From the NCBI GenBank assembly GCA_903921785.1, contig CAIXRH010000053.1, positions 50,092-114,091 of the forward strand: 64,000 nt of DNA, given 5' to 3'. Below, piece after piece: positions 1-64,000 of the stretch (the first letter of the stretch is position 1; each line of letters opens with the position of its first letter). This DNA comes from an uncultured Pseudomonadota bacterium. Lineage in GTDB: Bacteria > Myxococcota_A > UBA796 > SXON01. The notes beneath the pieces were generated by a model. It was not told where the DNA came from. It saw nothing but the letters and a program-made list of their open reading frames with translations, and did no database searches. The position numbers were made by a program, and so were the translations under genes.

Positions 1-1
1 T

Positions 2-247
2 GAGCCAGGCGGCGATGGCGACCAGCGCGCGCTCAGCGAGTCCCCGGCGCTGCACGGCACCGTTTTGGTGAAGTTCGTGATCGCGAAGGACGGTTCGGTC
101 GCTTCGTCCACCACGGAGTCCTCGACCCTGGGGAACGCCGCGGTGGAGGGGTGCATCAACGGGCGCGTGACGCGTTTGCGGTTCCCCAGGCCCAAGGGCG
201 GCGGGATCGTCATCGTCAGCTACCCGTTCGCGTTCCTGCCAAGCTAG
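2..247 (+). CDS. C-terminal fragment of AgmX/TonB-C-like domain protein (5' end outside window)
   Basis: Frame open from base 2; ...LVKFVIAKDGSVASSTTESSTLGNAAVEGCINGRVTRLRFPRPKGGGIVIVSYPFAF resembles AgmX/PglI C-terminal domain; similar to the 57587-58084 protein. Confidence 0.6.
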   Translation, partial: EPGGDGDQRALSESPALHGTVLVKFVIAKDGSVASSTTESSTLGNAAVEGCINGRVTRLRFPRPKGGGIVIVSYPFAFLPS

Positions 248-280
248 GCGATTTCGCGCGCGACCGCGGTCCGGAGCCCC

Positions 281-345
281 GCCTCGCCATTCTCGCCGAC
301 GGCGGCACCTCGACCGCCGACGTCGACCGGGGAGCAGGACGTGGG
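281..345 (+). repeat. Dispersed intergenic repeat, copy 1
   Basis: gcctcgccattctcgccgacggcggcacctcgaccgccgacgtcgaccggggagcagg; shares core with six other intergenic loci. Confidence 0.6.
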
Positions 346-379
346 AGCGATGTCGTCACCGATCCGCTACAATCAGGGG

Positions 380-2434
380 ATGCTCCGTCGTGCCCTGCCC
401 CTGCTGTTCGCCGCCTGCGCCACGGCCCCGGTCGACAGCGCGCCGCCGCTGGAGGATGGCGTCGGGGCGGACAGCGATTGTGCGCGAGTCCCCTGGTACG
501 CCGATGCCGACGCGGACGGCTTCGGGGACGGGTCGCGCACGGTGGAGGCGTGCACCCCGCCGTTCGGGATGATCGCCGACGGCCTCGACTGCGACGACGG
601 CAACGCCGCGATCTCCCCGGCCGCCGCCGAGTCTTGCAACGAGCTCGACGACGACTGCGACGGCGACGTGGACGAAGATGTGGCCGACGCGCCGGTCTGG
701 TTCCTCGACGCCGACGAAGACGGCTACGGCGACCTCGAGAACGTGGTGTACACCTGCGAAGTCCCGTTCGGCTTCGTGGCCGACGCCACCGACTGCGACG
801 ACCTCGATCCCCGGGTCCATCCGGACGCAGACGAGTCCGATTGCGCCGATCCCACCGACTACAACTGCGACGGCTCGGTCGCTTTTGAAGACCGCGACGG
901 CGACGGGTGGAGCGCGTGCGAGGAGTGCGACGACGGTGATTCCAGTCGGAACCCCGCCGAGGCCGAGGTGTGCAGCGGCCACGACGAAGACTGCGACGGG
1001 CTCATCGATGACGAGGACCCCGACCTGAAGGACGTGCCGGGCTGGTACCGCGACGCCGACGGGGACGGCTTCGGCAACGACGCGCTGATCCGCGAAGCCT
1101 GCGTACAACCCCCGGGGTTCGCGCCGGATGGGGGAGACTGCGACGACTCCGACTCGTGGCGCAGCCCGGGCAAGCCCGAGGTCTGCGACGACGAGGACCT
1201 CGACGAAGACTGCTCCGGCCTCGCCGACGACGACGACGTGGGCACCGACCCTGCCACGTTCTCCACCTTCGGCCGCGACAGCGACGGCGACGGCTACGGC
1301 AACGCCTCCCGCACCGTTTTCCAGTGCGATCCGCCCGCCTTCTACGTGGACGATCTCACCGACTGCGACGACAGCGACGCCGCCGCGAACCCCGGCGAGG
1401 CCGAGGTGTGCGACGCCGTCGACAACGACTGCGACACCCTCGTCGACGACGACGACTCGCCGGTGTCCGGCGCGCCGACCTGGTACGCCGACCGCGACGG
1501 CGACGGCCTCGGCGATCCGACGGTGGTGTCGGACGCCTGCGCCGCGCCCTCCGGGTACGTCGCGAACGCCGACGACTGCGACGACGCCGACGCCACCGTC
1601 GGCGCGACCCCGGGGGGATGCGCGACGCTCCCGTCGCCCTCCTCCGCTCCGGTGCGGTTCATCGCCGTGGGCGACACGGGCGACGGCGGGCCCGGTCAGT
1701 ACGCGGTGGCGGCCGGCATGGAGGCAGTGTGCGCGGCCTCGGGCTGCGACTTTGTCCTGCTCCTCGGGGACAACTTCTACCCGGGCGGGGTCACCAGCAC
1801 CTCGGACTCCCTGTGGACCGACGCCTTCGAGGCCCCGTACGCCGGCCTCGACCTCCAGTTCTGGGCGGTGATGGGCAACCACGACTGGAACGGCGGCACG
1901 GACACCCGGTACCTGAACGCGCAGGTGGACTACACCGCGATCTCGCCAAAGTGGTACATGCCGGCGGATTATTACGCCCGCACGGAGGGCGATGTCACCT
2001 TCTACGGCATCGACACCCAGGTGATCGACACCGGCGGCGGCGCGGCGCAGGAGGCCTGGCTCCCGGCCGAGCGGGCCGCGTCCACCAGCACCTGGAACAT
2101 CCTCTTCGGGCACCACCCGTACGTGTCCAATGGCCCGCACGGCAACGCCGCCGGCGCCGTCGAGACCTTCTTCGACGACCACGTCTGCGGGGAGTTCGAC
2201 GTCTACTTCGCCGGCCACGACCACAACCTGCAGTGGCTGCAGGACCCCTGTGGAATCGAGCCCATCGTCTCGGGCGGGGGGCACTCCAGCTACGCGCTCA
2301 TGGGCACGAACGCGACCTGGTTCGAGGCCGCCTCCACCGGTTTTGTGTGGGTGGAGATCGACGGGCGCGACCTCACCGGGGTGTTCTACGACAAAGACGG
2401 CGTGGAGCTCTTCCGGAGGACGATCACCAAGTGA
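380..2434 (+). CDS. Lipoprotein with MopE-like Asp/Cys repeats fused to calcineurin-like (acid phosphatase type) metallophosphoesterase
   Basis: MLRRALPLLFAACATAP lipobox; repeated DCDD..NP..E.C...D.DCDG; GDTGDGG, LLLGDNFY, GNHDW, FGHHPY, AGHDHN motifs. Confidence 0.85.
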   Translation: MLRRALPLLFAACATAPVDSAPPLEDGVGADSDCARVPWYADADADGFGDGSRTVEACTPPFGMIADGLDCDDGNAAISPAAAESCNELDDDCDGDVDEDVADAPVWFLDADEDGYGDLENVVYTCEVPFGFVADATDCDDLDPRVHPDADESDCADPTDYNCDGSVAFEDRDGDGWSACEECDDGDSSRNPAEAEVCSGHDEDCDGLIDDEDPDLKDVPGWYRDADGDGFGNDALIREACVQPPGFAPDGGDCDDSDSWRSPGKPEVCDDEDLDEDCSGLADDDDVGTDPATFSTFGRDSDGDGYGNASRTVFQCDPPAFYVDDLTDCDDSDAAANPGEAEVCDAVDNDCDTLVDDDDSPVSGAPTWYADRDGDGLGDPTVVSDACAAPSGYVANADDCDDADATVGATPGGCATLPSPSSAPVRFIAVGDTGDGGPGQYAVAAGMEAVCAASGCDFVLLLGDNFYPGGVTSTSDSLWTDAFEAPYAGLDLQFWAVMGNHDWNGGTDTRYLNAQVDYTAISPKWYMPADYYARTEGDVTFYGIDTQVIDTGGGAAQEAWLPAERAASTSTWNILFGHHPYVSNGPHGNAAGAVETFFDDHVCGEFDVYFAGHDHNLQWLQDPCGIEPIVSGGGHSSYALMGTNATWFEAASTGFVWVEIDGRDLTGVFYDKDGVELFRRTITK

Positions 2435-3741
2435 GGGGCTCCGGCGTGATCGTCGTGCTCGTGCTCGCCGGGGCCTGCACGCCCCCGGAGGAGCCGGCGG
2501 CAGACGTGCCCGGCGTCTCCTTGGGCGTAGAGGGACCCGACTCCGCGGAGCCCGTGCCGGTGGACACGATCGCCGGCCCCCACGCGTGCCCGGAGCCGAT
2601 CCGGGTCGCCCAGGAGCCCTCCGATGCGCTCGCCCCGCTCGCCGACGCGGACGCCGACCTCGTGGGCGCCGACGCGACCGTGCGCCAGCTCCACCTCGCC
2701 TGGACCGGCGACCCGGCCACCACCGCGACGTTCCTCTGGCGTACGGACGCCGAGACGATGGCCTCTCACCTGGAGATCGGCGAGACCGCCGCCCTCGGCA
2801 CGCGGGTGGTGGGCGCGAGCTTCCTGGTCGAGGGTGCGGACACCTGGCCGCGCGTCCACGAGGTGCACGTGTGCGGTCTCACGCCGGGCACCCCGTACCG
2901 CTACCTCGCCGGCGTCGCCCCCGACGCCGCGTTCGACGGCACCTTCACCACGGCGCCTGCGCCTGGGGAGGAGGGGTTGGTCACCTTCGCCGTGGCCGGC
3001 GACTCCCGCGGCTCCCCGGCCACCTGGGGCGCGATCGTCGAGGCCACGGCGGAGGCGGGCGCCGAGTTCCGGCTCTTCAGCGGGGACGCGGTGAGCTGGG
3101 GCGGCGACGTGGAGGAGTGGGACGAGTGGTTCGCCGCGGGCGCGGGCCACATCGAGTCGGTGGCCACGGTGTCGGTCCACGGCAACCACGAGTCGGAGGC
3201 GCAAGCGTACTACGCGCTCAACGGGATGCCGGGGAACGAGCGGTGGTACAGCCTCGACTACGGCCAGGTGCACCTCGCGGTGATCGACGACGAGGTCTAC
3301 GGGGACGACGCCTGGCGGGAGCAGGCTGAGTGGCTCCAGGCGGACCTCCAGGCGTCCACCGCGCGGTGGAAGTTCGTGGCCCACCACGAGCCGGCGTTCA
3401 GCTCCTCGCTGACCCACGCCACCAACGAGGACGAGGTCCGCTGGATCGCCCCGGTGGAGCAGGCGGCGGGGGTGGCCATCGACTTCGCGGGGCACAACCA
3501 CCACTACGAGCGAACCCTCCCGCTTCGCGGCGGAACGTCGGACGAGACGCGCGGGGTCACCTACGTGATCACCGGCGGCGCGGGCGCGCCGCTCTACGAC
3601 AACGACGGTGCCGAGTGGTACACGAAGGTCGTGGCGGTGATGCCGCACTACGTGATCGTACGCGCGGACGGGCACGTCCTGACGCTGCTGGTGTACGACC
3701 TCGCGGGGAACCTGATCGACACGTACGTCCGGCAGAAGTGA
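2431..3741 (+). CDS. Purple acid phosphatase-like metallophosphoesterase lipoprotein
   Basis: GTG start overlapping previous stop (GTGA); VLVLAGACTPP lipobox; GDSRG, SGDAVSWGG, VHGNHE, AHHEPAFSS, AGHNHHYER. Confidence 0.85.
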   Translation: MRGSGVIVVLVLAGACTPPEEPAADVPGVSLGVEGPDSAEPVPVDTIAGPHACPEPIRVAQEPSDALAPLADADADLVGADATVRQLHLAWTGDPATTATFLWRTDAETMASHLEIGETAALGTRVVGASFLVEGADTWPRVHEVHVCGLTPGTPYRYLAGVAPDAAFDGTFTTAPAPGEEGLVTFAVAGDSRGSPATWGAIVEATAEAGAEFRLFSGDAVSWGGDVEEWDEWFAAGAGHIESVATVSVHGNHESEAQAYYALNGMPGNERWYSLDYGQVHLAVIDDEVYGDDAWREQAEWLQADLQASTARWKFVAHHEPAFSSSLTHATNEDEVRWIAPVEQAAGVAIDFAGHNHHYERTLPLRGGTSDETRGVTYVITGGAGAPLYDNDGAEWYTKVVAVMPHYVIVRADGHVLTLLVYDLAGNLIDTYVRQK

Positions 3742-3760
3742 GCGGCGGCGGCTCGCGCCG

Positions 3761-3846
3761 CCCCTCGCCATTGTCGCCCCGGTCGTTCCTCGACCGCCGA
3801 CGCCGGCCGGGGGGCAGGGCGGTGAAGCCCTGCCAGCCCCTCGACC
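3761..3846 (+). repeat. Dispersed intergenic repeat, copy 2
   Basis: cccctcgccattgtcgccccggtcgttcctcgaccgccgacgccggccggggggcagggcggtgaagccctgcc; contains 8-bp stem GGCAGGGC/GCCCTGCC at 3813-3834. Confidence 0.65.
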
Positions 3847-5231
3847 TAGAGGTGCGCTCCCTTCCCCACCGCCTCGGCCACGGCCTCGTACATCGCCTCG
3901 CCGATCGTCGGGTGGGCTTGCACCGTGTGGAGAAAGTGCTCCGCCGTGACCTCGGCGCCCCGCGCCATCACGAAGTTCGCCAGGAGCTCCGCCACGTCGT
4001 GGCCGACGAGGTGGGCGCCGAGGATCTCCCCGTGTTTCTTGCCGATGATCACCTTCACGAAGCCCTCGGGCGCACCGATGGCGCGGGCCTTTCCGTTGGC
4101 TGAAAGCGGGAACTTTCCGACCGTGAACTCCAGCCCCTTCGCCTTGGCCGCAGCCTCGGTGAGCCCGACGCTGCCGATCTGCGGCTGGCAGTAGGTGGCG
4201 CCGGGCATGTTGCCGTAGTCCACGTCCGGTACGTGTTCACCCGCGATGCGCCCGATGCAGACGTGGGCCTCGGCGTACGCGGTGTGCGCGAGGGCGGGGG
4301 GGCCGCACAGGTCGCCGATCGCGTACACGCCCGGAACGTTGGTTCGGTAACTGGAATCGACCTTCACAAATCCGCGCTCCACCGCGACCCCCGCCGCTTC
4401 CAGGCCGATGTTCTCGGTGTTGGCGGCGATGCCGAGGGCGAGGAGCGCGTGGCTGGCGCGGAGCTCACGGCCATCCTGGAGCTTCGCCACGACGCCGTCG
4501 CCGTCGCGCTTCACGCTGGCGCAGAGCGCGTTGGTCAGCACCTCCACCCCCGACTTCTTGAACGCCTTCTGCACCTCGGCGCTCACCTCTTCGTCCTCGA
4601 TCGGGCAGAGGCGCGGCGCGCCTTCCACGAGGGTGACCTGGGTGCCGAAGCTGTTGTAGAAGTACGCGAACTCCAGACCGATGGCGCCGGATCCGAGCAC
4701 GATCACGGACTCGGGCTGCACCGTCGACGCGATGGCCTCGCGGTAGGTGAGCACCCGCTCGCCATCGACCTCCATCCCCGGGAAGACCTTGGCGCGCGCG
4801 CCCGTGGCGAGGACGATGTGCTTCGCGGAGATCGTGGTCTCCCCGGCGGTGCTGGCGACGACGACCGTGCCGTTGCCGCCGAGGCGGGCGGTGCCGGCGA
4901 TCGTCTCCACCCCGTACTTCTTGAAGAGGAACTTCACGCCGCGCTCGCTCTGGTCGGCGATCTTGCGGCTGCGGCCGATGACCTTGGCCCAGTCGTGCCG
5001 GGGGTTGTCGAGGCCGAGGCCGAAGGCGCCGGCCTCCTCCTTGATGAAGACGTACTGCTCGGCGGCGCGCAGCAGCGCCTTGCTGGGGATGCAGCCCCAG
5101 TTGAGGCAGACGCCGCCGAGGCGCTCCTTCTCCACGCACGCAACCTTCAGTTTGCGCTGCGCTGCGAGGATGGCGGCGAGGTATCCGCCGGGTCCGCTGC
5201 CGATCACGACGACGTCGTAGCTCTCTGCCAT
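3846..5231 (-). CDS. lpdA: Dihydrolipoyl dehydrogenase
   Basis: MAESYDVVVIGSGPGGYLAAILAAQ...GGVCLNWGCIPSKALL; C-terminal HPTIGEAMYEA. Confidence 0.95.
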   Translation of the reverse strand: MAESYDVVVIGSGPGGYLAAILAAQRKLKVACVEKERLGGVCLNWGCIPSKALLRAAEQYVFIKEEAGAFGLGLDNPRHDWAKVIGRSRKIADQSERGVKFLFKKYGVETIAGTARLGGNGTVVVASTAGETTISAKHIVLATGARAKVFPGMEVDGERVLTYREAIASTVQPESVIVLGSGAIGLEFAYFYNSFGTQVTLVEGAPRLCPIEDEEVSAEVQKAFKKSGVEVLTNALCASVKRDGDGVVAKLQDGRELRASHALLALGIAANTENIGLEAAGVAVERGFVKVDSSYRTNVPGVYAIGDLCGPPALAHTAYAEAHVCIGRIAGEHVPDVDYGNMPGATYCQPQIGSVGLTEAAAKAKGLEFTVGKFPLSANGKARAIGAPEGFVKVIIGKKHGEILGAHLVGHDVAELLANFVMARGAEVTAEHFLHTVQAHPTIGEAMYEAVAEAVGKGAHL

Positions 5232-5476
5232 GGGGCCTCCGCTCAAGGTGCCGACGGTTATCCGGGCGACGGCTCGCCGGCGCGTCGGGACGGTGCTGGG
5301 TGGGGGTGTCCGTCTGGTGGACCACCACCCGCGGGTCCGCGTTGGGGTCGGGGTGGCTCGACGGGCGTCGTCATGCAGACAGTCGGGGATCGGAATGTCG
5401 GGGTCGCGATGGTCTCGCGGAGCGGGGGATCGCGACGGCCTCGGCTTTCACGCATGGCATGGAGGTTGCTACGTGC

Positions 5477-6553
5477 ATGGGCATGCGCTCCCTCGTGCTC
5501 CTCTCCCTCGTCGCCGCGGTCGGCTGCCAGTCGGCGGCGCTCTCCGACAACACCGATCTGAAGCTCTTCGCCTCTGCGGCGGAGAACTCGCTGTCGTCGC
5601 CCTACGTGCTCGGCGCGGAGTTCGAGCTGGAGGTGGTCTCCGCCGGCCAACGTCCAGACGGCTGGACCCTCGAGAGCTCCAACCCGGACGTCCTGACCGT
5701 GGACGCGATGGAGCCGCTCGACGACGCCTCCACGGACGGGGACACGACCATCGGGTTCTTCCCGGCCCACGCCCGTTCGGCGGGTACGACCGTGCTCACC
5801 CTCCGCGACGCCGACGGCAAGGAGCGGGGAGGGGACGAGGTGGAGGTCAAGCGGCCCGACCGGTTCGAGGTGCGCGCCGCGATCGACGTGGAGGTGGACG
5901 AGGACAACGCCCCGCTTTTGACCGACCCCTCGGTGGTGATCGACGGGGAGGCGGCCTTCGAGGTGACGTTCTTCGCGGGGGACGCGGAGCTGGCCGGGGC
6001 CGGCGGGATGACCGCGGTCGCGGCGGGCGACGCCGAAGCGGTCGGCGACAACAGCACCTTCCCGGACGACACGGACTACCTGGTGTTGGCCCCGCACACC
6101 GCCGGTCCGGACAGCGTGGCGCTCGGCTCCGGCGGCGTGGAGGTGGGGGTGTTCAACTTCGAGGCGGTGGAGTCGGGGGTGGTGACCACGATCGAGCTCG
6201 ACGCGGAGTCGGAGGTTGGCGCCGAGAATGGCGACGGGCTCAACGTCCACGCCCTCGCGCGCGACGCCGCGGGGGAGTCGGTCTACGGCGCCTCGTTCTC
6301 CTGGTCGGCGGACGGTCAGCGGATCGAGGAGGTCGGCGACCGCGTGAGCTACGACTTCGCGGCCGACACGTCGACGAAGCTGGAGGCCGCGTACGGCGGC
6401 GGCTCCGCGGCGGTCACGATCCATGGCACCGTCACCGACGTCGGTTCGTCCAATGACGTGTCGTGCGCGGTGGCCAACGTGGGCCCGATCGCCAGCGCGA
6501 TCGCCCTCGCGATGGCCGGTGCGGCGGGGCGGCGCCGACGCGGCCCCCGCTGA
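5477..6553 (+). CDS. Hypothetical lipoprotein with MYXO-CTERM-like C-terminal tail
   Basis: MGMRSLVLLSLVAAVGCQS lipobox; C-terminus CAVANVGPIASAIALAMAGAAGRRRRGPR (Cys-hydrophobic-Arg cluster). Confidence 0.7.
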   Translation: MGMRSLVLLSLVAAVGCQSAALSDNTDLKLFASAAENSLSSPYVLGAEFELEVVSAGQRPDGWTLESSNPDVLTVDAMEPLDDASTDGDTTIGFFPAHARSAGTTVLTLRDADGKERGGDEVEVKRPDRFEVRAAIDVEVDEDNAPLLTDPSVVIDGEAAFEVTFFAGDAELAGAGGMTAVAAGDAEAVGDNSTFPDDTDYLVLAPHTAGPDSVALGSGGVEVGVFNFEAVESGVVTTIELDAESEVGAENGDGLNVHALARDAAGESVYGASFSWSADGQRIEEVGDRVSYDFAADTSTKLEAAYGGGSAAVTIHGTVTDVGSSNDVSCAVANVGPIASAIALAMAGAAGRRRRGPR

Positions 6554-6591
6554 AGGAAAGAGGGGCGGTCAGGGGCCGGCCCCAACGCAGC

Positions 6592-6625
6592 AACGCCCGC
6601 CCCGGATTGCTCCGAAGCGGGCGTT
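6592..6625 (-). terminator. Strong hairpin downstream of tRNA-Pro, possible terminator
   Basis: AACGCCCGC(6592-6600)/GCGGGCGTT(6617-6625) 9-bp perfect stem with inner CGGA-TTGC-TCCG; no T-tract. Confidence 0.45.
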
Positions 6626-6642
6626 ACTGCTGGGTTTCAGAG

Positions 6643-6719
6643 TGGTCGGGGTAACACGATTCGAACGTGCGACCTCTTGAACCCCATTCAAGCGCTCTAC
6701 CAGACTGAGCTATACCCCG
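6643..6719 (-). tRNA. tRNA-Pro (GGG)
   Basis: Reverse strand CGGGGTATAGCTCAGTCTGGTAGAGCGCTTGAATGGGGTTCAAGAGGTCGCACGTTCGAATCGTGTTACCCCGACCA; cloverleaf, GGG anticodon, encoded CCA. Confidence 0.95.
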
Positions 6720-6769
6720 AACGCCGCCCAACTATCCCCCGGGGGGGCGTTGGTCAAGCTCGGAAACGC

Positions 6770-7129
6770 TCAGCCGCGCATCTCGCCGGCCATCGCCACG
6801 ATCTCCGCGCGCAGGTGGCGCAGGCGCCGCAGGGCGTCCTTCAGGGCGTCCATCTCCACGCCCATCTCCGGGCGGGGCGGCGCTTCGCCCGCGCTCTCCG
6901 CGAGCGCCTTCCGCGCGCCGGCGATGGTGTAGCCTTCCTGGTGGAGGAGCTGCCGCACGCGGAGGAGCTTCACCACCTCCTGCCGCCGGTAGAGCCGCTG
7001 ACCGGCCGACGAACGCTGCGGCCGCAGCTTGAACTCGGTCTCCCAATAGCGGAGCACATGCGGCTCCACGCCGACCAGCTCCGCGACCTCACCGATGCGG
7101 AAGAAGAGCTTGTCGGGGAGCTCGCTCAC
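6770..7129 (-). CDS. MerR family transcriptional regulator
   Basis: [47 protein letters not shown] overlaps upstream stop. Confidence 0.9.
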
Positions 7130-7449
7130 CCGCGCTCCGGCTCCTGCAACGAGTCGCGCAGCACGCGGGATGGCTTGAAGGTGAGCACGCGCCGCCCCGG
7201 GAGGGTGATCGGCTCGCCAGACTGGGGGTTGCGCCCCCGCCGGGCGTGCTTGGTGCGCACCATGAAGTTGCCGAAGCCGCTGACCTTCACGGTCTCACCC
7301 GCTTCGAGCGCCTCCTTCATCGAGTCGAGGAGCCCCTCGACCAGCGTGGCGGCGTCCGCCCGGGGGAGGCCGGTGGCCTCCCGCAGGTCGTCGACGATCC
7401 GGGCCTTGGTCAGCGTGGGGACGCGGCCCCGACGCGGCTCAGTCGCCAC
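7126..7449 (-). CDS. ihfA: Integration host factor subunit alpha (HU/IHF family)
   Basis: [82 protein letters not shown]. Confidence 0.9.
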
Positions 7450-7882
7450 TGTCGGCCTCGGCCTTCCAGAGGCGGAACGTCACGGTGTCCTCGCGCGTCT
7501 CCCCTTCGTCGCCGACGGTCTGGAGCTCACGCTTGAAGATGCCGGTGCCGGTGGAGTCGGCGTCGAGGTCGAACTCGTCCGCCCCGCGATCGCCGCTGTC
7601 CAGCCGCACGGAGACCCGCTCGACGTCCGCCGAGTAGGCCTCGGCCACGGTGACGAGCACGGTGTGGGTGGTGCCAATCGGACCGCCGCCCGGATCGACC
7701 TGGGCGGTGCCGATCTCCACCTCTCCCGTGGAGCTGTGGAGGGTCGTGGAGACCGCGGGCAAAAGCTCAGCAACGCCGACCGAGACAGTCACGCTGTCCC
7801 CGTCGGCGTTGTACTGAACCCAGCTCGTGGAGGCGGTGCTGTCGCAAGCGACGAGCCCCAACACGAGCCAGAACAACCTCAC
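7439..7882 (-). CDS. Hypothetical lipoprotein inserted in the infC-rplT-ihfA cluster
   Basis: VRLFWLVLGLVACDSTAS lipobox; GTG start overlaps rplT stop. Confidence 0.65.
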   Translation of the reverse strand: MRLFWLVLGLVACDSTASTSWVQYNADGDSVTVSVGVAELLPAVSTTLHSSTGEVEIGTAQVDPGGGPIGTTHTVLVTVAEAYSADVERVSVRLDSGDRGADEFDLDADSTGTGIFKRELQTVGDEGETREDTVTFRLWKAEADSGD

Positions 7883-8229
7883 CCCGCCGCCTGCACCCGC
7901 GCCACGACCGCGTCGAACCCGGCGGGATCGTTGAGCGCGAGGTCGGCGAGGATCTTGCGATCGAGCTGGACGTTCGCCTTGTGCAGCGACGCGATGAAGC
8001 GGCTGTAGGAGATGCCCTTCGGGGCGAGCGCCGCGTTGATGCGGGAGATCCACAGGCCGCGGAAGTGCCGCTTCTTCTGCTTGCGGCCGGCGAACGCGAA
8101 CCGCTTCGCGCGGTCGCTGTGCTCCATCGCCTGACGGAGGCGCTGGCGGCCGATGAAGAAGCCCTTCACCCGCTTGTAGAGACGATTCTTGCGGACGCGC
8201 GAGATTGCTGCGCGCTTTACACGTGCCAT
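7879..8229 (-). CDS. rplT: 50S ribosomal protein L20
   Basis: MARVKRAAISRVRKNRLYKRVKGFFIGRQRLRQAMEHSDRA; SD aggag. Confidence 0.97.
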   Translation of the reverse strand: MARVKRAAISRVRKNRLYKRVKGFFIGRQRLRQAMEHSDRAKRFAFAGRKQKKRHFRGLWISRINAALAPKGISYSRFIASLHKANVQLDRKILADLALNDPAGFDAVVARVQAAG

Positions 8230-8299
8230 GGTGACTCCTCTTGTTCAGGGGCCGCTTCCCAGCATGATTGCGGTGGCGGCGGGGTCGGTCGCTTGACGA

Positions 8300-8497
8300 C
8301 TACTTGTACGGGATGAGCGCCGCGACCTGCTTGTGGTTGGTCGAGTCGATGTACCCGGTGTTGCCGAGGTTGCGCTTGGTGTCCTTCGACTTGTGCTCGA
8401 GACAGTGGCGCAGGCCCCGCTTCTTGTACTTGATCTTGCCGGTGGCGGTCTTCGAGAAGCGCTTGGCCGCCGCCCGGTTGGTCTTCTGCTTGGGCAT
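8300..8497 (-). CDS. rpmI: 50S ribosomal protein L35
   Basis: MPKQKTNRAAAKRFSKTATGKIKYKKRGLRHCLEHKSKDTKRNLGN; SD taggag. Confidence 0.97.
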   Translation of the reverse strand: MPKQKTNRAAAKRFSKTATGKIKYKKRGLRHCLEHKSKDTKRNLGNTGYIDSTNHKQVAALIPYK

Positions 8498-8506
8498 GGG
8501 AAACTC

Positions 8507-9064
8507 CTATTTCTTCTTGCCGGGGGCCAGCAGCATGAACATCTGCTTGCCATCCATCCGGGGGGGCTGCTCAACGATCGCGATCGGGCCGAGGCGCTCG
8601 GCGAGGCGCCGGCACTGCTCTTCGCCAATGTCCCGGTGGGCGATCTCGCGGCCGCGGAAGCGGACGGTGACCTTCACCTTGTCGCCATCGGCGAGGAAGC
8701 GCTCTACGGCGCGGAACTTCACGTCGAAGTCGTGATCATCGGTCTTGGGGCGGAGCTTGATCTCCTTGATCTCGACGATGATCTGGTTCTTGCGGGCTTC
8801 AGCTTCACGCTTCTTCCGCTCGTACTTCAGCTTCCCGTAGTCGGCGATGCGGCAGACGGGGGGGCGGCCCATCGGGGCGACTTCAACGAGGTCCATCCCG
8901 CGCTCACGCGCGAGCGCCATCGCCTCCATCGTGTCCATCTCGCCGAGCTTCTCTCCCGCGTCGTCGATGACGAGAACGCGAGGAACGCGAATACGCTCAT
9001 TGACCCGAGGCTCGTTACGCTCGGGCGGCGACTGCATGGAATCACGACGAGGGGGACCGCGCAA
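8507..9064 (-). CDS. infC: Translation initiation factor IF-3 (TTG start likely)
   Basis: NERIRVPRVLVIDDAGEKLGEMDTMEAMALARERGMDLVEVAPMGRPPVCRIADYGKLKYE; SD ggag upstream of TTG. Confidence 0.95.
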   Translation of the reverse strand: MRGPPRRDSMQSPPERNEPRVNERIRVPRVLVIDDAGEKLGEMDTMEAMALARERGMDLVEVAPMGRPPVCRIADYGKLKYERKKREAEARKNQIIVEIKEIKLRPKTDDHDFDVKFRAVERFLADGDKVKVTVRFRGREIAHRDIGEEQCRRLAERLGPIAIVEQPPRMDGKQMFMLLAPGKKK

Positions 9065-9095
9065 AAAATCTCCGAGACTGGGGGAAAGGGAAAGG

Positions 9096-9170
9096 TGGTT
9101 GGCACGGAGGGATTTGAACCCACGACCCCCGCCGTGTCAGGGCGGTGCTCTGCCGCTGAGCTACGTGCCA
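9096..9170 (-). tRNA. tRNA-Val (GAC)
   Basis: Reverse strand TGGCACGTAGCTCAGCGGCAGAGCACCGCCCTGACACGGCGGGGGTCGTGGGTTCAAATCCCTCCGTGCCAACCA. Confidence 0.95.
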
Positions 9171-9185
9171 GCGAGTGGGCGCCAT

Positions 9186-9842
9186 CTACATCCGAGGGCC
9201 GACGCTGTCAAGGGCCTGCGTGTGCTCGGGCGCGCACACCCGGCGCGCGACGGCCTCTCCCACCGCTGTCCAGGCCACTTCGGGGCTCGGCGCCGCGCCG
9301 AGGAGTCGGGCGACGGAGGTGACGCCGCCATCGGTGATCCCACAGGGGGTGATCAGCGAGAAGCCGCGTAGGTCGTTGACCAGGTTGAGGGCGAACCCGT
9401 GCATGGTGATGCTCCGGGAGACATGCAGCCCGATCGCGGCCACCTTCTCCCGGCCGACCCACACCCCGGGGTAGCCTTCGCGAGGCCCCGCCGGGAGTCC
9501 TTGGGTGCCGAGCCAGTCCGCCAGCCCCGCCTCGATCGCGGCGACCAGTCGGCGGACCCCGAGCGTGGACGCGTCCACGAAGAGGTAGCCCACGAGCTGT
9601 CCCGGCTCGTGGCAGGTGGCGAGGCCGCCCCGCTCGGTGCGAACGAGGTCGTACCCGGCGGCGGCCACCCTCGCGTCGTCGACCAGGGCGTCCCGGCGGC
9701 CGGTGGTGATCACGGGGAGGTGCTCAAGGCCCCACATCGCCTGCGGAGCGTCGCCCCGGGCCACGTCATCCCGGTATCGCCGCTGTTCTTCCAAGGTCTC
9801 CGCGTAGCGGAGCGTGCCACGCCAGGTCAAACGCACGCGCAC
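9186..9842 (-). CDS. lipB: Octanoyltransferase LipB
   Basis: MWGLEHLPVITTGRR...ERGGLATCHEPGQLVGYLF...KVAAIGLHVSRSITMHGFALNL...ITPCGI. Confidence 0.9.
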   Translation of the reverse strand: MRVRLTWRGTLRYAETLEEQRRYRDDVARGDAPQAMWGLEHLPVITTGRRDALVDDARVAAAGYDLVRTERGGLATCHEPGQLVGYLFVDASTLGVRRLVAAIEAGLADWLGTQGLPAGPREGYPGVWVGREKVAAIGLHVSRSITMHGFALNLVNDLRGFSLITPCGITDGGVTSVARLLGAAPSPEVAWTAVGEAVARRVCAPEHTQALDSVGPRM

Positions 9843-9872
9843 CCCTAACGTCGTGGCGATAGGCTCGCCCCG

Positions 9873-10763
9873 ATGGACGGACCCGCCACCAGCACCACCG
9901 CCGCGCTCCGCGACGCTTTCTCCCTGCTCGGGCGCTCGATCACGGGCTGGCTCCTGCCCGTCGTCCTCATGGCCTGGTTCAGTGCGCTCCCGGAGGCCCT
10001 GGCCGCCCGTCACCTCGACGACATCGTCGCCGCGGTCGCGGGACCCGGCGGCTTCGATCTCGATCTCATGGGGGGCATCGCGTATGCCGGCCTCGTGGCG
10101 ATGCTCTTCAAGCTGATCCTCGACCTCGTGGCGCTCCAGTGGGCCTTCACCGTGCTGGCCGACGTGGCCGCGGGCCGTCCGGTCAGCCTCACCGGGGGCT
10201 TGCGCCGGATGGCCTCGTGGAAGCTCCAGTTCAGCTGGCTCGTCTCGGGCACCCTGGTGAGCATGGGTACCGGCATCTGGTACTTCGGCGGGTGCTTCCT
10301 CCTGCTCCCGCTGGGTTTTGCGGTGGCGGAGGCGTACGAGCAGCAGAACGGCATGGCCGCGCTCGGGGAGTCGGCGCGGCTGGGCCTGCAACGCGGACCC
10401 AACGGCGCGCGGCTCGGCATGTCGATGGTCATCGCCTCCACCGGCTTGCTCTTCGCCGCGCTGGTGCTCTCCTGCGGGGTGGATGTCGGCGGGTCCTTCT
10501 TCTCCAGCGGCCCCGACCTCGAGGCGCTGCTTGCCGTGCTCGGAAAGGTGGACCCGGCGCGGCCCGAGCTGCTCGTCGGCGCGCTCATCCACGCGCTGTT
10601 CCCCACGCCTTCCTGGCCGGAGACCATCACGACGATCCTGGTCTCGCCGGCTCGTCAGCTCGTGGAGGTGGCGCTGTTGGGCGTCCAGCTCGTTGCCTAC
10701 CACCACGCGCGGAGGCTGGTGCCGCCGCCCGTCCCTGCCCCGGGCGACGTCGCCCTCGCCTGA
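9873..10763 (+). CDS. Hypothetical multi-pass membrane protein
   Basis: 296 aa with several hydrophobic segments; no diagnostic motif. Confidence 0.65.
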   Translation: MDGPATSTTAALRDAFSLLGRSITGWLLPVVLMAWFSALPEALAARHLDDIVAAVAGPGGFDLDLMGGIAYAGLVAMLFKLILDLVALQWAFTVLADVAAGRPVSLTGGLRRMASWKLQFSWLVSGTLVSMGTGIWYFGGCFLLLPLGFAVAEAYEQQNGMAALGESARLGLQRGPNGARLGMSMVIASTGLLFAALVLSCGVDVGGSFFSSGPDLEALLAVLGKVDPARPELLVGALIHALFPTPSWPETITTILVSPARQLVEVALLGVQLVAYHHARRLVPPPVPAPGDVALA

Positions 10764-10796
10764 GCGGCCCGCCGCGTCCGGCGGACCGTTGCCGGC

Positions 10797-12728
10797 TCAG
10801 ATCGACTGGAGGAAGGCGACCAGATCGTCCTTCTCGGCGGCGCTGAGCCCGCCGGTGGAGCCCATCTCGCCGTGCGCGGCCGACTCCACGACGTCGAGGA
10901 GGGTGCTCGCCGAGCCGTTGTGCAGGTACGGCGCGCTGGACGCGATGCCCACCAGCGAGGGCGTGTTCACGCCGCCGAGCCCGTACAGGTCGTGGTGGTC
11001 GTTGTCGGTGAAGTAGGGCGCGGGGTGGCACGAGGCGCAGGCCACGTCGGCCCGCTCGAACACCGTCTGGCCGCGCGCGACGGCGTCATCCGACACGCCC
11101 TTCCCCGGCACGTCCACCTCGGTGATCTGCTCGATGAACGCCTGGATCGCCTTGGCGTCGCCGGAGGTGATGTCCACACCGCCCATGCGGCCCTGGCTGG
11201 TGAGGGTGGCCTCGGCGGCGATCGTGTCGACCCCGCTGGTCCAGGTGTAGGGGGCGGTGTCGGCGACCGCCGCGGCCAGCGTGGGCGTCTGGCGGACGGA
11301 GTCCGCGAACGTCCAGGTGACGCCGTCGTTGCGGCCCTCGAAGTGGCAGGTGGAGCAGGAGATGCCCGCGCCGTCGGCCGCCATACGGGAGTCCGTCGCG
11401 CTGAAGAACAGCTTCCGCCCCAGCTCCACCTCGGGATCGAGCTCGGCGCTGATGCCGGTGTGGGACTTGCCGCCCGCCATCACATCGGCCCGGGTGGTGG
11501 CGACCTCGCTGAGCAGCACGTTGACCTTGGTGCGGCCTTCGCTCACGTCGAGCTCGCGGAGCGAGTGGTCGAGGAACGAGTCGACCAGGGCGGTGTCGTC
11601 GTCGAGGAAGGCGGCGCCGCGGGGGCCGGCGTCCATCGAAGCGAAGACCCCCACCGCGCCCGCGAAGCCGTGATCGCCCGGGGTCGCGGTGGAGAAGCCG
11701 CCGGTGTCGCCGGCGAAGGCATCGCCTTCGGCGGCCAGGGTGGTCAGCGAGACGACCACGGCGACGGACGAAGACTCCATCGTGACCACCATCACGTCGC
11801 CCCGCGGGGGCATCGACACGCTGGTGGGGTAGCTGCGGACGATCTCGGAGTGATCGTTGAAGTCGGCGGTGCCGGCGAGGAACACTGCGCGCGGCGTGTC
11901 CGTGACGTTGCCCGACGCGTCGAGCTCGGCGACCATCACCCCGGGGTTGATGCGGCTGGTGACCACCGCGTTCGACGACGCGTAGCCGCCGCCGACCGAC
12001 GCAACGCCGGAGGAGGTCGGGTCGTCGACGGGGGTGAGGTTGTCCACGAAGAGGCCGGGGACGGCGAGGCGGCTGCCGTCGGACGAGATCCACATGTCGC
12101 CGGTGAGGCGGCGGGTGAGGCGATCTTCGCCGGTGGTGCCGGCGCCGGTGGGGGAGGGGAGCTCCACCTCGGCGACGGTGCCCGCCGCGAGGTCCACCCG
12201 AGAGAGCGTGCCGCCCATCGCGCTGGCGACGAACAACGCATCCCCCGACGGGTGCAACGCCAGGAAGCTCGGGTGCCCGGCGACCGGGAAGCGGCGAACC
12301 TCGGCGAACGAGCTACCGTCGAGCTCGACGACCGCCTCCTCCTGGGAGAGCGCGACATAGATCCGGGTGCCATCTTCCCGGGCGACGACGCCGAGGGGCT
12401 CGGCGCCGACGTCGATCTTCTGGTCGACCGACAGCTTGCCGCCGGCATCGGTGAGCACGGCCAGGGCCCGCTCGCCGCGGAGCGTCACGAAGACCTTGTC
12501 GCCCGCACGGGCCACGCGCTGGGGCAGCGAGCCCACCTCGACCGAGGAGATCTCCCCGGAAGACGCCTCGTATCGGGCGAGCTGGCCGCCCGCCTCATCC
12601 ACCACCAGGACCGACCCGAGATCGGCGCTGGAGATGACGGTCTGGGAACCGGTCGGGAACGTCGACTCGGTGAGCCCCGCGGAGCACGCCGCGAGGACAA
12701 CCGGGAAAAGCAATGGCAGACGACGCAT
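10797..12728 (-). CDS. Lipoprotein with YncE/YVTN-like beta-propeller and di-heme cytochrome c peroxidase-like domain
   Basis: MRRLPLLFPVVLAACS lipobox; repeated propeller-like segments; CSTCH and CASCH heme motifs; GLGGVNTPSLVGIASSAPYLHNGSASTLLDVV. Confidence 0.85.
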   Translation of the reverse strand: MRRLPLLFPVVLAACSAGLTESTFPTGSQTVISSADLGSVLVVDEAGGQLARYEASSGEISSVEVGSLPQRVARAGDKVFVTLRGERALAVLTDAGGKLSVDQKIDVGAEPLGVVAREDGTRIYVALSQEEAVVELDGSSFAEVRRFPVAGHPSFLALHPSGDALFVASAMGGTLSRVDLAAGTVAEVELPSPTGAGTTGEDRLTRRLTGDMWISSDGSRLAVPGLFVDNLTPVDDPTSSGVASVGGGYASSNAVVTSRINPGVMVAELDASGNVTDTPRAVFLAGTADFNDHSEIVRSYPTSVSMPPRGDVMVVTMESSSVAVVVSLTTLAAEGDAFAGDTGGFSTATPGDHGFAGAVGVFASMDAGPRGAAFLDDDTALVDSFLDHSLRELDVSEGRTKVNVLLSEVATTRADVMAGGKSHTGISAELDPEVELGRKLFFSATDSRMAADGAGISCSTCHFEGRNDGVTWTFADSVRQTPTLAAAVADTAPYTWTSGVDTIAAEATLTSQGRMGGVDITSGDAKAIQAFIEQITEVDVPGKGVSDDAVARGQTVFERADVACASCHPAPYFTDNDHHDLYGLGGVNTPSLVGIASSAPYLHNGSASTLLDVVESAAHGEMGSTGGLSAAEKDDLVAFLQSI

Positions 12729-12800
12729 GTGCGCTCCTTTCCGTGGCCCACCGCCATCATGCCACGGGCGACCCCGACCGTCATGGGGTAACGTGAGAAA

Positions 12801-13688
12801 ATGCCGATGACGGTGCTCCTCCTGGCTGTGACGACCGCCTGGGGGGCCGACCCCGCTGCCGACGCCGCTCCCGCTCCGACGTCCACCGAGCCCGTCCCCG
12901 GCGAGCCCGACTCCACCGCTCCCGTGGCGGCGCCCGCGCCCTCCGTGGACGCCGACGCGCTCTACCTCCAGGCCCTCGACGCCTGGAACACCGGCGACAC
13001 CGAGGGCGCGCTCACGCTCGCCACTCGCGCCAGCGCAGCCTCCGAAGGCGCCCACGAGCCCGCCGCCCTCCTCCGCGCCTACGCCCTCCTCCGCGTGAAG
13101 CGCGGCGACGAAGCGCTCGCCGTCCTGCACGAGCTTGCGGATACCGCGCAGACCCCCGAGGTCAAACGCGCCGCTTCGCGGATGTGGCACCGCTACGCCG
13201 ACCGCAACTCCCGGGACGAGCCTTCGATCACCGGTGGGCTACAGGTGGCCGGGCGGTTCACTGGCGAGTCCCTGGCGATCGGGGCCGGCTACACCCTCGG
13301 TTATGACCAGCCACTCCGAGGACCGGTCGGCTTCGCGGTGGAGCTGTCGGGCTACGACACCTCGTCGGGGGCGCCCATCCTCGCCGGCCCGGTGCTCGAC
13401 GTGCTTGGAAGCGCCCACGTGCCCTTCGGCGGCAGCACCTGGGCGCTCCGGGTGAAGGCGGGCCCGAGCGTCTGGTTCTCCCACGGCGTCATCTACGGCG
13501 ATGAGCTGGTGCCCCAGGTCGGCACCCGCGCCATCCTCGGCATCGACACCCGACCTTGGCGCGCGGTCGGCTTCTCCTTCGACGCTGGCGCCTGGGCCTG
13601 GCCCGGCCTCGCGGAGTCGCTCCCTGCGTGGCAATACGAGTGGGACCTGCGCGCCGGCATGGTCATCTGGTTCTCCAAGTCGCGCTGA
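12801..13688 (+). CDS. Hypothetical secreted protein, TPR-like N-terminus, possible barrel C-terminus
   Basis: Signal peptide MPMTVLLLAVTTAWGADP; helical repeats then alternating beta segments ending WFSKSR. Confidence 0.6.
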   Translation: MPMTVLLLAVTTAWGADPAADAAPAPTSTEPVPGEPDSTAPVAAPAPSVDADALYLQALDAWNTGDTEGALTLATRASAASEGAHEPAALLRAYALLRVKRGDEALAVLHELADTAQTPEVKRAASRMWHRYADRNSRDEPSITGGLQVAGRFTGESLAIGAGYTLGYDQPLRGPVGFAVELSGYDTSSGAPILAGPVLDVLGSAHVPFGGSTWALRVKAGPSVWFSHGVIYGDELVPQVGTRAILGIDTRPWRAVGFSFDAGAWAWPGLAESLPAWQYEWDLRAGMVIWFSKSR

Positions 13689-13694
13689 GACCGG

Positions 13695-13785
13695 GTGTCG
13701 AAGGAGCGGCGGTCGAGCCTCGGCGTGCCGCCCGGGAGCGCCGCAGTCGAGGAGCCATCGCCGTGAGAATGGCGAGGCGGGCGGG
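13695..13785 (-). repeat. Dispersed intergenic repeat, copy 3 (inverted)
   Basis: Reverse complement gcctcgccattctcacggcgatggctcctcgactgcggcgctcccgggcggca. Confidence 0.55.
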
Positions 13786-13892
13786 GGTGCCTCCGAGGCG
13801 CCGTGCCGCTCACCGGCGGGGACCCGGGGCCGCGGGAGCGGCCGGCGGCCAGCGCCTGTGGAGGGCTTGCCCGCCTACCAAAAACAACGGAC

Positions 13893-15914
13893 TCAGGCCG
13901 GCTTGACCCACGCCACCACGGAGCCCGCCTCGACGGCGGCGCCGTCCGCCACCGTCCAGCGTTCGAGCACGCCTTCCATCCCGGCCGCGACCGGGGCGAA
14001 GGTCTTCATCACCTCGATGAGCCCGATGGTCTTGCTGGTCGTGAGCACCGCGCCCGGCTCGGCGTAGTAGGGATCGCGCGGGCTCGGCCGCCGCCAGAAC
14101 GTTCCTGCGGTGGCGACGCGCAGGGGGACCAGGCCCTCCGCCGGCGCTTCCACCGCCACGACCTCCTTCGCCGTCTCTTTCGCGGCCGCCACCCCGCCCT
14201 TGCTCAGCAGCACGAGGTCGTGGAGCGACCAGATGCGCGGGTTGCGCACGCGCCGCGGCGACTGCCACGCCATCTCCACGATCGCCTCGATGTACCGGCG
14301 GATGTCCCCGAGGGGGATCACCTCGTCGGTGTCCATGCGGGCCGCGGCGCCGATGGGCTCCATGTCGGCCTCGATGCGGGCCGCGGTCTCGTCCATGGCG
14401 TGGGCGATACGGGCGCGTTCGTCGGGGTCGGCGCTGGCGATCTCGAAGTTGTCGTCGAGCTTGGTGTTGAAGGCGGCGATCGCGAGCGTGCGGCCCTCCA
14501 TGACCGCCTGCCGGGTGAGCGGCGTGCTGAGCTGGAGTACGGGGAGGTACGGAAGCCCGGCCATGGCGTAGTATCCGGCGCCGCTCGCCTTTCGCAGGAG
14601 AACCGTCATCATCGGCACGGTGTTCGTGCTGTTGGTGTAGATGAGGGAACTCCCGTAGCCCAGGAGCCCGAGCGCCTCGGCCTCCACGCCGATGTCGAAG
14701 CCGGCGATGTCCTGGAGCCACACGATGGGCAGGCCGTCCTCGTTGCAGGAGCGGGAGAACGCCGAGATCTTCGCGATGCCGTCGCGGTAGAGGATGCCGC
14801 CGCCGCGGAGCTCGCCGGCGCGGTCGGGGTGAGGGGTGGGCAGGACGTTGTTGGCGATGAACCCGCACCAGAGCCCGTTGACCCGCCCCACACCGCACAC
14901 CATCTCCTGGCCCCGCTCTGGCATCACCTCGCAGAACAGCGAGTCGTCCACGAGGCGGGCGAGCACGTCGCGTACGTCGTAGGTGTGGCGATGGTCGTCG
15001 GGGAGGAGGGCGCCGAGGTCGGCGGGGGCGTGCTTCGGGGCCGCGGGCTCGGCGCCGTGGCGGTAGAAGTCCACCGCCGAGCTGGGCAACCGCGCGACTT
15101 CCTTCCGGATGAGGGTGATCGCGGTCTCATCGTCGGGCACCCGCTCGTCCGCGCAGGCGCTCTGGTGCACGTGCACCTCGGGGCCGCCGATGTCGAGCGA
15201 CGTGAGCTTCTGGGACTTCGCGCCCTTGATCAGCGCGGCGCCCGCGATCACCATGTACGCCGACTCCGTCATGTAGACGCGGTCGGAGATGATCGGCATG
15301 TACCCGCCGCCGGCGATGCAGTCGCCGAAGACGCCGGCGATCTGCGGAACCCCGGAGGCCGCCAGCACGCTGTTCATGCGGAAGATGTGCCCCGCACCCG
15401 TGCGGCCGGGGAAGGACAGCGCTTGTTCGGGGAGGAAGAGCCCCGAGCAGTCCACGAGGTAGACGACCGGCACCTTGAGCTGGAGCGCCATCGTCTGCGC
15501 CCGCTCGATCTTCTCCGGCGAGAGCGGCCACCACGAGCCGCTCGCCACCGTGTTGTCGTTGGCGATCACCACGACCCACTTGCCTTCCACCCGGGTGAAC
15601 GCCGTGACCACGCCCGCGCCCGGCGCCAGCTTCTTGCTGCCCTTGAAGTGCCGTCCCCAGTTCACGTAGCTGCAGACCGGGAGGATGTCGGCGCCCGGAT
15701 CGGCGAGGCGCACCAGCCGCTCCCAGGTGGTGAGCTTGCCCTTCTCATGGACGCGTGCCGCCGCGTCGGCGCCCCACCCGTCCCGGACCACCGCCTGCTT
15801 CTCCGCGAGCGCGGCCTCGCGGACCGCGTTTCGTTCGACGCGCGCGGCCACCGTGGCGGGATCGAGCGCCTCCGCGAGGGGGCGGCCGAGGGGGGCGAGC
15901 GGGACGAAAGCCAT
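13893..15914 (-). CDS. Acyl-CoA carboxylase carboxyltransferase fused to C-terminal biotinyl domain
   Basis: 673 aa; carboxyltransferase motifs ([54 protein letters not shown]) followed by [24 protein letters not shown]. Confidence 0.85.
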
Positions 15915-16003
15915 GCGGGCTCCGGGGGGCCGCGGCTCCTAACCGGCGCAACGGGGTGGGGCGTGCGGGGCGCGCGATGCGGTTCGGTGGCCGCGGTCGG
16001 ACG

Positions 16004-16549
16004 CTACTGCGCCTTCCCCGAGAACGTCCCGTCCACCTCGTAGGTGTCGTCGCGGTAGCGGAAGTCGGCGGCCAGCTTCTTGCCGTCCGCGGTGCCCTCG
16101 ACGTCGACGTCGACGCCGGAGCGCCCGAGGTCCACCGCCCACACCGCCGTGAGCGTGCCCTTCTTCACCGCGCCGGCCACGTCCCCGCTCACGGAGAACT
16201 CGCGGTCCCCGCAGTCCGCGGTCCCGGTCGTGGTGCCGTTCACCTCGACCACGAGCTCGAAGGAGCCAGAGCACGACGTCTGCCACTGTTCGCCGTTCTG
16301 GCTGTAGCTGAGGGTGCCTTCCACGTCGCCCGCGTAGGTGACCGGTTGGGCGTCGGTGCCGGTGTCTTGAGCGCCGGTGTCCTTGCCTCCCGTCTCTCCC
16401 GTCCCCGTGTCTCCGCCGGCGGTGTCCGCGCCGCCGCTGTCGGCCGCGGTGTCACGGCCTTGGCCGTCTCCCTTGGCGGGGTGGTCGAAGACGATGCTGT
16501 CGGGGGCGCAGGCTACCGCCAGGGCGGCCAGGAGGGTCAGGTGGCGCAT
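16004..16549 (-). CDS. Hypothetical lipoprotein with DTG-rich linker
   Basis: MRHLTLLAALAVACAPDS lipobox; DTAADSGGADTAGGDTGTGETGGKDTGAQDTGTD. Confidence 0.7.
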   Translation of the reverse strand: MRHLTLLAALAVACAPDSIVFDHPAKGDGQGRDTAADSGGADTAGGDTGTGETGGKDTGAQDTGTDAQPVTYAGDVEGTLSYSQNGEQWQTSCSGSFELVVEVNGTTTGTADCGDREFSVSGDVAGAVKKGTLTAVWAVDLGRSGVDVDVEGTADGKKLAADFRYRDDTYEVDGTFSGKAQ

Positions 16550-16578
16550 GTCCGAAGCTTACCACACGGGACCCGGGA

Positions 16579-19500
16579 TCAGCAGCCCGTGTTCACCAAC
16601 CCCGGCGTGCCGTGATCGCTCGTGTTGTAGGCGTCCACCGAGCGGCACCAGGCGGTGCTCACGTCGTTGGCGGTGTACGAGAACGCGGTGGAGCGCAGCT
16701 CCGCGCTGTACCCGGAGGTGTACGGGAACGCGGTGGTCCACGCCACCCGGTCGATCTCGCCGTCGAGGGGCGCGCTGAGCACGACCCGGTCGGCCGTGTT
16801 GCTCAGGGCGATGACGCCGCCCCAGGCGAAGTCCGCCGGGGCGCCGCCCATGGTGGTGGAGCTGGTGGAATAGCCGAGCTCCACGTAGCCGCCCGCCGGG
16901 ACGAGCAGGTCGTTGTCCACGGTCACGCTGCCGGCGTTGTCCGCCACGGTCCAGCCGCACATGCGGATGTCGGTGGAGGTGGTGTTGTAGACCTCCACCC
17001 ACTCGCCCGCGGGGTCGGTGGTGTACGCCGGGTTGGGCTGGATTTCGGTGATGATGAGGTCGCCCGCCGAGATGAGCCCCTCGTCGCAGTACGTGTCGCA
17101 GTCGTCGTCCGCGCCGTCGCGCACCTCGGTCGCGCCCACGTGGGCGGACGGATCGGTGTCGGCGCAGTCGTCACCGCCGTAGGCGTCGGAGTCGTCGCCA
17201 TCGCCGTCCTGGTCGTAGTCAGAGGCGCCGTCGCAGTCGGAGTCGGTGCCGTCGTACCAGGTCTCGGTGGCCGCCGGGCTGATGCGGCTGGAGTAGTCGT
17301 TGCAGTCGTCGCCGCCGTAGACGTCGGTGTCGTAGCCGTCGGCGTCGCGATCGTAGTCGCTGTTGCCGGCGCAGTCGGCGTCGACGCCGTCGTACCAGGC
17401 GTCCGACGCGCCGGGATGGGTGGAGAGCGTCAGGTCGTCGCAGTCGGTGCCGCCCCAGGACGAAGAGCGGTAGCCGTCCCCGTCCTGGTCGTAGTCGTCG
17501 GCGCCGTCGCAGTCGGCGTCGACCCCGTCGTACCAGGTCTCGTAGGCGCCGGGGTTGGTCGACGCGACGAGGTCGTCGCAGTCGTCCGCCGAGCCGTGGC
17601 CCGGGTAGCCGTCGCTCGTCCAGCCGTCGCCGTCGCGATCGTAGTCGTCGGCGCCGTCGCAGTCTTCGTCGACGCCGTCGTACCAGGTCTCGGTCCGGCC
17701 GGGGTGGATGCCGTCGTCGAGGTCGTCGCAGTCGTCGCCGCCGGCGACGGGAGCGTCGTAGCCGTCGCCGTCCTGGTCGAAGTCGTCTTCGCCGCCGCAG
17801 TCCTGGTCGATGCCGTCGTACCAGGTCTCGGTGGCGCCGGGGTTGATCGTCGGGTCGGCGTCGTCGCAGTCGGAGCCGCCGCCGCCTTCGCCCACGTAGC
17901 CGTCGCCGTCCAGATCGAAGTCGCTGGTGCCGGAGCAGTCCTGGTCGATGCCGTCGTAGGGCGTGTCGGCGGCGCCGGGGTGGATGGACGCGGTGGTGTC
18001 CGCGCAGTCGGTGCCGCCGGCCGCGACGGCGTCGTAGCCGTCCCCGTCCTGGTCGTTGTCGTTTGCCCCGTCGCAATTGCTGTCGGTGCCGTCGTACCAG
18101 GCGTCGGTGGCGCCCGGGTAGATGTGATCGTCGAGATCGTCGCAGTCGGCGCCGCCGCCGATCGGGTCGTCGTACCCGTCCCCGTCCTGGTCGTAGTCGT
18201 CGGCGCCGTCGCAGTCCTGGTCCACGCCGTCGTACCAGGCTTCGGGTACACCGGGGTTGATCGTGATGTCCGCATCGTCGCAGTCGCCGCCGCCGACGAC
18301 GCTGGACATGTAGCCGTCGCCGTCGAGGTCGTAGTCGCTGGTCACGGAGCAATCGCTGTCGATGCCGTCGTAAGGCGTATCGGTCGCGCCAGGGTAGATC
18401 GCGGCGTTGGTGTCGTCGCAGTCATCGCCCCCGAGGGCGAGCGCCTCGTGGCCGTCGGCGTCCTTGTCATAGTCGTCGTCGCCCGCGCAGTCGCCGTCGG
18501 TGCCGTCGTACCAGACCTCGATCGCGCCCGGGAAGGTGGTCGCGGTCGTGTCGTCGCAGTCGTCGCCGCCGTAGCCGTCGACGTCGTGGCCGTCGTGATC
18601 CTGATCGTAGTCGTCGTTGCCGAGGCAGTCGCTGTCGACGCCGTCGTACCAGGCGTCGCTGTTTCCGGGGAAGCGCGTCGCGTCGGTGTCGTCGCAGTCG
18701 GTGCCGCCGCCGGCCGCGGCGTCCACCCCGTCGCCGTCCTGGTCGTAGTCGTCGTTGCCCGCGCAGTCGGAGTCCTTCCCGTCGTACCAGGTGTCCGGTG
18801 CGCCGGGGTAGATCGTGGCGTTGGTGTCGTTGCAGTCGTCGCCGCCGCTGCGGGTCGTCTGGTGGCCGTCGAGGTCCTTGTCGTAGTCGTCGTTGCCCAG
18901 GCAGTCGCTGTCGATGCCGTCGTACCAGGCGTCGAGCGCGCCGGGGAAGATCGCGGGATCGGCGTCGTCGCAGTCGTCGCCGCCGCCAGAGGGGTCGTCG
19001 TGGCCGTCGAGGTCGGCGTCGTAGTCGTCCGCGCCGTCGCAGTTGCTGTCCACGCCGTCGTACCAGGCGTCGGTCGCGGCGGGGTTGAGGTTCGGGTCGG
19101 CGTCGTCGCAGTCGCCATCGACCTCGGCGTAGCCGTCGCCGTCGTCGTCCACGTAGATCGTGCCTTCGTCCACCGCCCCGTCGCAGTCGTTGTCGGTGGC
19201 GTCGGGCAGCTCGGGCGCGTCGGGGAAGACGGTGTTGTTGTCGTCGTCGCAGTCGCCGTCGCAGTCGGTGACGCCGTCGTGGTCGAGGTCGAGGCAGTCC
19301 TCGACGTGCAGATCGGTCGTGCAGTCGCCGACGAGGCCCACCGGGTCGGTGAGGGTGAGGACGATGGTGTGGTCGCCGCCGTGGGCGGGCGTCCACGGCC
19401 AGGCGACGACGCCCGCGCTGGTGGGGGAGCCGGACCAGATCACCCCGTCCTTGTCGCTCTCGAGTACGCCGGTGAGCTGCGCGGGGTCGGTGTGATCGTC

Positions 19501-19935
19501 CATCGCGCCGGCCGTGACGTCGATCGACTCGCCGAGGCGCATGGCCTGGCCGGTGGTCGGCGAGGAGAACGAGCAGGTGGGCGCAGAGTTCGGCTCCGGG
19601 ACGATCTCCACGCTGTCCTGGCCCACCTTGTCGCTGCTGTCGGTCACAAAGAGGGTGAGCACGTGGTCGGCGTTGGACAGGGCCACCGTCCAGCCCATGT
19701 TTCCGCCGTCGCACGCCACGCCCGGCGCTGCTGCGAGCACCCCGTCCACATCGCTCTCCAGCGAGTAGGTGAGGGTGTCCTCCTGCTTCTCGTCGTCGAC
19801 CTGGGCGCAGATCTCCACTGGGCTCGCCGGATCGAAGCTGGTGCCATCCACCGGCCGCAGCAGCGTGACCTCCGGCGCGTCATTCGCCGATTTGAACATC
19901 GCATCCTGGCAGGCAAGAAGGAGCAGGAGGGTCAT
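16579..19935 (-). CDS. Large lipoprotein with ~16 MopE-like repeats and C-terminal lamin-tail-like domain
   Basis: MTLLLLLACQD lipobox; 46-aa repeats GDDCDDxxxxxxPGAxExWYDGxDxDCxGxDDYDxDxDG; C-term LIITEIQPNPAYTTDPAGEWVEVYNTTSTDIRMCGWTVADN. Confidence 0.88.
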   Translation of the reverse strand: MTLLLLLACQDAMFKSANDAPEVTLLRPVDGTSFDPASPVEICAQVDDEKQEDTLTYSLESDVDGVLAAAPGVACDGGNMGWTVALSNADHVLTLFVTDSSDKVGQDSVEIVPEPNSAPTCSFSSPTTGQAMRLGESIDVTAGAMDDHTDPAQLTGVLESDKDGVIWSGSPTSAGVVAWPWTPAHGGDHTIVLTLTDPVGLVGDCTTDLHVEDCLDLDHDGVTDCDGDCDDDNNTVFPDAPELPDATDNDCDGAVDEGTIYVDDDGDGYAEVDGDCDDADPNLNPAATDAWYDGVDSNCDGADDYDADLDGHDDPSGGGDDCDDADPAIFPGALDAWYDGIDSDCLGNDDYDKDLDGHQTTRSGGDDCNDTNATIYPGAPDTWYDGKDSDCAGNDDYDQDGDGVDAAAGGGTDCDDTDATRFPGNSDAWYDGVDSDCLGNDDYDQDHDGHDVDGYGGDDCDDTTATTFPGAIEVWYDGTDGDCAGDDDYDKDADGHEALALGGDDCDDTNAAIYPGATDTPYDGIDSDCSVTSDYDLDGDGYMSSVVGGGDCDDADITINPGVPEAWYDGVDQDCDGADDYDQDGDGYDDPIGGGADCDDLDDHIYPGATDAWYDGTDSNCDGANDNDQDGDGYDAVAAGGTDCADTTASIHPGAADTPYDGIDQDCSGTSDFDLDGDGYVGEGGGGSDCDDADPTINPGATETWYDGIDQDCGGEDDFDQDGDGYDAPVAGGDDCDDLDDGIHPGRTETWYDGVDEDCDGADDYDRDGDGWTSDGYPGHGSADDCDDLVASTNPGAYETWYDGVDADCDGADDYDQDGDGYRSSSWGGTDCDDLTLSTHPGASDAWYDGVDADCAGNSDYDRDADGYDTDVYGGDDCNDYSSRISPAATETWYDGTDSDCDGASDYDQDGDGDDSDAYGGDDCADTDPSAHVGATEVRDGADDDCDTYCDEGLISAGDLIITEIQPNPAYTTDPAGEWVEVYNTTSTDIRMCGWTVADNAGSVTVDNDLLVPAGGYVELGYSTSSTTMGGAPADFAWGGVIALSNTADRVVLSAPLDGEIDRVAWTTAFPYTSGYSAELRSTAFSYTANDVSTAWCRSVDAYNTSDHGTPGLVNTGC
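17100..19260 (-). repeat. Tandem 138-bp repeat array encoding MopE-like units
   Basis: About 16 consecutive 46-aa units read from the translated ORF. Confidence 0.9.
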
Positions 19936-20084
19936 GGCGCCCCAGGTCTACCCCAGGATACCGCCACCCGCTATGCTTCGCGGCGTTGTCATCAAAACGT
20001 GTGTCCCCCGTTTCTCGGGCGAGACGAGGAGGCCGGTCGGGGGGGGCGCGTGATAAGTCGGCGTGCCCTCCGGAGTGGACGCCC

Positions 20085-21023
20085 ATGGAGATCCGCCTTT
20101 TCGCTGGCAACGCCAACCCCACGCAGGCCCGCAGCATCGCCGAGCACCTCGGCTGCCCGCTCGGCGCCGCCCGGGTGACCCGGTTCTCCGACGGGGAGAT
20201 CCAGGTGGAGATCGACGAGAACGTCCGAGGTCGGGACGTCTTCCTGGTGCAGCCCACCAGCTCCCCGGCGAACGACCACCTGATGGAGCTGCTGATCCTG
20301 GCCGACGCGTGCAAGCGCGCCAGCGCCGGCCGGGTCACCGCGGTGATCCCCTACTACGGCTACTCCCGCCAGGACCGGAAGGTCGCGCCCCGCGCGCCGA
20401 TCACCGCCAAGCTGGTGGCCGACCTCATCCAGACCTCCGGCGTCGACCGCGTCGTCACGATGGACCTCCACGCTGGCCAGATCCAGGGCTTCTTCGACAT
20501 CCCGGTGGACAACCTCTACGGCGGCCCCACCCTCTCCGAGTATGTGCTCCGGCACCTCGAGGTCGGCAACTGCGTGGTCGTGAGCCCCGACGCCGGCGGC
20601 GTGGAGCGCGCCCGCGGCTTCGCCAAGCGTATCGGCGCCACCATCGCCATCATCGACAAGCGGCGCTCGGGCCCCAACAAAGCCGAGGTACTCCACCTCA
20701 TCGGCGACGTGCGCGACAAGACCGCCATCATCGTCGACGACATGATCGACACCGCGGGCACCCTCCAGAAGGCCGCCCAGGCCGTGCAGGACAACGGCGC
20801 CAAGGCGGTCTACGCCGTCGCTACCCACGCGGTGCTCAGCGGACCCTCCGTCGAGCGCATCCGCGAGAGCGTGCTCCAGAAGGTCTTCGTCACCGACACC
20901 ATCCCGCTCAGCGCGCTCGGCCAGGCCGAGCCGAAGATCAGCACGGTGCCCGTGGCGCGCGTGCTCGCCGAGGCCATCCGTAGCATCCACAGCAACGACT
21001 CGGTGTCGAGGTTGTTTCGATAG
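20085..21023 (+). CDS. prs: Ribose-phosphate pyrophosphokinase
   Basis: MEIRLFAGNANPTQARSIAEHLGCPLG...FSDGEIQVEIDENVRGRDVFLVQPT...VVSPDAGGVERARGFAKRIG...IVDDMIDTAGTL. Confidence 0.97.
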   Translation: MEIRLFAGNANPTQARSIAEHLGCPLGAARVTRFSDGEIQVEIDENVRGRDVFLVQPTSSPANDHLMELLILADACKRASAGRVTAVIPYYGYSRQDRKVAPRAPITAKLVADLIQTSGVDRVVTMDLHAGQIQGFFDIPVDNLYGGPTLSEYVLRHLEVGNCVVVSPDAGGVERARGFAKRIGATIAIIDKRRSGPNKAEVLHLIGDVRDKTAIIVDDMIDTAGTLQKAAQAVQDNGAKAVYAVATHAVLSGPSVERIRESVLQKVFVTDTIPLSALGQAEPKISTVPVARVLAEAIRSIHSNDSVSRLFR

Positions 21024-21084
21024 ATGTTAGGCTTTAGACCTTAGGCTTTCGGCTTCGGGTCCGAACGAGGGTGCGAAGGGAGTG

Positions 21085-21240
21085 GTGGTCGGGGGAGGGC
21101 GTGCTGCCCGGTCGTCGTCGGTGATCGAGGAGCCGCCGGGGCGAGAATGGGGCGCGGATCGCCCGCCCCGCCAGGCTCACGACGAGGGCTCCTCGACCGC
21201 CGACGGCCCCGGGGGGCCAGCCCGGTGAGGTGCCGCGGCC
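21085..21240. repeat. Dispersed intergenic repeat, copy 4 (head-to-head composite)
   Basis: gatcgaggagccgccggggcgagaatgg (inverted half) followed by gagggctcctcgaccgccgacggccccggggggcc (direct half). Confidence 0.6.
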
Positions 21241-21263
21241 CTTGAGCAGGTTCGTCGTTGCGT

Positions 21264-22031
21264 TCAGCCAACCCAGCGGACGCCCACGCCAGCCGGGCGC
21301 TCGCCGCTGGTGAGGAAGATGGGCTTGCCCAGCCCGCCGAGGCGCTGGAGCGTGTGGTCGCGCGCGGCGTCGTCGTCGCCGACCTGCGCCTCGCCGGGCA
21401 GCGTCACCACGCCGGCCCAGTCCACGCCGACGAAGTCGAGGGCGGGCGTGCCGTTGGGCAGCTCGCCGACGAGGGCGAACGGCGGCGCCAGCTTGCCCGA
21501 GGCGAGCACGCCGACCCAGGCGTCGGGGCCGAGGCGCTCCCGGAGCGCGACCTCGGCGCGGCCGCGGAGGGTGTCGGCGGTCCAGCGGGCCCAGGTGGCG
21601 ATGGTGCCGATCGCGGGCGGGCGACCGCCGAAACCGACGGTTCGGTGGAGGTGGAGGTAGGCCGCGGCGTGGGCGTCGAGGAGCACGCGGAGCGCCGCGC
21701 GGGCGTCTCCGTCGTACCAGGAGGCCTCCTCCAGCGGCCCACGGATCGGGGCCCACCAGCGCACCTGCGTGCCGACGCGCTGCGCGACCCGATCCACGTA
21801 GCAGCTCCACCCGGCGAGCACGTCGGGATCGAGCCAGCCGTGGTGGGCGATCACCCAGTCGGGGAGGGCGCCGGCGTGGAGGACCACCACGGGCTCTTCG
21901 CCGGCGGCGCGGACTGCGCGGAGCTCGGCGGCCAGCGCGTCGAGGGTGTCGGTTGCGTAGCCGCCCCGCGTGGGCTCCACGCGGGCCCACGAGGCGGTGA
22001 CGATTCGAGGTCGGGCGCGGCGGGGGTCCAC
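21264..22031 (-). CDS. GH1 beta-glucosidase-like protein, apparently lacking catalytic glutamates
   Basis: SWARVEPTRGGY...GEEPVVVLHAGALPDWVIAHHGWLDPDVLAGWSCYVDRVAQRVGTQVRWWAPIRGP...DFVGVDW...GKPIFLTSGER. Confidence 0.6.
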   Translation of the reverse strand: MDPRRARPRIVTASWARVEPTRGGYATDTLDALAAELRAVRAAGEEPVVVLHAGALPDWVIAHHGWLDPDVLAGWSCYVDRVAQRVGTQVRWWAPIRGPLEEASWYDGDARAALRVLLDAHAAAYLHLHRTVGFGGRPPAIGTIATWARWTADTLRGRAEVALRERLGPDAWVGVLASGKLAPPFALVGELPNGTPALDFVGVDWAGVVTLPGEAQVGDDDAARDHTLQRLGGLGKPIFLTSGERPAGVGVRWVG

Positions 22032-22063
22032 GCGCGCAGTTACCCGGGGGCGCGGGAGCGAGC

Positions 22064-23101
22064 ATGTCGCGGCACGTGGGAATCCTCACCGGCGGGGGCG
22101 ATGCGCCGGGGCTCAACGCGGTGATCCGCGCGGTCGTGAAGTACGGCGTGGGCCAGAAGGGCTGGCTGATCACCGGCATCGAAGACGCGTTCGATGGGCT
22201 CATCGCCCGCCCGATGCGCCTGCGTCGCCTCGTGCCCCGTTCCTGCGGCGGGCTGCTCCAGAAGGGCGGAACCATGCTCGGCACCACCAACCGGGGCGAC
22301 CCCTTCTCCTGGAGGGACGGGAAGAACCACGCTCACGACGTGCGCGTCGAGCTCGATCGCCTCGGCATCGAGGGGCTCATCGTCGTCGGCGGCGACGGCA
22401 CCATGCGCATCGCGCAGCGGCTGATGATCGAGGAAGGCGTGCCCGTCGTCGGCGTACCCAAGACCATCGACAACGACCTCGGCGCCACCGACCAGACCTT
22501 CGGCTTCCAGAGCGCGGTCGACTGTGTCACCGACGCCCTGGATCGCCTCCACACCACCGCCGAGAGCCACGACCGCTGCATTGTGGTGGAGGTGATGGGC
22601 CGAGACGCCGGCTTCATCGCCATGCACGGCGGCATCGCCGGTGGCGCCGACATCATCCTCATCCCCGAGCTCCCCTGGGACCTCGCCCGGCTCCGCGCCA
22701 AGCTGGAGCAGCGGCGCAACATCGGGCGTCCGTTCTCGCTGATCGTGGTGTCGGAAGCCGCGCGCCCCATCGGCGGGCCCGACCCCAAGGGCCGCGCCGG
22801 TCAGCTCGTCGTCGACGCGCTCAAAGAAGCCGAGCCCGACCTCGACATCCGCCTCATGGTCCTCGGCCACCTCCAGCGCGGCGGCTCGCCCGTGGCGGTC
22901 GACCGCGTGCTCGCCACCCGCTTCGGCATCACCGCGGTGGACCTTGTCTCCGAAGGGCGCTGGGGCGAGATGGTCGCGCTCCGCGACGGCCGGGTGATCG
23001 GCGTGCCGCTGAGCGAGGCGGTGAAGGCCAACCGGGTGGTGGACGTGGCCGGCGAGCTGGTGCACACCGCGCGGGCGGTGGGGGTGGAGCTCGGGGGGTG
23101 A
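22064..23101 (+). CDS. pfkA: 6-phosphofructokinase (group III-like)
   Basis: GILTGGGDAPGLNAVIR; VVGGDGTMRIA; PKTIDNDLGATDQTFGFQSAVD; EVMGRDAGFIA; LGHLQRGGSPVAVDRV. Confidence 0.93.
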   Translation: MSRHVGILTGGGDAPGLNAVIRAVVKYGVGQKGWLITGIEDAFDGLIARPMRLRRLVPRSCGGLLQKGGTMLGTTNRGDPFSWRDGKNHAHDVRVELDRLGIEGLIVVGGDGTMRIAQRLMIEEGVPVVGVPKTIDNDLGATDQTFGFQSAVDCVTDALDRLHTTAESHDRCIVVEVMGRDAGFIAMHGGIAGGADIILIPELPWDLARLRAKLEQRRNIGRPFSLIVVSEAARPIGGPDPKGRAGQLVVDALKEAEPDLDIRLMVLGHLQRGGSPVAVDRVLATRFGITAVDLVSEGRWGEMVALRDGRVIGVPLSEAVKANRVVDVAGELVHTARAVGVELGG

Positions 23102-23104
23102 GCG

Positions 23105-23830
23105 CTACTTCGTCTTGAACGCGTACCCGATGGACTCGGCGTGCTGCTCAAGCAGCTCCAGATAGTCCATGGCGGCGGGGGAAGGATCGGCCGCGTAGGC
23201 CGCCTTCGCGAGGGCCATCGCGTTGTCGAGGTTGCCGGCGCGCTCGGCGGCCACGGCGTCGTTGTGGAGCTGCCGGGCGGTGCCGGGCTCAGGGTCGGCG
23301 TACACGGTGCGGCGGATGGTCTCCGGGAGGGGGACCAGCTTGTCCGCCAGGCCGTCGGCCACGTCGGCCGTGAGGCGGGTGTGGAGCTCGGGGTTGGCGG
23401 GGATGTCGAGGTCGCCGCCGGAGACCCAGCTCCCCCGAAGGTCCCGCTCCGAGGAGGAGGAGAAGCGCATCGGCTCCACGCCCGGGCCCTGAACCGACAT
23501 CTCGCCGCGGGCCCAGCCGTGAAGCGTGTAGCGGCGCCGCTCGAAGTACACCGAGTTTCCGTAGTCGAGACCAGGGTAGTTCCCCTCGACGTCGACCGTG
23601 GTGGTGACCAGATCGTCGCACTTGGCGACGAAGATCTTCTGCTCGGCGTCCGGACGCACATCCACCCCCGGGCGGGCGCCCAGGGCCTTCACCAGCGCGT
23701 CGGCCAGCGGGCGACAGTCCTTGTCCATCGCCACGATCGCCACGGTGGTGGTGGTGACCGGGTAGGCGGACACAGGCTGCTCTTCCCAGGAGACCTGGTG
23801 GACGCACCCGAAGAGCAGGAGTCCGAGCAT
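23105..23830 (-). CDS. Hypothetical lipoprotein
   Basis: MLGLLLFGCVHQVSW lipobox; C-terminal TPR-like segment. Confidence 0.65.
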   Translation of the reverse strand: MLGLLLFGCVHQVSWEEQPVSAYPVTTTTVAIVAMDKDCRPLADALVKALGARPGVDVRPDAEQKIFVAKCDDLVTTTVDVEGNYPGLDYGNSVYFERRRYTLHGWARGEMSVQGPGVEPMRFSSSSERDLRGSWVSGGDLDIPANPELHTRLTADVADGLADKLVPLPETIRRTVYADPEPGTARQLHNDAVAAERAGNLDNAMALAKAAYAADPSPAAMDYLELLEQHAESIGYAFKTK

Positions 23831-23952
23831 CACGGACAGTGTAGACCGTTTTGCGCGGGCCGGAGTGCAGGAAGCGTGCAGAGACGGTCACTCGGCGTCA
23901 TCGGGGCGCGACGATCCGCCACGCCTTCGATGACGTCAGCCGCAAACAACGA

Positions 23953-25251
<1,299 letters not shown>

Positions 25252-25359
25252 CGGCGCTCCGGGAGGCGCGGGGGCTAACGCGGTGGGGCGTGCGGCGCGG
25301 TCCCGCGGTCCGCAGCCGGCGTGAGGGACCGGAAGGGGCAGGCGCCCCCTACGCGCACC

Positions 25360-26235
25360 TCAGTCGCTGGACACCATCGCCGGGCTGCAGGTGCGATCGC
25401 AGCCTTCGGAGCGGGCGTTGAACCAGCCTCCGGTCACCGCGTGGTAGGCGCCGACGTTGCCCGGCGGGGCCACGAACGAGGTCGTCCAGGTGCAGCCGTC
25501 GGCGTCGACGTCCTTGCGTACTTCTCCGCAGATGGCCGCGTCGGCCACGCCGTTGATGTACGCCACGGTCGTGGTGTAACAGGTGACGGTCGTGCCGTTG
25601 CCGAGGTCGAGATCGCCGCCGTCCCAGGTCCACTCGGTGCCGCCGGAGTAGGGGTTGGTCAGGTCCTCGGGGCACACGGTCGGGTCGGCCGGGCCCGCGG
25701 CGGCGGCCGTGAAGGTCGCCGTGTAGGGGCTCGGCGGGTCCTGGACGTCGCTGAACCGCAGCCCGCACATCGCGGCGGACTGGGTCTCGACCGAGCCGTC
25801 GCAGACGTTCGTGAGGTCCACCTCGCCGATCACCCCGTCGGCGATCTCTGCCGCCACCACACCGCTGCCGTCGTTGCTGCTGAACCTCCCGGTCCAGCGG
25901 ATGGGGAAGTTCGCGTTCTCGGTGACGCCGATGAAGTCGAACTGCACGGTGTAGCCGCCGTCCAGCTTCCCGGAGTCCGACGAATCGGTGACGTTGAGGG
26001 GCATCGGGTCGTACGTGGAAGGGAGGGCCGGGGTGCTCAGGGCCACGTCGCCCACGTCCCCGCCGCCCTCGTTCCAGTAGGAGACGTAGGTCCCGTCGTC
26101 GGTGTTGGTCCCGATGCCCTCCGCCATCGTGTACGTGGCGGTCTGGTCTTCGGCCCCGCCGACGTACCAGGTGGCCTTCAGGGTGCTGGTGGAGTCGGCG
26201 CAGGCGGCGAGGAGGAGGAGGGCGGTCAGGCGCAT
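25360..26235 (-). CDS. Hypothetical lipoprotein
   Basis: MRLTALLLLAACADSTS lipobox; no family recognised. Confidence 0.65.
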   Translation of the reverse strand: MRLTALLLLAACADSTSTLKATWYVGGAEDQTATYTMAEGIGTNTDDGTYVSYWNEGGGDVGDVALSTPALPSTYDPMPLNVTDSSDSGKLDGGYTVQFDFIGVTENANFPIRWTGRFSSNDGSGVVAAEIADGVIGEVDLTNVCDGSVETQSAAMCGLRFSDVQDPPSPYTATFTAAAAGPADPTVCPEDLTNPYSGGTEWTWDGGDLDLGNGTTVTCYTTTVAYINGVADAAICGEVRKDVDADGCTWTTSFVAPPGNVGAYHAVTGGWFNARSEGCDRTCSPAMVSSD

Positions 26236-26267
26236 GCTCGTCGTGATGCAAAGGCCGTGCCGTCCCG

Positions 26268-28457
26268 CTACCGCACCAGCCCCGCCTCCTTCCCGACCAC
26301 GACGTAGGTCCACGGGACCGCCTCCAACCTGGACCACGCGGCGAAGTCGCCGTCGACGGAGGCTTGTCCGGCGGCGGGGTCCGCCTTCACCGCGGTCCAG
26401 ACGGCCGTGAACGGGAACTCGGGCTCGGCCGCGCTCCCTGAGGAGCGCACGACGACCTTGCCGTCGTCCCCGAGGAGGAAACCTTCGGCCGGGAGATCGC
26501 CAGGAGCGAGCCACGTCTTCACCAGCTCGCGCACCGGAACGTCGAGCCCGGCCACGCCGACCTTCGCCCCGGCGCCATCCACCAGCGCCATGGTGCAGCC
26601 GATGAGCAGGCCCATGCCGGACTCGTCCACGTAGGGCGCGCCCCAGGCGGGCGCGGCGTGTCCGAGACCCTCGGCGTACCACGGGCGTTCTCTCGGATCG
26701 TAGCCGGGCGGGTACGTGCCGACGCCAGGGTAGCCGACGAGCACGCCGTCGGCGGTGGCGACGTACGCCCACACCACGGGCGTGCCGGTGAGGAGCACCC
26801 GCGCTCGGGCCTCCGAAACGTCCTTCGGCGGCGGGTCGCTGCTGCCGAGGAGCACACCGGCCAGCTCGTCGCGCAGCGACGCGAGGGCGGCGAGGCGCGG
26901 GTGGCCCGCGGTCACGTCGAATTCGGGGGCGGCGGCGAGGTCGGGCTGGAGGAAGCTGGTCTTGGCGCCGTACACCGGGGAAGGGGTGAGGTCGGGCGGC
27001 GCTGTCGTAGGATCCGCGTAGGCGGCGGCGAGGTACACCGGGGCGTCACGGGGGGAGCTGAGGGCGCGTAGCGCGGCGGAGGCCAGGCCGCGGAGGAGGC
27101 CTTCGTCGCGGAGGAGGGCCCGATCCAGGGCGCGGGCGCGGGTGTCGACCAGGGCCGCGAGCTCCACCCGACGGGCGGCGCGAACCTCGGCGGCGCTCCG
27201 GTCCGCCTCGCGCAGGCCCATCACCCCCGCCACGCTCAGCCCGAACCCGGCGACACCCAGCGCCGCGAGCCCCACCAGCGCGATCGCCACGCGTTCGCGA
27301 TTTCGGGCCAGCGCGCGTCCGAGCTTCTGGAATCCGCCGTCGGGCTGCGCGACCACCGCCTCGCCGCGCAAGACCCGGCGGACATCCTCGGCGAGCGCGC
27401 TCACGTCCGGGTAGCGGCGCTCGCGGTCGGGGTGGGTCGCCTTGCGGATCACCGCGACCAGCTCCCGGGGGATCGGCTCGCGGAGGCCGACGATCGGGTC
27501 GAGGTGGGCCCGCGTGGCCGCCAGGATCATCGGCGGCCCGCCCTTGATGCTGGCGCGGGCGCGACGGAGGGTGGCGATCTCGTAGAGCAGGAGCCCGAGG
27601 GTGAACTGGTCGCTCCGAGCGTCCAACTTGTCGTTCTCGCCACGGGCCTGCTCCGGCGAGAGGTACGACGGGGTGCCGACGATGTCCCCGGCCTGGGTGC
27701 CCTCGCCGGTGGTGGGCCCGCTGAGCCCTTGCGACTCCCCGCCGATGAGGCGGGCGACGCCCCAGTCCATCACGAAGACCTCGCCGAACGGCCCGACCAT
27801 CACATTGTCCGGCTTCAGATCGCGGTGGAGCACCCCCCGGGCATGTGCGTAGGCAAGCGGCTCGCAGAGCTGACAGAACAGGTCGAGGCGGGCGGGCAGC
27901 GCCATGCGCTCCGGCTGCGCTTCGCCCTTCTCGGCCCGCTCCCGGGCCTCGGTGATCCACGACTTCAGGGTGCGGCCGCGAACCAGCTTCATCGCGTACG
28001 AGGGCGGCTGCCCTTCGGGCGTCTCCACCGCGTGGACCGGCACGATGCCCGGGTGGTCGAGCTGCGCGGTGAGCTGCGCCTCGACCACGAACCGCCGGAC
28101 CATCCCCGGGTCGTGGGCGAGCCGGGGATCGAGCCGCTTGAGCGCGACGGTACGATGCAGCCGTTCATCGCGGGCGAGGAGTACTTCTCCCATCGCGCCT
28201 CGACCGACCTCCCCGAGCACCCGCAGCGCCGTCGGCCCCGCCAACTGCTCAGACGCCCCGACCAGCACCGGCGCCCGCGACGAACGAGCCGCCCGGTGCA
28301 ACGTCGCTTCTGCGAGGGCGCCTCGTGAGTGTAACCACGCGATCAGGTCTTCGGGCTCGTCGGCACGGCGCGACTCCCACGCCCGCGCGAGGCCGGCGAG
28401 CTCCGCTTCACTGAGCTCCGGCAGGGCGGCGGCGAGGCGCTCGAGGTCGAGGACCAC
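26268..28457 (-). CDS. Ser/Thr protein kinase with transmembrane segment and Cache-like extracellular sensor
   Basis: LGEVGRGAMGEVLLARD; VALKRLDPRL; HRDLKPDNVMVGPFGEVFVMDWGVARL; TM ERVAIALVGLAALGVAGFGLSVAGVMGL; PDC/Cache-like C-terminus. Confidence 0.88.
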   Translation of the reverse strand: MVLDLERLAAALPELSEAELAGLARAWESRRADEPEDLIAWLHSRGALAEATLHRAARSSRAPVLVGASEQLAGPTALRVLGEVGRGAMGEVLLARDERLHRTVALKRLDPRLAHDPGMVRRFVVEAQLTAQLDHPGIVPVHAVETPEGQPPSYAMKLVRGRTLKSWITEARERAEKGEAQPERMALPARLDLFCQLCEPLAYAHARGVLHRDLKPDNVMVGPFGEVFVMDWGVARLIGGESQGLSGPTTGEGTQAGDIVGTPSYLSPEQARGENDKLDARSDQFTLGLLLYEIATLRRARASIKGGPPMILAATRAHLDPIVGLREPIPRELVAVIRKATHPDRERRYPDVSALAEDVRRVLRGEAVVAQPDGGFQKLGRALARNRERVAIALVGLAALGVAGFGLSVAGVMGLREADRSAAEVRAARRVELAALVDTRARALDRALLRDEGLLRGLASAALRALSSPRDAPVYLAAAYADPTTAPPDLTPSPVYGAKTSFLQPDLAAAPEFDVTAGHPRLAALASLRDELAGVLLGSSDPPPKDVSEARARVLLTGTPVVWAYVATADGVLVGYPGVGTYPPGYDPRERPWYAEGLGHAAPAWGAPYVDESGMGLLIGCTMALVDGAGAKVGVAGLDVPVRELVKTWLAPGDLPAEGFLLGDDGKVVVRSSGSAAEPEFPFTAVWTAVKADPAAGQASVDGDFAAWSRLEAVPWTYVVVGKEAGLVR

Positions 28458-28590
28458 GCGGCAACGTAGCCGATCGGCGAGGGGAGGGGTGGGTTCACCT
28501 CCCGGCCCTTCTCCACCGCTCGCGAGCCAGGACGAACGTCGGCCCGCGCCGTCGGGGCGCCCGCCAGGGGTGGCGCGCCGCCGTCCGCTG

Positions 28591-29451
28591 CTACCCCGTC
28601 GTCGCCACCAGGAGCTCCTCCGCGTTGCGCGGCGGGGCGAGCCCGTCGGTGCGCCCTGCAAAATACCGCGCGGTGAGCGCCTCCGCGGACACGTGCTCCG
28701 CCGAGGCGAACCCCGCCGCGCGCGCCAGCGCCACGATCTCCGGCGGCCAGAAAAAGCTCAGGAACGGCGTGCCGTTCGCGCGGGCGCCGGCGGCGGCGCG
28801 CTCGATGCCCGGCCGCAGCTGGGGGTCGGCCGCCTCGATCGGCAGCATGAACGACATTGCGAGCGTGGAGCCGGCGGCGAGCCCCGCGATCTCCCGGACG
28901 AGCGCCTCCACCGCGCGCTGCGTGAGGTACATGCTGACCCCCGCCGCGGCGACCACCGCGGGCTGCGACGGGTCGAACCCCGCGGCGACGAGCCGTTCGA
29001 CCCACCGCTCGCCGGCTTCGAAGTCCACCGGGACGAGCCGGAGGTGCTCGGGCACGCCGAGCCCCAGCGCCTCGAGCCGCTGCCGCTTCCACGCCTGCGG
29101 CCCCGGACGGTCGATCTCGAAGACCCGAACGGACGCCGCGACGTCGCCGCGGCGCTGCACGAAGGTGTCGAGGCCGGCGCCGAGGACGACGTACTGGCCC
29201 ACCCCGCGCGCCACCTGCCCCGCCACGAGGTCCTCGACGTACCGCGCCCGCGCGACGATGGACGCCCGGAACGGCCGGGTGAACGGGCTCATGTCGGGGC
29301 GCTCGCGCCAGCCGGGATCGGGCGCGGCGAGCGCGAGGCCCACCTCGTCTTCGAAGACCCAGGGCGGCGCGTCGGCCAGCCGGTGGAGTGCGCGCCAGAG
29401 CGCGACGCGCACGGCGGTGTTGTCCGGCGCGGGTTCGTTCGGATGGGTCAT
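28591..29451 (-). CDS. SAM-dependent methyltransferase, leucine carboxyl methyltransferase-like
   Basis: FTRPFRASIVARARYVEDLVAGQVARGVGQYVVLGAGLDTFVQR...VFEIDRPGPQAWKRQRL. Confidence 0.85.
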   Translation of the reverse strand: MTHPNEPAPDNTAVRVALWRALHRLADAPPWVFEDEVGLALAAPDPGWRERPDMSPFTRPFRASIVARARYVEDLVAGQVARGVGQYVVLGAGLDTFVQRRGDVAASVRVFEIDRPGPQAWKRQRLEALGLGVPEHLRLVPVDFEAGERWVERLVAAGFDPSQPAVVAAAGVSMYLTQRAVEALVREIAGLAAGSTLAMSFMLPIEAADPQLRPGIERAAAGARANGTPFLSFFWPPEIVALARAAGFASAEHVSAEALTARYFAGRTDGLAPPRNAEELLVATTG

Positions 29452-30428
29452 CGTGAACCTTCGATGTTGGAGTTCGGTGTCCTCGGCGGCAGCACCGCCT
29501 CCACCTCGACGCGCCCGCCGACCACCACGCGCACCCGCGCCGCGCCTTCGGGGGGGACGAAGCTCCGACCGGTCGCCGTGGTGAGGGCCGCGCCGTCCGC
29601 GGCGAACGCCGTCCATCGCCGCAGCGGCTCGCCTTCGTCGAAGCCCTCGGCCGGAGCGCGGAGCACCGCGCCGTCCACCGCGATCTCGGCATGCTCCGCT
29701 GGAGCGGCCGGGCGCCCCGCGAACGCGGGGAAGAACGCCGGGTCGGGCGTGCCGTCGCGCCAGTCGCAGTGGGTGTGGCCGTCTTCGTAGAGCCCCACGT
29801 AGTCGGCGCCTTCGCCGTAGCAGAGGTCGCCGAGCGCCTCCACCGAGTAGCCGCCGGCCTCGAGGTCGGCGCCGTCGCCGTACTGGTGGCGAGAGTAGGT
29901 GACCCCGCCGACCGACGCGTTGTAGGCCGGGTTCCGGTAGCCACTGGTCACGGTGAGCGGGCCGCCGATGGTGTCGCGGAGGCCCTGGAGGTGGGCGACA
30001 AGCCGCGGCTGCACTACCGCCCAGCGGCCCTTGTAGGCCGCCGCGAGCTCCTCGAGCACGAAGTTCGGCGCCACGGCCAGGGCGGGGTCGATCGTGTCGA
30101 GGTCGAGGTACCGGACCGGCGCGGCGTACGTGGCCGAGCCGCCGTACGGCGCGGGGTAGACGTAGTCGGCGCCGAACGTGCCATCGTCGGGCACGACGGG
30201 TACGCAGGTCGTGCCGCCGCGATCGAGGCCGAGGTAGCAGACCTCGGTGGGCGCGGCGGTGTCCACGGGACCGGTGTCCAACGCGGAGTCGCTGCCCGTG
30301 TCGGCCGTGTCGAGGTCGGCCGTGTCCCGGATGAGCGCGGAGTCGCCGTCGTCGGTGAGCGGGTTTCCCGGTCGGGCGCGCACCGGGTCGACGTCGCCCG
30401 CGCAGGCGAGGAGGAGCATGGGCCACAT
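29448..30428 (-). CDS. Lipoprotein with DTA-rich linker and M15-type D-Ala-D-Ala carboxypeptidase-like domain
   Basis: MWPMLLLACAGD; DTADLDTADTGSDSALDTGPVDTA; LTVTSGYRNPAYNASVGGVTYSRHQYGDGADL...DGHTHCDW. Confidence 0.8.
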   Translation of the reverse strand: MWPMLLLACAGDVDPVRARPGNPLTDDGDSALIRDTADLDTADTGSDSALDTGPVDTAAPTEVCYLGLDRGGTTCVPVVPDDGTFGADYVYPAPYGGSATYAAPVRYLDLDTIDPALAVAPNFVLEELAAAYKGRWAVVQPRLVAHLQGLRDTIGGPLTVTSGYRNPAYNASVGGVTYSRHQYGDGADLEAGGYSVEALGDLCYGEGADYVGLYEDGHTHCDWRDGTPDPAFFPAFAGRPAAPAEHAEIAVDGAVLRAPAEGFDEGEPLRRWTAFAADGAALTTATGRSFVPPEGAARVRVVVGGRVEVEAVLPPRTPNSNIEGSR

Positions 30429-30437
30429 CGGCGCGCG

Positions 30438-31043
30438 CTATCCCGGGCTGGTTGTTTCCACGAACCCCGGCGGCGGGGTGAGGTGCCACGCGCCGAGCTG
30501 CGCCATGCCCAGCTCGCGGAGCGCACGTTCGTCGCGGGACTGCACCGCCTGGATCGCCAGGGAGCGGGCGCGAGGCAGGAGCACGTCGCTGGTCAGCGCC
30601 TCGCCGCCGTGGAGGCGAGCCCAGGTGTCGTCCGCGAGCTCCGCAGCGGGGACGGCCTCGACGGCGAGCAGCGCGCGCAGCACCTCGTCGAGGGTCGGGG
30701 CGAGGAATTGTCCCTCCAGCACCAGCACCTTCGCGGGGGCGAGCTGCACCGCCAGCGCGCGGGAGATGGAAGCAGGGGTGCGCGCGCTCGCCGGCATCAC
30801 CCGCAGTCCCCACCCAGCGACGAGCCCGACCGTGCTGGGGGGGGCGTTGGTGACGAACGCCTTGACCGCGGCCGGCGAGAGCCCGGGTCCACCCGGCTGA
30901 TCGCGTCGGAAGACCGCGATACGGCCGAGGTCGCCGGGCTCGTCGAGCAGGCCGCGGCGGGCCGCGCGGCCGCCTCCCCCCGCCCAGGCGGGCAGGGGAA
31001 GCGCGGCGGCGGCCAGCAGCAGGGCTCGTCGACTCACGAACAT
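30438..31043 (-). CDS. Hypothetical secreted protein
   Basis: MFVSRRALLLAAAALPLPAWAGG signal peptide. Confidence 0.6.
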   Translation of the reverse strand: MFVSRRALLLAAAALPLPAWAGGGGRAARRGLLDEPGDLGRIAVFRRDQPGGPGLSPAAVKAFVTNAPPSTVGLVAGWGLRVMPASARTPASISRALAVQLAPAKVLVLEGQFLAPTLDEVLRALLAVEAVPAAELADDTWARLHGGEALTSDVLLPRARSLAIQAVQSRDERALRELGMAQLGAWHLTPPPGFVETTSPG

Positions 31044-31097
31044 GGCAGCCAAGGTAGCACCCTCCGCCGGGGCCGGTGTCCAGAGCGTGGAGCTGCC

Positions 31098-31646
31098 ATG
31101 CTGACCCTCCTCCTCGCCGCCCCTGCTTTTGCCCACGACTCCGAAGAAACGAAGCCCAACCGGCCTGAGTTCCACGTGGAGGCCAGCTCGCAGCTCCTCC
31201 CGGACACCGTCGCCCTCGACCTGCGCGCCGCCGCCGAAGGCAAACACGACGGGTACGTCAACGTCGCCATGCGCGTCGACCCCACGGGGGCGTGGATCGG
31301 TCACACCGGCGTCGGCTTCGACCTGTTCGGCGGCGGCTCCGCGGTGGACCTCAAGCTCGGCCTGTTCCTCGGCGCCGTCGGTGACCTCTCCGAGCAGGCG
31401 ATGTTCGGGCGCCCCGCGGTGGGCGGGGAGGTCACCTTCGGCCTGAAGTTCGGCCGTGTCTACGGCCACTACCGCCACCTCGACGGCTTCGCCGGCCCGC
31501 TGGAAGATCGCCTCACCGAAGACGAACTCCGGCTCGGCTTCTGCCTCACCGACCACGTGCGCGTCCACGGCCAGCTCGTGGCGCTCAACCCCGGCGACGC
31601 GATCTGGCGCGGCGGGGCGGGCGTCGGCGCCGAATTCGTCTTCTGA
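31098..31646 (+). CDS. Hypothetical secreted protein
   Basis: MLTLLLAAPAFAHDSEE signal peptide; beta-rich. Confidence 0.6.
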   Translation: MLTLLLAAPAFAHDSEETKPNRPEFHVEASSQLLPDTVALDLRAAAEGKHDGYVNVAMRVDPTGAWIGHTGVGFDLFGGGSAVDLKLGLFLGAVGDLSEQAMFGRPAVGGEVTFGLKFGRVYGHYRHLDGFAGPLEDRLTEDELRLGFCLTDHVRVHGQLVALNPGDAIWRGGAGVGAEFVF

Positions 31647-31703
31647 TCGACCCGCGGCGGCGCGGCCCTGGGGAGCTGGGCGCGCCGCCGCTGGGTCCTT
31701 CGG

Positions 31704-31780
31704 GCGGCCATTCTCGCCCCGGCGGCTCCTCGATCGCGGGCGGTCCGGTGGGGCAGGGCGGTGTGGCGCCGCCAGCCCTT
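31704..31780 (+). repeat. Dispersed intergenic repeat, copy 5
   Basis: gcggccattctcgccccggcggctcctcgatcgcgggcggtccggtggggcagggcggtgtggcgccgccagccc. Confidence 0.65.
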
Positions 31781-31826
31781 CGGCACCGCCCACGACGGCG
31801 CTTCGAGACCGGGCTACTCTCTGGGG

Positions 31827-32387
31827 ATGAAGCTCCCTCTCCGGCTCCGGGCGCTCGCTGTTTTTGCCCCAGTCCTCTTCGCTTGCGGCGGCACCTCGAT
31901 GGCCCCGGCCGGCCCGGGCACCGGCGGAATCCTCGGCGGCGGAGCCGCCCCCCCAACGCCCGCGCTCCCCAGGATCGAAGCGCCGCACGCCGCCGACGGC
32001 GAGTTCCAGCTCGTGGAGCTGTCTCCGGCCAAGGACGCGCTTTTCTCCACGCTCGCGGAGCACGCCGCGAAGGCCGCGGCCGCTGGGCTCCGCCCGTACG
32101 TGGAATTCTGGGCGACGCGGTGTGGCCCGTGCATGGCCATCCGCTCGAGCATGGGCGACGCGCGGATGAAGAAAGCGTTTGCTGGCACCTACATCATCCA
32201 GCTCAACGCGGAGGACTGGATGGACAAGCTCGACGGCACCGGCCTCTCCGCCTCCGCGATCCCCGTCTACTTCGAGCTCGACGCCGCCGGTCACCCTACC
32301 GGCCGCTCCATCGATGGCGGCGCCTGGGGCGACAACGTCCCCGAGAACATGGCGCCGCCGTTGAACGCGTTCTTCCATGGGTCTTGA
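31827..32387 (+). CDS. Thioredoxin-like lipoprotein (DsbD C-terminal type)
   Basis: ALAVFAPVLFACGG lipobox; YVEFWATRCGPCMAI CXXC; SASAIPVYFELDAAGH. Confidence 0.8.
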   Translation: MKLPLRLRALAVFAPVLFACGGTSMAPAGPGTGGILGGGAAPPTPALPRIEAPHAADGEFQLVELSPAKDALFSTLAEHAAKAAAAGLRPYVEFWATRCGPCMAIRSSMGDARMKKAFAGTYIIQLNAEDWMDKLDGTGLSASAIPVYFELDAAGHPTGRSIDGGAWGDNVPENMAPPLNAFFHGS

Positions 32388-32417
32388 GGGGAGGGGAGCG
32401 CGGTGGGTGGGAGCCCG

Positions 32418-33242
32418 ATGATCGTGCTTGGGCTGGTCCTCCTGGCGGCGATGGCGGCAGCCGACGAGCCCGAACCCTTGTGGTTCGCCGGGCACCGCTC
32501 CGACGGGTACTGGGGAGTGGATTGGGCGATCTACCAGGATCACACCTGGGCGAAGGTGGCGAGCGTGCATGCCGCGGACCTCCCGCGGCGCGGACCGGGT
32601 CCCGTCCCCGAGTGGAGCTCGCCGCGTGAGCGCGCGCAGGCGGCCGCCCGCCGAAGCGGGCTCGTCGTCGGGGCCTTCACCGACGAGCGGTGGGCGGACC
32701 TGCTCCGCGATGTGCAGGTCGGGGAGGCCCAGATCGCCGAGCGCGGGCGTTTCGGGCATTCGTACACCGCCAATCCGCTGCTTTTGGTGTTCATCCTGAC
32801 GCTGGGCGGGCGCGAGAGCCGCCTTTGGGTGGTCGACCCCATCGTTCCCACAGACAACGCCGAGCCTTGGCGGCACCGGGTCGGTCTCCCGGAGGCCCTC
32901 ACGAGGCTGACTTCGTCGCCCGGCGGTGAGGGGTGGGGCACGCCGCGTCGGGTCGTGCCCGTGACCTGCCACGTAAGCCTCTTCTCGGCTTCAGGCGGGC
33001 TGCTCACGCCGCTCATCGCCTGGCCAGACGACCTGGGTCTGCCTCGTCCCGCTGCCGGACAGGAGGGCGTGGGTGTCGAGCTTGCTGGCGAGTCCTGCGC
33101 GGCGCTGCGTGAGCGGGCCGCAGGTGGCCTGCTCCATCTCGGTACGCGACGATGGGACGTCGTGGTCCAAGATCGCCTGCCGCGGGAGGCCGAGATGCAG
33201 CTGCGCCTCCAGTCTCCGCCGGTCACGCCGCCGGAACGTTGA
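32418..33242 (+). CDS. Hypothetical secreted protein
   Basis: MIVLGLVLLAAMAAADEPEP signal peptide; no family recognised. Confidence 0.55.
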   Translation: MIVLGLVLLAAMAAADEPEPLWFAGHRSDGYWGVDWAIYQDHTWAKVASVHAADLPRRGPGPVPEWSSPRERAQAAARRSGLVVGAFTDERWADLLRDVQVGEAQIAERGRFGHSYTANPLLLVFILTLGGRESRLWVVDPIVPTDNAEPWRHRVGLPEALTRLTSSPGGEGWGTPRRVVPVTCHVSLFSASGGLLTPLIAWPDDLGLPRPAAGQEGVGVELAGESCAALRERAAGGLLHLGTRRWDVVVQDRLPREAEMQLRLQSPPVTPPER

Positions 33243-33320
33243 CGCGCGAGCCGAGCCCGCGACGCTGGCGTGGGGGCGCTCGCGTCCGGCGCATCGCCCC
33301 TGGACGCCGCCCACTTTTGT

Positions 33321-33338
33321 GTATATCGGACGGAATAC
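33321..33338. promoter_or_regulatory. 18-bp dyad, candidate operator of the Rieske oxygenase gene
   Basis: GTATATCGGACGGAATAC = GTATnnCGnnCGnnATAC, 14 nt upstream of ATG 33353. Confidence 0.4.
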
Positions 33339-33352
33339 TAAAAAGGTGGACG

Positions 33353-34303
33353 ATGTTCGACGCGCTCCCGAACTTCTGGACGCCGGTGATGGCGGCCGCC
33401 GATCTGGCGGACAAGCCGGTCGGGATGGTCCTCGCCGGCGAGAAGATCGTGCTCTTCCGTGGAAAGGACGGCCCCGCCGCGCTCCTGGACCGTTGCCCGC
33501 ACCGGGGCGTTGCGCTCAGCCTCGGCCGCATCGCCGAAGGGCAGCTCGAATGCCCGTTCCACGGCTGGAAGTTCGACGGGAAGGGCCACTGTTCGCACAT
33601 CCCGTTCAACCCCGGGCTGGAGCGGGCGGGCGTCGGCGCGCTGCCCGCGCGTGAGCTCGGCGGGCTCATCTGGGTCTACACCGGGTTCGAGGCGACGGAG
33701 GAGCCCGTCGTGCCGCCGGCGCTGCTCGACAAGCGCTTCCACCTCGACGTGCTCACCGAAGAGTGGTCCGCGCACTGGACCCGGGCGATGGAAAACATGC
33801 TCGATACGCCGCATTTGCCCTGGGTGCACCGCGGCACCATCGGGTCGAGCCTGTGGAAACGGATGCGCCCCGACAGCAAGATGAACCAGGAGGTCACCGA
33901 GACCGACTGGGGCTTCGAGGATCGGTTCCAGATCGACGACGGGGAGGGCAACCAGATCAACTGGCGGCGCCCCAACGGGATGGAGTTGTTCATCCTCGAG
34001 AAGCCCTGGGGCCGCATGCGCACCCACGCGTGGTGTGTGCCCACGACGACCGACCACACCCGGATGATCGTCGCCACCGCGACCGGCTTCGGTTGGCTCA
34101 ACGTGTTCGCAGGCTTGGGCCGGGGTTTCAACCGCCGGGTCCTCGGAGAGGACCGCGCCGTGCTGGAGTCCTCCTTCCCCGTCCGCGTGCCGGCGCCAGA
34201 CGACGAGCAGAACGTCCCCACCGACAAGGTCACTCTGCGGTTCCGCATGTGGTACCTGAAGAACCTCGCGGAGAGGGAGCCGCCGGCGGCGACGCCCGGC
34301 TGA
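33353..34303 (+). CDS. Rieske (2Fe-2S) oxygenase, PaO/desaturase-like
   Basis: CPHRGVALSLGRIAEGQLECPFHGWKF Rieske motif; ENMLDTPHLPWVH mononuclear iron motif. Confidence 0.9.
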   Translation: MFDALPNFWTPVMAAADLADKPVGMVLAGEKIVLFRGKDGPAALLDRCPHRGVALSLGRIAEGQLECPFHGWKFDGKGHCSHIPFNPGLERAGVGALPARELGGLIWVYTGFEATEEPVVPPALLDKRFHLDVLTEEWSAHWTRAMENMLDTPHLPWVHRGTIGSSLWKRMRPDSKMNQEVTETDWGFEDRFQIDDGEGNQINWRRPNGMELFILEKPWGRMRTHAWCVPTTTDHTRMIVATATGFGWLNVFAGLGRGFNRRVLGEDRAVLESSFPVRVPAPDDEQNVPTDKVTLRFRMWYLKNLAEREPPAATPG

Positions 34304-34354
34304 GCATCGTCGCGCGGGAAGCAGGGCCGACCACCGAAAGGCCTTCCCCCGACG

Positions 34355-34445
34355 GTCCTGTCGAGGGGCTGGAGGCGCCCCACCGCCCTTCCCCCCGGAG
34401 CCGCCGGTGGTCGAGGAACCACGGTCGGCGAACCTGGCGGGGCGG
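34355..34445 (-). repeat. Dispersed intergenic repeat, copy 6 (inverted)
   Basis: Reverse complement ggttcctcgaccaccggcggctccggggggaagggcggtggggcgcctccagcccctcgacagg. Confidence 0.6.
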
Positions 34446-34459
34446 GCGGTGGCGGCCGC

Positions 34460-36070
34460 TCAGTCGCCCTGCATCAACCCGCGGATCTTCCCGCTCGGCT
34501 CCAGGCGCACCCGCGCGGCGCTTGGCACCTTCGGCAGGCCGGGCATCGTCATGATCTCCCCGGTGAGCGCGACCACGAAGCCCGCGCCGGCGGAGAGCCG
34601 TACTTCGCGGACGGTGATCGGGAAGTCCTTCGGGGAGCCCGGGTGGCCGGGGTTGTCGGTGAGCGAGAGCGGCGTCTTCGCCATGCACACCGGCAGGTTC
34701 ACCCCGCCCATCTTCTCAATCCCGTCGAGGTCGGCCTTCGCCTCGGCGGTGAGCACCACCTCGCGCGCACCGTAGCTGGCCTTCGCCACCGCGGTGAGCT
34801 TCTCATGGTAGGTCTGACCGAGCTCGTAGCGGAAGCGGGGCACGCCGTCACCATCCGCGGTTCCAATCACGGTGTCCGCGAATTCGAGCGCGCCATCGCC
34901 GCCCTTGGCGAACGAGTCGCAAACCGCCACGCCCACGCCGCGGCTGGCGCCGAACTTACGAATCAGGTCCAGCTCCTCGTCGCGATCGTCGGGGAAACGG
35001 TTGACCACGATCACCCCCGGCACGCCGAACGCTTGGAGGCTGTCGAGGTGGCGGCCGAGGTTGCCGAAGCCGTTCTGGATGGCGGCTTCGTTGGGCTGGG
35101 TGAGCGACTTCGCGTCGGCGCCGCCGTGGTACTTCAGCGCACGCACCGTCGCGACCAGGCACACCACGCTCGGCCAGATCCCGGCGGCGCGGCACTTGAT
35201 GTCGAAGAACTTCTCCCCGCCGAGGTCGAAGCCGAATCCTGCCTCGGTGATGACGTCCTGGCCATACCCGAGCGCGAGCTTTGTCTGGACGATCGACGAG
35301 CAGCCGTGGGCGATGTTGGCGAACGGACCGCCATGGACGAAGGCCGGGGTTCCCTCTGCGGTCTGCACGAGGTTGGGCATCATCGCGTCGCGGAGCAGGG
35401 CGGTCATCGCGCCGGCGGCGCCGAGGTCGCCCGCGCGGACGGGCGTGCCGTCGCGCATCTGCCCGACGACGACGCGCGCAAGGCGAGCCTCGAGGTCGGC
35501 CGTATCCGAGAAGAGCCCGTGGATCGCCATCACTTCGGACGCGGCGGTGATGTCGAAGCCGGTCTCACGGATGGGGCCGTCGAGCCCGATGAGCACGCGA
35601 CGGAGCGAACGGTCGTTCATGTCCATCGCCCGCCGCCAACGGACCTTGCGGGGGTCGGGACCCTCGCGGAAGTACAGGGCGTTGTCCACCATCGCGGCGA
35701 GCAGGTTGTGCGCGGTGGTGATGGCGTGGATGTCGCCCGTGAAGTGGAGGTTGATGTCGTCCGCCGGCTCGACCGTGGCCTTGCCGCCGCCGGTGCCGCC
35801 GCCCTTGATCCCGAAGATCGGCCCGAGGCTCGGCTCGCGCAGCGCGACGATGGAGTTGCGACCGCGCTTGTTCATCCCCATCGCCAGGGAGATGGACATC
35901 GTGGTCTTGCCCTCGCCGCCCGGCGTGGGGTTCATCGCGCTGACCAGGATCAGGCGACCCTTGGGGGCCCGCGTGGCGTCCAACCGGACTTTTGCCCGGT
36001 TGGGTCCCCAGGGCAACACGGCTTCGGAGGGGAGCCCGACCTGGGCGGCGATGTCTTCGATCTTGCGCAT
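34460..36070 (-). CDS. fhs: Formate--tetrahydrofolate ligase
   Basis: LILVSAMNPTPGGEGKTTMSISLAMGMNKRG; LREPSLGPIFGIKGGGTGGG; NLHFTGDIHAI. Confidence 0.96.
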   Translation of the reverse strand: MRKIEDIAAQVGLPSEAVLPWGPNRAKVRLDATRAPKGRLILVSAMNPTPGGEGKTTMSISLAMGMNKRGRNSIVALREPSLGPIFGIKGGGTGGGKATVEPADDINLHFTGDIHAITTAHNLLAAMVDNALYFREGPDPRKVRWRRAMDMNDRSLRRVLIGLDGPIRETGFDITAASEVMAIHGLFSDTADLEARLARVVVGQMRDGTPVRAGDLGAAGAMTALLRDAMMPNLVQTAEGTPAFVHGGPFANIAHGCSSIVQTKLALGYGQDVITEAGFGFDLGGEKFFDIKCRAAGIWPSVVCLVATVRALKYHGGADAKSLTQPNEAAIQNGFGNLGRHLDSLQAFGVPGVIVVNRFPDDRDEELDLIRKFGASRGVGVAVCDSFAKGGDGALEFADTVIGTADGDGVPRFRYELGQTYHEKLTAVAKASYGAREVVLTAEAKADLDGIEKMGGVNLPVCMAKTPLSLTDNPGHPGSPKDFPITVREVRLSAGAGFVVALTGEIMTMPGLPKVPSAARVRLEPSGKIRGLMQGD

Positions 36071-36205
36071 CTGCTACTCCACTGTGTGCCCGGCGGCGGG
36101 CGGCGCGGGATTGTAAACCGTCTCACCGTACTGAGCGATGGCGGCTGCGTCAGGGGTGGGTGAAGCGGTCGCCCCGACGCGCGAAGGTCGTGGTACAAGG
36201 GGGTC

Positions 36206-37252
36206 ATGTCGACCATTCGCCGCGTGTTCTTCCTCTCCGCCCTCGCCTCCGGCTGCGCGAGCCCGTCCGACACGCATCCCGCCGATTCGACGGACACCGG
36301 CGACACCGGCGCCCCCGACACCGCCGACACCGGAGGCTCCGACACGGCCGACAGCGCCGATACCGGGACCGTGGAGACGGGAGAAACCGGGGTCGACACG
36401 GCCGACACCGGGGAGTCCCCCGCCGACCCCGACCTCCCGACCCTCGGCGACTGGATCGACACCGAGACGGAGTGGACCGGCGACACCACCTGCCTGGGCG
36501 CGCCTTGGGAGGCGCCCGAGGCGGTCTGCCAAGTGGACTTCTCCTTGTCCGGCTCGATCGCCGACTTCCAAACGGGCGATCCGGCCGCGGGCGTGGACTG
36601 GTCCCTGTGGCGCACCGACGACCCGGTCGGCACCCCCGATGCGACCGGGTCCGCGTCGCGCAGCGGAACGTACTCGATGACCGCTCCGAGCTGCACCGCC
36701 GTCACGGTGGCCACGGCCGGTCCAGCGGCCAGCGGCTGGCTCCCCACCTTCGCGCCGCACACGGTCTGGCCCTACGCGAACCTTGGCGCCGCCCAGGACG
36801 ATCTCTCCGTGGTCTCTTCCCAGACCGCGGTCCTTGTCGCGGCGCTCCTCGGAACGTCGTGGGACGACGCGACCACCGGGATTGTCTCCGGGCAGGTCAC
36901 CGGGTGCGACGGCGAGCCGCTGGGCGGCGCCCAGGTGGTGGTCGTCGACGCCGAGGGCCACGCCCCGACGGGCGCGGGTGCCTGGTACTTCGACGACACG
37001 AATTTTCCCGTGTCACGAGGTAGGCAGTCCGCCACCCATCCGGACAACGGGATGTTCGTCATCGTTGGCGTGCCCGATGGGGAGTGGCGGGTCTTCGCGT
37101 TCGGTTGGGACGGGACGGCGTACGTCGATCTCGGCGCCGCCGCGCTCACCGTCTCGGCCGGCTCGTTCACGATGCTCGACATCTACGCCGGCCACGAAGA
37201 CGGGGTGAGCTACCCCGCCATCTGCTTCGCGCCGTGCGACCAGATCAACTGA
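36206..37252 (+). CDS. Hypothetical lipoprotein with long DTG/DTA linker
   Basis: FFLSALASGCASPSD lipobox; DSTDTGDTGAPDTADTGGSDTADSADTGTVETGETGVDTADTG. Confidence 0.75.
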   Translation: MSTIRRVFFLSALASGCASPSDTHPADSTDTGDTGAPDTADTGGSDTADSADTGTVETGETGVDTADTGESPADPDLPTLGDWIDTETEWTGDTTCLGAPWEAPEAVCQVDFSLSGSIADFQTGDPAAGVDWSLWRTDDPVGTPDATGSASRSGTYSMTAPSCTAVTVATAGPAASGWLPTFAPHTVWPYANLGAAQDDLSVVSSQTAVLVAALLGTSWDDATTGIVSGQVTGCDGEPLGGAQVVVVDAEGHAPTGAGAWYFDDTNFPVSRGRQSATHPDNGMFVIVGVPDGEWRVFAFGWDGTAYVDLGAAALTVSAGSFTMLDIYAGHEDGVSYPAICFAPCDQIN

Positions 37253-37661
37253 CCTTGTTGGCGATCCACGCCGTCCCGTCCGCGTAGGCCTCGCGCTTCC
37301 ACACTGGCACCCGCAACTTCAGCTCGTCGATCGCGTACCGACTCGCTTCGTAGGCTTCGCCCCGATGTTCAGCGCCGACCGCGATGACGACGCTGGCTTC
37401 GCCGATCGGCACTGCTCCGGTCCGGTGGACCATCGCCACCGCAGTTCCCGGCCAACGCGCTGAGATCTCCGCCGCGATCCGCTCCATCTCCGCCACCGCC
37501 ATCGGCGCATAGGCTTCATACCAGAGCCCGGTGACGCCCCGACCGTCGTGATGGTCGCGCGTGATTCCCTCGAAGGTGATCACCGCGCCGAACCTCGGCG
37601 AACGCACGGAATCAGTGACGACGTTCGCGTCGATCGGGGTGTCGGACAGCGCGATCATCAC
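37245..37661 (-). CDS. moaE: Molybdopterin synthase catalytic subunit
   Basis: GAVITFEGITRDHHDGRGVTGLWYEAYAPMAVAEM; VMVHRTGAVPIGEASV-type; VPVWKREAYADGTAWI. Confidence 0.92.
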   Translation of the reverse strand: MMIALSDTPIDANVVTDSVRSPRFGAVITFEGITRDHHDGRGVTGLWYEAYAPMAVAEMERIAAEISARWPGTAVAMVHRTGAVPIGEASVVIAVGAEHRGEAYEASRYAIDELKLRVPVWKREAYADGTAWIANKVS

Positions 37662-37885
37662 CCGCCCCCGAGCGGCGGCAGGAAGACCAACTCGTCCCCG
37701 TCCTCGAGCCCCGTCGTTCCGGGCACGCGCTCCTGGTTCACCGCGTAGGCGACCGGGAGTCCCGCGGGCAGACCGAGCGCAGCGTACGCGCCGGCCGCGG
37801 TGATTCCCGCTTCGAAGCTACACGTCTCCGAAGAACGGCCCCGCGCCTCTCGGAGCTGGGCGAAGTATCGTACGACCACGTTCAC
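37658..37885 (-). CDS. moaD: Molybdopterin synthase sulfur carrier subunit
   Basis: VVVRYFAQLREARG...YAVNQERVPGTTGLEDGDELVFLPPLGGG; C-terminal GG. Confidence 0.88.
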   Translation of the reverse strand: MNVVVRYFAQLREARGRSSETCSFEAGITAAGAYAALGLPAGLPVAYAVNQERVPGTTGLEDGDELVFLPPLGGG

Positions 37886-37907
37886 GGCGGGCCGTTAACG
37901 GGGCCGG

Positions 37908-38459
37908 GTGTGGCTCGCCCTCCTCCTCGCCTGCAACAACGCTGACGAGCCGATCGTCCGCGCGGTCGCACCGCCGAAGCCGACCCCCGAGGCGATCGCG
38001 GAGAAGCGGGAGAAGGAGGAGCTTCGTACCTCGCCACGCAACCTCGAAGTCAACTACGTCAAGCCCCCTGGCGCCTACGTGGATGTCCAGTTCCTGGGCG
38101 GCCGGCGCTGGGACAACGTCCGCGACATCCTCGTCGACCAGCTCGGGGCGCTGACTGGCCAGGAGCGCGATGCGCAAGGCGACGAGGTGATGAAGCTCGA
38201 ACGCGGCACCGTCACCCTCTCCGATGGGGTCATCGACGTGATCGACGTCCCGCTGCCTGAGCCGATGCGTCGGGAGGACGCGATGGTCGCCTGCGGGTTC
38301 TCCGGCCTCGCCGACCGGTACCTTCCCTTCACGCGCGAGTACCGCGTCACCCAGTTCCAGGGCTTCCGGCGGATCGTGCTTCACCGCGTGGCGCCGGAAG
38401 ACGACCTCGTGAACAGGTTGACCGGCTACAAGCTCCAGGACAGGGTCCGGGCGCCGTAG
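37908..38459 (+). CDS. Hypothetical lipoprotein
   Basis: VWLALLLACNNADEP lipobox. Confidence 0.6.
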   Translation: MWLALLLACNNADEPIVRAVAPPKPTPEAIAEKREKEELRTSPRNLEVNYVKPPGAYVDVQFLGGRRWDNVRDILVDQLGALTGQERDAQGDEVMKLERGTVTLSDGVIDVIDVPLPEPMRREDAMVACGFSGLADRYLPFTREYRVTQFQGFRRIVLHRVAPEDDLVNRLTGYKLQDRVRAP

Positions 38460-38498
38460 CCGGTCAGGGTGGGCGGGGAGGACACCCCGCCGCGGGGA

Positions 38499-39614
38499 TC
38501 ACCAGGTCGCGGGCTCGTGGTGGCGCTCACCGTCGTCGCGGGTGCTCACCCGATCGTCGTGGCGCTCGCGGCCGTCGTGCTCCTCGTGGCGCTGTTCGCC
38601 GCGGCGGTGCTGCCCGTCCTCGTAGCGGCCGAAGTCGAGCTCGGCGGTGCGGTAGGGGTCCACCTCCACGCGTTCGAACTCCACGGGGCGCCCGTCAAGC
38701 CGCATGACGCTCAAGGCCGCACACCCGACCGGAAGTTCCACGACGAAGTCGCCGTGGGGCGCCACGGTGGTGAGGAAGCGTCCGTCGACGAAGACCTGCA
38801 CGATGTCGTCATCGTGACTGTCGAGGCGTACAAAGCCGGTGCGGGGGGGCTCCACCACCAGGAACGCGCCGGTCCACGGAGAGACGTAGGCGCGGTCGGT
38901 GTCGAGGCGTCCGCCAGCGACGCGGGCGGTGGTCACGGTGACGGTGCCCACGGGCACGCCGGCGAAGGAGACCGATCCACCGGCGGGGATCACGCGCTCA
39001 GGATTCCCCTCAACCCGCGCCGTGACAGCGATCGGCAGGGGGTTGGTGACCACCACGCTCGCGAAGCGCGGCGCTTCCCCGACCACGGAGGTCTCGGCGA
39101 AGGGCCGCGCCGTCACGCAGCGCTCGGCCACCTGCACGCCGTTCGCCACCATCGTGATCTGATCCTTCCCGAGGGGCACCGTCACGATCTTGCTCGCGCC
39201 CACCCCCAGTTCGGCGACCACGCGGCCGTTGACGAACGCCGTTGCGGGGACACCGGTGTCGTTGACCACCTGCACGCGGCCCACGGTAGGGGCTTCGACC
39301 TGCACAAACCCGGTGCGACGTTCGCTGATCCGCACGCGCTGGTCGAGCAGCTCGAAGCTACGGCCATACAGCTGCACGGTCGCGCGGAGCTCGGCGTCGC
39401 CGACCGGAGCCAAAAGGGTCTCGGTGCTGTACGCGGAGAGAGTCCGGACGGCGACACCGCCCAGGGAGACCGTGATCGGCTGGGCGGTGGTGTTTTGGAC
39501 GAGGACGACGCCCATGGGGGTCGCGGGGCGGTGGTGGCGGGAGTGCGCGTCCGCCGGGCTGGTGGCCACGGCGAGGGCGAGCGAGGCGATCAGGGCGGGG
39601 AACGTGGGCTTCAT
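38499..39614 (-). CDS. Hypothetical secreted beta-repeat (PEGA-like) protein with charged His-rich tail
   Basis: Signal peptide MKPTFPALIASLALAVATSPADA; VDGRFLTTVAPHGDFVVELPVG; tail RRGEQRHEEHDGRERHDDR. Confidence 0.65.
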   Translation of the reverse strand: MKPTFPALIASLALAVATSPADAHSRHHRPATPMGVVLVQNTTAQPITVSLGGVAVRTLSAYSTETLLAPVGDAELRATVQLYGRSFELLDQRVRISERRTGFVQVEAPTVGRVQVVNDTGVPATAFVNGRVVAELGVGASKIVTVPLGKDQITMVANGVQVAERCVTARPFAETSVVGEAPRFASVVVTNPLPIAVTARVEGNPERVIPAGGSVSFAGVPVGTVTVTTARVAGGRLDTDRAYVSPWTGAFLVVEPPRTGFVRLDSHDDDIVQVFVDGRFLTTVAPHGDFVVELPVGCAALSVMRLDGRPVEFERVEVDPYRTAELDFGRYEDGQHRRGEQRHEEHDGRERHDDRVSTRDDGERHHEPATW

Positions 39615-39749
39615 CAGGACTCCTCGGGACCGTTCGGGTCCACGTTCCTGCGACGCCTCACCAATCGTCCACATTCGCCGTCGAAGAAACGACCGGGTGG
39701 CGCGTATGCGAGGAGCCCGTGACGTCCGTCGTCGTCGTTCGTCATCGCG

Positions 39750-39778
39750 TTGACGAGTCAATGGGCCCCGCGTATCGT
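39750..39778 (+). promoter_or_regulatory. Candidate sigma-70 type promoter upstream of HNH gene
   Basis: TTGACG-N17-TATCGT; ATG of HNH gene at 39955. Confidence 0.35.
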
Positions 39779-39954
39779 GGAGGAGTGAACAGGCATCACC
39801 AGCGCTTGCCGGTGGATGATCGCGTGCCTACTGTCGCGCTACTCCACGTGGCGACCCCGAGTGTCCGGGTCCTGCGAGGAAGGAATCAGGCTCCCGGAGG
39901 CGTCGCCCGCTCCGGTTGACCGTGCTTCGCCCGCGTCGCGGGTGGGGAGGCCCC

Positions 39955-40587
39955 ATGCTCAACGTCCTGCAACTCAACGCCGATTACACGCCGCTCCGAG
40001 TCATCCGCTGGGAGCGGGCGGTGGAGCTCGTCCTCGACGGCAAGGTCGTGCAGGTGGCGCAGTATCCGGGGCGGTTTGTGCGCTCGGCGACGTTGGTGTT
40101 GCCGTGGCCGTCTGTCGTCGCGCTGCGGAGATACTCCGTGGTGAGGGGGAAGGTGCGCTTTTCGTCACGCAGCGTGCAGGCGCGGGACAACTTCGCCTGC
40201 GGCTACTGTGGGGCCCGACCGGTCCTGCCGGACGGGCGGCCCGACCGCGTCCAGCTCACGATGGACCACGTCGTCCCCCGGGCGCAGGCGAAGGAGGGGA
40301 AGGTCTACCTGCCGTGGTCGCGCAAGTGGGTCAGCGTGACGTGCTGGGAGAATGCCGCCACGGCCTGCCGGGCGTGCAACTCGCGCAAGGCCGACCGCAC
40401 GCCCACCCAAGCGGGGATGCACCTGCGCATCTTTCCGCGCGTGCCGACGCAGTCGGATGCGCTCCGCATGACCCTGTCTCGGCTCCAGAGCCTCCCTGAG
40501 TCGTGGCTCGAGTGGCTGCCGACCTCCGCGGTGCGTGCCGACGAGGCGGGCGCGCTACCCGACGAGGCGACGTTCCAAAAGGCTTGA
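39955..40587 (+). CDS. HNH endonuclease
   Basis: MLNVLQLNADYTPLRVIRWERAVELVLDGK; CGYCGARPVLPDGRPDRVQLTMDHVVPRA...NAATACRACNSRKADRTP. Confidence 0.9.
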   Translation: MLNVLQLNADYTPLRVIRWERAVELVLDGKVVQVAQYPGRFVRSATLVLPWPSVVALRRYSVVRGKVRFSSRSVQARDNFACGYCGARPVLPDGRPDRVQLTMDHVVPRAQAKEGKVYLPWSRKWVSVTCWENAATACRACNSRKADRTPTQAGMHLRIFPRVPTQSDALRMTLSRLQSLPESWLEWLPTSAVRADEAGALPDEATFQKA

Positions 40588-40612
40588 CAGCTGGTCAGGC
40601 GCACAGTAGTAC
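40584..40612 (+). promoter_or_regulatory. lexA promoter candidate
   Basis: TTGACA (40584-40589)-N17-TAGTAC (40607-40612); -35 overlaps HNH stop codon. Confidence 0.5.
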
Positions 40613-40628
40613 AGGCGTACAGGAGTAC
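40609..40628. promoter_or_regulatory. Candidate non-canonical LexA operator (GTAC-N4 x3)
   Basis: GTACaggcGTACaggaGTAC, 8-bp periodic, overlapping -10 and SD of lexA. Confidence 0.5.
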
Positions 40629-40631
40629 ACC

Positions 40632-41267
40632 ATGGATCCGCTGCCGCCCCGCCAACGCGAGCTGCTCGACTTCGTCGCCGCCTACAGCGATCACAAGGGC
40701 ATTCCGCCCACCCTCCGGGAGATCGGTGAGGCGCTCGGCATCCGGTCCACCAACGGCGTCTCCGACCAGGTCAAGGCCCTCGTGAAGAAGGGCTTCCTCG
40801 AGCGGGTGGGAGACGCCCGCACGTCCCGCGGCATCCGCATCACCCACGAGGCCAAGGGTGGGTTCCGGGAGTCGGCCACCCTCGCGGTGCCGGTCATCGG
40901 TCGGGTGGCGGCGGGCTCGCCGATCCTCGCCGAGGAGAACTACGCTGGCACCATGCACATGGATGCGGCGATGATGCCGCATCAGGCACCGGTTTTTGCG
41001 CTTGTCGTGCACGGAAACTCGATGATCGAGGATGGCATCCTCGACGGGGACTACGTCTTCGTTCGCAAGCAGGGTGACTGCCGCAACGGCGACATCATCG
41101 TGGCGATGGTCGAAGGGGAGGCCACGTGCAAGCGCTTCTTCCGTGAGCGCAACCGGATCCGCCTGCAACCCGCGAATTCGGAGATGGAGCCGATCTATGT
41201 CGACTCTTCCCGGGATGTGGAGATTCTCGGGGTGGTGGTCGGGGTGTACCGGCGCATCCACGCCTAG
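40632..41267 (+). CDS. lexA: LexA repressor
   Basis: PPRQRELLDFVAAYSDHKGIPPTLREIGEALGIRSTNGVSDQVKAL; VPVIGRVAAGSPILAEEN cleavage site; GNSMIEDGILDGDYVFVRKQ; EATCKRF. Confidence 0.96.
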   Translation: MDPLPPRQRELLDFVAAYSDHKGIPPTLREIGEALGIRSTNGVSDQVKALVKKGFLERVGDARTSRGIRITHEAKGGFRESATLAVPVIGRVAAGSPILAEENYAGTMHMDAAMMPHQAPVFALVVHGNSMIEDGILDGDYVFVRKQGDCRNGDIIVAMVEGEATCKRFFRERNRIRLQPANSEMEPIYVDSSRDVEILGVVVGVYRRIHA

Positions 41268-41279
41268 TAGGCTGTGCGG

Positions 41280-42695
41280 GTGAGCCACCTCGCTACCCCC
41301 CGCCGCCGCGCCGCCCTTTGGGTGGAGATCGGCGTGAACCTCGCGCTGCTCACCCTCGCGGTCACCGTTCTGGATGTCGGGGTGTTCTCCCTGGCCACCC
41401 GCTATGTGCTTCGCGAAGCCAGCGTAGACCTCGCGGAGAGCGCGGCGGTAGTGGTCGCGGCCGAGGCCGCGGCGCAGGACCCCGCCGACTGGCCGCGCAT
41501 TGTCGAGGAGCACGCGCGTCACGGCCTGCACGGGGTCGCGATCTGGTCGGTGCGCGGGGACACCGTCGTGGGAGAGGCGGCCGAGGTGGACGCGCTGGTG
41601 AAGCGCACCGTGGCTTCGCGCGAGGTCTACAGCGAGATCGAGGGCGACGACGTGCGGGTGGTGGCGCCCGTGGGAAACGGTCGCCCGTCGGCGGTGGTGT
41701 CGCTGCGATACCCTCTCTCGCGCGTGGAGCGGCCGGCGTGGGGGGTGGTCGCGGCGCATGCCCTGTTCTCCGCCGGGGTGATCGGGCTCTTCGGATGGTT
41801 TCTCCTGCGTCGGAACGTGCTGGAGCCATTGCGGCGGATCTCCGCCGCGACCACCCGGATCGCCGGGGGCGACTTCGGGGCGCCCGTGCCGGCGGACGCG
41901 CCAGAGGAGCTCGCCCAGCTCGCCGGCGCCCTCGCGTCGATGGGGGCGGCCCTCCAGGGCTACCAGGAGCGCACGCGGGATCAGCTCGCCTCGTTGGAGT
42001 CCGCGAACCTGGAGCTTCGCCGTGCGCAGGACGCATTGGTTCGAACCGAGAAGCTCGCGAGCGTGGGGCGGTTGGCGGCGGGCCTGGCCCACGAGCTCGG
42101 GAACCCGCTCGCGGCGGTCAGGGGCTACCTGGAGCTCATCGTGGGCAACCCCAACGCCGCGGAGAACCAGGAGATCCTGGTGCGCGCGCAAGTGGATGTG
42201 GAGCGGATGCACCGCCTCCTCCGCAACCTCCTCGACTACGCCCGGGGGGATGAGTCCGAGCCGGGCGAGGTCGACGTGGAGGAGCTCATCCTCGAGGCCG
42301 CGCGTACGGTGCAGCACCAGCCGATCTTCCGGGGGGTCGAGGTGCGGGTGCGGGCCTCCACCGTCGGCGTCGTCCGCGGGGAACCGGCGAAGCTGCATCA
42401 GGTCCTGGTGAATCTGCTTCTCAACGCCGCGGAAGCGGGCGCGCGGAGCGTGGAGCTCGGGGCCGAACGGGACGGGAGCGAGGTGCGCCTCTCCGTAGCG
42501 GACGACGGCGAGGGCATCCCGCCGGAGAACCTCCACAGGTTGTTCGAGCCGTTCTTCACCACCAGGGCGCCTGGACAGGGTACGGGCCTGGGCCTCGCCA
42601 CGGCCCTCCGGGTCGTCGAGCAGCATGGCGGGCGCATCGAGGTCCAGAGCGAAGCGAGGCGGGGCACCCGTTTCGTCTGTTTCCTTCCCGGATGA
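41280..42695 (+). CDS. Sensor histidine kinase (HAMP-HisKA-HATPase)
   Basis: LASVGRLAAGLAHELGNPLAAVRGY; N-box NLLLNAAEAG; ADDGEGIPPE; GTGLGLATA; GTG at 41274 or 41280. Confidence 0.93.
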   Translation: MSHLATPRRRAALWVEIGVNLALLTLAVTVLDVGVFSLATRYVLREASVDLAESAAVVVAAEAAAQDPADWPRIVEEHARHGLHGVAIWSVRGDTVVGEAAEVDALVKRTVASREVYSEIEGDDVRVVAPVGNGRPSAVVSLRYPLSRVERPAWGVVAAHALFSAGVIGLFGWFLLRRNVLEPLRRISAATTRIAGGDFGAPVPADAPEELAQLAGALASMGAALQGYQERTRDQLASLESANLELRRAQDALVRTEKLASVGRLAAGLAHELGNPLAAVRGYLELIVGNPNAAENQEILVRAQVDVERMHRLLRNLLDYARGDESEPGEVDVEELILEAARTVQHQPIFRGVEVRVRASTVGVVRGEPAKLHQVLVNLLLNAAEAGARSVELGAERDGSEVRLSVADDGEGIPPENLHRLFEPFFTTRAPGQGTGLGLATALRVVEQHGGRIEVQSEARRGTRFVCFLPG

Positions 42696-42723
42696 GGGAA
42701 GCCGATCGAGCGTGGGTTAGGCA

Positions 42724-45714
42724 ATGGTCGTGACCCGTCATGGGTCGCAGGTCACCGTGCCCGAGTCGGTCCCCCGGATCCACCAGCTCCTTGTCCGCGC
42801 CGCGCGTCGTTACGCGTGGCTGGCGTTTGCCCGGGGCTTCGCGTTGGCCGTGGCTTCGCTTTCGCTCGGGCTCACGCTCGCCACAGTGGCGGTGAACGAG
42901 GGCGCACGCTCTGCCGCGCGGCTCGCGCTGGGGGTGGCGTCCGTCGCGGCGATCGGCCTGGTCCTCAGGCGGCTCCGGGGGCTCCGAGCGCGGATCGCCC
43001 CGCGCGGGCAGGCGGAGGTTGTCGAACAGCTTCGTCCTGAGCTCCGGGGCGGGCTGCTCACGGTCGTGGACCGCGCGGAGCGCCCGTTGGGCTCGGCGGG
43101 GCTGTTCGTCCGGCTCGCCGACGACGTCTCGCGGCGAGTCGAGGGGCTCAGGCCCACGGACATCTGGCCCGGGCGCCCGTTGTGGCTCGACTCGCGCTGG
43201 GGGGTGCTCGCGCTCGCGCTGCTCGCCCTGGCGGCGATGAAGCTCCCCCTCGGCCCGATTGATGCGTTGAAGCTGGTCTTCGGCACTCAGTCCGCCAGCG
43301 CATCGGTCACGCCGGTGGTCGCGGATGGGCCGCACGCCCTCCTCGGCGACATCACGCTTCGCTACGAATATCCGACGTACACCCGGCTGGATCCCTTGGA
43401 GGTTCCGAACACGAGCGGCGAGGTCCACGCGCCGCCCGGGACCGTCGTGCGCATCCGTGCGCGGACCGCCCAGGCGTGGGAGTCGGCGACGCTTGAGGTC
43501 AGCGGCGCCGCCCCGGTTCCGGCGGAGCTGGTCGGCGGTCGTGACGTAAGTGGCAGCTTCACCGTGGGTGAGGCCGGCACGTGGGACTTCCGCTTCGGCG
43601 AGCTCGCGTCGCCGAGCTACCGCATCGTCCCCGACCCGGACCTCGCACCCGTGGTGGCGGTCAAGGCGCCCGCAAGCTCGCGGGTGGCGGTCGATGACAC
43701 GCTCCTCTTCGCGTTCAACGCCAAGGATGACTACGGGATCACCAAGGTGGTCTTGGAGCTCACGGTCAACGGGCGGGTGAGGGAGGAGCCGCTTCGCGTG
43801 CCGCTGGACGCGCCTCGAACCCTGGCGGACGCCCCGGCTGTCACCGCGTCGTCGCTCGGGCTGCATCTCGGTGATGTGGCCCGGGTGCGGGTCGGCGCAT
43901 GGGACAACGACGAGGTGTCCGGCTCGAAGGTGGGGTGGTCCTCGGCGTTCACCGTGGAGATCGGCGGGGCCGGGGGGAGCAGCGCCGCGTCGCAGAAGCT
44001 GCGCGAGGAGCTCTTCGACGCCCTTGTCCCGCTCCTGGCCGACTTCCTGGTCGACCCCACCCCGCTCGGCGAGACGGCCGAGTCGGTCTCCGCATGGTCC
44101 GACGCCGCGGAAGAACGCTACGTGAAGTTCGACAAGGTGGCGTCGGCCGCCGAGGGCTACGACGGCCGGACCTTTGAAGCGCGCCAGATCGACCACGTCA
44201 ACAGCGCGCGGCGGGACCTGTTCGCGTTCGTCCGCGGGCTGCCCGCGGGGCTGGTGGCGGAGAAGGATGGCGAGACGCTCGCGAGGTTGCAAGGGTCGAA
44301 TGTTCGGGCGCTGGAGATGGCGGTCTGGTCACTGGACGCCCGGGCCCGCGCCGAGGCGTACCGCAAGCTCCAGCAACTGGTGGAGGAGTTGGCCCAGGAG
44401 GCCAAGGAGCTCCGGGACGAGCTGCCCAACCTCACGAGCAGCCAGGCGCTCGCCCGCCTCGATCAGCTCACGCGGCTTGAGAGTCAGGTGAAGAAGGTTG
44501 CCTCCCAGCTCGACAAGGGGAGCATCCGAGCGTTCTTGGAGTCCCGCGGCGCCGAGGTCGACGGGGCGCTGGCCGCTGCGCGTCGGGACATCGCCGCGCA
44601 GAACGACCCGGCTGCTCGAGCGGACATGAAGCGGGTGGCTGACCTGCTCGACGAGATGGCCGGCGGCGTCAAGGAAGCCCAGGAGCGCCAGCAGGGCGGT
44701 GGAGACGAGCTGAAAAAGGAGATTGAAGCCCTCAAGCAGGAGCTGTCGTCGCTCGCGGAGGATCAGTCTGCGCTCCAGAAGAAGACCGACGCGGCGCGGG
44801 ACGAGCACGGACAGAGCCTCGAGGAAGGTCTGGCCGCGTGGAAGCGAGTCGACGCCTCGACCAAGGCCGCAAAGTCGGCGATGGCCGATCCTTCGGTGGA
44901 CAAGGGTTCGGCGTACCGGCCGTACGCGGCGGCGTCCGAAGATGCGAAGCACGACGCTTCCGGTTTGGACGACAGCGCCCGCGCCCGCGACGTGCAGACC
45001 TCCCTGGAGCGGGCCGAGGACCTCGAAGGTTCGCTGTCCCGCGCCCGCGAGCGGCTCAAGCAGGCGGCGAGGACGCGGCAGGTATCGGCGGCGGACGCTG
45101 CCCAGGCCGACGCCGCGTTGTCCAAAGCGCAACGGTCGGCAGAGTCGGCGCGGCAGGAGCTGGAGGCGCTGTCGGCGGCGCAGAGCCAGGGCTCGCCCGA
45201 GCTGTCTCGCGCGCTCCAGGAGCTCTCCAAGGCACAGCAACAGCTTGGGGAGCGCGCCGACAAGACGGCGGAGCGGGCCAAGAAGGTGGCCCACTCGATG
45301 CCGTCGGACGCGTCGGAGCTGGAGGAGGCGACGGCGGAGGGCGCCGAGCAGGCGAAGCGCGCCGCGGAGGCGATGCAGGAGGGCGACGCGATGGGCGCGT
45401 CGGGCGGGCAGCAGGCTGCGGAGGACGCCTTCGAGCGCGCCCAGGAAGCGCTGGAGCAGGCGTTGGAGGATGCGAAGCAGATGCAGGCCGGCGGCGGCTC
45501 GGGGGACCAGTCGGAGGGAGACCAGCCGAACGAGCCCTCCGACCAGGGCGACCAGGGCAGCAGCGTGCGGCAGGAGGTCACCATCCCGGCGCCCGAGGAG
45601 TTTGAGACGCCGGAGGCCTACCGCAAGGCGCTCCTCGAAGGCATGCAGGGCGATATTCCCGAGGCGTATCGGGCCACGAACAAGCGCTACTATGAGGAGC
45701 TCGTCCGCCAATGA
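42724..45714 (+). CDS. DUF4175-like large membrane protein with coiled-coil C-terminus
   Basis: 996 aa; two N-terminal TMs, beta domain, long Ala/Glu/Gln/Lys coiled-coil; SVRQEVTIPAPEEFETPEAYRKALLEGMQGDIPEAYRATNKRYYEELVRQ. Confidence 0.75.
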   Translation: MVVTRHGSQVTVPESVPRIHQLLVRAARRYAWLAFARGFALAVASLSLGLTLATVAVNEGARSAARLALGVASVAAIGLVLRRLRGLRARIAPRGQAEVVEQLRPELRGGLLTVVDRAERPLGSAGLFVRLADDVSRRVEGLRPTDIWPGRPLWLDSRWGVLALALLALAAMKLPLGPIDALKLVFGTQSASASVTPVVADGPHALLGDITLRYEYPTYTRLDPLEVPNTSGEVHAPPGTVVRIRARTAQAWESATLEVSGAAPVPAELVGGRDVSGSFTVGEAGTWDFRFGELASPSYRIVPDPDLAPVVAVKAPASSRVAVDDTLLFAFNAKDDYGITKVVLELTVNGRVREEPLRVPLDAPRTLADAPAVTASSLGLHLGDVARVRVGAWDNDEVSGSKVGWSSAFTVEIGGAGGSSAASQKLREELFDALVPLLADFLVDPTPLGETAESVSAWSDAAEERYVKFDKVASAAEGYDGRTFEARQIDHVNSARRDLFAFVRGLPAGLVAEKDGETLARLQGSNVRALEMAVWSLDARARAEAYRKLQQLVEELAQEAKELRDELPNLTSSQALARLDQLTRLESQVKKVASQLDKGSIRAFLESRGAEVDGALAAARRDIAAQNDPAARADMKRVADLLDEMAGGVKEAQERQQGGGDELKKEIEALKQELSSLAEDQSALQKKTDAARDEHGQSLEEGLAAWKRVDASTKAAKSAMADPSVDKGSAYRPYAAASEDAKHDASGLDDSARARDVQTSLERAEDLEGSLSRARERLKQAARTRQVSAADAAQADAALSKAQRSAESARQELEALSAAQSQGSPELSRALQELSKAQQQLGERADKTAERAKKVAHSMPSDASELEEATAEGAEQAKRAAEAMQEGDAMGASGGQQAAEDAFERAQEALEQALEDAKQMQAGGGSGDQSEGDQPNEPSDQGDQGSSVRQEVTIPAPEEFETPEAYRKALLEGMQGDIPEAYRATNKRYYEELVRQ

Positions 45715-47234
45715 CGCTCCTCTTGCTCTCCCTGGCGCTCGCGGCCCCGGCGGACGACGTCCACACGTGCCTCGACCTGTACGACCTGGATTGTGCTCGG
45801 GCTGCGGCGACACACCTGGGCTCCTCGGCGGCCGACCTCGAGGCCAAGGCGGAGCTTGAGTTCCATCTGGGCCACTTCGCGCTGGCGCGGGATGGGATGG
45901 TGACCGCCGCGAAGGGCCTCGCCGCCGACATCGAAGTCGCGAACCAGGTGGAGCTGTACCAGAAGACCGTCGCCGCCACCGCCGACTTTGAGTCGCGCAG
46001 CCGCGGCGATGTGACCGTGCAATTCCGCCCAGGAATGGACGAGGTTCTGCTCGACGAAGCGTTCGAGACGCTCCAGGCGGCCCACGACCGGATTGGCCCG
46101 GTGCTCGGCGGCGCGCCCCCAGGTGGCGTGCGCATGGAGCTCTACCCGACGGCCCAGCGGTTCATCGATGCGTCGTCGCTTCCCGGCGCGGCCGTGCGAA
46201 CGACCGGGGTCATCGCGCTGTCCAAATGGACACGCCTCCTGGTGAGCTCGCCGCGCGCCCTCGGCCGCGGGTACGAGTGGAAGGACACCATCGCCCACGA
46301 GTACATCCACTACATCGTGGCGTGGCGAACCAAGGACCGGGCTCCGGTCTGGCTGCAGGAGGGCATCGCCCGCAGCCACGAGTCGCTCTGGCGACAGGAC
46401 GAGCCCGCCGCGCTCACCCCCGAGCAGGAGTCGCTGCTCGCCGACGCGCTCGCCGACGACAAGCTGGTGCCGCTCGCGAAGATGCACCCCTCGATGGCGT
46501 TCCTCTCCTCCGCCGAGGAGGCGTCCCTGGCGTTCGCCCAGGTCTCCACGATGATCGTGTACCTGAGGAAGTCCTCCGGACCGGAGGCGGTCTCCAAGGT
46601 GCTCGACCTGGTGCGCGGCGGCCGCGACGCGCTCCAGGCGGTCGCCGACGTCGGCGCTGGGGGCGACCCGGATGCGTTCATGGAGGGGTGGAAGCGCTAC
46701 CTGGGCACTCTCTCGCTCGTGAGCAAGAAGTTGGCTTCGAAGCAGGTGGTGCTCGACGGTGGCGGCGACGAATTCGCGGATGATCCGGTCCTCGGTGACC
46801 GCGCGGATCTCGCCCGCGCTGTCCGCCTCGGGGACATCCTCATGGACCATGCCCGGGCCGACGCTGCCCTCGTGGAGTACCAGAAGGCGGCCTTGGGGAG
46901 TGACACCCCGTCTCCGCTGCTCACTGCGCGCACGGCGGAGGCCCTGCTCAAGCTCGGCCGCCGCGACGAGGCTCGGTCGATCTTGAATGATTCGGTGCAC
47001 GATTACCCCGAAGATGCGACTACGCGGGTCGCGCTCGGCGCCCTCCTCCTCGCGGAGGGCAACCGGCAGGGCGCGTTCGCCCAGTACCGCGCCGCCATCG
47101 ACATCAACCCCTTCGACGCCCCGACCCAGGCCATCCTCGGCGACCTCTACGCCGCCCGCGGCGACACCGCGATGGCCGAGCGCCACCATCACTACGCGCG
47201 CCTGCTCCAGAGCGCCGAACCCGCAACCCGCTGA
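45711..47234 (+). CDS. Secreted gluzincin (peptidase MA-like) with C-terminal TPRs
   Basis: Signal peptide MTLLLLSLALAAPADD; HEYIHYIVAWRTKDRAPVWLQEGIA; TPR-like C-terminus. Confidence 0.8.
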   Translation: MTLLLLSLALAAPADDVHTCLDLYDLDCARAAATHLGSSAADLEAKAELEFHLGHFALARDGMVTAAKGLAADIEVANQVELYQKTVAATADFESRSRGDVTVQFRPGMDEVLLDEAFETLQAAHDRIGPVLGGAPPGGVRMELYPTAQRFIDASSLPGAAVRTTGVIALSKWTRLLVSSPRALGRGYEWKDTIAHEYIHYIVAWRTKDRAPVWLQEGIARSHESLWRQDEPAALTPEQESLLADALADDKLVPLAKMHPSMAFLSSAEEASLAFAQVSTMIVYLRKSSGPEAVSKVLDLVRGGRDALQAVADVGAGGDPDAFMEGWKRYLGTLSLVSKKLASKQVVLDGGGDEFADDPVLGDRADLARAVRLGDILMDHARADAALVEYQKAALGSDTPSPLLTARTAEALLKLGRRDEARSILNDSVHDYPEDATTRVALGALLLAEGNRQGAFAQYRAAIDINPFDAPTQAILGDLYAARGDTAMAERHHHYARLLQSAEPATR

Positions 47235-47240
47235 GCCTCC

Positions 47241-48227
47241 ATGCCTGTTGATGACTCTGCCCTGTTCGATCGCCTCGCCCGCGTGCGCGCGGACGTGCTG
47301 GCCCAGCTCGGGCGCCGCATCGTCGGGCAGTCCGACGTGATCGAGCGGATGCTCGTAGCGCTGTTCTCCAGGGGGCACTGCCTGTTCGTCGGCGTTCCCG
47401 GCCTGGCCAAGACGCTCCTGGTGTCGTCGACGGCGAAGGCCCTCGGCCTCGACAGCGGGCGCATCCAGTTCACCCCCGACCTGATGCCAGCGGACGTCAC
47501 CGGGAGCGAGGTCCTCGACGAAGATCGGGGCACCGGGCACCGGCAGCTCCGCTTCGTCCCCGGGCCGATCTTCACCAACCTGCTCCTCGCGGACGAGATC
47601 AACCGCACCCCGCCGCGCACCCAGGCGGCGCTCTTGCAGGCGATGCAGGAGGGGCACGTGACGGTGGGGCGGCAGACCTACCCGATCGGCACGCCGTTCC
47701 TGGTGTTTGCGACGCAGAACCCGATCGAGCAGGAAGGCACCTACCCCTTGCCGGAAGCGCAGCTCGACCGCTTTATGCTCAGCATCGACGTGGACTATCC
47801 CTCGGAGGCGGAGGAGGTGCAGATCGTCGAGCGCACCATCGGCGACCTCGGGCCGGAGCCCGAGCCGGTGCTCGATCGCGAGACGCTCCTCGCCCTCCAG
47901 GCGTTGGTCCGTCGGCTCCCCGCGCACGACGGCGTCACGAAGTACGCCGTGAAGCTCGCCCGAGCCACGCGCCCCGGGCCGGGCGCGCCCGACGTGGTCC
48001 GCCAGTACGTGCAGTGGGGCGCCGGCCCCCGCGCGAGCCAGTTCCTGGCCCTCGGCGCGCGGGTGCGCGCGGCGCTCGACGGTCGGCTCAGCCCGGACCT
48101 CGAGGATGTGCGTCGAATCGCCCCAAGCGTGCTGGGGCACCGGGTGATCCCCAGCTTCGCGGCGGAGGCCGAAGGGCTTCGTGCGAAGGACCTCGTGCAG
48201 CGGCTCATCGAGTCGGTCCCGGCCTGA
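47241..48227 (+). CDS. MoxR family AAA+ ATPase
   Basis: [81 protein letters not shown]. Confidence 0.95.
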
Positions 48228-48229
48228 GC

Positions 48230-49114
48230 GTGGCCCCGGCTCCCCTCTGGCGTCCAGACGTCGTCGCGCGGGTGCGTGCGTTGCACTTGCGTGCGCGTCA
48301 GGTGGTCGCCGGGCTCGGGGTGGGGCCGCGGCGGTCGATCCGCTTGGGGCAGGCGGTGGAGTTCGCCGACTACAAGCCCTACACGCCGGGCGACAACCTC
48401 CGGGACCTCGACTGGCGCGTCCTCGGGCGTCGGGACCGCCTCGTGGTCCGGCGGTACCGCGCCGAGACCGAGATGGGCGCCACGCTGGTGCTCGACGCGT
48501 CGGCGGACCTGGGCTCCACGGCCGAGAAGTGGGAGCAGGCCGTGGCGTACCTCGCCACCGTCGCGTGGTTGTTGTACCTGGAGAACGAGCCGATCGGCCT
48601 GCGCATCGTCGCGGGGGAGGGGATGCCGCTCCGCGCCCTCCCGCCCCGCCGGGGCCGCGGCCACGTGGGGCGGATCTTCGCGCTCCTCGCCGCAACCCGT
48701 CCGGCGGGGCGGGCCGGCCTCGCCCAGGCGTTCACGGAGGTCGGCGCTCGGGCCCACGCGCGCGGGCTCGTGGTCCTCGTGAGCGACTTCATGGAGCCGA
48801 TCGAGGGCTGGGCGTCGTCGCTGGACGCGCTCGTCCGGCGGCGCGCGGACGTTCGGGCGGTGCAGGTCTACGACCAACGGGAGACGTCCCTGGCGTTCGA
48901 CCGCCCGTTGCGTCTGTATTCCCCGGAAGGGGGCGCGGATGAGCCGCTCGATCCGCTCGCCATGCGGGCGGACGTGGAAGCAGAGGCCCAACGTCTGTTC
49001 GCCGAGGTCCGCGCCGCGGTGGCGCGTCGCCGTGGCGTGGTGCGGCTCCTCGAAGCGCGGGGCTCCCTGGTCGACGCGGTCGGGGCGTTCCTCCTCGCCC
49101 GCCAGGCGGCCTAG
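48230..49114 (+). CDS. DUF58 (VWA-like) protein
   Basis: GRRSIRLGQAVEFADYKPYTPGDNLRDLDWRVLGRRDRLVVRRYRAETEMGATLVLDASADLG. Confidence 0.92.
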   Translation: MAPAPLWRPDVVARVRALHLRARQVVAGLGVGPRRSIRLGQAVEFADYKPYTPGDNLRDLDWRVLGRRDRLVVRRYRAETEMGATLVLDASADLGSTAEKWEQAVAYLATVAWLLYLENEPIGLRIVAGEGMPLRALPPRRGRGHVGRIFALLAATRPAGRAGLAQAFTEVGARAHARGLVVLVSDFMEPIEGWASSLDALVRRRADVRAVQVYDQRETSLAFDRPLRLYSPEGGADEPLDPLAMRADVEAEAQRLFAEVRAAVARRRGVVRLLEARGSLVDAVGAFLLARQAA

Positions 49115-51174
49115 TGTCGTTCGCGCTGCTCGCCCCCGCCGCCCTCGCGCTCGCCGCGCTCCTGGCCGGGCCGATCCTCGCGCACCTCGTCCGCCGCAAG
49201 CCCGACGAACGTCGGGCGTACGGGGCGATGTTGTTGCTGGAGCGTCTCAAACGACGGGTGGAGCGTCGGCGTCGGCTGCACGACCGCCTGCTGCTCCTGC
49301 TCCGGCTGCTCGCCGTCGCGCTGTTCATCCTGGCGATTGCTCGCCCAGAAGTGCACCTTCCGGAGACCAACGCCCCCGTCGGGGCTTCGGGTCACGTCGT
49401 CGTGATCCTCGACACCTCGTTGTCGATGGACCAGCGGGCGGGCGGCGAGTCCGCCTTCCTGCGCGCCCAACGGGAGGCGGCCAGGGCGGTGCGTGACCTG
49501 CCGGAAGGAACGTTGGTCGCGGTGTTCGCGGCGGGGCTGCCCCAGGAGCCGCTCGTGCCCACGTGGTCCGCTGACCACGCGCTCGCCGCCTCGCTGATCG
49601 AGGCGGCCCGGCAAGCGGCCGGCGCGACCGACCTGGACGGAGCCCTGACGCAGGCGCGCACGCTGCTGGGCGGCAAGCCCGGAGAGGTCCTGGTGTACAC
49701 GGATGGTTCGGGGCCGGGGAACGTGGCGGCCGCGCAGAACAGCCTCGCGCGGCTCCTCGCCACGGGTTCGGTGATCCTCCCGCGGATGGTCGGGGTTGCC
49801 GACCCGACGAACGTCGTCGTGAGTGATGCGCGGTACGGCGATGGGCTCGAAGGGGGCACGGTCACCGTGAAGGTGCGCAGCTACGGCGCCGCTGCCGTCG
49901 AGGTCCCCGCGACTGTGCAGCTGCCGGACGGCGCGCAGATGACGGTCTTCGTGCAGGTTCCCGGCGCCACGGCAGATGGGCCCGGGGAGGCGACGGCGGC
50001 CGTGACCGTGCCCCGGCAGGCCGCCGGCGGCGTCGCGTCCGTCACGGTCACCGATCCCGGGCTCCCGCAGGACGATGCCCGGTACTTCCACCTGCCGCGG
50101 GTCGGGCAGAGCCGGGTGCTGGTGGTCGACGGCGACCCAGGTTCGTCGCCGACCAAGTCGGAGGTGTACTTCCTGGAGCGGGCGCTGGCGCCCAACACGG
50201 GCGGGGGCGCGGCGCTCGATGTCGTCGCGCCGGCCGGGATCACCAAGCTCACGGAGGGACAGGCGCGCGTCGCCATCGTGGCCAACGTCGGCGATCCCAC
50301 GCCCATGGCGCCGACGCTCATCGACTTCGTGCGGGAAGGTGGCTCGTTGGTCCTCGCCGTCGGGGACAACGTGAGCGCCGCGGTGTGGAATTCGGCTTTG
50401 GCGCCGATCCTCCCGGCCACGCTCTCTCGGCCCCGGGACCTCGCGTCCACGGACACCGAGTCCTCCGGGCTCGCCCTCGCGCCGCCGGGGGTGGACGTGG
50501 AGCTCTTCGAGCCCTTCGCACAAGCGGGCCGCACCGGCTTCGCGCGGGTCCACAGCCGGCGGATCTTCGCGGTCGAGGGCTACGTGGAAGGCGAGGGGAC
50601 CGAGACGCTGCTGCGCTACGAGGGTGGGGCGCCGGCGCTGATCTCGCGAGAGGTCGGGACGGGGCACGTGCTGCTGTGGACCTCCACCCTCGATCTGGGC
50701 TGGTCCAACTTTCCATTGCAGAGCATCTACGCCCCGTTCTGTGCGCGCCTCGTCGGATGGCTGGGCGGGGAGGTCGGCAGCTCAGCGTCCCGGCTGGACG
50801 GAACGGTCGGCCAGCCGGTCGCGGTGCCGCTCCCCGCCGGCCAGGAGCTCTCGGTGACCGGGCCGAGTGGCGAGCGGGTCGGCGTCACCCGGCTCCCAGG
50901 CACGATTCAGTTTGTCCCTGAGGTTCCTGGGGCCTACGCGGTCGGGCGCCCCGGCGAGCCGCCGAGCACGTGGGTGGCGGTCAACGGCAGCCCGCGGGAG
51001 TCGGACGTACGCCCCGACGAGACGATCACGGAGGCCACCACTCGGATCGACCCCGCGAACACCGGACGGGTCGTCCCGCTCGACACGGCCCTCGCGCTTG
51101 CGGCGGCGGTGGCGCTGCTGGCGGCTTCCTGGTTGGGGCGCGGGGCGCTGCCGGCAGAGGAGGGAGGAGCATGA
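49114..51174 (+). CDS. BatA-type membrane protein with VWA domain
   Basis: SFALLAPAALALAALLAGPILAHLVRRK...LLLLLRLLAVALFILAIARP; VVVILDTSLSMD MIDAS; C-terminal TM. Confidence 0.88.
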   Translation: MSFALLAPAALALAALLAGPILAHLVRRKPDERRAYGAMLLLERLKRRVERRRRLHDRLLLLLRLLAVALFILAIARPEVHLPETNAPVGASGHVVVILDTSLSMDQRAGGESAFLRAQREAARAVRDLPEGTLVAVFAAGLPQEPLVPTWSADHALAASLIEAARQAAGATDLDGALTQARTLLGGKPGEVLVYTDGSGPGNVAAAQNSLARLLATGSVILPRMVGVADPTNVVVSDARYGDGLEGGTVTVKVRSYGAAAVEVPATVQLPDGAQMTVFVQVPGATADGPGEATAAVTVPRQAAGGVASVTVTDPGLPQDDARYFHLPRVGQSRVLVVDGDPGSSPTKSEVYFLERALAPNTGGGAALDVVAPAGITKLTEGQARVAIVANVGDPTPMAPTLIDFVREGGSLVLAVGDNVSAAVWNSALAPILPATLSRPRDLASTDTESSGLALAPPGVDVELFEPFAQAGRTGFARVHSRRIFAVEGYVEGEGTETLLRYEGGAPALISREVGTGHVLLWTSTLDLGWSNFPLQSIYAPFCARLVGWLGGEVGSSASRLDGTVGQPVAVPLPAGQELSVTGPSGERVGVTRLPGTIQFVPEVPGAYAVGRPGEPPSTWVAVNGSPRESDVRPDETITEATTRIDPANTGRVVPLDTALALAAAVALLAASWLGRGALPAEEGGA

Positions 51175-51929
51175 GGATCAGCCGCCGAAACGCCCTGCTC
51201 AGCGGCGCCAGCGCCCTGGCCACGCTCGCGACGCGTCCCGCGTGGGCCTTCGGGGACGGCACCCGAATGGACGTCGCCGAGATCATGCTCCCGAGCGGCA
51301 CGGTCTCGCGGCCCAACGCCTGGACGCGCCTGCTGCTCGAGGTCGTGCAGACCACCTCCGTGGAGTGTACGCCCCGCGCCGTGCAGGTCGCGCCGGATGA
51401 TCCTGAGCTCTTCTCACATCCGTTCGCGGTCCTGGTCGGCACGGGCCCGCTCCCGTCGTTGTCGGAGCGCGCCCGAGAGCAGCTCGTGCGCTACCTCAGC
51501 TACGGCGGCTTCTTGTTCGTCGACGATGCGTCGGGCGAGCCGAAGAGTGCCTTCGACGCGAGCTTCCGCCTGCTCGCCCAGGGGTTGTTCCCCACTCGTC
51601 CGCTCGCCGTGCTCAGCGCGGACCACTCGGTTTATCGAAGCTTCTTCCTGCTTCGGGAGCCGGTGGGGAGGGTGGCGCTTCACCGGGTGCTCGAAGGCGT
51701 GCAGCTGGGCTCGATGCACCCGCTCGTCTACAGCCAGGATGACGTCTCCGGGGCGCTTGACCGGCGCGCGGACGGCATGGACCTCTCGGCCTGCGTACCC
51801 GAGGGGGAGCTGCAGCGACGTGAGGCGGTGAAGCTGGCCATCAACCTTGTGCTCTACGCACTCACCTCGAATTACAAGCATGACCAGGCGCATGTGCGGC
51901 GGCTGATGGAAGAGGGGCGCCTCGAATGA
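51171..51929 (+). CDS. DUF4159 protein with Tat-type signal
   Basis: MRISRRNALLSGASALATLATRPAWA; LVRYLSYGGFLFVDDASGEPKSAFDASFR...GVQLGSMHPLVY. Confidence 0.85.
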   Translation: MRISRRNALLSGASALATLATRPAWAFGDGTRMDVAEIMLPSGTVSRPNAWTRLLLEVVQTTSVECTPRAVQVAPDDPELFSHPFAVLVGTGPLPSLSERAREQLVRYLSYGGFLFVDDASGEPKSAFDASFRLLAQGLFPTRPLAVLSADHSVYRSFFLLREPVGRVALHRVLEGVQLGSMHPLVYSQDDVSGALDRRADGMDLSACVPEGELQRREAVKLAINLVLYALTSNYKHDQAHVRRLMEEGRLE

Positions 51930-54169
51930 TCGACTGGCTCACCGGCGGCGGCCTCTTTTCCTCGGGGCACCTGGTGATCACCGGGGCGCCGTGGGCGATG
52001 GTCGTGGCCGTCGTGCTCTCCGTGCTGGCGCTGTGGCTCGCGGCGCGACCCGGGCCGATCGCGGGCCGGTGGGCGGAGCTCACCCTCACGGCCGTCGGTT
52101 GCCTGGCGCTGGTGGCGCTGGCTGCTCGCCCGGTGTGGCTCGCCGAGGGTGAGAGGACGGAGCCGGGCCGCGTGGTGGTGCTCGTGGACGCGTCACGGAG
52201 CATGGGCATCACCGAACCGGATGGTTCCACCCGATTCGCGGCGGCGCTCGCGCTGGCCCACCGGATCGACGGGGCGGAGGTGTACCACTTCGGCGGCGAT
52301 CTTCGCCCCGGCGAGCCTGCCCTGCCGGACCTCGACGCGACGGACATCGCCGGTGCGCTCCAGGGCATCACCCGTCGATACGCCGGGGAGAAGCTGGCGT
52401 CGGTGGTGCTCATCACCGATGGGATCGACCGCGGCGGCCTGGTGACCACGGCGGAGGACGGCACCCGCACGATCGACCGGACCGCGCTCCCCGCGCAGCT
52501 CTCTGGGCCGCTCACGGTGTACCAGGTCGGCCGCGAGCGCGCGGTCGGTGACGTGTCGGTCGTCGACGTGCACGCGGGCTCGTTCGCGTTCCTTCGCGCC
52601 CCGTTCAGCATCGAGGTGGAGGTGGCGGCCACGGGGGTGAAGCTCGACGCCGTGCCGGTCACGCTGACCCGCAACGGTCAGCCCGCCGGGAGCCGGCGCA
52701 TCACGCTCGACGAGCAGGGGCACGGGCGCGCGGTCTTCGAGATCACCCCGGACACCCCCGGGAGATTCGTCTACGAAGCGTCGGTGCCCGTCCCGGAAGG
52801 GGACATGGTGCCCTCGAACAACAGCCTCTCTCGGGCGGTGCGGGTCGTTCGCGACCGGGTGCGGGTGCTCCAGGTGTGCGGCTCGCCATCGATGGACCAG
52901 AAGTTCATGCGGCTGTTCCTGAAGGAGGACCCGGGGATCGATCTCGTCTCCTTCTTCATCCTCCGCACCCAGGCCGACATGGGCTCCGGCTACAGCCCCG
53001 ACGAGCTCTCGCTCATCGAGTTCCCGTACCGCCGACTGTTCGACGACGACCTCTCGACCTTCGATTTGGTGATCCTGCAGAACTTCGACTACGCGCCCTA
53101 CTTCGAACACGACGCGCCGACCCTCCTCGGCAACCTCGCGGAGTACGTACGAAACGGCGGCGCCATCGCCTTCCTCGGCGGCGACCGAAGCTTCGACCTT
53201 GGGAAGTACGCTGACACCGCCCTCGCCGACGTGCTCCCCGTCACCCTCGGTGTGCCTGGGGACGCGGTGGACCTCGCCCCGTTCAGCCCGACGCTCACCG
53301 AGGCGGGCGCCCGCCATCCGGTGACCCGCCTCGTCGGGGATCCAGCCGAGAACCAGGCCCTCTGGGCGCGGCTGCCCGCCCTGGACGGCACCAACCTCAG
53401 CCTCGGCCCCGCGAAGGACGCCGCGGTGCTCCTGGAGCACCCGTCGCTGAAGGCCGGCGCCGGGCCGCTGCCCGTCCTCGCCGTGCGGCAGGTGGGACTG
53501 GGCCGCACGATGTCGCTTTCGGTGGACAGCTCGTGGCGATGGTCCTTCGCGGAGGCCGGAAAGGGCGGGGGCAATCAGGCGTACCTTCGGTTCTGGAAGT
53601 CGGCGATGCGCTGGCTCGTCGGCGACCCGGACGATCAGGCCGTGGTGCTCGACCTGCCGCGGGAGAACGTGGAGCCCGACGAGCCGCTTCGGGCGTCCGT
53701 GCAGGTGCGCGACGCCGGCTTCCAGCCGGTCGCCGGAGCGACGGTCCGCGGCGCCGTGGACAGCGCGGAGGGTAGCGTCGGGGTGGATGTGCAGACGGAC
53801 GCGTCGGGGGTGGCGACGTTCGAGGTCCCCACGGCGAAACGCGGCGCACATCGGGTCAAGATCACCGCGACCACGGCCGATGGACGGAGCCTGGGGGCCG
53901 CCGAGACCGTGTACGCCGTCGTGACCCGAGACCCCGAGCTCGACCGGGTGACCCCGGATGGAGAGGCCCTGCGGGCGCTCGCCAGCTCAGTCGGCGGTCG
54001 CTTCGTCGGTCCCGACGGCTACACGGAGCCGCTGGTGGACCCGGAGGCGGGGCGCGTCGTTCGGGATCGTCGGGAGAGTCCGCTCTGGGCCGCTCCGGGC
54101 CTCGGCATCGTCTTCGGTGGAACCGTTTCGATCGCGTGGTGGCTCCGCCGCCGCGGCGGTCGACGTTAG
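51926..54169 (+). CDS. VWA / glutamine amidotransferase-like membrane protein
   Basis: N-terminal TMs; VVVLVDASRSMG MIDAS; LLGNLAEYVRNGGAIAFLGGDRSF GATase-like; C-terminal TM. Confidence 0.85.
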   Translation: MIDWLTGGGLFSSGHLVITGAPWAMVVAVVLSVLALWLAARPGPIAGRWAELTLTAVGCLALVALAARPVWLAEGERTEPGRVVVLVDASRSMGITEPDGSTRFAAALALAHRIDGAEVYHFGGDLRPGEPALPDLDATDIAGALQGITRRYAGEKLASVVLITDGIDRGGLVTTAEDGTRTIDRTALPAQLSGPLTVYQVGRERAVGDVSVVDVHAGSFAFLRAPFSIEVEVAATGVKLDAVPVTLTRNGQPAGSRRITLDEQGHGRAVFEITPDTPGRFVYEASVPVPEGDMVPSNNSLSRAVRVVRDRVRVLQVCGSPSMDQKFMRLFLKEDPGIDLVSFFILRTQADMGSGYSPDELSLIEFPYRRLFDDDLSTFDLVILQNFDYAPYFEHDAPTLLGNLAEYVRNGGAIAFLGGDRSFDLGKYADTALADVLPVTLGVPGDAVDLAPFSPTLTEAGARHPVTRLVGDPAENQALWARLPALDGTNLSLGPAKDAAVLLEHPSLKAGAGPLPVLAVRQVGLGRTMSLSVDSSWRWSFAEAGKGGGNQAYLRFWKSAMRWLVGDPDDQAVVLDLPRENVEPDEPLRASVQVRDAGFQPVAGATVRGAVDSAEGSVGVDVQTDASGVATFEVPTAKRGAHRVKITATTADGRSLGAAETVYAVVTRDPELDRVTPDGEALRALASSVGGRFVGPDGYTEPLVDPEAGRVVRDRRESPLWAAPGLGIVFGGTVSIAWWLRRRGGRR

Positions 54170-54178
54170 GGAGGGTCA

Positions 54179-54697
54179 ATGCTTCTGCCGCTCATCCTGT
54201 CGACTGCGTTTGCCGGGGACCCCGTACGCTGCACGGCCACCATCTCCACCCCCACCGAGGGGTGCAACCTCCGGGATTCGTTCACCGTCACGTCGGGTGG
54301 GCGCACCGAGGCGGCCGCGACCCGCGCCGCTCGGAAGGCGCTCAAGGACGCGTTGATGAAGTCGAGCGCGGCGTTCTACGCAGCGCAACCCGCGGCCAAC
54401 GCCAAGGAGACGGTGGCGTGCGAGGCGCTCGTGGAAGGCGCCTACGTCGACTGTTTCCCCGAAGCCGGGCTGGCTGCGGACAAATACTGCTTCGTCACCC
54501 TCGCCGCCCCCGACTGTTGGGACGACACGGTTTTGGAGGTGGAAGCGCCGGGGTGGAAGGCCTTCGACGCGGGTCGGAAGACCATGTGCGACGCTGTGGA
54601 TGCACGCGCCGTCAAGCTCAACTACCCCGACGTCGAAGCGCGGCGGATCAAGTGCGCCGCCGCTTGCGCGACCCATACGCTGGTCCGCTGCCCCTGA
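54179..54697 (+). CDS. Hypothetical secreted Cys-rich protein
   Basis: MLLPLILSTAFAGDPVRC signal peptide; multiple cysteines. Confidence 0.6.
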   Translation: MLLPLILSTAFAGDPVRCTATISTPTEGCNLRDSFTVTSGGRTEAAATRAARKALKDALMKSSAAFYAAQPAANAKETVACEALVEGAYVDCFPEAGLAADKYCFVTLAAPDCWDDTVLEVEAPGWKAFDAGRKTMCDAVDARAVKLNYPDVEARRIKCAAACATHTLVRCP

Positions 54698-54716
54698 GGC
54701 GCGCGGAGGCTTCCTG

Positions 54717-55013
54717 CTACGGCGTTCCTTCGGGGAACCGGTAGACGGTGCTGTGCTCCGGCACGAGGAGCAGCTCTTCGGCGGCCGCGCGCGACTGCGT
54801 GCCGGGATCGTCTCGCAGGCGGGCAACCTCCCGCTCCAACGAGGCGTTCTCGCCCTGCACGAGGTCCAACCGGCGCTCGGTCTTCGCGAGGTCGGCCGTG
54901 AGCTCGCGGTGTTTCACGAGGCCGTTTTCGCCCCAGACGGCGAGATAGAGGATCACCCCCACCACGACGGTAGGGAGGACGTTCCAGAGGAGGCGTTGCT
55001 GGAGGATGTCCAT
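54717..55013 (-). CDS. FtsB/DivIC-like septum formation initiator
   Basis: Single TM then coiled coil: VVVGVILYLAVWGENGLVKHRELTADLAKTERRLDLVQGENASLEREVARLRDDP. Confidence 0.75.
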   Translation of the reverse strand: MDILQQRLLWNVLPTVVVGVILYLAVWGENGLVKHRELTADLAKTERRLDLVQGENASLEREVARLRDDPGTQSRAAAEELLLVPEHSTVYRFPEGTP

Positions 55014-55052
55014 CTTGACGCGTAAAGGGTATCACGGGCGCGGCGGTGCGCA

Positions 55053-56126
55053 ATGATCTCCGCAGCGTCCGTGCGCAACTTCCTGATGGGCCTCGCGGTG
55101 GTGGGCCTCGGGAGCGGCTGCGGAGTGCGGTACGTGGCCGCCAGCGCAAGCTACGAGCTGGAGCTGCTCACCAAGGCCGAGCCGGTGGCGGTGTCCTTGG
55201 CCTCGGGGCGGCTCTCGGCGGGGCAGGAGCAGCGGCTGCGGCTCTTCGCCGAGGTCAAGGCCTTCGGGGCCACGCTCGGGCTGCACGCCACCCGGAACTA
55301 CTCCACGTACTCGCGCACCTGGGATCGGCGCATCTGGAACCTCTCGGCCTGTCCGCCGCTGTCGTTCGCCTCCCGCACCTGGAGCTTTCCGATCGTGGGT
55401 CGCGTGCCCTACCTCGGCTTCTTCTCCGACATGGATGTCGCGGTTGAACGATCGAAGCTTGAAGGGGAGGGGTACGAGGTGGCGGTGCGGGAGGTCGGGG
55501 CCTTCTCCACGCTCGGGTGGTTCCGCGACCCGATCCTCCCCACGATGCTCACCTGGGACGAAGCGCGCATCGCCGAGACGGTCTCCCACGAGCTCGCCCA
55601 CGCGACCCTCTGGATTCCCGGATCCGTAGACTTCAACGAGAGCTTCGCCAGCGTCGTGGGGGAGACGGCCGGCGACCGATACCTGGTGCACAAGTACGGG
55701 GAGGGGAGCGAGCCCGTGCGCGATGCCCGCGATCGCGACCACGACTGGCGGATCTTCCAGACGTTGCTCCTGGGTCTCTACGAGGACCTCGACGTCCTCT
55801 ACCGCGACCCGCTCCTCCCGGACGCTGAGAGGCTCGCGCGTAAGGCGGCGCTGTACGGCAGCCTCCCCGATCGGGTTTTGGCCTCGGAGATCCGCCAGCC
55901 GGCGCGGTGGGCGCGCTACGCCAAGGACCGCCCTTGGAACAACGCCAGCCTCGCGCAGCTACGCACCTACAACCGCGGCGACGACGACTTCGCGGCGCTT
56001 CTCCGCCACTGTGCGGGAGAACTCCGCCGCTTCATCCCGGCGGTCCGGGCGATCACCCACGGCGCCCGCGACCCGTTTGCGGCGCTCCAGGCCGCGGCGG
56101 GAACGACGGCCTGTCCAGCGAATTGA
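55053..56126 (+). CDS. Predicted aminopeptidase-type zinc metalloprotease
   Basis: GCGVRYVAASASYELELLTKAEPV; SHELAHATLWIPGSVDFNESFASVVGE. Confidence 0.85.
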   Translation: MISAASVRNFLMGLAVVGLGSGCGVRYVAASASYELELLTKAEPVAVSLASGRLSAGQEQRLRLFAEVKAFGATLGLHATRNYSTYSRTWDRRIWNLSACPPLSFASRTWSFPIVGRVPYLGFFSDMDVAVERSKLEGEGYEVAVREVGAFSTLGWFRDPILPTMLTWDEARIAETVSHELAHATLWIPGSVDFNESFASVVGETAGDRYLVHKYGEGSEPVRDARDRDHDWRIFQTLLLGLYEDLDVLYRDPLLPDAERLARKAALYGSLPDRVLASEIRQPARWARYAKDRPWNNASLAQLRTYNRGDDDFAALLRHCAGELRRFIPAVRAITHGARDPFAALQAAAGTTACPAN

Positions 56127-56283
56127 CCGCGCATCGCCGTCGAGGTTGAGGCGGCAGGACCGTTCGTCGTTCCGACATTTTTTGGCACGGGGTCCGGTCA
56201 CGGGCGCGGTGTTCGGTCGCTCCCGCTCCCCCGGGTCCCCGGCTCGCGGGGCACGGTGCTGCGGCGGCGCTGGCGGCCCGAGG

Positions 56284-56366
56284 AGCCATTCTCGCCGCCG
56301 GTCGCCCCTCGACCACCGAGCGGTCCCGGGCGGCAGGGCGGTGGAGCGCCTCCAGCCCGTTCGCAC
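56284..56366 (+). repeat. Dispersed intergenic repeat, copy 7
   Basis: gagccattctcgccgccggtcgcccctcgaccaccgagcggtcccgggcggcagggcggtggagcgcctccagccc. Confidence 0.65.
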
Positions 56367-56445
56367 CTTCGCCCGCTTCTCCGCTGACGATGGGCGGGTC
56401 TCCACCCGGGCCGTGCCGATGCGGGAACCGCCGCATCCCGGCGTT

Positions 56446-56515
56446 GTCCGACAATCCGGACGTGCTCCCCGTCGCGCGGTGTCCGATTTTTTTGACAGCG
56501 TCCGGACACGCGGAC
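56446..56515. promoter_or_regulatory. GTCCG/CGGAC half-site cluster, candidate activator-binding region
   Basis: GTCCG 56446, CGGAC 56457, GTGTCCG 56479-56485, CGGACAC 56503-56509, CGGAC 56511; perfect 7-bp arms in one pair. Confidence 0.4.
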
Positions 56516-56625
56516 GCCGCACCGGCGCTCTCAAGTCGGCTCATCGGCCGGCCGATCCCCGTCTGGAGGCCTTTCTTCGGAAATTCCAACAACGAGTGAC
56601 ACTGCATGACCGCCTTCGCCGCGCG

Positions 56626-56641
56626 TGGCACAGCCCTTGCA
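56626..56641 (+). promoter_or_regulatory. Sigma-54 (-24/-12) promoter
   Basis: TGGCAC-AGCCC-TTGCA matches TGGCACN5TTGCW. Confidence 0.75.
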
Positions 56642-56677
56642 AAAGTCCTTGACGAACCCCGCACAGGAGGACGACCC

Positions 56678-57556
56678 ATGGGCTTCGCATCACCTTCGGC
56701 TCGCTCGGTCCCGCTCGCCGACGGCAACGTCCTCCTCAACAAGTACCTCAAGCGGATGGGAGAGATCCCGCTGCTCTCCCGCGACGACGAGGTGGAGGTC
56801 GCCCGCCGGATCGACTCGGGCGGCCCCGACTCCCAGCTGGCGCGCGCCGAGCTGGTCAACGCCAACCTGCGCCTCGTGGTCAGCATCGCGAAGCAGTACA
56901 CCTACCGCGGCATCCCGCTCTCCGACCTCATCCAGGAAGGGAACATCGGGCTGATGAAGGCCACGGAGAAGTTCGATCATACCCGCGGGTTCAAGTTCTC
57001 CACCTACGCGTCCTGGTGGATTCGCCAGAGCATCATCCGCGCCGTCGAGAGCCAGTGCCGGACCATCCGCATCCCGATCTACAAGCTCGAGATCGTGAAC
57101 AAGGTCCACCAGCTCCAGAAGGAGATGTTCCAGACCCACGGCGTGGAGGCCACGCTCGACGAGATCGCGGTCCGCCTCGGCATCGACGTGGACAAGCTCG
57201 AAGCCCTGATGAAGCTCACCCGCGAGCCGGTGAGCCTCGACGCCCCGCTCAGCGAAGACAGCGACACCACGATCGGCGACTTCGTGGAGAACCCCAACGC
57301 CCAGCTTCCCAGCGCCGCGCTGGAGGAGTCCGCTCTCCGCAACGAGATCGAGGAGGTGCTCGCCTCCCTGTCGCCGCGCGAAGAGAAGGTCGTTCGGATG
57401 CGCTACGGCATCGGCGAGCCGATGAGCTACTCGCTGGAAGAGATCGGCAGCCAGTTCTGCCTCACCCGCGAGCGCATCCGCCAGATCGAGATCAAGGCGC
57501 TCCGCAAGCTCCGCACCTCGCGGCGCCGGAAGAACCTGGAGAGCTTCGTCGACTGA
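56678..57556 (+). CDS. RNA polymerase sigma factor, sigma-70 group 2
   Basis: SD aggagg; YLKRMGEIPLLSRDDEVEVARRI; NLRLVVSIAKQYTYRGIPLSDLIQEGNIGLMKATEKFDHTRGFKFSTYASWWIRQSI; LTRERIRQIEIKALRKLR. Confidence 0.95.
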   Translation: MGFASPSARSVPLADGNVLLNKYLKRMGEIPLLSRDDEVEVARRIDSGGPDSQLARAELVNANLRLVVSIAKQYTYRGIPLSDLIQEGNIGLMKATEKFDHTRGFKFSTYASWWIRQSIIRAVESQCRTIRIPIYKLEIVNKVHQLQKEMFQTHGVEATLDEIAVRLGIDVDKLEALMKLTREPVSLDAPLSEDSDTTIGDFVENPNAQLPSAALEESALRNEIEEVLASLSPREEKVVRMRYGIGEPMSYSLEEIGSQFCLTRERIRQIEIKALRKLRTSRRRKNLESFVD

Positions 57557-57562
57557 GGCGGG

Positions 57563-57584
57563 CTCGCCGGGGGCCCTCCCGAGG
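57563..57584. terminator. Short GC hairpin between convergent genes
   Basis: ggccctcccgagggcc inverted repeat, no T-tract. Confidence 0.35.
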
Positions 57585-57586
57585 GC

Positions 57587-58084
57587 CTACCAGACGACCA
57601 CGACCCCGGGCGGCGGTGGCGTGCGCGGATCATCGGCGATCTTCCGGTCGGCGTCGGTGAGGAGCCCGTAGCGGTCCTTCAGCGCGCGGGCGACCTCGGG
57701 CGGGGTGCGCTCGGTGAGGAGGAGGAACGGGTAGAGCACGGAGATCGACGCGTCTCGCGGGGGAAAAGCGACGCCCTTCACCGCCTCGGCCACGCAGCTC
57801 GCGGCCGCGTCGTCGCCCAAGGTGGAGAACTCGGGCGCCGTCGAGTCTACGGTGCCCGCCGCGGTGATGCTGAACCGCACGACGACCTCGCCGTAGCGCG
57901 TGGGGTCGCGGCCGAGAAGCGCTTCGAAGCACGGGCGAACCGCCGCGGTGGCGACGGCCCGAAGGATCGCGTCGCGATCGGGGGCGGAGACGCCGCCCGT
58001 GTCGAGCTGCACGACGGTCGCGGACGGGGTGGCCGCTGGCGGGGCCTTGGGCACGCACGCGAGGGCCCAGAGCGCCAGCAGCAC
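57587..58084 (-). CDS. Lipoprotein with AgmX/TonB-C-like domain
   Basis: LLALWALACVPKAP lipobox; VVVRFSITAAGTVDSTAPEFSTLGDDAAASCVAEAVKGVAFPP. Confidence 0.75.
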   Translation of the reverse strand: MLLALWALACVPKAPPAATPSATVVQLDTGGVSAPDRDAILRAVATAAVRPCFEALLGRDPTRYGEVVVRFSITAAGTVDSTAPEFSTLGDDAAASCVAEAVKGVAFPPRDASISVLYPFLLLTERTPPEVARALKDRYGLLTDADRKIADDPRTPPPPGVVVVW

Positions 58085-58085
58085 C

Positions 58086-59705
58086 TCAGCGCCTCCGAGC
58101 GAGCGCGGCGCCGAGGCCGAGGAGCACCAGCGCGCCGCCGAGCGGGGCGGTGCCGGTCTCGCAGCCGCAGCCGGCCGGCTCCACGTCGCCGAACGCGACG
58201 GGCTGGCCCGGGCGGCCATCCCCGGCGCCGTCAGTGGGGTCGTTGCCGGGGCCGGAATCGACGCCGCTGTCGGCGCTGCCGCTGTCCACGCCGGTGTCGG
58301 TGCCGGTGCCCGTGTCGTCGCCGCCGGGGAAGAGCGCGATGCTGCACCAGTCCTGGCTGGCATTGAGCCCGGAAGTACAGGTTCCTTCAGCATACCCGGC
58401 GGCCACCGCGTGGATGGTGTAGGTGCCGTACGGCACGCCGTCGAAGCGGTAGAGGCCGTCGCCATCGACGGTGGTGGTGTCGCCCGTCTCGGCGATCCAC
58501 ACGCTGGCGCCGACGAGGTTGCCCTCGGTGTTGTAGATGTCGTTCTCCCGGACGTACCCGGTGATCTCGCCGGTGGTGGTGCCCGTTTCGCCGCCGATGA
58601 GGCCCATGTAGTAGTCCCAGTCCCAACAGCTGCCCGGATCCGTGTGGTGACCCGCGCCTCCGTATTCGCCGGGGTTGTACGGGTCGGGGACCTCGTCGTG
58701 ACCGATGATGTGGCTCCGGTCGAGCGGGACGCCCTGACGTGCCGCGATGTCCGCCGTGAGCTTCGCGGAGCCCCTGTAGAGCGCATCGGTGTAGTCGGAG
58801 CAGTCGCTGACGTAGCCTTCGTGTTCGATCCCCACGCTGCGCACGTTGACGTCCCAGTTGCCGGCGTGCCAGGCGATGTCGGCCTCGCGGACCATCTGGG
58901 TGACGCCGCCGGTGGAGCCGCTCACGACGTAGTGTGCGCTGGCACCGGCCGAGCAGTTCTGGAACCACGAGGAACAACCAGAGTAGCTGCCCTGCACGGT
59001 GTGGATGACGACCATGTCGATGTCGCCGGCGCCGCGTGCGTCGTCGCTGTAGTTGTCGCCGCAGGCGGGCACCCAGGACTCGGCGCTCGGGTAGTCGGTG
59101 CTGCTCGGCGGCGGGGCGGCGCCGTGGGGCACCGTGACGCCCGCGGGCGCCACGACGACGCGTCCCAGCGCGGTGTCGGCCTCGAAGCCGGCGGCGAGGA
59201 GCTGGTACACCCCGCTGACGTAGAGCTGCTGGAGGTTCGGCTCATCGCGCCCGGAGAAGGCGGCGACGGCGGGCTGCCACGCGTCGAGATCGTCGGCGGC
59301 GGGGAGGGCGCCGTGGCCGATCTCGCGCGCTTCGTCGGCGAGGAGGGCGGCGGCGGCGCGGGCGGCGAGGCGCCAGTCGGCGACCACCGCGTTGGGATCG
59401 AGGCTCAGCAGCGCCGAGGCGCGCTCCAGGGAGGGGCCGCCGACCTCGTCGTCCTCCACCAGGTCGAACATCGTGCGCCCGCCCCAGGCGCTCGGCGCAT
59501 CGTGGCGCTGAAGCCCGGACGCTTCGAACGCCAGGGCGTAGAGCAGGTCCTCCGGGACGCCGGACTCCTCCGCGGCCGCCGCGAAGGTGCGGGACAGCGG
59601 GGAACCGGGGAGCGCGGCTCGGGGCGCCGAGGCGGCCGCCGGCGCGCCGGGAGCGACGGGCGCCGCCTCGGCGGGGAGGGACAGCGCCAGCAGCAGGTAG
59701 GTCAC
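58086..59705 (-). CDS. N-acetylmuramoyl-L-alanine amidase with DTG/DSG linker and MYXO-CTERM-like tail
   Basis: VVIHTVQGSYSGCSSWFQN...ADIAWHAGNWDVNVRSVGIEHEGY; IIGHDEVPDP; C-term GCGCETGTAPLGGALVLLGLGAALARRR. Confidence 0.88.
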   Translation of the reverse strand: MTYLLLALSLPAEAAPVAPGAPAAASAPRAALPGSPLSRTFAAAAEESGVPEDLLYALAFEASGLQRHDAPSAWGGRTMFDLVEDDEVGGPSLERASALLSLDPNAVVADWRLAARAAAALLADEAREIGHGALPAADDLDAWQPAVAAFSGRDEPNLQQLYVSGVYQLLAAGFEADTALGRVVVAPAGVTVPHGAAPPPSSTDYPSAESWVPACGDNYSDDARGAGDIDMVVIHTVQGSYSGCSSWFQNCSAGASAHYVVSGSTGGVTQMVREADIAWHAGNWDVNVRSVGIEHEGYVSDCSDYTDALYRGSAKLTADIAARQGVPLDRSHIIGHDEVPDPYNPGEYGGAGHHTDPGSCWDWDYYMGLIGGETGTTTGEITGYVRENDIYNTEGNLVGASVWIAETGDTTTVDGDGLYRFDGVPYGTYTIHAVAAGYAEGTCTSGLNASQDWCSIALFPGGDDTGTGTDTGVDSGSADSGVDSGPGNDPTDGAGDGRPGQPVAFGDVEPAGCGCETGTAPLGGALVLLGLGAALARRR

Positions 59706-59773
59706 GCGGGCCTCGAGATCGGGGCGGGGCTAATCCAACCGCCCCGACCGGGCCAGCGTTTCCGCGCGGGCGA

Positions 59774-60286
59774 TCAGCCCTCGTTCACCGTGACCTTGTT
59801 CATCTTCACCGGGGACGCGAGCTTGCCGCTGCGGCTGCCCAGGCGCTCGATCTTCTTCACCACGTCCATCCCGGTGGTGACCTTGCCGAACACCGGGTGC
59901 TTGGACGGCGTGGACGTGTCGAACCAGTCCAGGAAGCTGTTGTGCACGGTGTTGATGAAGAACTGGCTGCCGCCGGAGTTCGGCTGGCCGGTGTTCGCCA
60001 TCGAGAGCGTGCCGGGCTCGTTGGAGAGGCGGGCGGCGAACTCGTCCTGCACGTTGCCGCGCGGGGACTTGCCGGTGCCGGCGTAGGGGGAGTTCGGGTC
60101 CTTGCTGTGGGCGCAGCCGAACTGGAGCATGAAGCCGGGGATCACCCGGTGGAAGTGCAGGCCGTCGTAGAACCCGTCCTTGGCGAGGGCGAGGAAGTTG
60201 CCGGCGGTGATCGGCATCTTGTCGAGGTAGAGCTCGGCGGCGAAGCTGCCTTCGGAGGTGTCGAACGTGACGGTGGGGTTGGCCAT
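59774..60286 (-). CDS. Peptidyl-prolyl cis-trans isomerase (cyclophilin)
   Basis: [50 protein letters not shown]...[16 protein letters not shown]. Confidence 0.96.
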
Positions 60287-60622
60287 GGGGCTCCTGGGGG
60301 AAGCGCCCTGCTAACGCGTTCGCGGCGGACGGGAACCGGGGGAGCGGTCGGCTTGAGGATGGGGCGGTGGAGCGGGATGGAGAGGAATTCGTTTCGGTCC
60401 CACCTCCCATCTCGGCAGGTGGCGTCGCGAGTCACGACCGGCGTCGGCGCCGCTTCCTCGGGGGCGCGGCGGCGGCGGGGCCGACGTTTGTACTGGCTCG
60501 CGAGGGTGGGGGAGGGCCGGGAGGGCAGGGCAGGATGAGAATTCCGTGATCCCGTGCCGTTCGCGGGCTGGCTGGACGGCCGCCGCGGAAGGACGTCGCG
60601 CGGGGGTCGGCCTTGGCGGCGT

Positions 60623-60636
60623 GTAATCCCGATCAC
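60623..60636. promoter_or_regulatory. Degenerate FNR/DNR-like box upstream of NorC-like gene
   Basis: GTAATcccgATCAC, 7/10 match to TTGATN4ATCAA, 65 bp before ATG 60702. Confidence 0.3.
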
Positions 60637-60701
60637 GTTTTCGACCCGTGTCGGTGGCACGGCCCATGCACTCCCTCCCTGCGTAGCCGCAGGTCTCTCC
60701 G

Positions 60702-61460
60702 ATGGACGATGGTTGTCGCTGGCGCCTCCCCGCGTACCTCCTGGTCGCCTCCACCTTCTTCGTTCAGGGCTGGGTGGTGTGGACCGACGCCGGCTCCGAC
60801 GTCCACGACACCCCGCTCTCCGCCCAGGCGCTGGAGGGGCAGGCGATCTTCCGGGCGAACAACTGCCAGTCTTGCCACCAGCTCTTCGGGGCCGGCGGCT
60901 ACCTCGGCCCCGACCTCACCAACGCCACCCGGCGGGTGCCCGCGGCGCGCTACGCCACCTTCCTCGACGAAGGCGCCGGTGCGATGCCGGCGTTCCACCT
61001 CGACGGCCCCCAGCGCGACGCGGTGTGGGCCTACCTGAGCGCGCTCGATTCGGCCGGGCTCGGCGTCCCCACGCTCCCCGAAGGCGAGACCGGGCCGCTG
61101 TACGCCGACGCCCTCGCGCGCTGGCAGGCGAGCGGGGAGGCCCTGCCCGCGGAGGTCGCGACTGGCGCCGCCGTGGCGACCGCCCGCGGGTGCGGCGGCT
61201 GTCACCTCAGCTTCGCCCCTGGCGGTGCCGGCGGCGCTCCCGACCTCGGGGACGCGGTCTCCCGCCTCGGGGCGGGCGGCGTGCGTCAGGTGGTGGCCGG
61301 CGGGCGCGGCGGCATGCCGAACCTCGTGCTCTCCGACCCTGAGCTGGACTCGGTGGTCGCGCTTTTGACCTGGGTCGACGCCCACCAGGACACCCTCCGT
61401 CCCTCCCGTGACCTCTCCCCGCTCGACGCGCCCTGGTTCGCCTACCGGGACACCAAGTGA
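60702..61460 (+). CDS. NorC-like membrane-anchored cytochrome c with two heme motifs
   Basis: ALEGQAIFRANNCQSCHQLFGAGGYLGPDLTN; second motif CGGCH. Confidence 0.85.
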   Translation: MDDGCRWRLPAYLLVASTFFVQGWVVWTDAGSDVHDTPLSAQALEGQAIFRANNCQSCHQLFGAGGYLGPDLTNATRRVPAARYATFLDEGAGAMPAFHLDGPQRDAVWAYLSALDSAGLGVPTLPEGETGPLYADALARWQASGEALPAEVATGAAVATARGCGGCHLSFAPGGAGGAPDLGDAVSRLGAGGVRQVVAGGRGGMPNLVLSDPELDSVVALLTWVDAHQDTLRPSRDLSPLDAPWFAYRDTK

Positions 61461-62854
61461 CCCCCGCGTCCGTCGCGGCCGCCGGTCGCGGGGTGGCGCG
61501 CGCGTTCCTCGCTTGCGCGGCGCTGAGCCTCCTGGTTGGGCTCGCGGGCGGCCTGGTCGTCGGGCTGCACTACACCGCGCTCTCGCCGACCCTGTCGCGG
61601 ATGGGGCTGGGCCTGGCCGCGCTGCGTCCCATCCACACCGGCGCCACCGCCGGGTGGATCTTCTTCGCGGGGATGGCGGTGGTTCACCGCTGGTTGTTCG
61701 AGCGGCTGGAGGCGAGGGTGGCGGAGGGGGACGCGACCGCGCTCCCGCTGGTGAACGCGGTGGCGCGGCGGGCGCGCCTGCAGCTCGGGCTCTGGGTCTT
61801 CGCCGCGCTCTCGGCGGCGGCGGCGCTGCTCGCTGGCTACTCGACCGGCCGCGAATACCTGGAATACCCGCCGGTATGCTCGATCCCCATCGTAGCGGGG
61901 TGGCTGCTCTACGCCTGGAACTTCGTCGCGGTCACCCGCTACCGGATCCGGAACATGCCGGTCTACGCGTGGATGTGGGGGACCAGCGTCGTGTTGTTCT
62001 TGTGGACGTTCGCCGAGGCGAACGCCTGGATGCTCGACGTCCTACGGGAGCGTCCGGTGCGGGACATGGCGATCCAGTGGAAGGCCTACGGCTCGCTCGT
62101 CGGCTCGTTCAACCTCCTGGTGTACGGGAGCACGTCCTGGCTCGGCACCCGGATCTCCGACGACAAGTATGCCCGGTCGAACATGGCGTTCGCGCTGTTC
62201 CTGGTCGGTGTGCTCAACTCGTTCACCAACTACGTCCACCACACCTACCACCTGCCCCAGGCCGAGCTCCCGAAGTGGATCGCCTTCTTCGTGAGCATGC
62301 TCGAAGCGGTGATCCTGGCCCGGGTGATGTACGACGTGGCCGGCCTCGGGCGGAAGTGGGCGGATCGGAAGCGCCACCCGGTGGTGCAGACGCTCCTCAT
62401 CGCCACCACGACGTGGACGTTCGTTCAGCTCACCTTCGCCATCCTCATCTCGATCCCCCCGTTGAACACCTGGATTCACGGCACGCTGGCGGTGGTGGCG
62501 CACTCCATGGGCTCGCTCATCGGCATCGACTCCATGGCGCTGCTCGCCGCCGGGACGTGGCTCATGGAGGAGGGCGACGAGGCCCGCCCGCTGGACGTCG
62601 GCGCCGCCCGACGGGGGTTGTGGTCCGCCGGGGCGCTCAACACCGGGCTCGCGGGGATGTGGCTGGTCCTGGCGATCGTCGGGGTACAGGCGGGGATCGG
62701 CCTGGTGCTCCGGGGCGAGCTCCCGTGGGTGGGTGCGTTCCCGGCGTGGACCGGGCCGGGCATCGTGGGCGCCGGGCTCCTGGCCGCGCTGGGGATGGTG
62801 GGGCTGGTGCTGCCGTGGTTGACGCGGCGCGCGGCTACGGTTTTGGCGCCTTGA
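61457..62854 (+). CDS. NorB/cbb3-like heme-copper oxidase superfamily subunit I
   Basis: LRPIHTGATAGWIFFAG; GREYLEYPP; VHHTYHLPQAELPKW; PPLNTWIHGTLAVVAHSMGSLIGID; overlaps NorC-like gene by 4 bp. Confidence 0.85.
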   Translation: MTPASVAAAGRGVARAFLACAALSLLVGLAGGLVVGLHYTALSPTLSRMGLGLAALRPIHTGATAGWIFFAGMAVVHRWLFERLEARVAEGDATALPLVNAVARRARLQLGLWVFAALSAAAALLAGYSTGREYLEYPPVCSIPIVAGWLLYAWNFVAVTRYRIRNMPVYAWMWGTSVVLFLWTFAEANAWMLDVLRERPVRDMAIQWKAYGSLVGSFNLLVYGSTSWLGTRISDDKYARSNMAFALFLVGVLNSFTNYVHHTYHLPQAELPKWIAFFVSMLEAVILARVMYDVAGLGRKWADRKRHPVVQTLLIATTTWTFVQLTFAILISIPPLNTWIHGTLAVVAHSMGSLIGIDSMALLAAGTWLMEEGDEARPLDVGAARRGLWSAGALNTGLAGMWLVLAIVGVQAGIGLVLRGELPWVGAFPAWTGPGIVGAGLLAALGMVGLVLPWLTRRAATVLAP

Positions 62855-63815
62855 ACGTCACGGCCTGGGCGCAGAACTCCGGAACGGCGGTCGCGGGCCC
62901 GGCCCAGCGGCAGTCGACGATGGCCGTGGTGCCGTCGGGGCGTCGGGTGTAGGCGACGACGTCGTTCGGCGGGTCGAACGGGGTGTGGGGCGGGCGGGTG
63001 AACAGCGCACACTTCGCGGGTTTGCCCCCGACCTTGCACGCCACCTCGTCCACCTTCATGTCGGTGCCGTTGGTCTTCGCGGAGGCGGTGCGCTGGGCGA
63101 TCGTGCCCTTCAGGAGCTGGACGAGAGGCTCCTTCGCGTCCGAGAGGAGGATGCCCAAGGTGTCGAGACCACAGGCGAATCCCTCGAAACCGTCGGTGCG
63201 CACCGGGTAGCACCCGGTGGGGACGGTGAGCGCGAGCTCCGGCGGCACCTGAGGGGGCATCCACCCCGCCACCTTCTGGTCGAGGGCGGGCAGGCCCCAG
63301 AAGGCGAGGAGCGGGAGGTAGGTGTCGCAGGCGCCGCCGGCGGGGAAGCACGACAGGTACTGGCTGACGCCGCCGCCGTGGGCAACCGCGGTCAGGTACA
63401 GCTCGACCGGGTCGCGGCGGGCGCGGATCGCCTTGAGCGGCGGGCCGCCCGGGGCGGGAATCTCCACGGCGACGCCGCTGGTGACCCCCGCGGCGCTCCC
63501 TCCGAACTTCACCGCCTCGGCCTCGGAGCCGATCATCGGCAGCGCCTGGATGCTCACCCCGTCGGGGCAGTCCATCGAGACCATGGGGAAGTTGGTGCGG
63601 ACGGTGCAGCCGGCGAAGGGGTCTTCGGGGGCTGCGGCGTCGGTGGGGGGCGCGGTTGGCGGGTCGGCGGGGGCCGCGGCGCCGGTGTCGGTGTCGGCGG
63701 GCGGGGTGGGCGCCGGGGCGGGCGCGGCCGGGGAGTTCGTCGCCGGGGCGGGCGGGGTGGCCGTGGGGGCGGGCGGGGCCGGGGCGGGGGCCGCGAAGGC
63801 GAACCCGGCGAGCAT
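62835..63815 (-). CDS. Hypothetical secreted protein with Pro/Ala-rich linker
   Basis: MLAGFAFAAPAPAPP signal peptide; several Cys; tail overlaps 3' end of NorB-like gene. Confidence 0.65.
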   Translation of the reverse strand: MLAGFAFAAPAPAPPAPTATPPAPATNSPAAPAPAPTPPADTDTGAAAPADPPTAPPTDAAAPEDPFAGCTVRTNFPMVSMDCPDGVSIQALPMIGSEAEAVKFGGSAAGVTSGVAVEIPAPGGPPLKAIRARRDPVELYLTAVAHGGGVSQYLSCFPAGGACDTYLPLLAFWGLPALDQKVAGWMPPQVPPELALTVPTGCYPVRTDGFEGFACGLDTLGILLSDAKEPLVQLLKGTIAQRTASAKTNGTDMKVDEVACKVGGKPAKCALFTRPPHTPFDPPNDVVAYTRRPDGTTAIVDCRWAGPATAVPEFCAQAVTFKAPKP

Positions 63816-64000
63816 CGAGAGGACCACCACCGCTCCGGAACGAAGCGGGAGCGTAGCCCGCGGGGTCCCGCGCCGCGCGGGGTCGTGACGTCCGTGGACA
63901 GGCGGGAGGGCGACGGGGGCCGGGGCCGCGGCGGCCGCGACGTCGTGGCGGCTGGCAACGCCCGCTGCGGCGCCCCCGACCGCGGCCTCCCGCCGCTCAC

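Follow-up and report, generated by a model that had tools for sequence, protein, structure and literature searches.

The lexA Gene and Its Promoter

The window (the whole 64-kb stretch of DNA that was analyzed) carries on its forward strand a lexA gene of 211 a.a. (nt 40632–41267, ATG at 40632), whose product matches the Pfam families LexA_DNA_bind (1.2e-18) and Peptidase_S24 (5.7e-37), contains the Ala-Gly cleavage site (VAAGSP), the Ser in HGNSM, and the Lys in ATCKRF, and is a genuine LexA. Its recognition helix (STNGVSDQVKAL) is almost the same as that of relatives. At one residue, LexA has Q in this genus and its closest sister genus (DQVKAL), versus mostly H in the other genomes of the order (DHIKAL/DHVKAL). 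The end of the preceding gene, an HNH endonuclease (nt 39955–40587), overlaps the −35 element of the lexA promoter. On the other side, a HAMP-HisKA-HATPase sensor kinase gene (nt 41274–42695) starts 6 nt past the lexA stop codon, a gap which suggests that lexA and the kinase may form an operon.

Read directly, nt 40584–40634 consist of TTGACA gctggtcaggcgcacag TAGTAC aggcGTACaggaGTACacc ATG, comprising a −35 element (TTGACA, nt 40584–40589), a spacer of 17 nt, a −10 element (TAGTAC, nt 40607–40612), and a Shine-Dalgarno sequence (AGGAG, nt 40621–40625), all on the forward strand. An earlier note on this DNA had described three GTAC palindromes overlapping this promoter and proposed that they form an unusual LexA box. 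The array itself is as described, with GTAC copies at nt 40609–40612 (GTAC 1, inside the TAGTAC element), 40617–40620 (GTAC 2), and 40625–40628 (GTAC 3), a period of exactly 8 bp, the AGGAG lying under the array, and 3 bases remaining between GTAC 3 and the ATG. The promoter was not called in a strict sigma-70 scan, as TAGTAC lacks the final T.

Conservation Among Relatives

The lexA gene was located in 54 of 58 relatives, and upstream DNA was compared for those lexA genes whose sequence was retrieved. Across 11 genomes, 10 from the genus itself and one from its nearest sister genus, the pattern TTGAC..CTG..C....G..CAGTAG......G...CAGG.G is practically invariant; the 43 nt from TTGAC onwards include 23 invariant positions, and the 45 nt 5′ of TTGAC include none. 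The −35 TTGAC is present in all 11 genomes, always 46–48 nt 5′ of the start codon, and TTGAC-N18-TAG is likewise invariant (11/11), with the −10 element conforming to TAGWAC in 10 of them. The AGG of the Shine-Dalgarno sequence is also invariant (AGGAG in 10/11).

At the position of GTAC 1, four of these genomes have GTAC, six have GAAC, and one has GTGT; at that of GTAC 2, eight have GTAC, two have GTGC, and one has GCAC. GTAC 3 occurs only in the window genome. Given this drift and the restriction of GTAC 3 to a single genome, the conserved object is instead two 16-bp boxes lying end to end across the promoter, TTGACNNCTGNNC-N4-GNNCAG|TAGNNN-N4-GNNCAG, or, more closely, CTGNNCN4GNNCAG followed by TAGWACN4GNNCAG, with the left half of the second box being the −10 element. 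Most likely, only two of the three GTAC copies belong to the conserved operator that we propose below. In the window, predicted box 1 (CTGGTCaggcGCACAG, nt 40591–40606, forward strand) fills the spacer between the −35 and −10 elements, and its CTG..C....G..CAG is invariant (11/11). Predicted box 2 (TAGTACaggcGTACAG, nt 40607–40622, forward strand) abuts box 1, holds GTAC 1 and GTAC 2, and overlaps the Shine-Dalgarno sequence at its end (TAGWACN4GNNCAG in 10/11). The position of box 1 is also that of the single CGAACN4GTTCAG box which the sister genera of the family carry in the same promoter spacer. In a second family, abutting pairs such as CTGTACACTCGTTCAC directly followed by CCGAACGACCGTACAG are seen, and most genomes of the order carry a box signal in the lexA promoter. 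Most records of the lineage, which probably belongs to Myxococcota, are titled Deltaproteobacteria or Proteobacteria; two of its records (L108 and L110, with a lexA 77–89% identical to that of the window) bear the title of ‘Klebsiella pneumoniae’ metagenome assemblies, a title that looks mislabelled.

The GTAC Repeat as a Motif

Within the window, GTACN4GTAC is found only at the lexA promoter, as two overlapping matches (0.19 expected), and the 7.48-Mb genome has the triple at a single place. Genome-wide, GTACN4GTAC is not enriched (16 matches versus 22 in the reversed control), its remaining places lie mostly within long open frames, and it was not seen before recA, imuA, or uvrB, so that it was rejected as a regulon motif. 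The exact triple stands upstream of lexA in one of the 10 readable genomes of the genus. The proposal that GTACN4GTACN4GTAC is a separate kind of LexA motif draws on the placement of the exact triple right over the lexA promoter, and on the LexA box of cyanobacteria, which has GTACN4GTWC at its core (PMC3091678). Against it stand the species-specific GTAC 3, the drift of the other copies to GAAC, GTGC, or GCAC in relatives, the genome scan, which marked no regulon, and the different strict palindrome (CTGWRCN4GYWCAG) found before uvrB, dinB, and imuA. We consider this proposal extremely improbable, and the comparison with relatives has largely refuted it already.

Boxes Before Other SOS Genes

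When the 7.48-Mb genome was searched for the strict palindrome CTGWRCN4GYWCAG, a pattern drawn up from imuA boxes and those of sister genera, four sites came up (one in the reversed control). Three of them lie directly before uvrB, dinB, and imuA-imuB/dnaE2 (gene identities by Pfam), that of uvrB being 40 nt from the gene start. The fourth (CTGAACTTCGGTTCAG on C328) has no obvious SOS gene; it resembles a short hairpin whose loop is TTCG and was set aside. Relatives likewise carry boxes before uvrB, dinB, and imuA, and additionally before dprA. The uvrB box, CTGAACTTGCGTTCAG or a one-base variant, is kept by eight genomes of the genus out of the 10 that were readable at this site, and the imuA box is CTGAGCATATGCTCAG. 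The dinB box (CTATACATCTGTTCAG or variants in the genus) embeds TATAC and has the −10 element in its left half, as does lexA box 2. Before dprA, TTGACACCTGAACATSCGTGCAG or close variants occur in most of the genus; a LexA-type box lies between the −35 element and the start codon in seven of eight readable genus genomes (L224–L226 and L228–L231), the dprA of the window genome (L227) having only a degenerate CTGAACATCTGAACAT.

The predicted boxes before lexA, uvrB, dinB, imuA, and dprA are the pattern of an SOS regulon, which for the window genome rests on pattern searches. A change in the LexA recognition helix was considered as a source of the motif drift at lexA and rejected; since the boxes of uvrB and the other genes remain canonical, we claim no change in LexA specificity.

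A second candidate regulon motif, AGWACN4GTRCAGG, was essentially confined to lexA within the genus, plus one minC promoter in the window genome that no relative shares, and was also rejected. This minC site is a lexA-like promoter with a box (TTGACACCTGTACAGGCGTTCTG; L124 ~1500–1523, i.e., C5:2135–2157, minus strand), and a division inhibitor under SOS control is conceivable here. At the upstream regions of the two recA paralogues, a clear box was seen at neither. Upstream of recA1, an element is conserved (CGGACATTTTTTGG, or CCATTTTTTGG within the genus) that lies some 12 nt 5′ of CTTGCGNCCGTACAGG (L078 in the window genome; L071–L076, L079, and L082 in relatives); with the TTGC spacing, there is roughly one copy in each genome, the one at recA1. 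A similar element precedes imuA in sister genera (L166, L169, L170, L172, and L173). It is possibly a DNA-damage element independent of LexA.

Throughout the family, ImuB and DnaE2 are fused in a single open frame of about 1,600–1,690 a.a. (L160:1671–6551, on C336, in the window genome; L161, L163–L165, and L168–L173 in relatives), with Pfam domains in the order of an N-terminal IMS domain, then PHP, DNA_pol3_alpha, and finger domains. In most cases, the gene directly 5′ of the fusion encodes a short, RecA-like ImuA. No description of the fusion was found in a literature search.

Comparison with Known LexA Boxes

The lexA operator of E. coli consists of two CTGTN8ACAG boxes a few bases apart. 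The predicted operator in the window shares with it the presence of two boxes at lexA and the outer CTG/CAG; however, the boxes here abut exactly, with centers 16 bp apart, and box 1 (CTGGTCAGGCGCACAG) has CTGG/ACAG and thus departs from the strict E. coli consensus. The earlier note, which contrasted the motif with the E. coli and Gram-positive boxes, omitted the cyanobacterial box, RGTACNNNDGTWCB, which itself resembles the Gram-positive CGAACN4GTTCG (PMC3091678). The cyanobacterial box is the nearest match to the GTAC array first described, given its GTAC-N4-GTAC core with half-sites 8 bp apart. Its strict consensus is nonetheless violated by AGTACAGGCGTACA (at D and B) and CGTACAGGAGTACA (at R and B), and it lacks the outer CTG/CAG seen in the other boxes of this lineage. 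With the Gram-positive CGAACN4GTTCG (PMC3091678), the inner GAAC-N4-GTTC is shared exactly by the sister-genus and uvrB boxes, but here an outer CTG...CAG is conserved and the half-sites at lexA are relaxed to GNNC.

LexA motifs change strongly between groups, with 17 reported (PMC8565304). The lexA operator predicted here is most likely related, through drift, to the LexA box reported for Myxococcus xanthus, CTRHAMRYBYGTTCAGS (PMC9705874, from Campoy et al. 2003). The latter is a 16–17 bp imperfect palindrome on the lexA promoter, with the right half GTTCAG and a CTGAAC-like left half, having its outer CTG/CAG in common with E. coli and its inner GAAC/GTTC in common with Gram-positives. The same architecture, 6-bp half-sites CTGNNC/GNNCAG around 4 bp, is present in box 1 of all 11 genomes (as CTG..C....G..CAG), and box 2 of the window keeps the right half only, its left half being the −10 element. 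Although the architecture is common to both, the window sequence departs from the strict M. xanthus consensus, as it does from the cyanobacterial and Gram-positive ones: box 2 with the next G (TAGTACAGGCGTACAGG) is off at four of 17 positions, and box 1 (CTGGTCAGGCGCACAGT) at several, while the uvrB box (CTGAACTTGCGTTCAGG) is off at one. Two further differences are the abutting pair at lexA and the range of targets. In M. xanthus, LexA was found to bind directly only at lexA, recA2, and, weakly, pafBC (pafBC-cyaA; PMC9705874), whereas here uvrB, dinB, imuA-imuB/dnaE2, and dprA also have predicted boxes.

Scoring and Alternative Readings of the lexA Promoter

The lexA promoter was scored with a symmetrized matrix built from 27 sites of uvrB, imuA, dinB, and dprA, chosen by eye from conserved upstream regions, with lexA sites excluded. 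Registers in the promoter rank 6, 7, 14 (box 2), and 34 among 63,985 window positions, and the promoter holds the three top places when abutting pairs are scored across the window. For tandem boxes, none of 2,199 control segments scored as well as the window promoter, and all 11 lexA promoters outscored each of these segments. The individual boxes are weak: the best in the window promoter scores 7.7 (13–27 for the training sites), a score matched by five of 1,418 random 60-bp segments, and box 1 scores 3.8, compared with 7–15 in nine of ten relatives. This weakness would fit a mild autoregulatory operator, yet is also the main weakness of reading the element as an operator. The choice of training sites by eye and the two recA genes, neither of them with a clear box, also count against that reading.

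In our assessment, the element is very probably the autoregulatory LexA operator of lexA, formed by the two abutting boxes at nt 40591–40606 and 40607–40622. An inverted repeat lies over the lexA promoter and is conserved upstream of orthologous genes, and a like motif stands before uvrB, dinB, and imuA of the same genome and before dprA in relatives. The suggestion of autoregulation by LexA made in the earlier note is thus well supported, with a motif other than the one proposed. That the repeats are instead a by-product of the promoter, the Shine-Dalgarno sequence, and chance, or the site of another regulator, would account for the modest single-box scores and for the overlap of the −10 element and AGGAG with the repeats. 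It leaves unexplained the invariant CTG..C....G..CAG in a promoter spacer that has no other known constraint, the like signal before uvrB, dinB, imuA, and dprA, and the presence of the signal at the lexA promoter in most of the order's genomes; we regard this as very unlikely.

A refinement of the operator reading concerns the register in which the half-sites pair. The promoter has half-sites at an 8-bp period (GGTC at nt 40593, GCAC at 40601, and GTAC at 40609, 40617, and 40625), and GTAC is self-complementary, so that each copy would be usable as a left or right half. A shifted register would pair half-sites 2 and 3 (GCGCACagtaGTACAG, nt 40599–40614, forward strand; score 7.7, rank 6) and GTAC 2 with GTAC 3 (GCGTACaggaGTACAC, nt 40615–40630, forward strand; score 7.5, rank 7), for a combined 15.2 versus 10.1 in the family register. 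In one relative (L021), the shifted register also scores better (17.7 versus 10.5), while the family register is favored in the other nine of the 11 genomes. Over all lexA upstream regions, matrix hits 8 bp apart occurred 16 times and hits 16 bp apart 27 times (about 0 in shuffles for both), counts which include related sequences rather than independent events and are inflated also by the symmetry of abutting boxes. Five interchangeable half-sites offering LexA two registers, with the shifted one (including GTAC 3) stronger in this genome, would agree with these scores and with the 8-bp hits; however, the score difference is small for a matrix of 27 sites, most of the genomes favor the family register, and relatives do not keep GTAC at the fifth half-site, so we think this refinement unlikely. 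GTAC 3 could matter for such a shifted register. Quite unlikely, too, is the broader idea that, in this genus, five half-sites at an 8-bp period make up one uninterrupted lexA operator with alternative registers, sliding by one half-site in evolution, to which the window species and L021 would point, or in the cell. If true, register sliding would tune lexA repression without loss of function.

Proposed Mechanism and Implications

For the operator of two abutting boxes, LexA binding, repression, and the order of induction are inferred from the sequence as follows. Each of the two inverted-repeat boxes, of the form CTGNNC-N4-GNNCAG with centers 16 bp apart, would take one LexA dimer, the left half of box 2 being bent to TAGTAC by its double duty as the −10 element. 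Two dimers would then cover the −35/−10 spacer, the −10 element, and the transcript start, excluding RNA polymerase, until DNA damage leads to RecA-stimulated self-cleavage of LexA and frees the promoter. As the lexA boxes are weaker than the uvrB, dinB, and imuA boxes of the lineage, lexA would be derepressed early and easily, as expected of an autoregulated repressor.

The comparison carries a caution, in that a repeat as striking as the GTAC triple, seen in one genome, can turn out to be the drifted appearance of another, conserved motif. It also illustrates the drift of a LexA operator, where target genes keep near-perfect palindromes and lexA has two weak, abutting boxes that double as the −10 element and reach into the ribosome site. 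For a lineage of uncultured ‘Deltaproteobacteria’ that is known through metagenome assemblies, the analysis provides a predicted LexA box and a first putative SOS regulon, comprising lexA, uvrB, dinB, imuA-imuB/dnaE2, and dprA.
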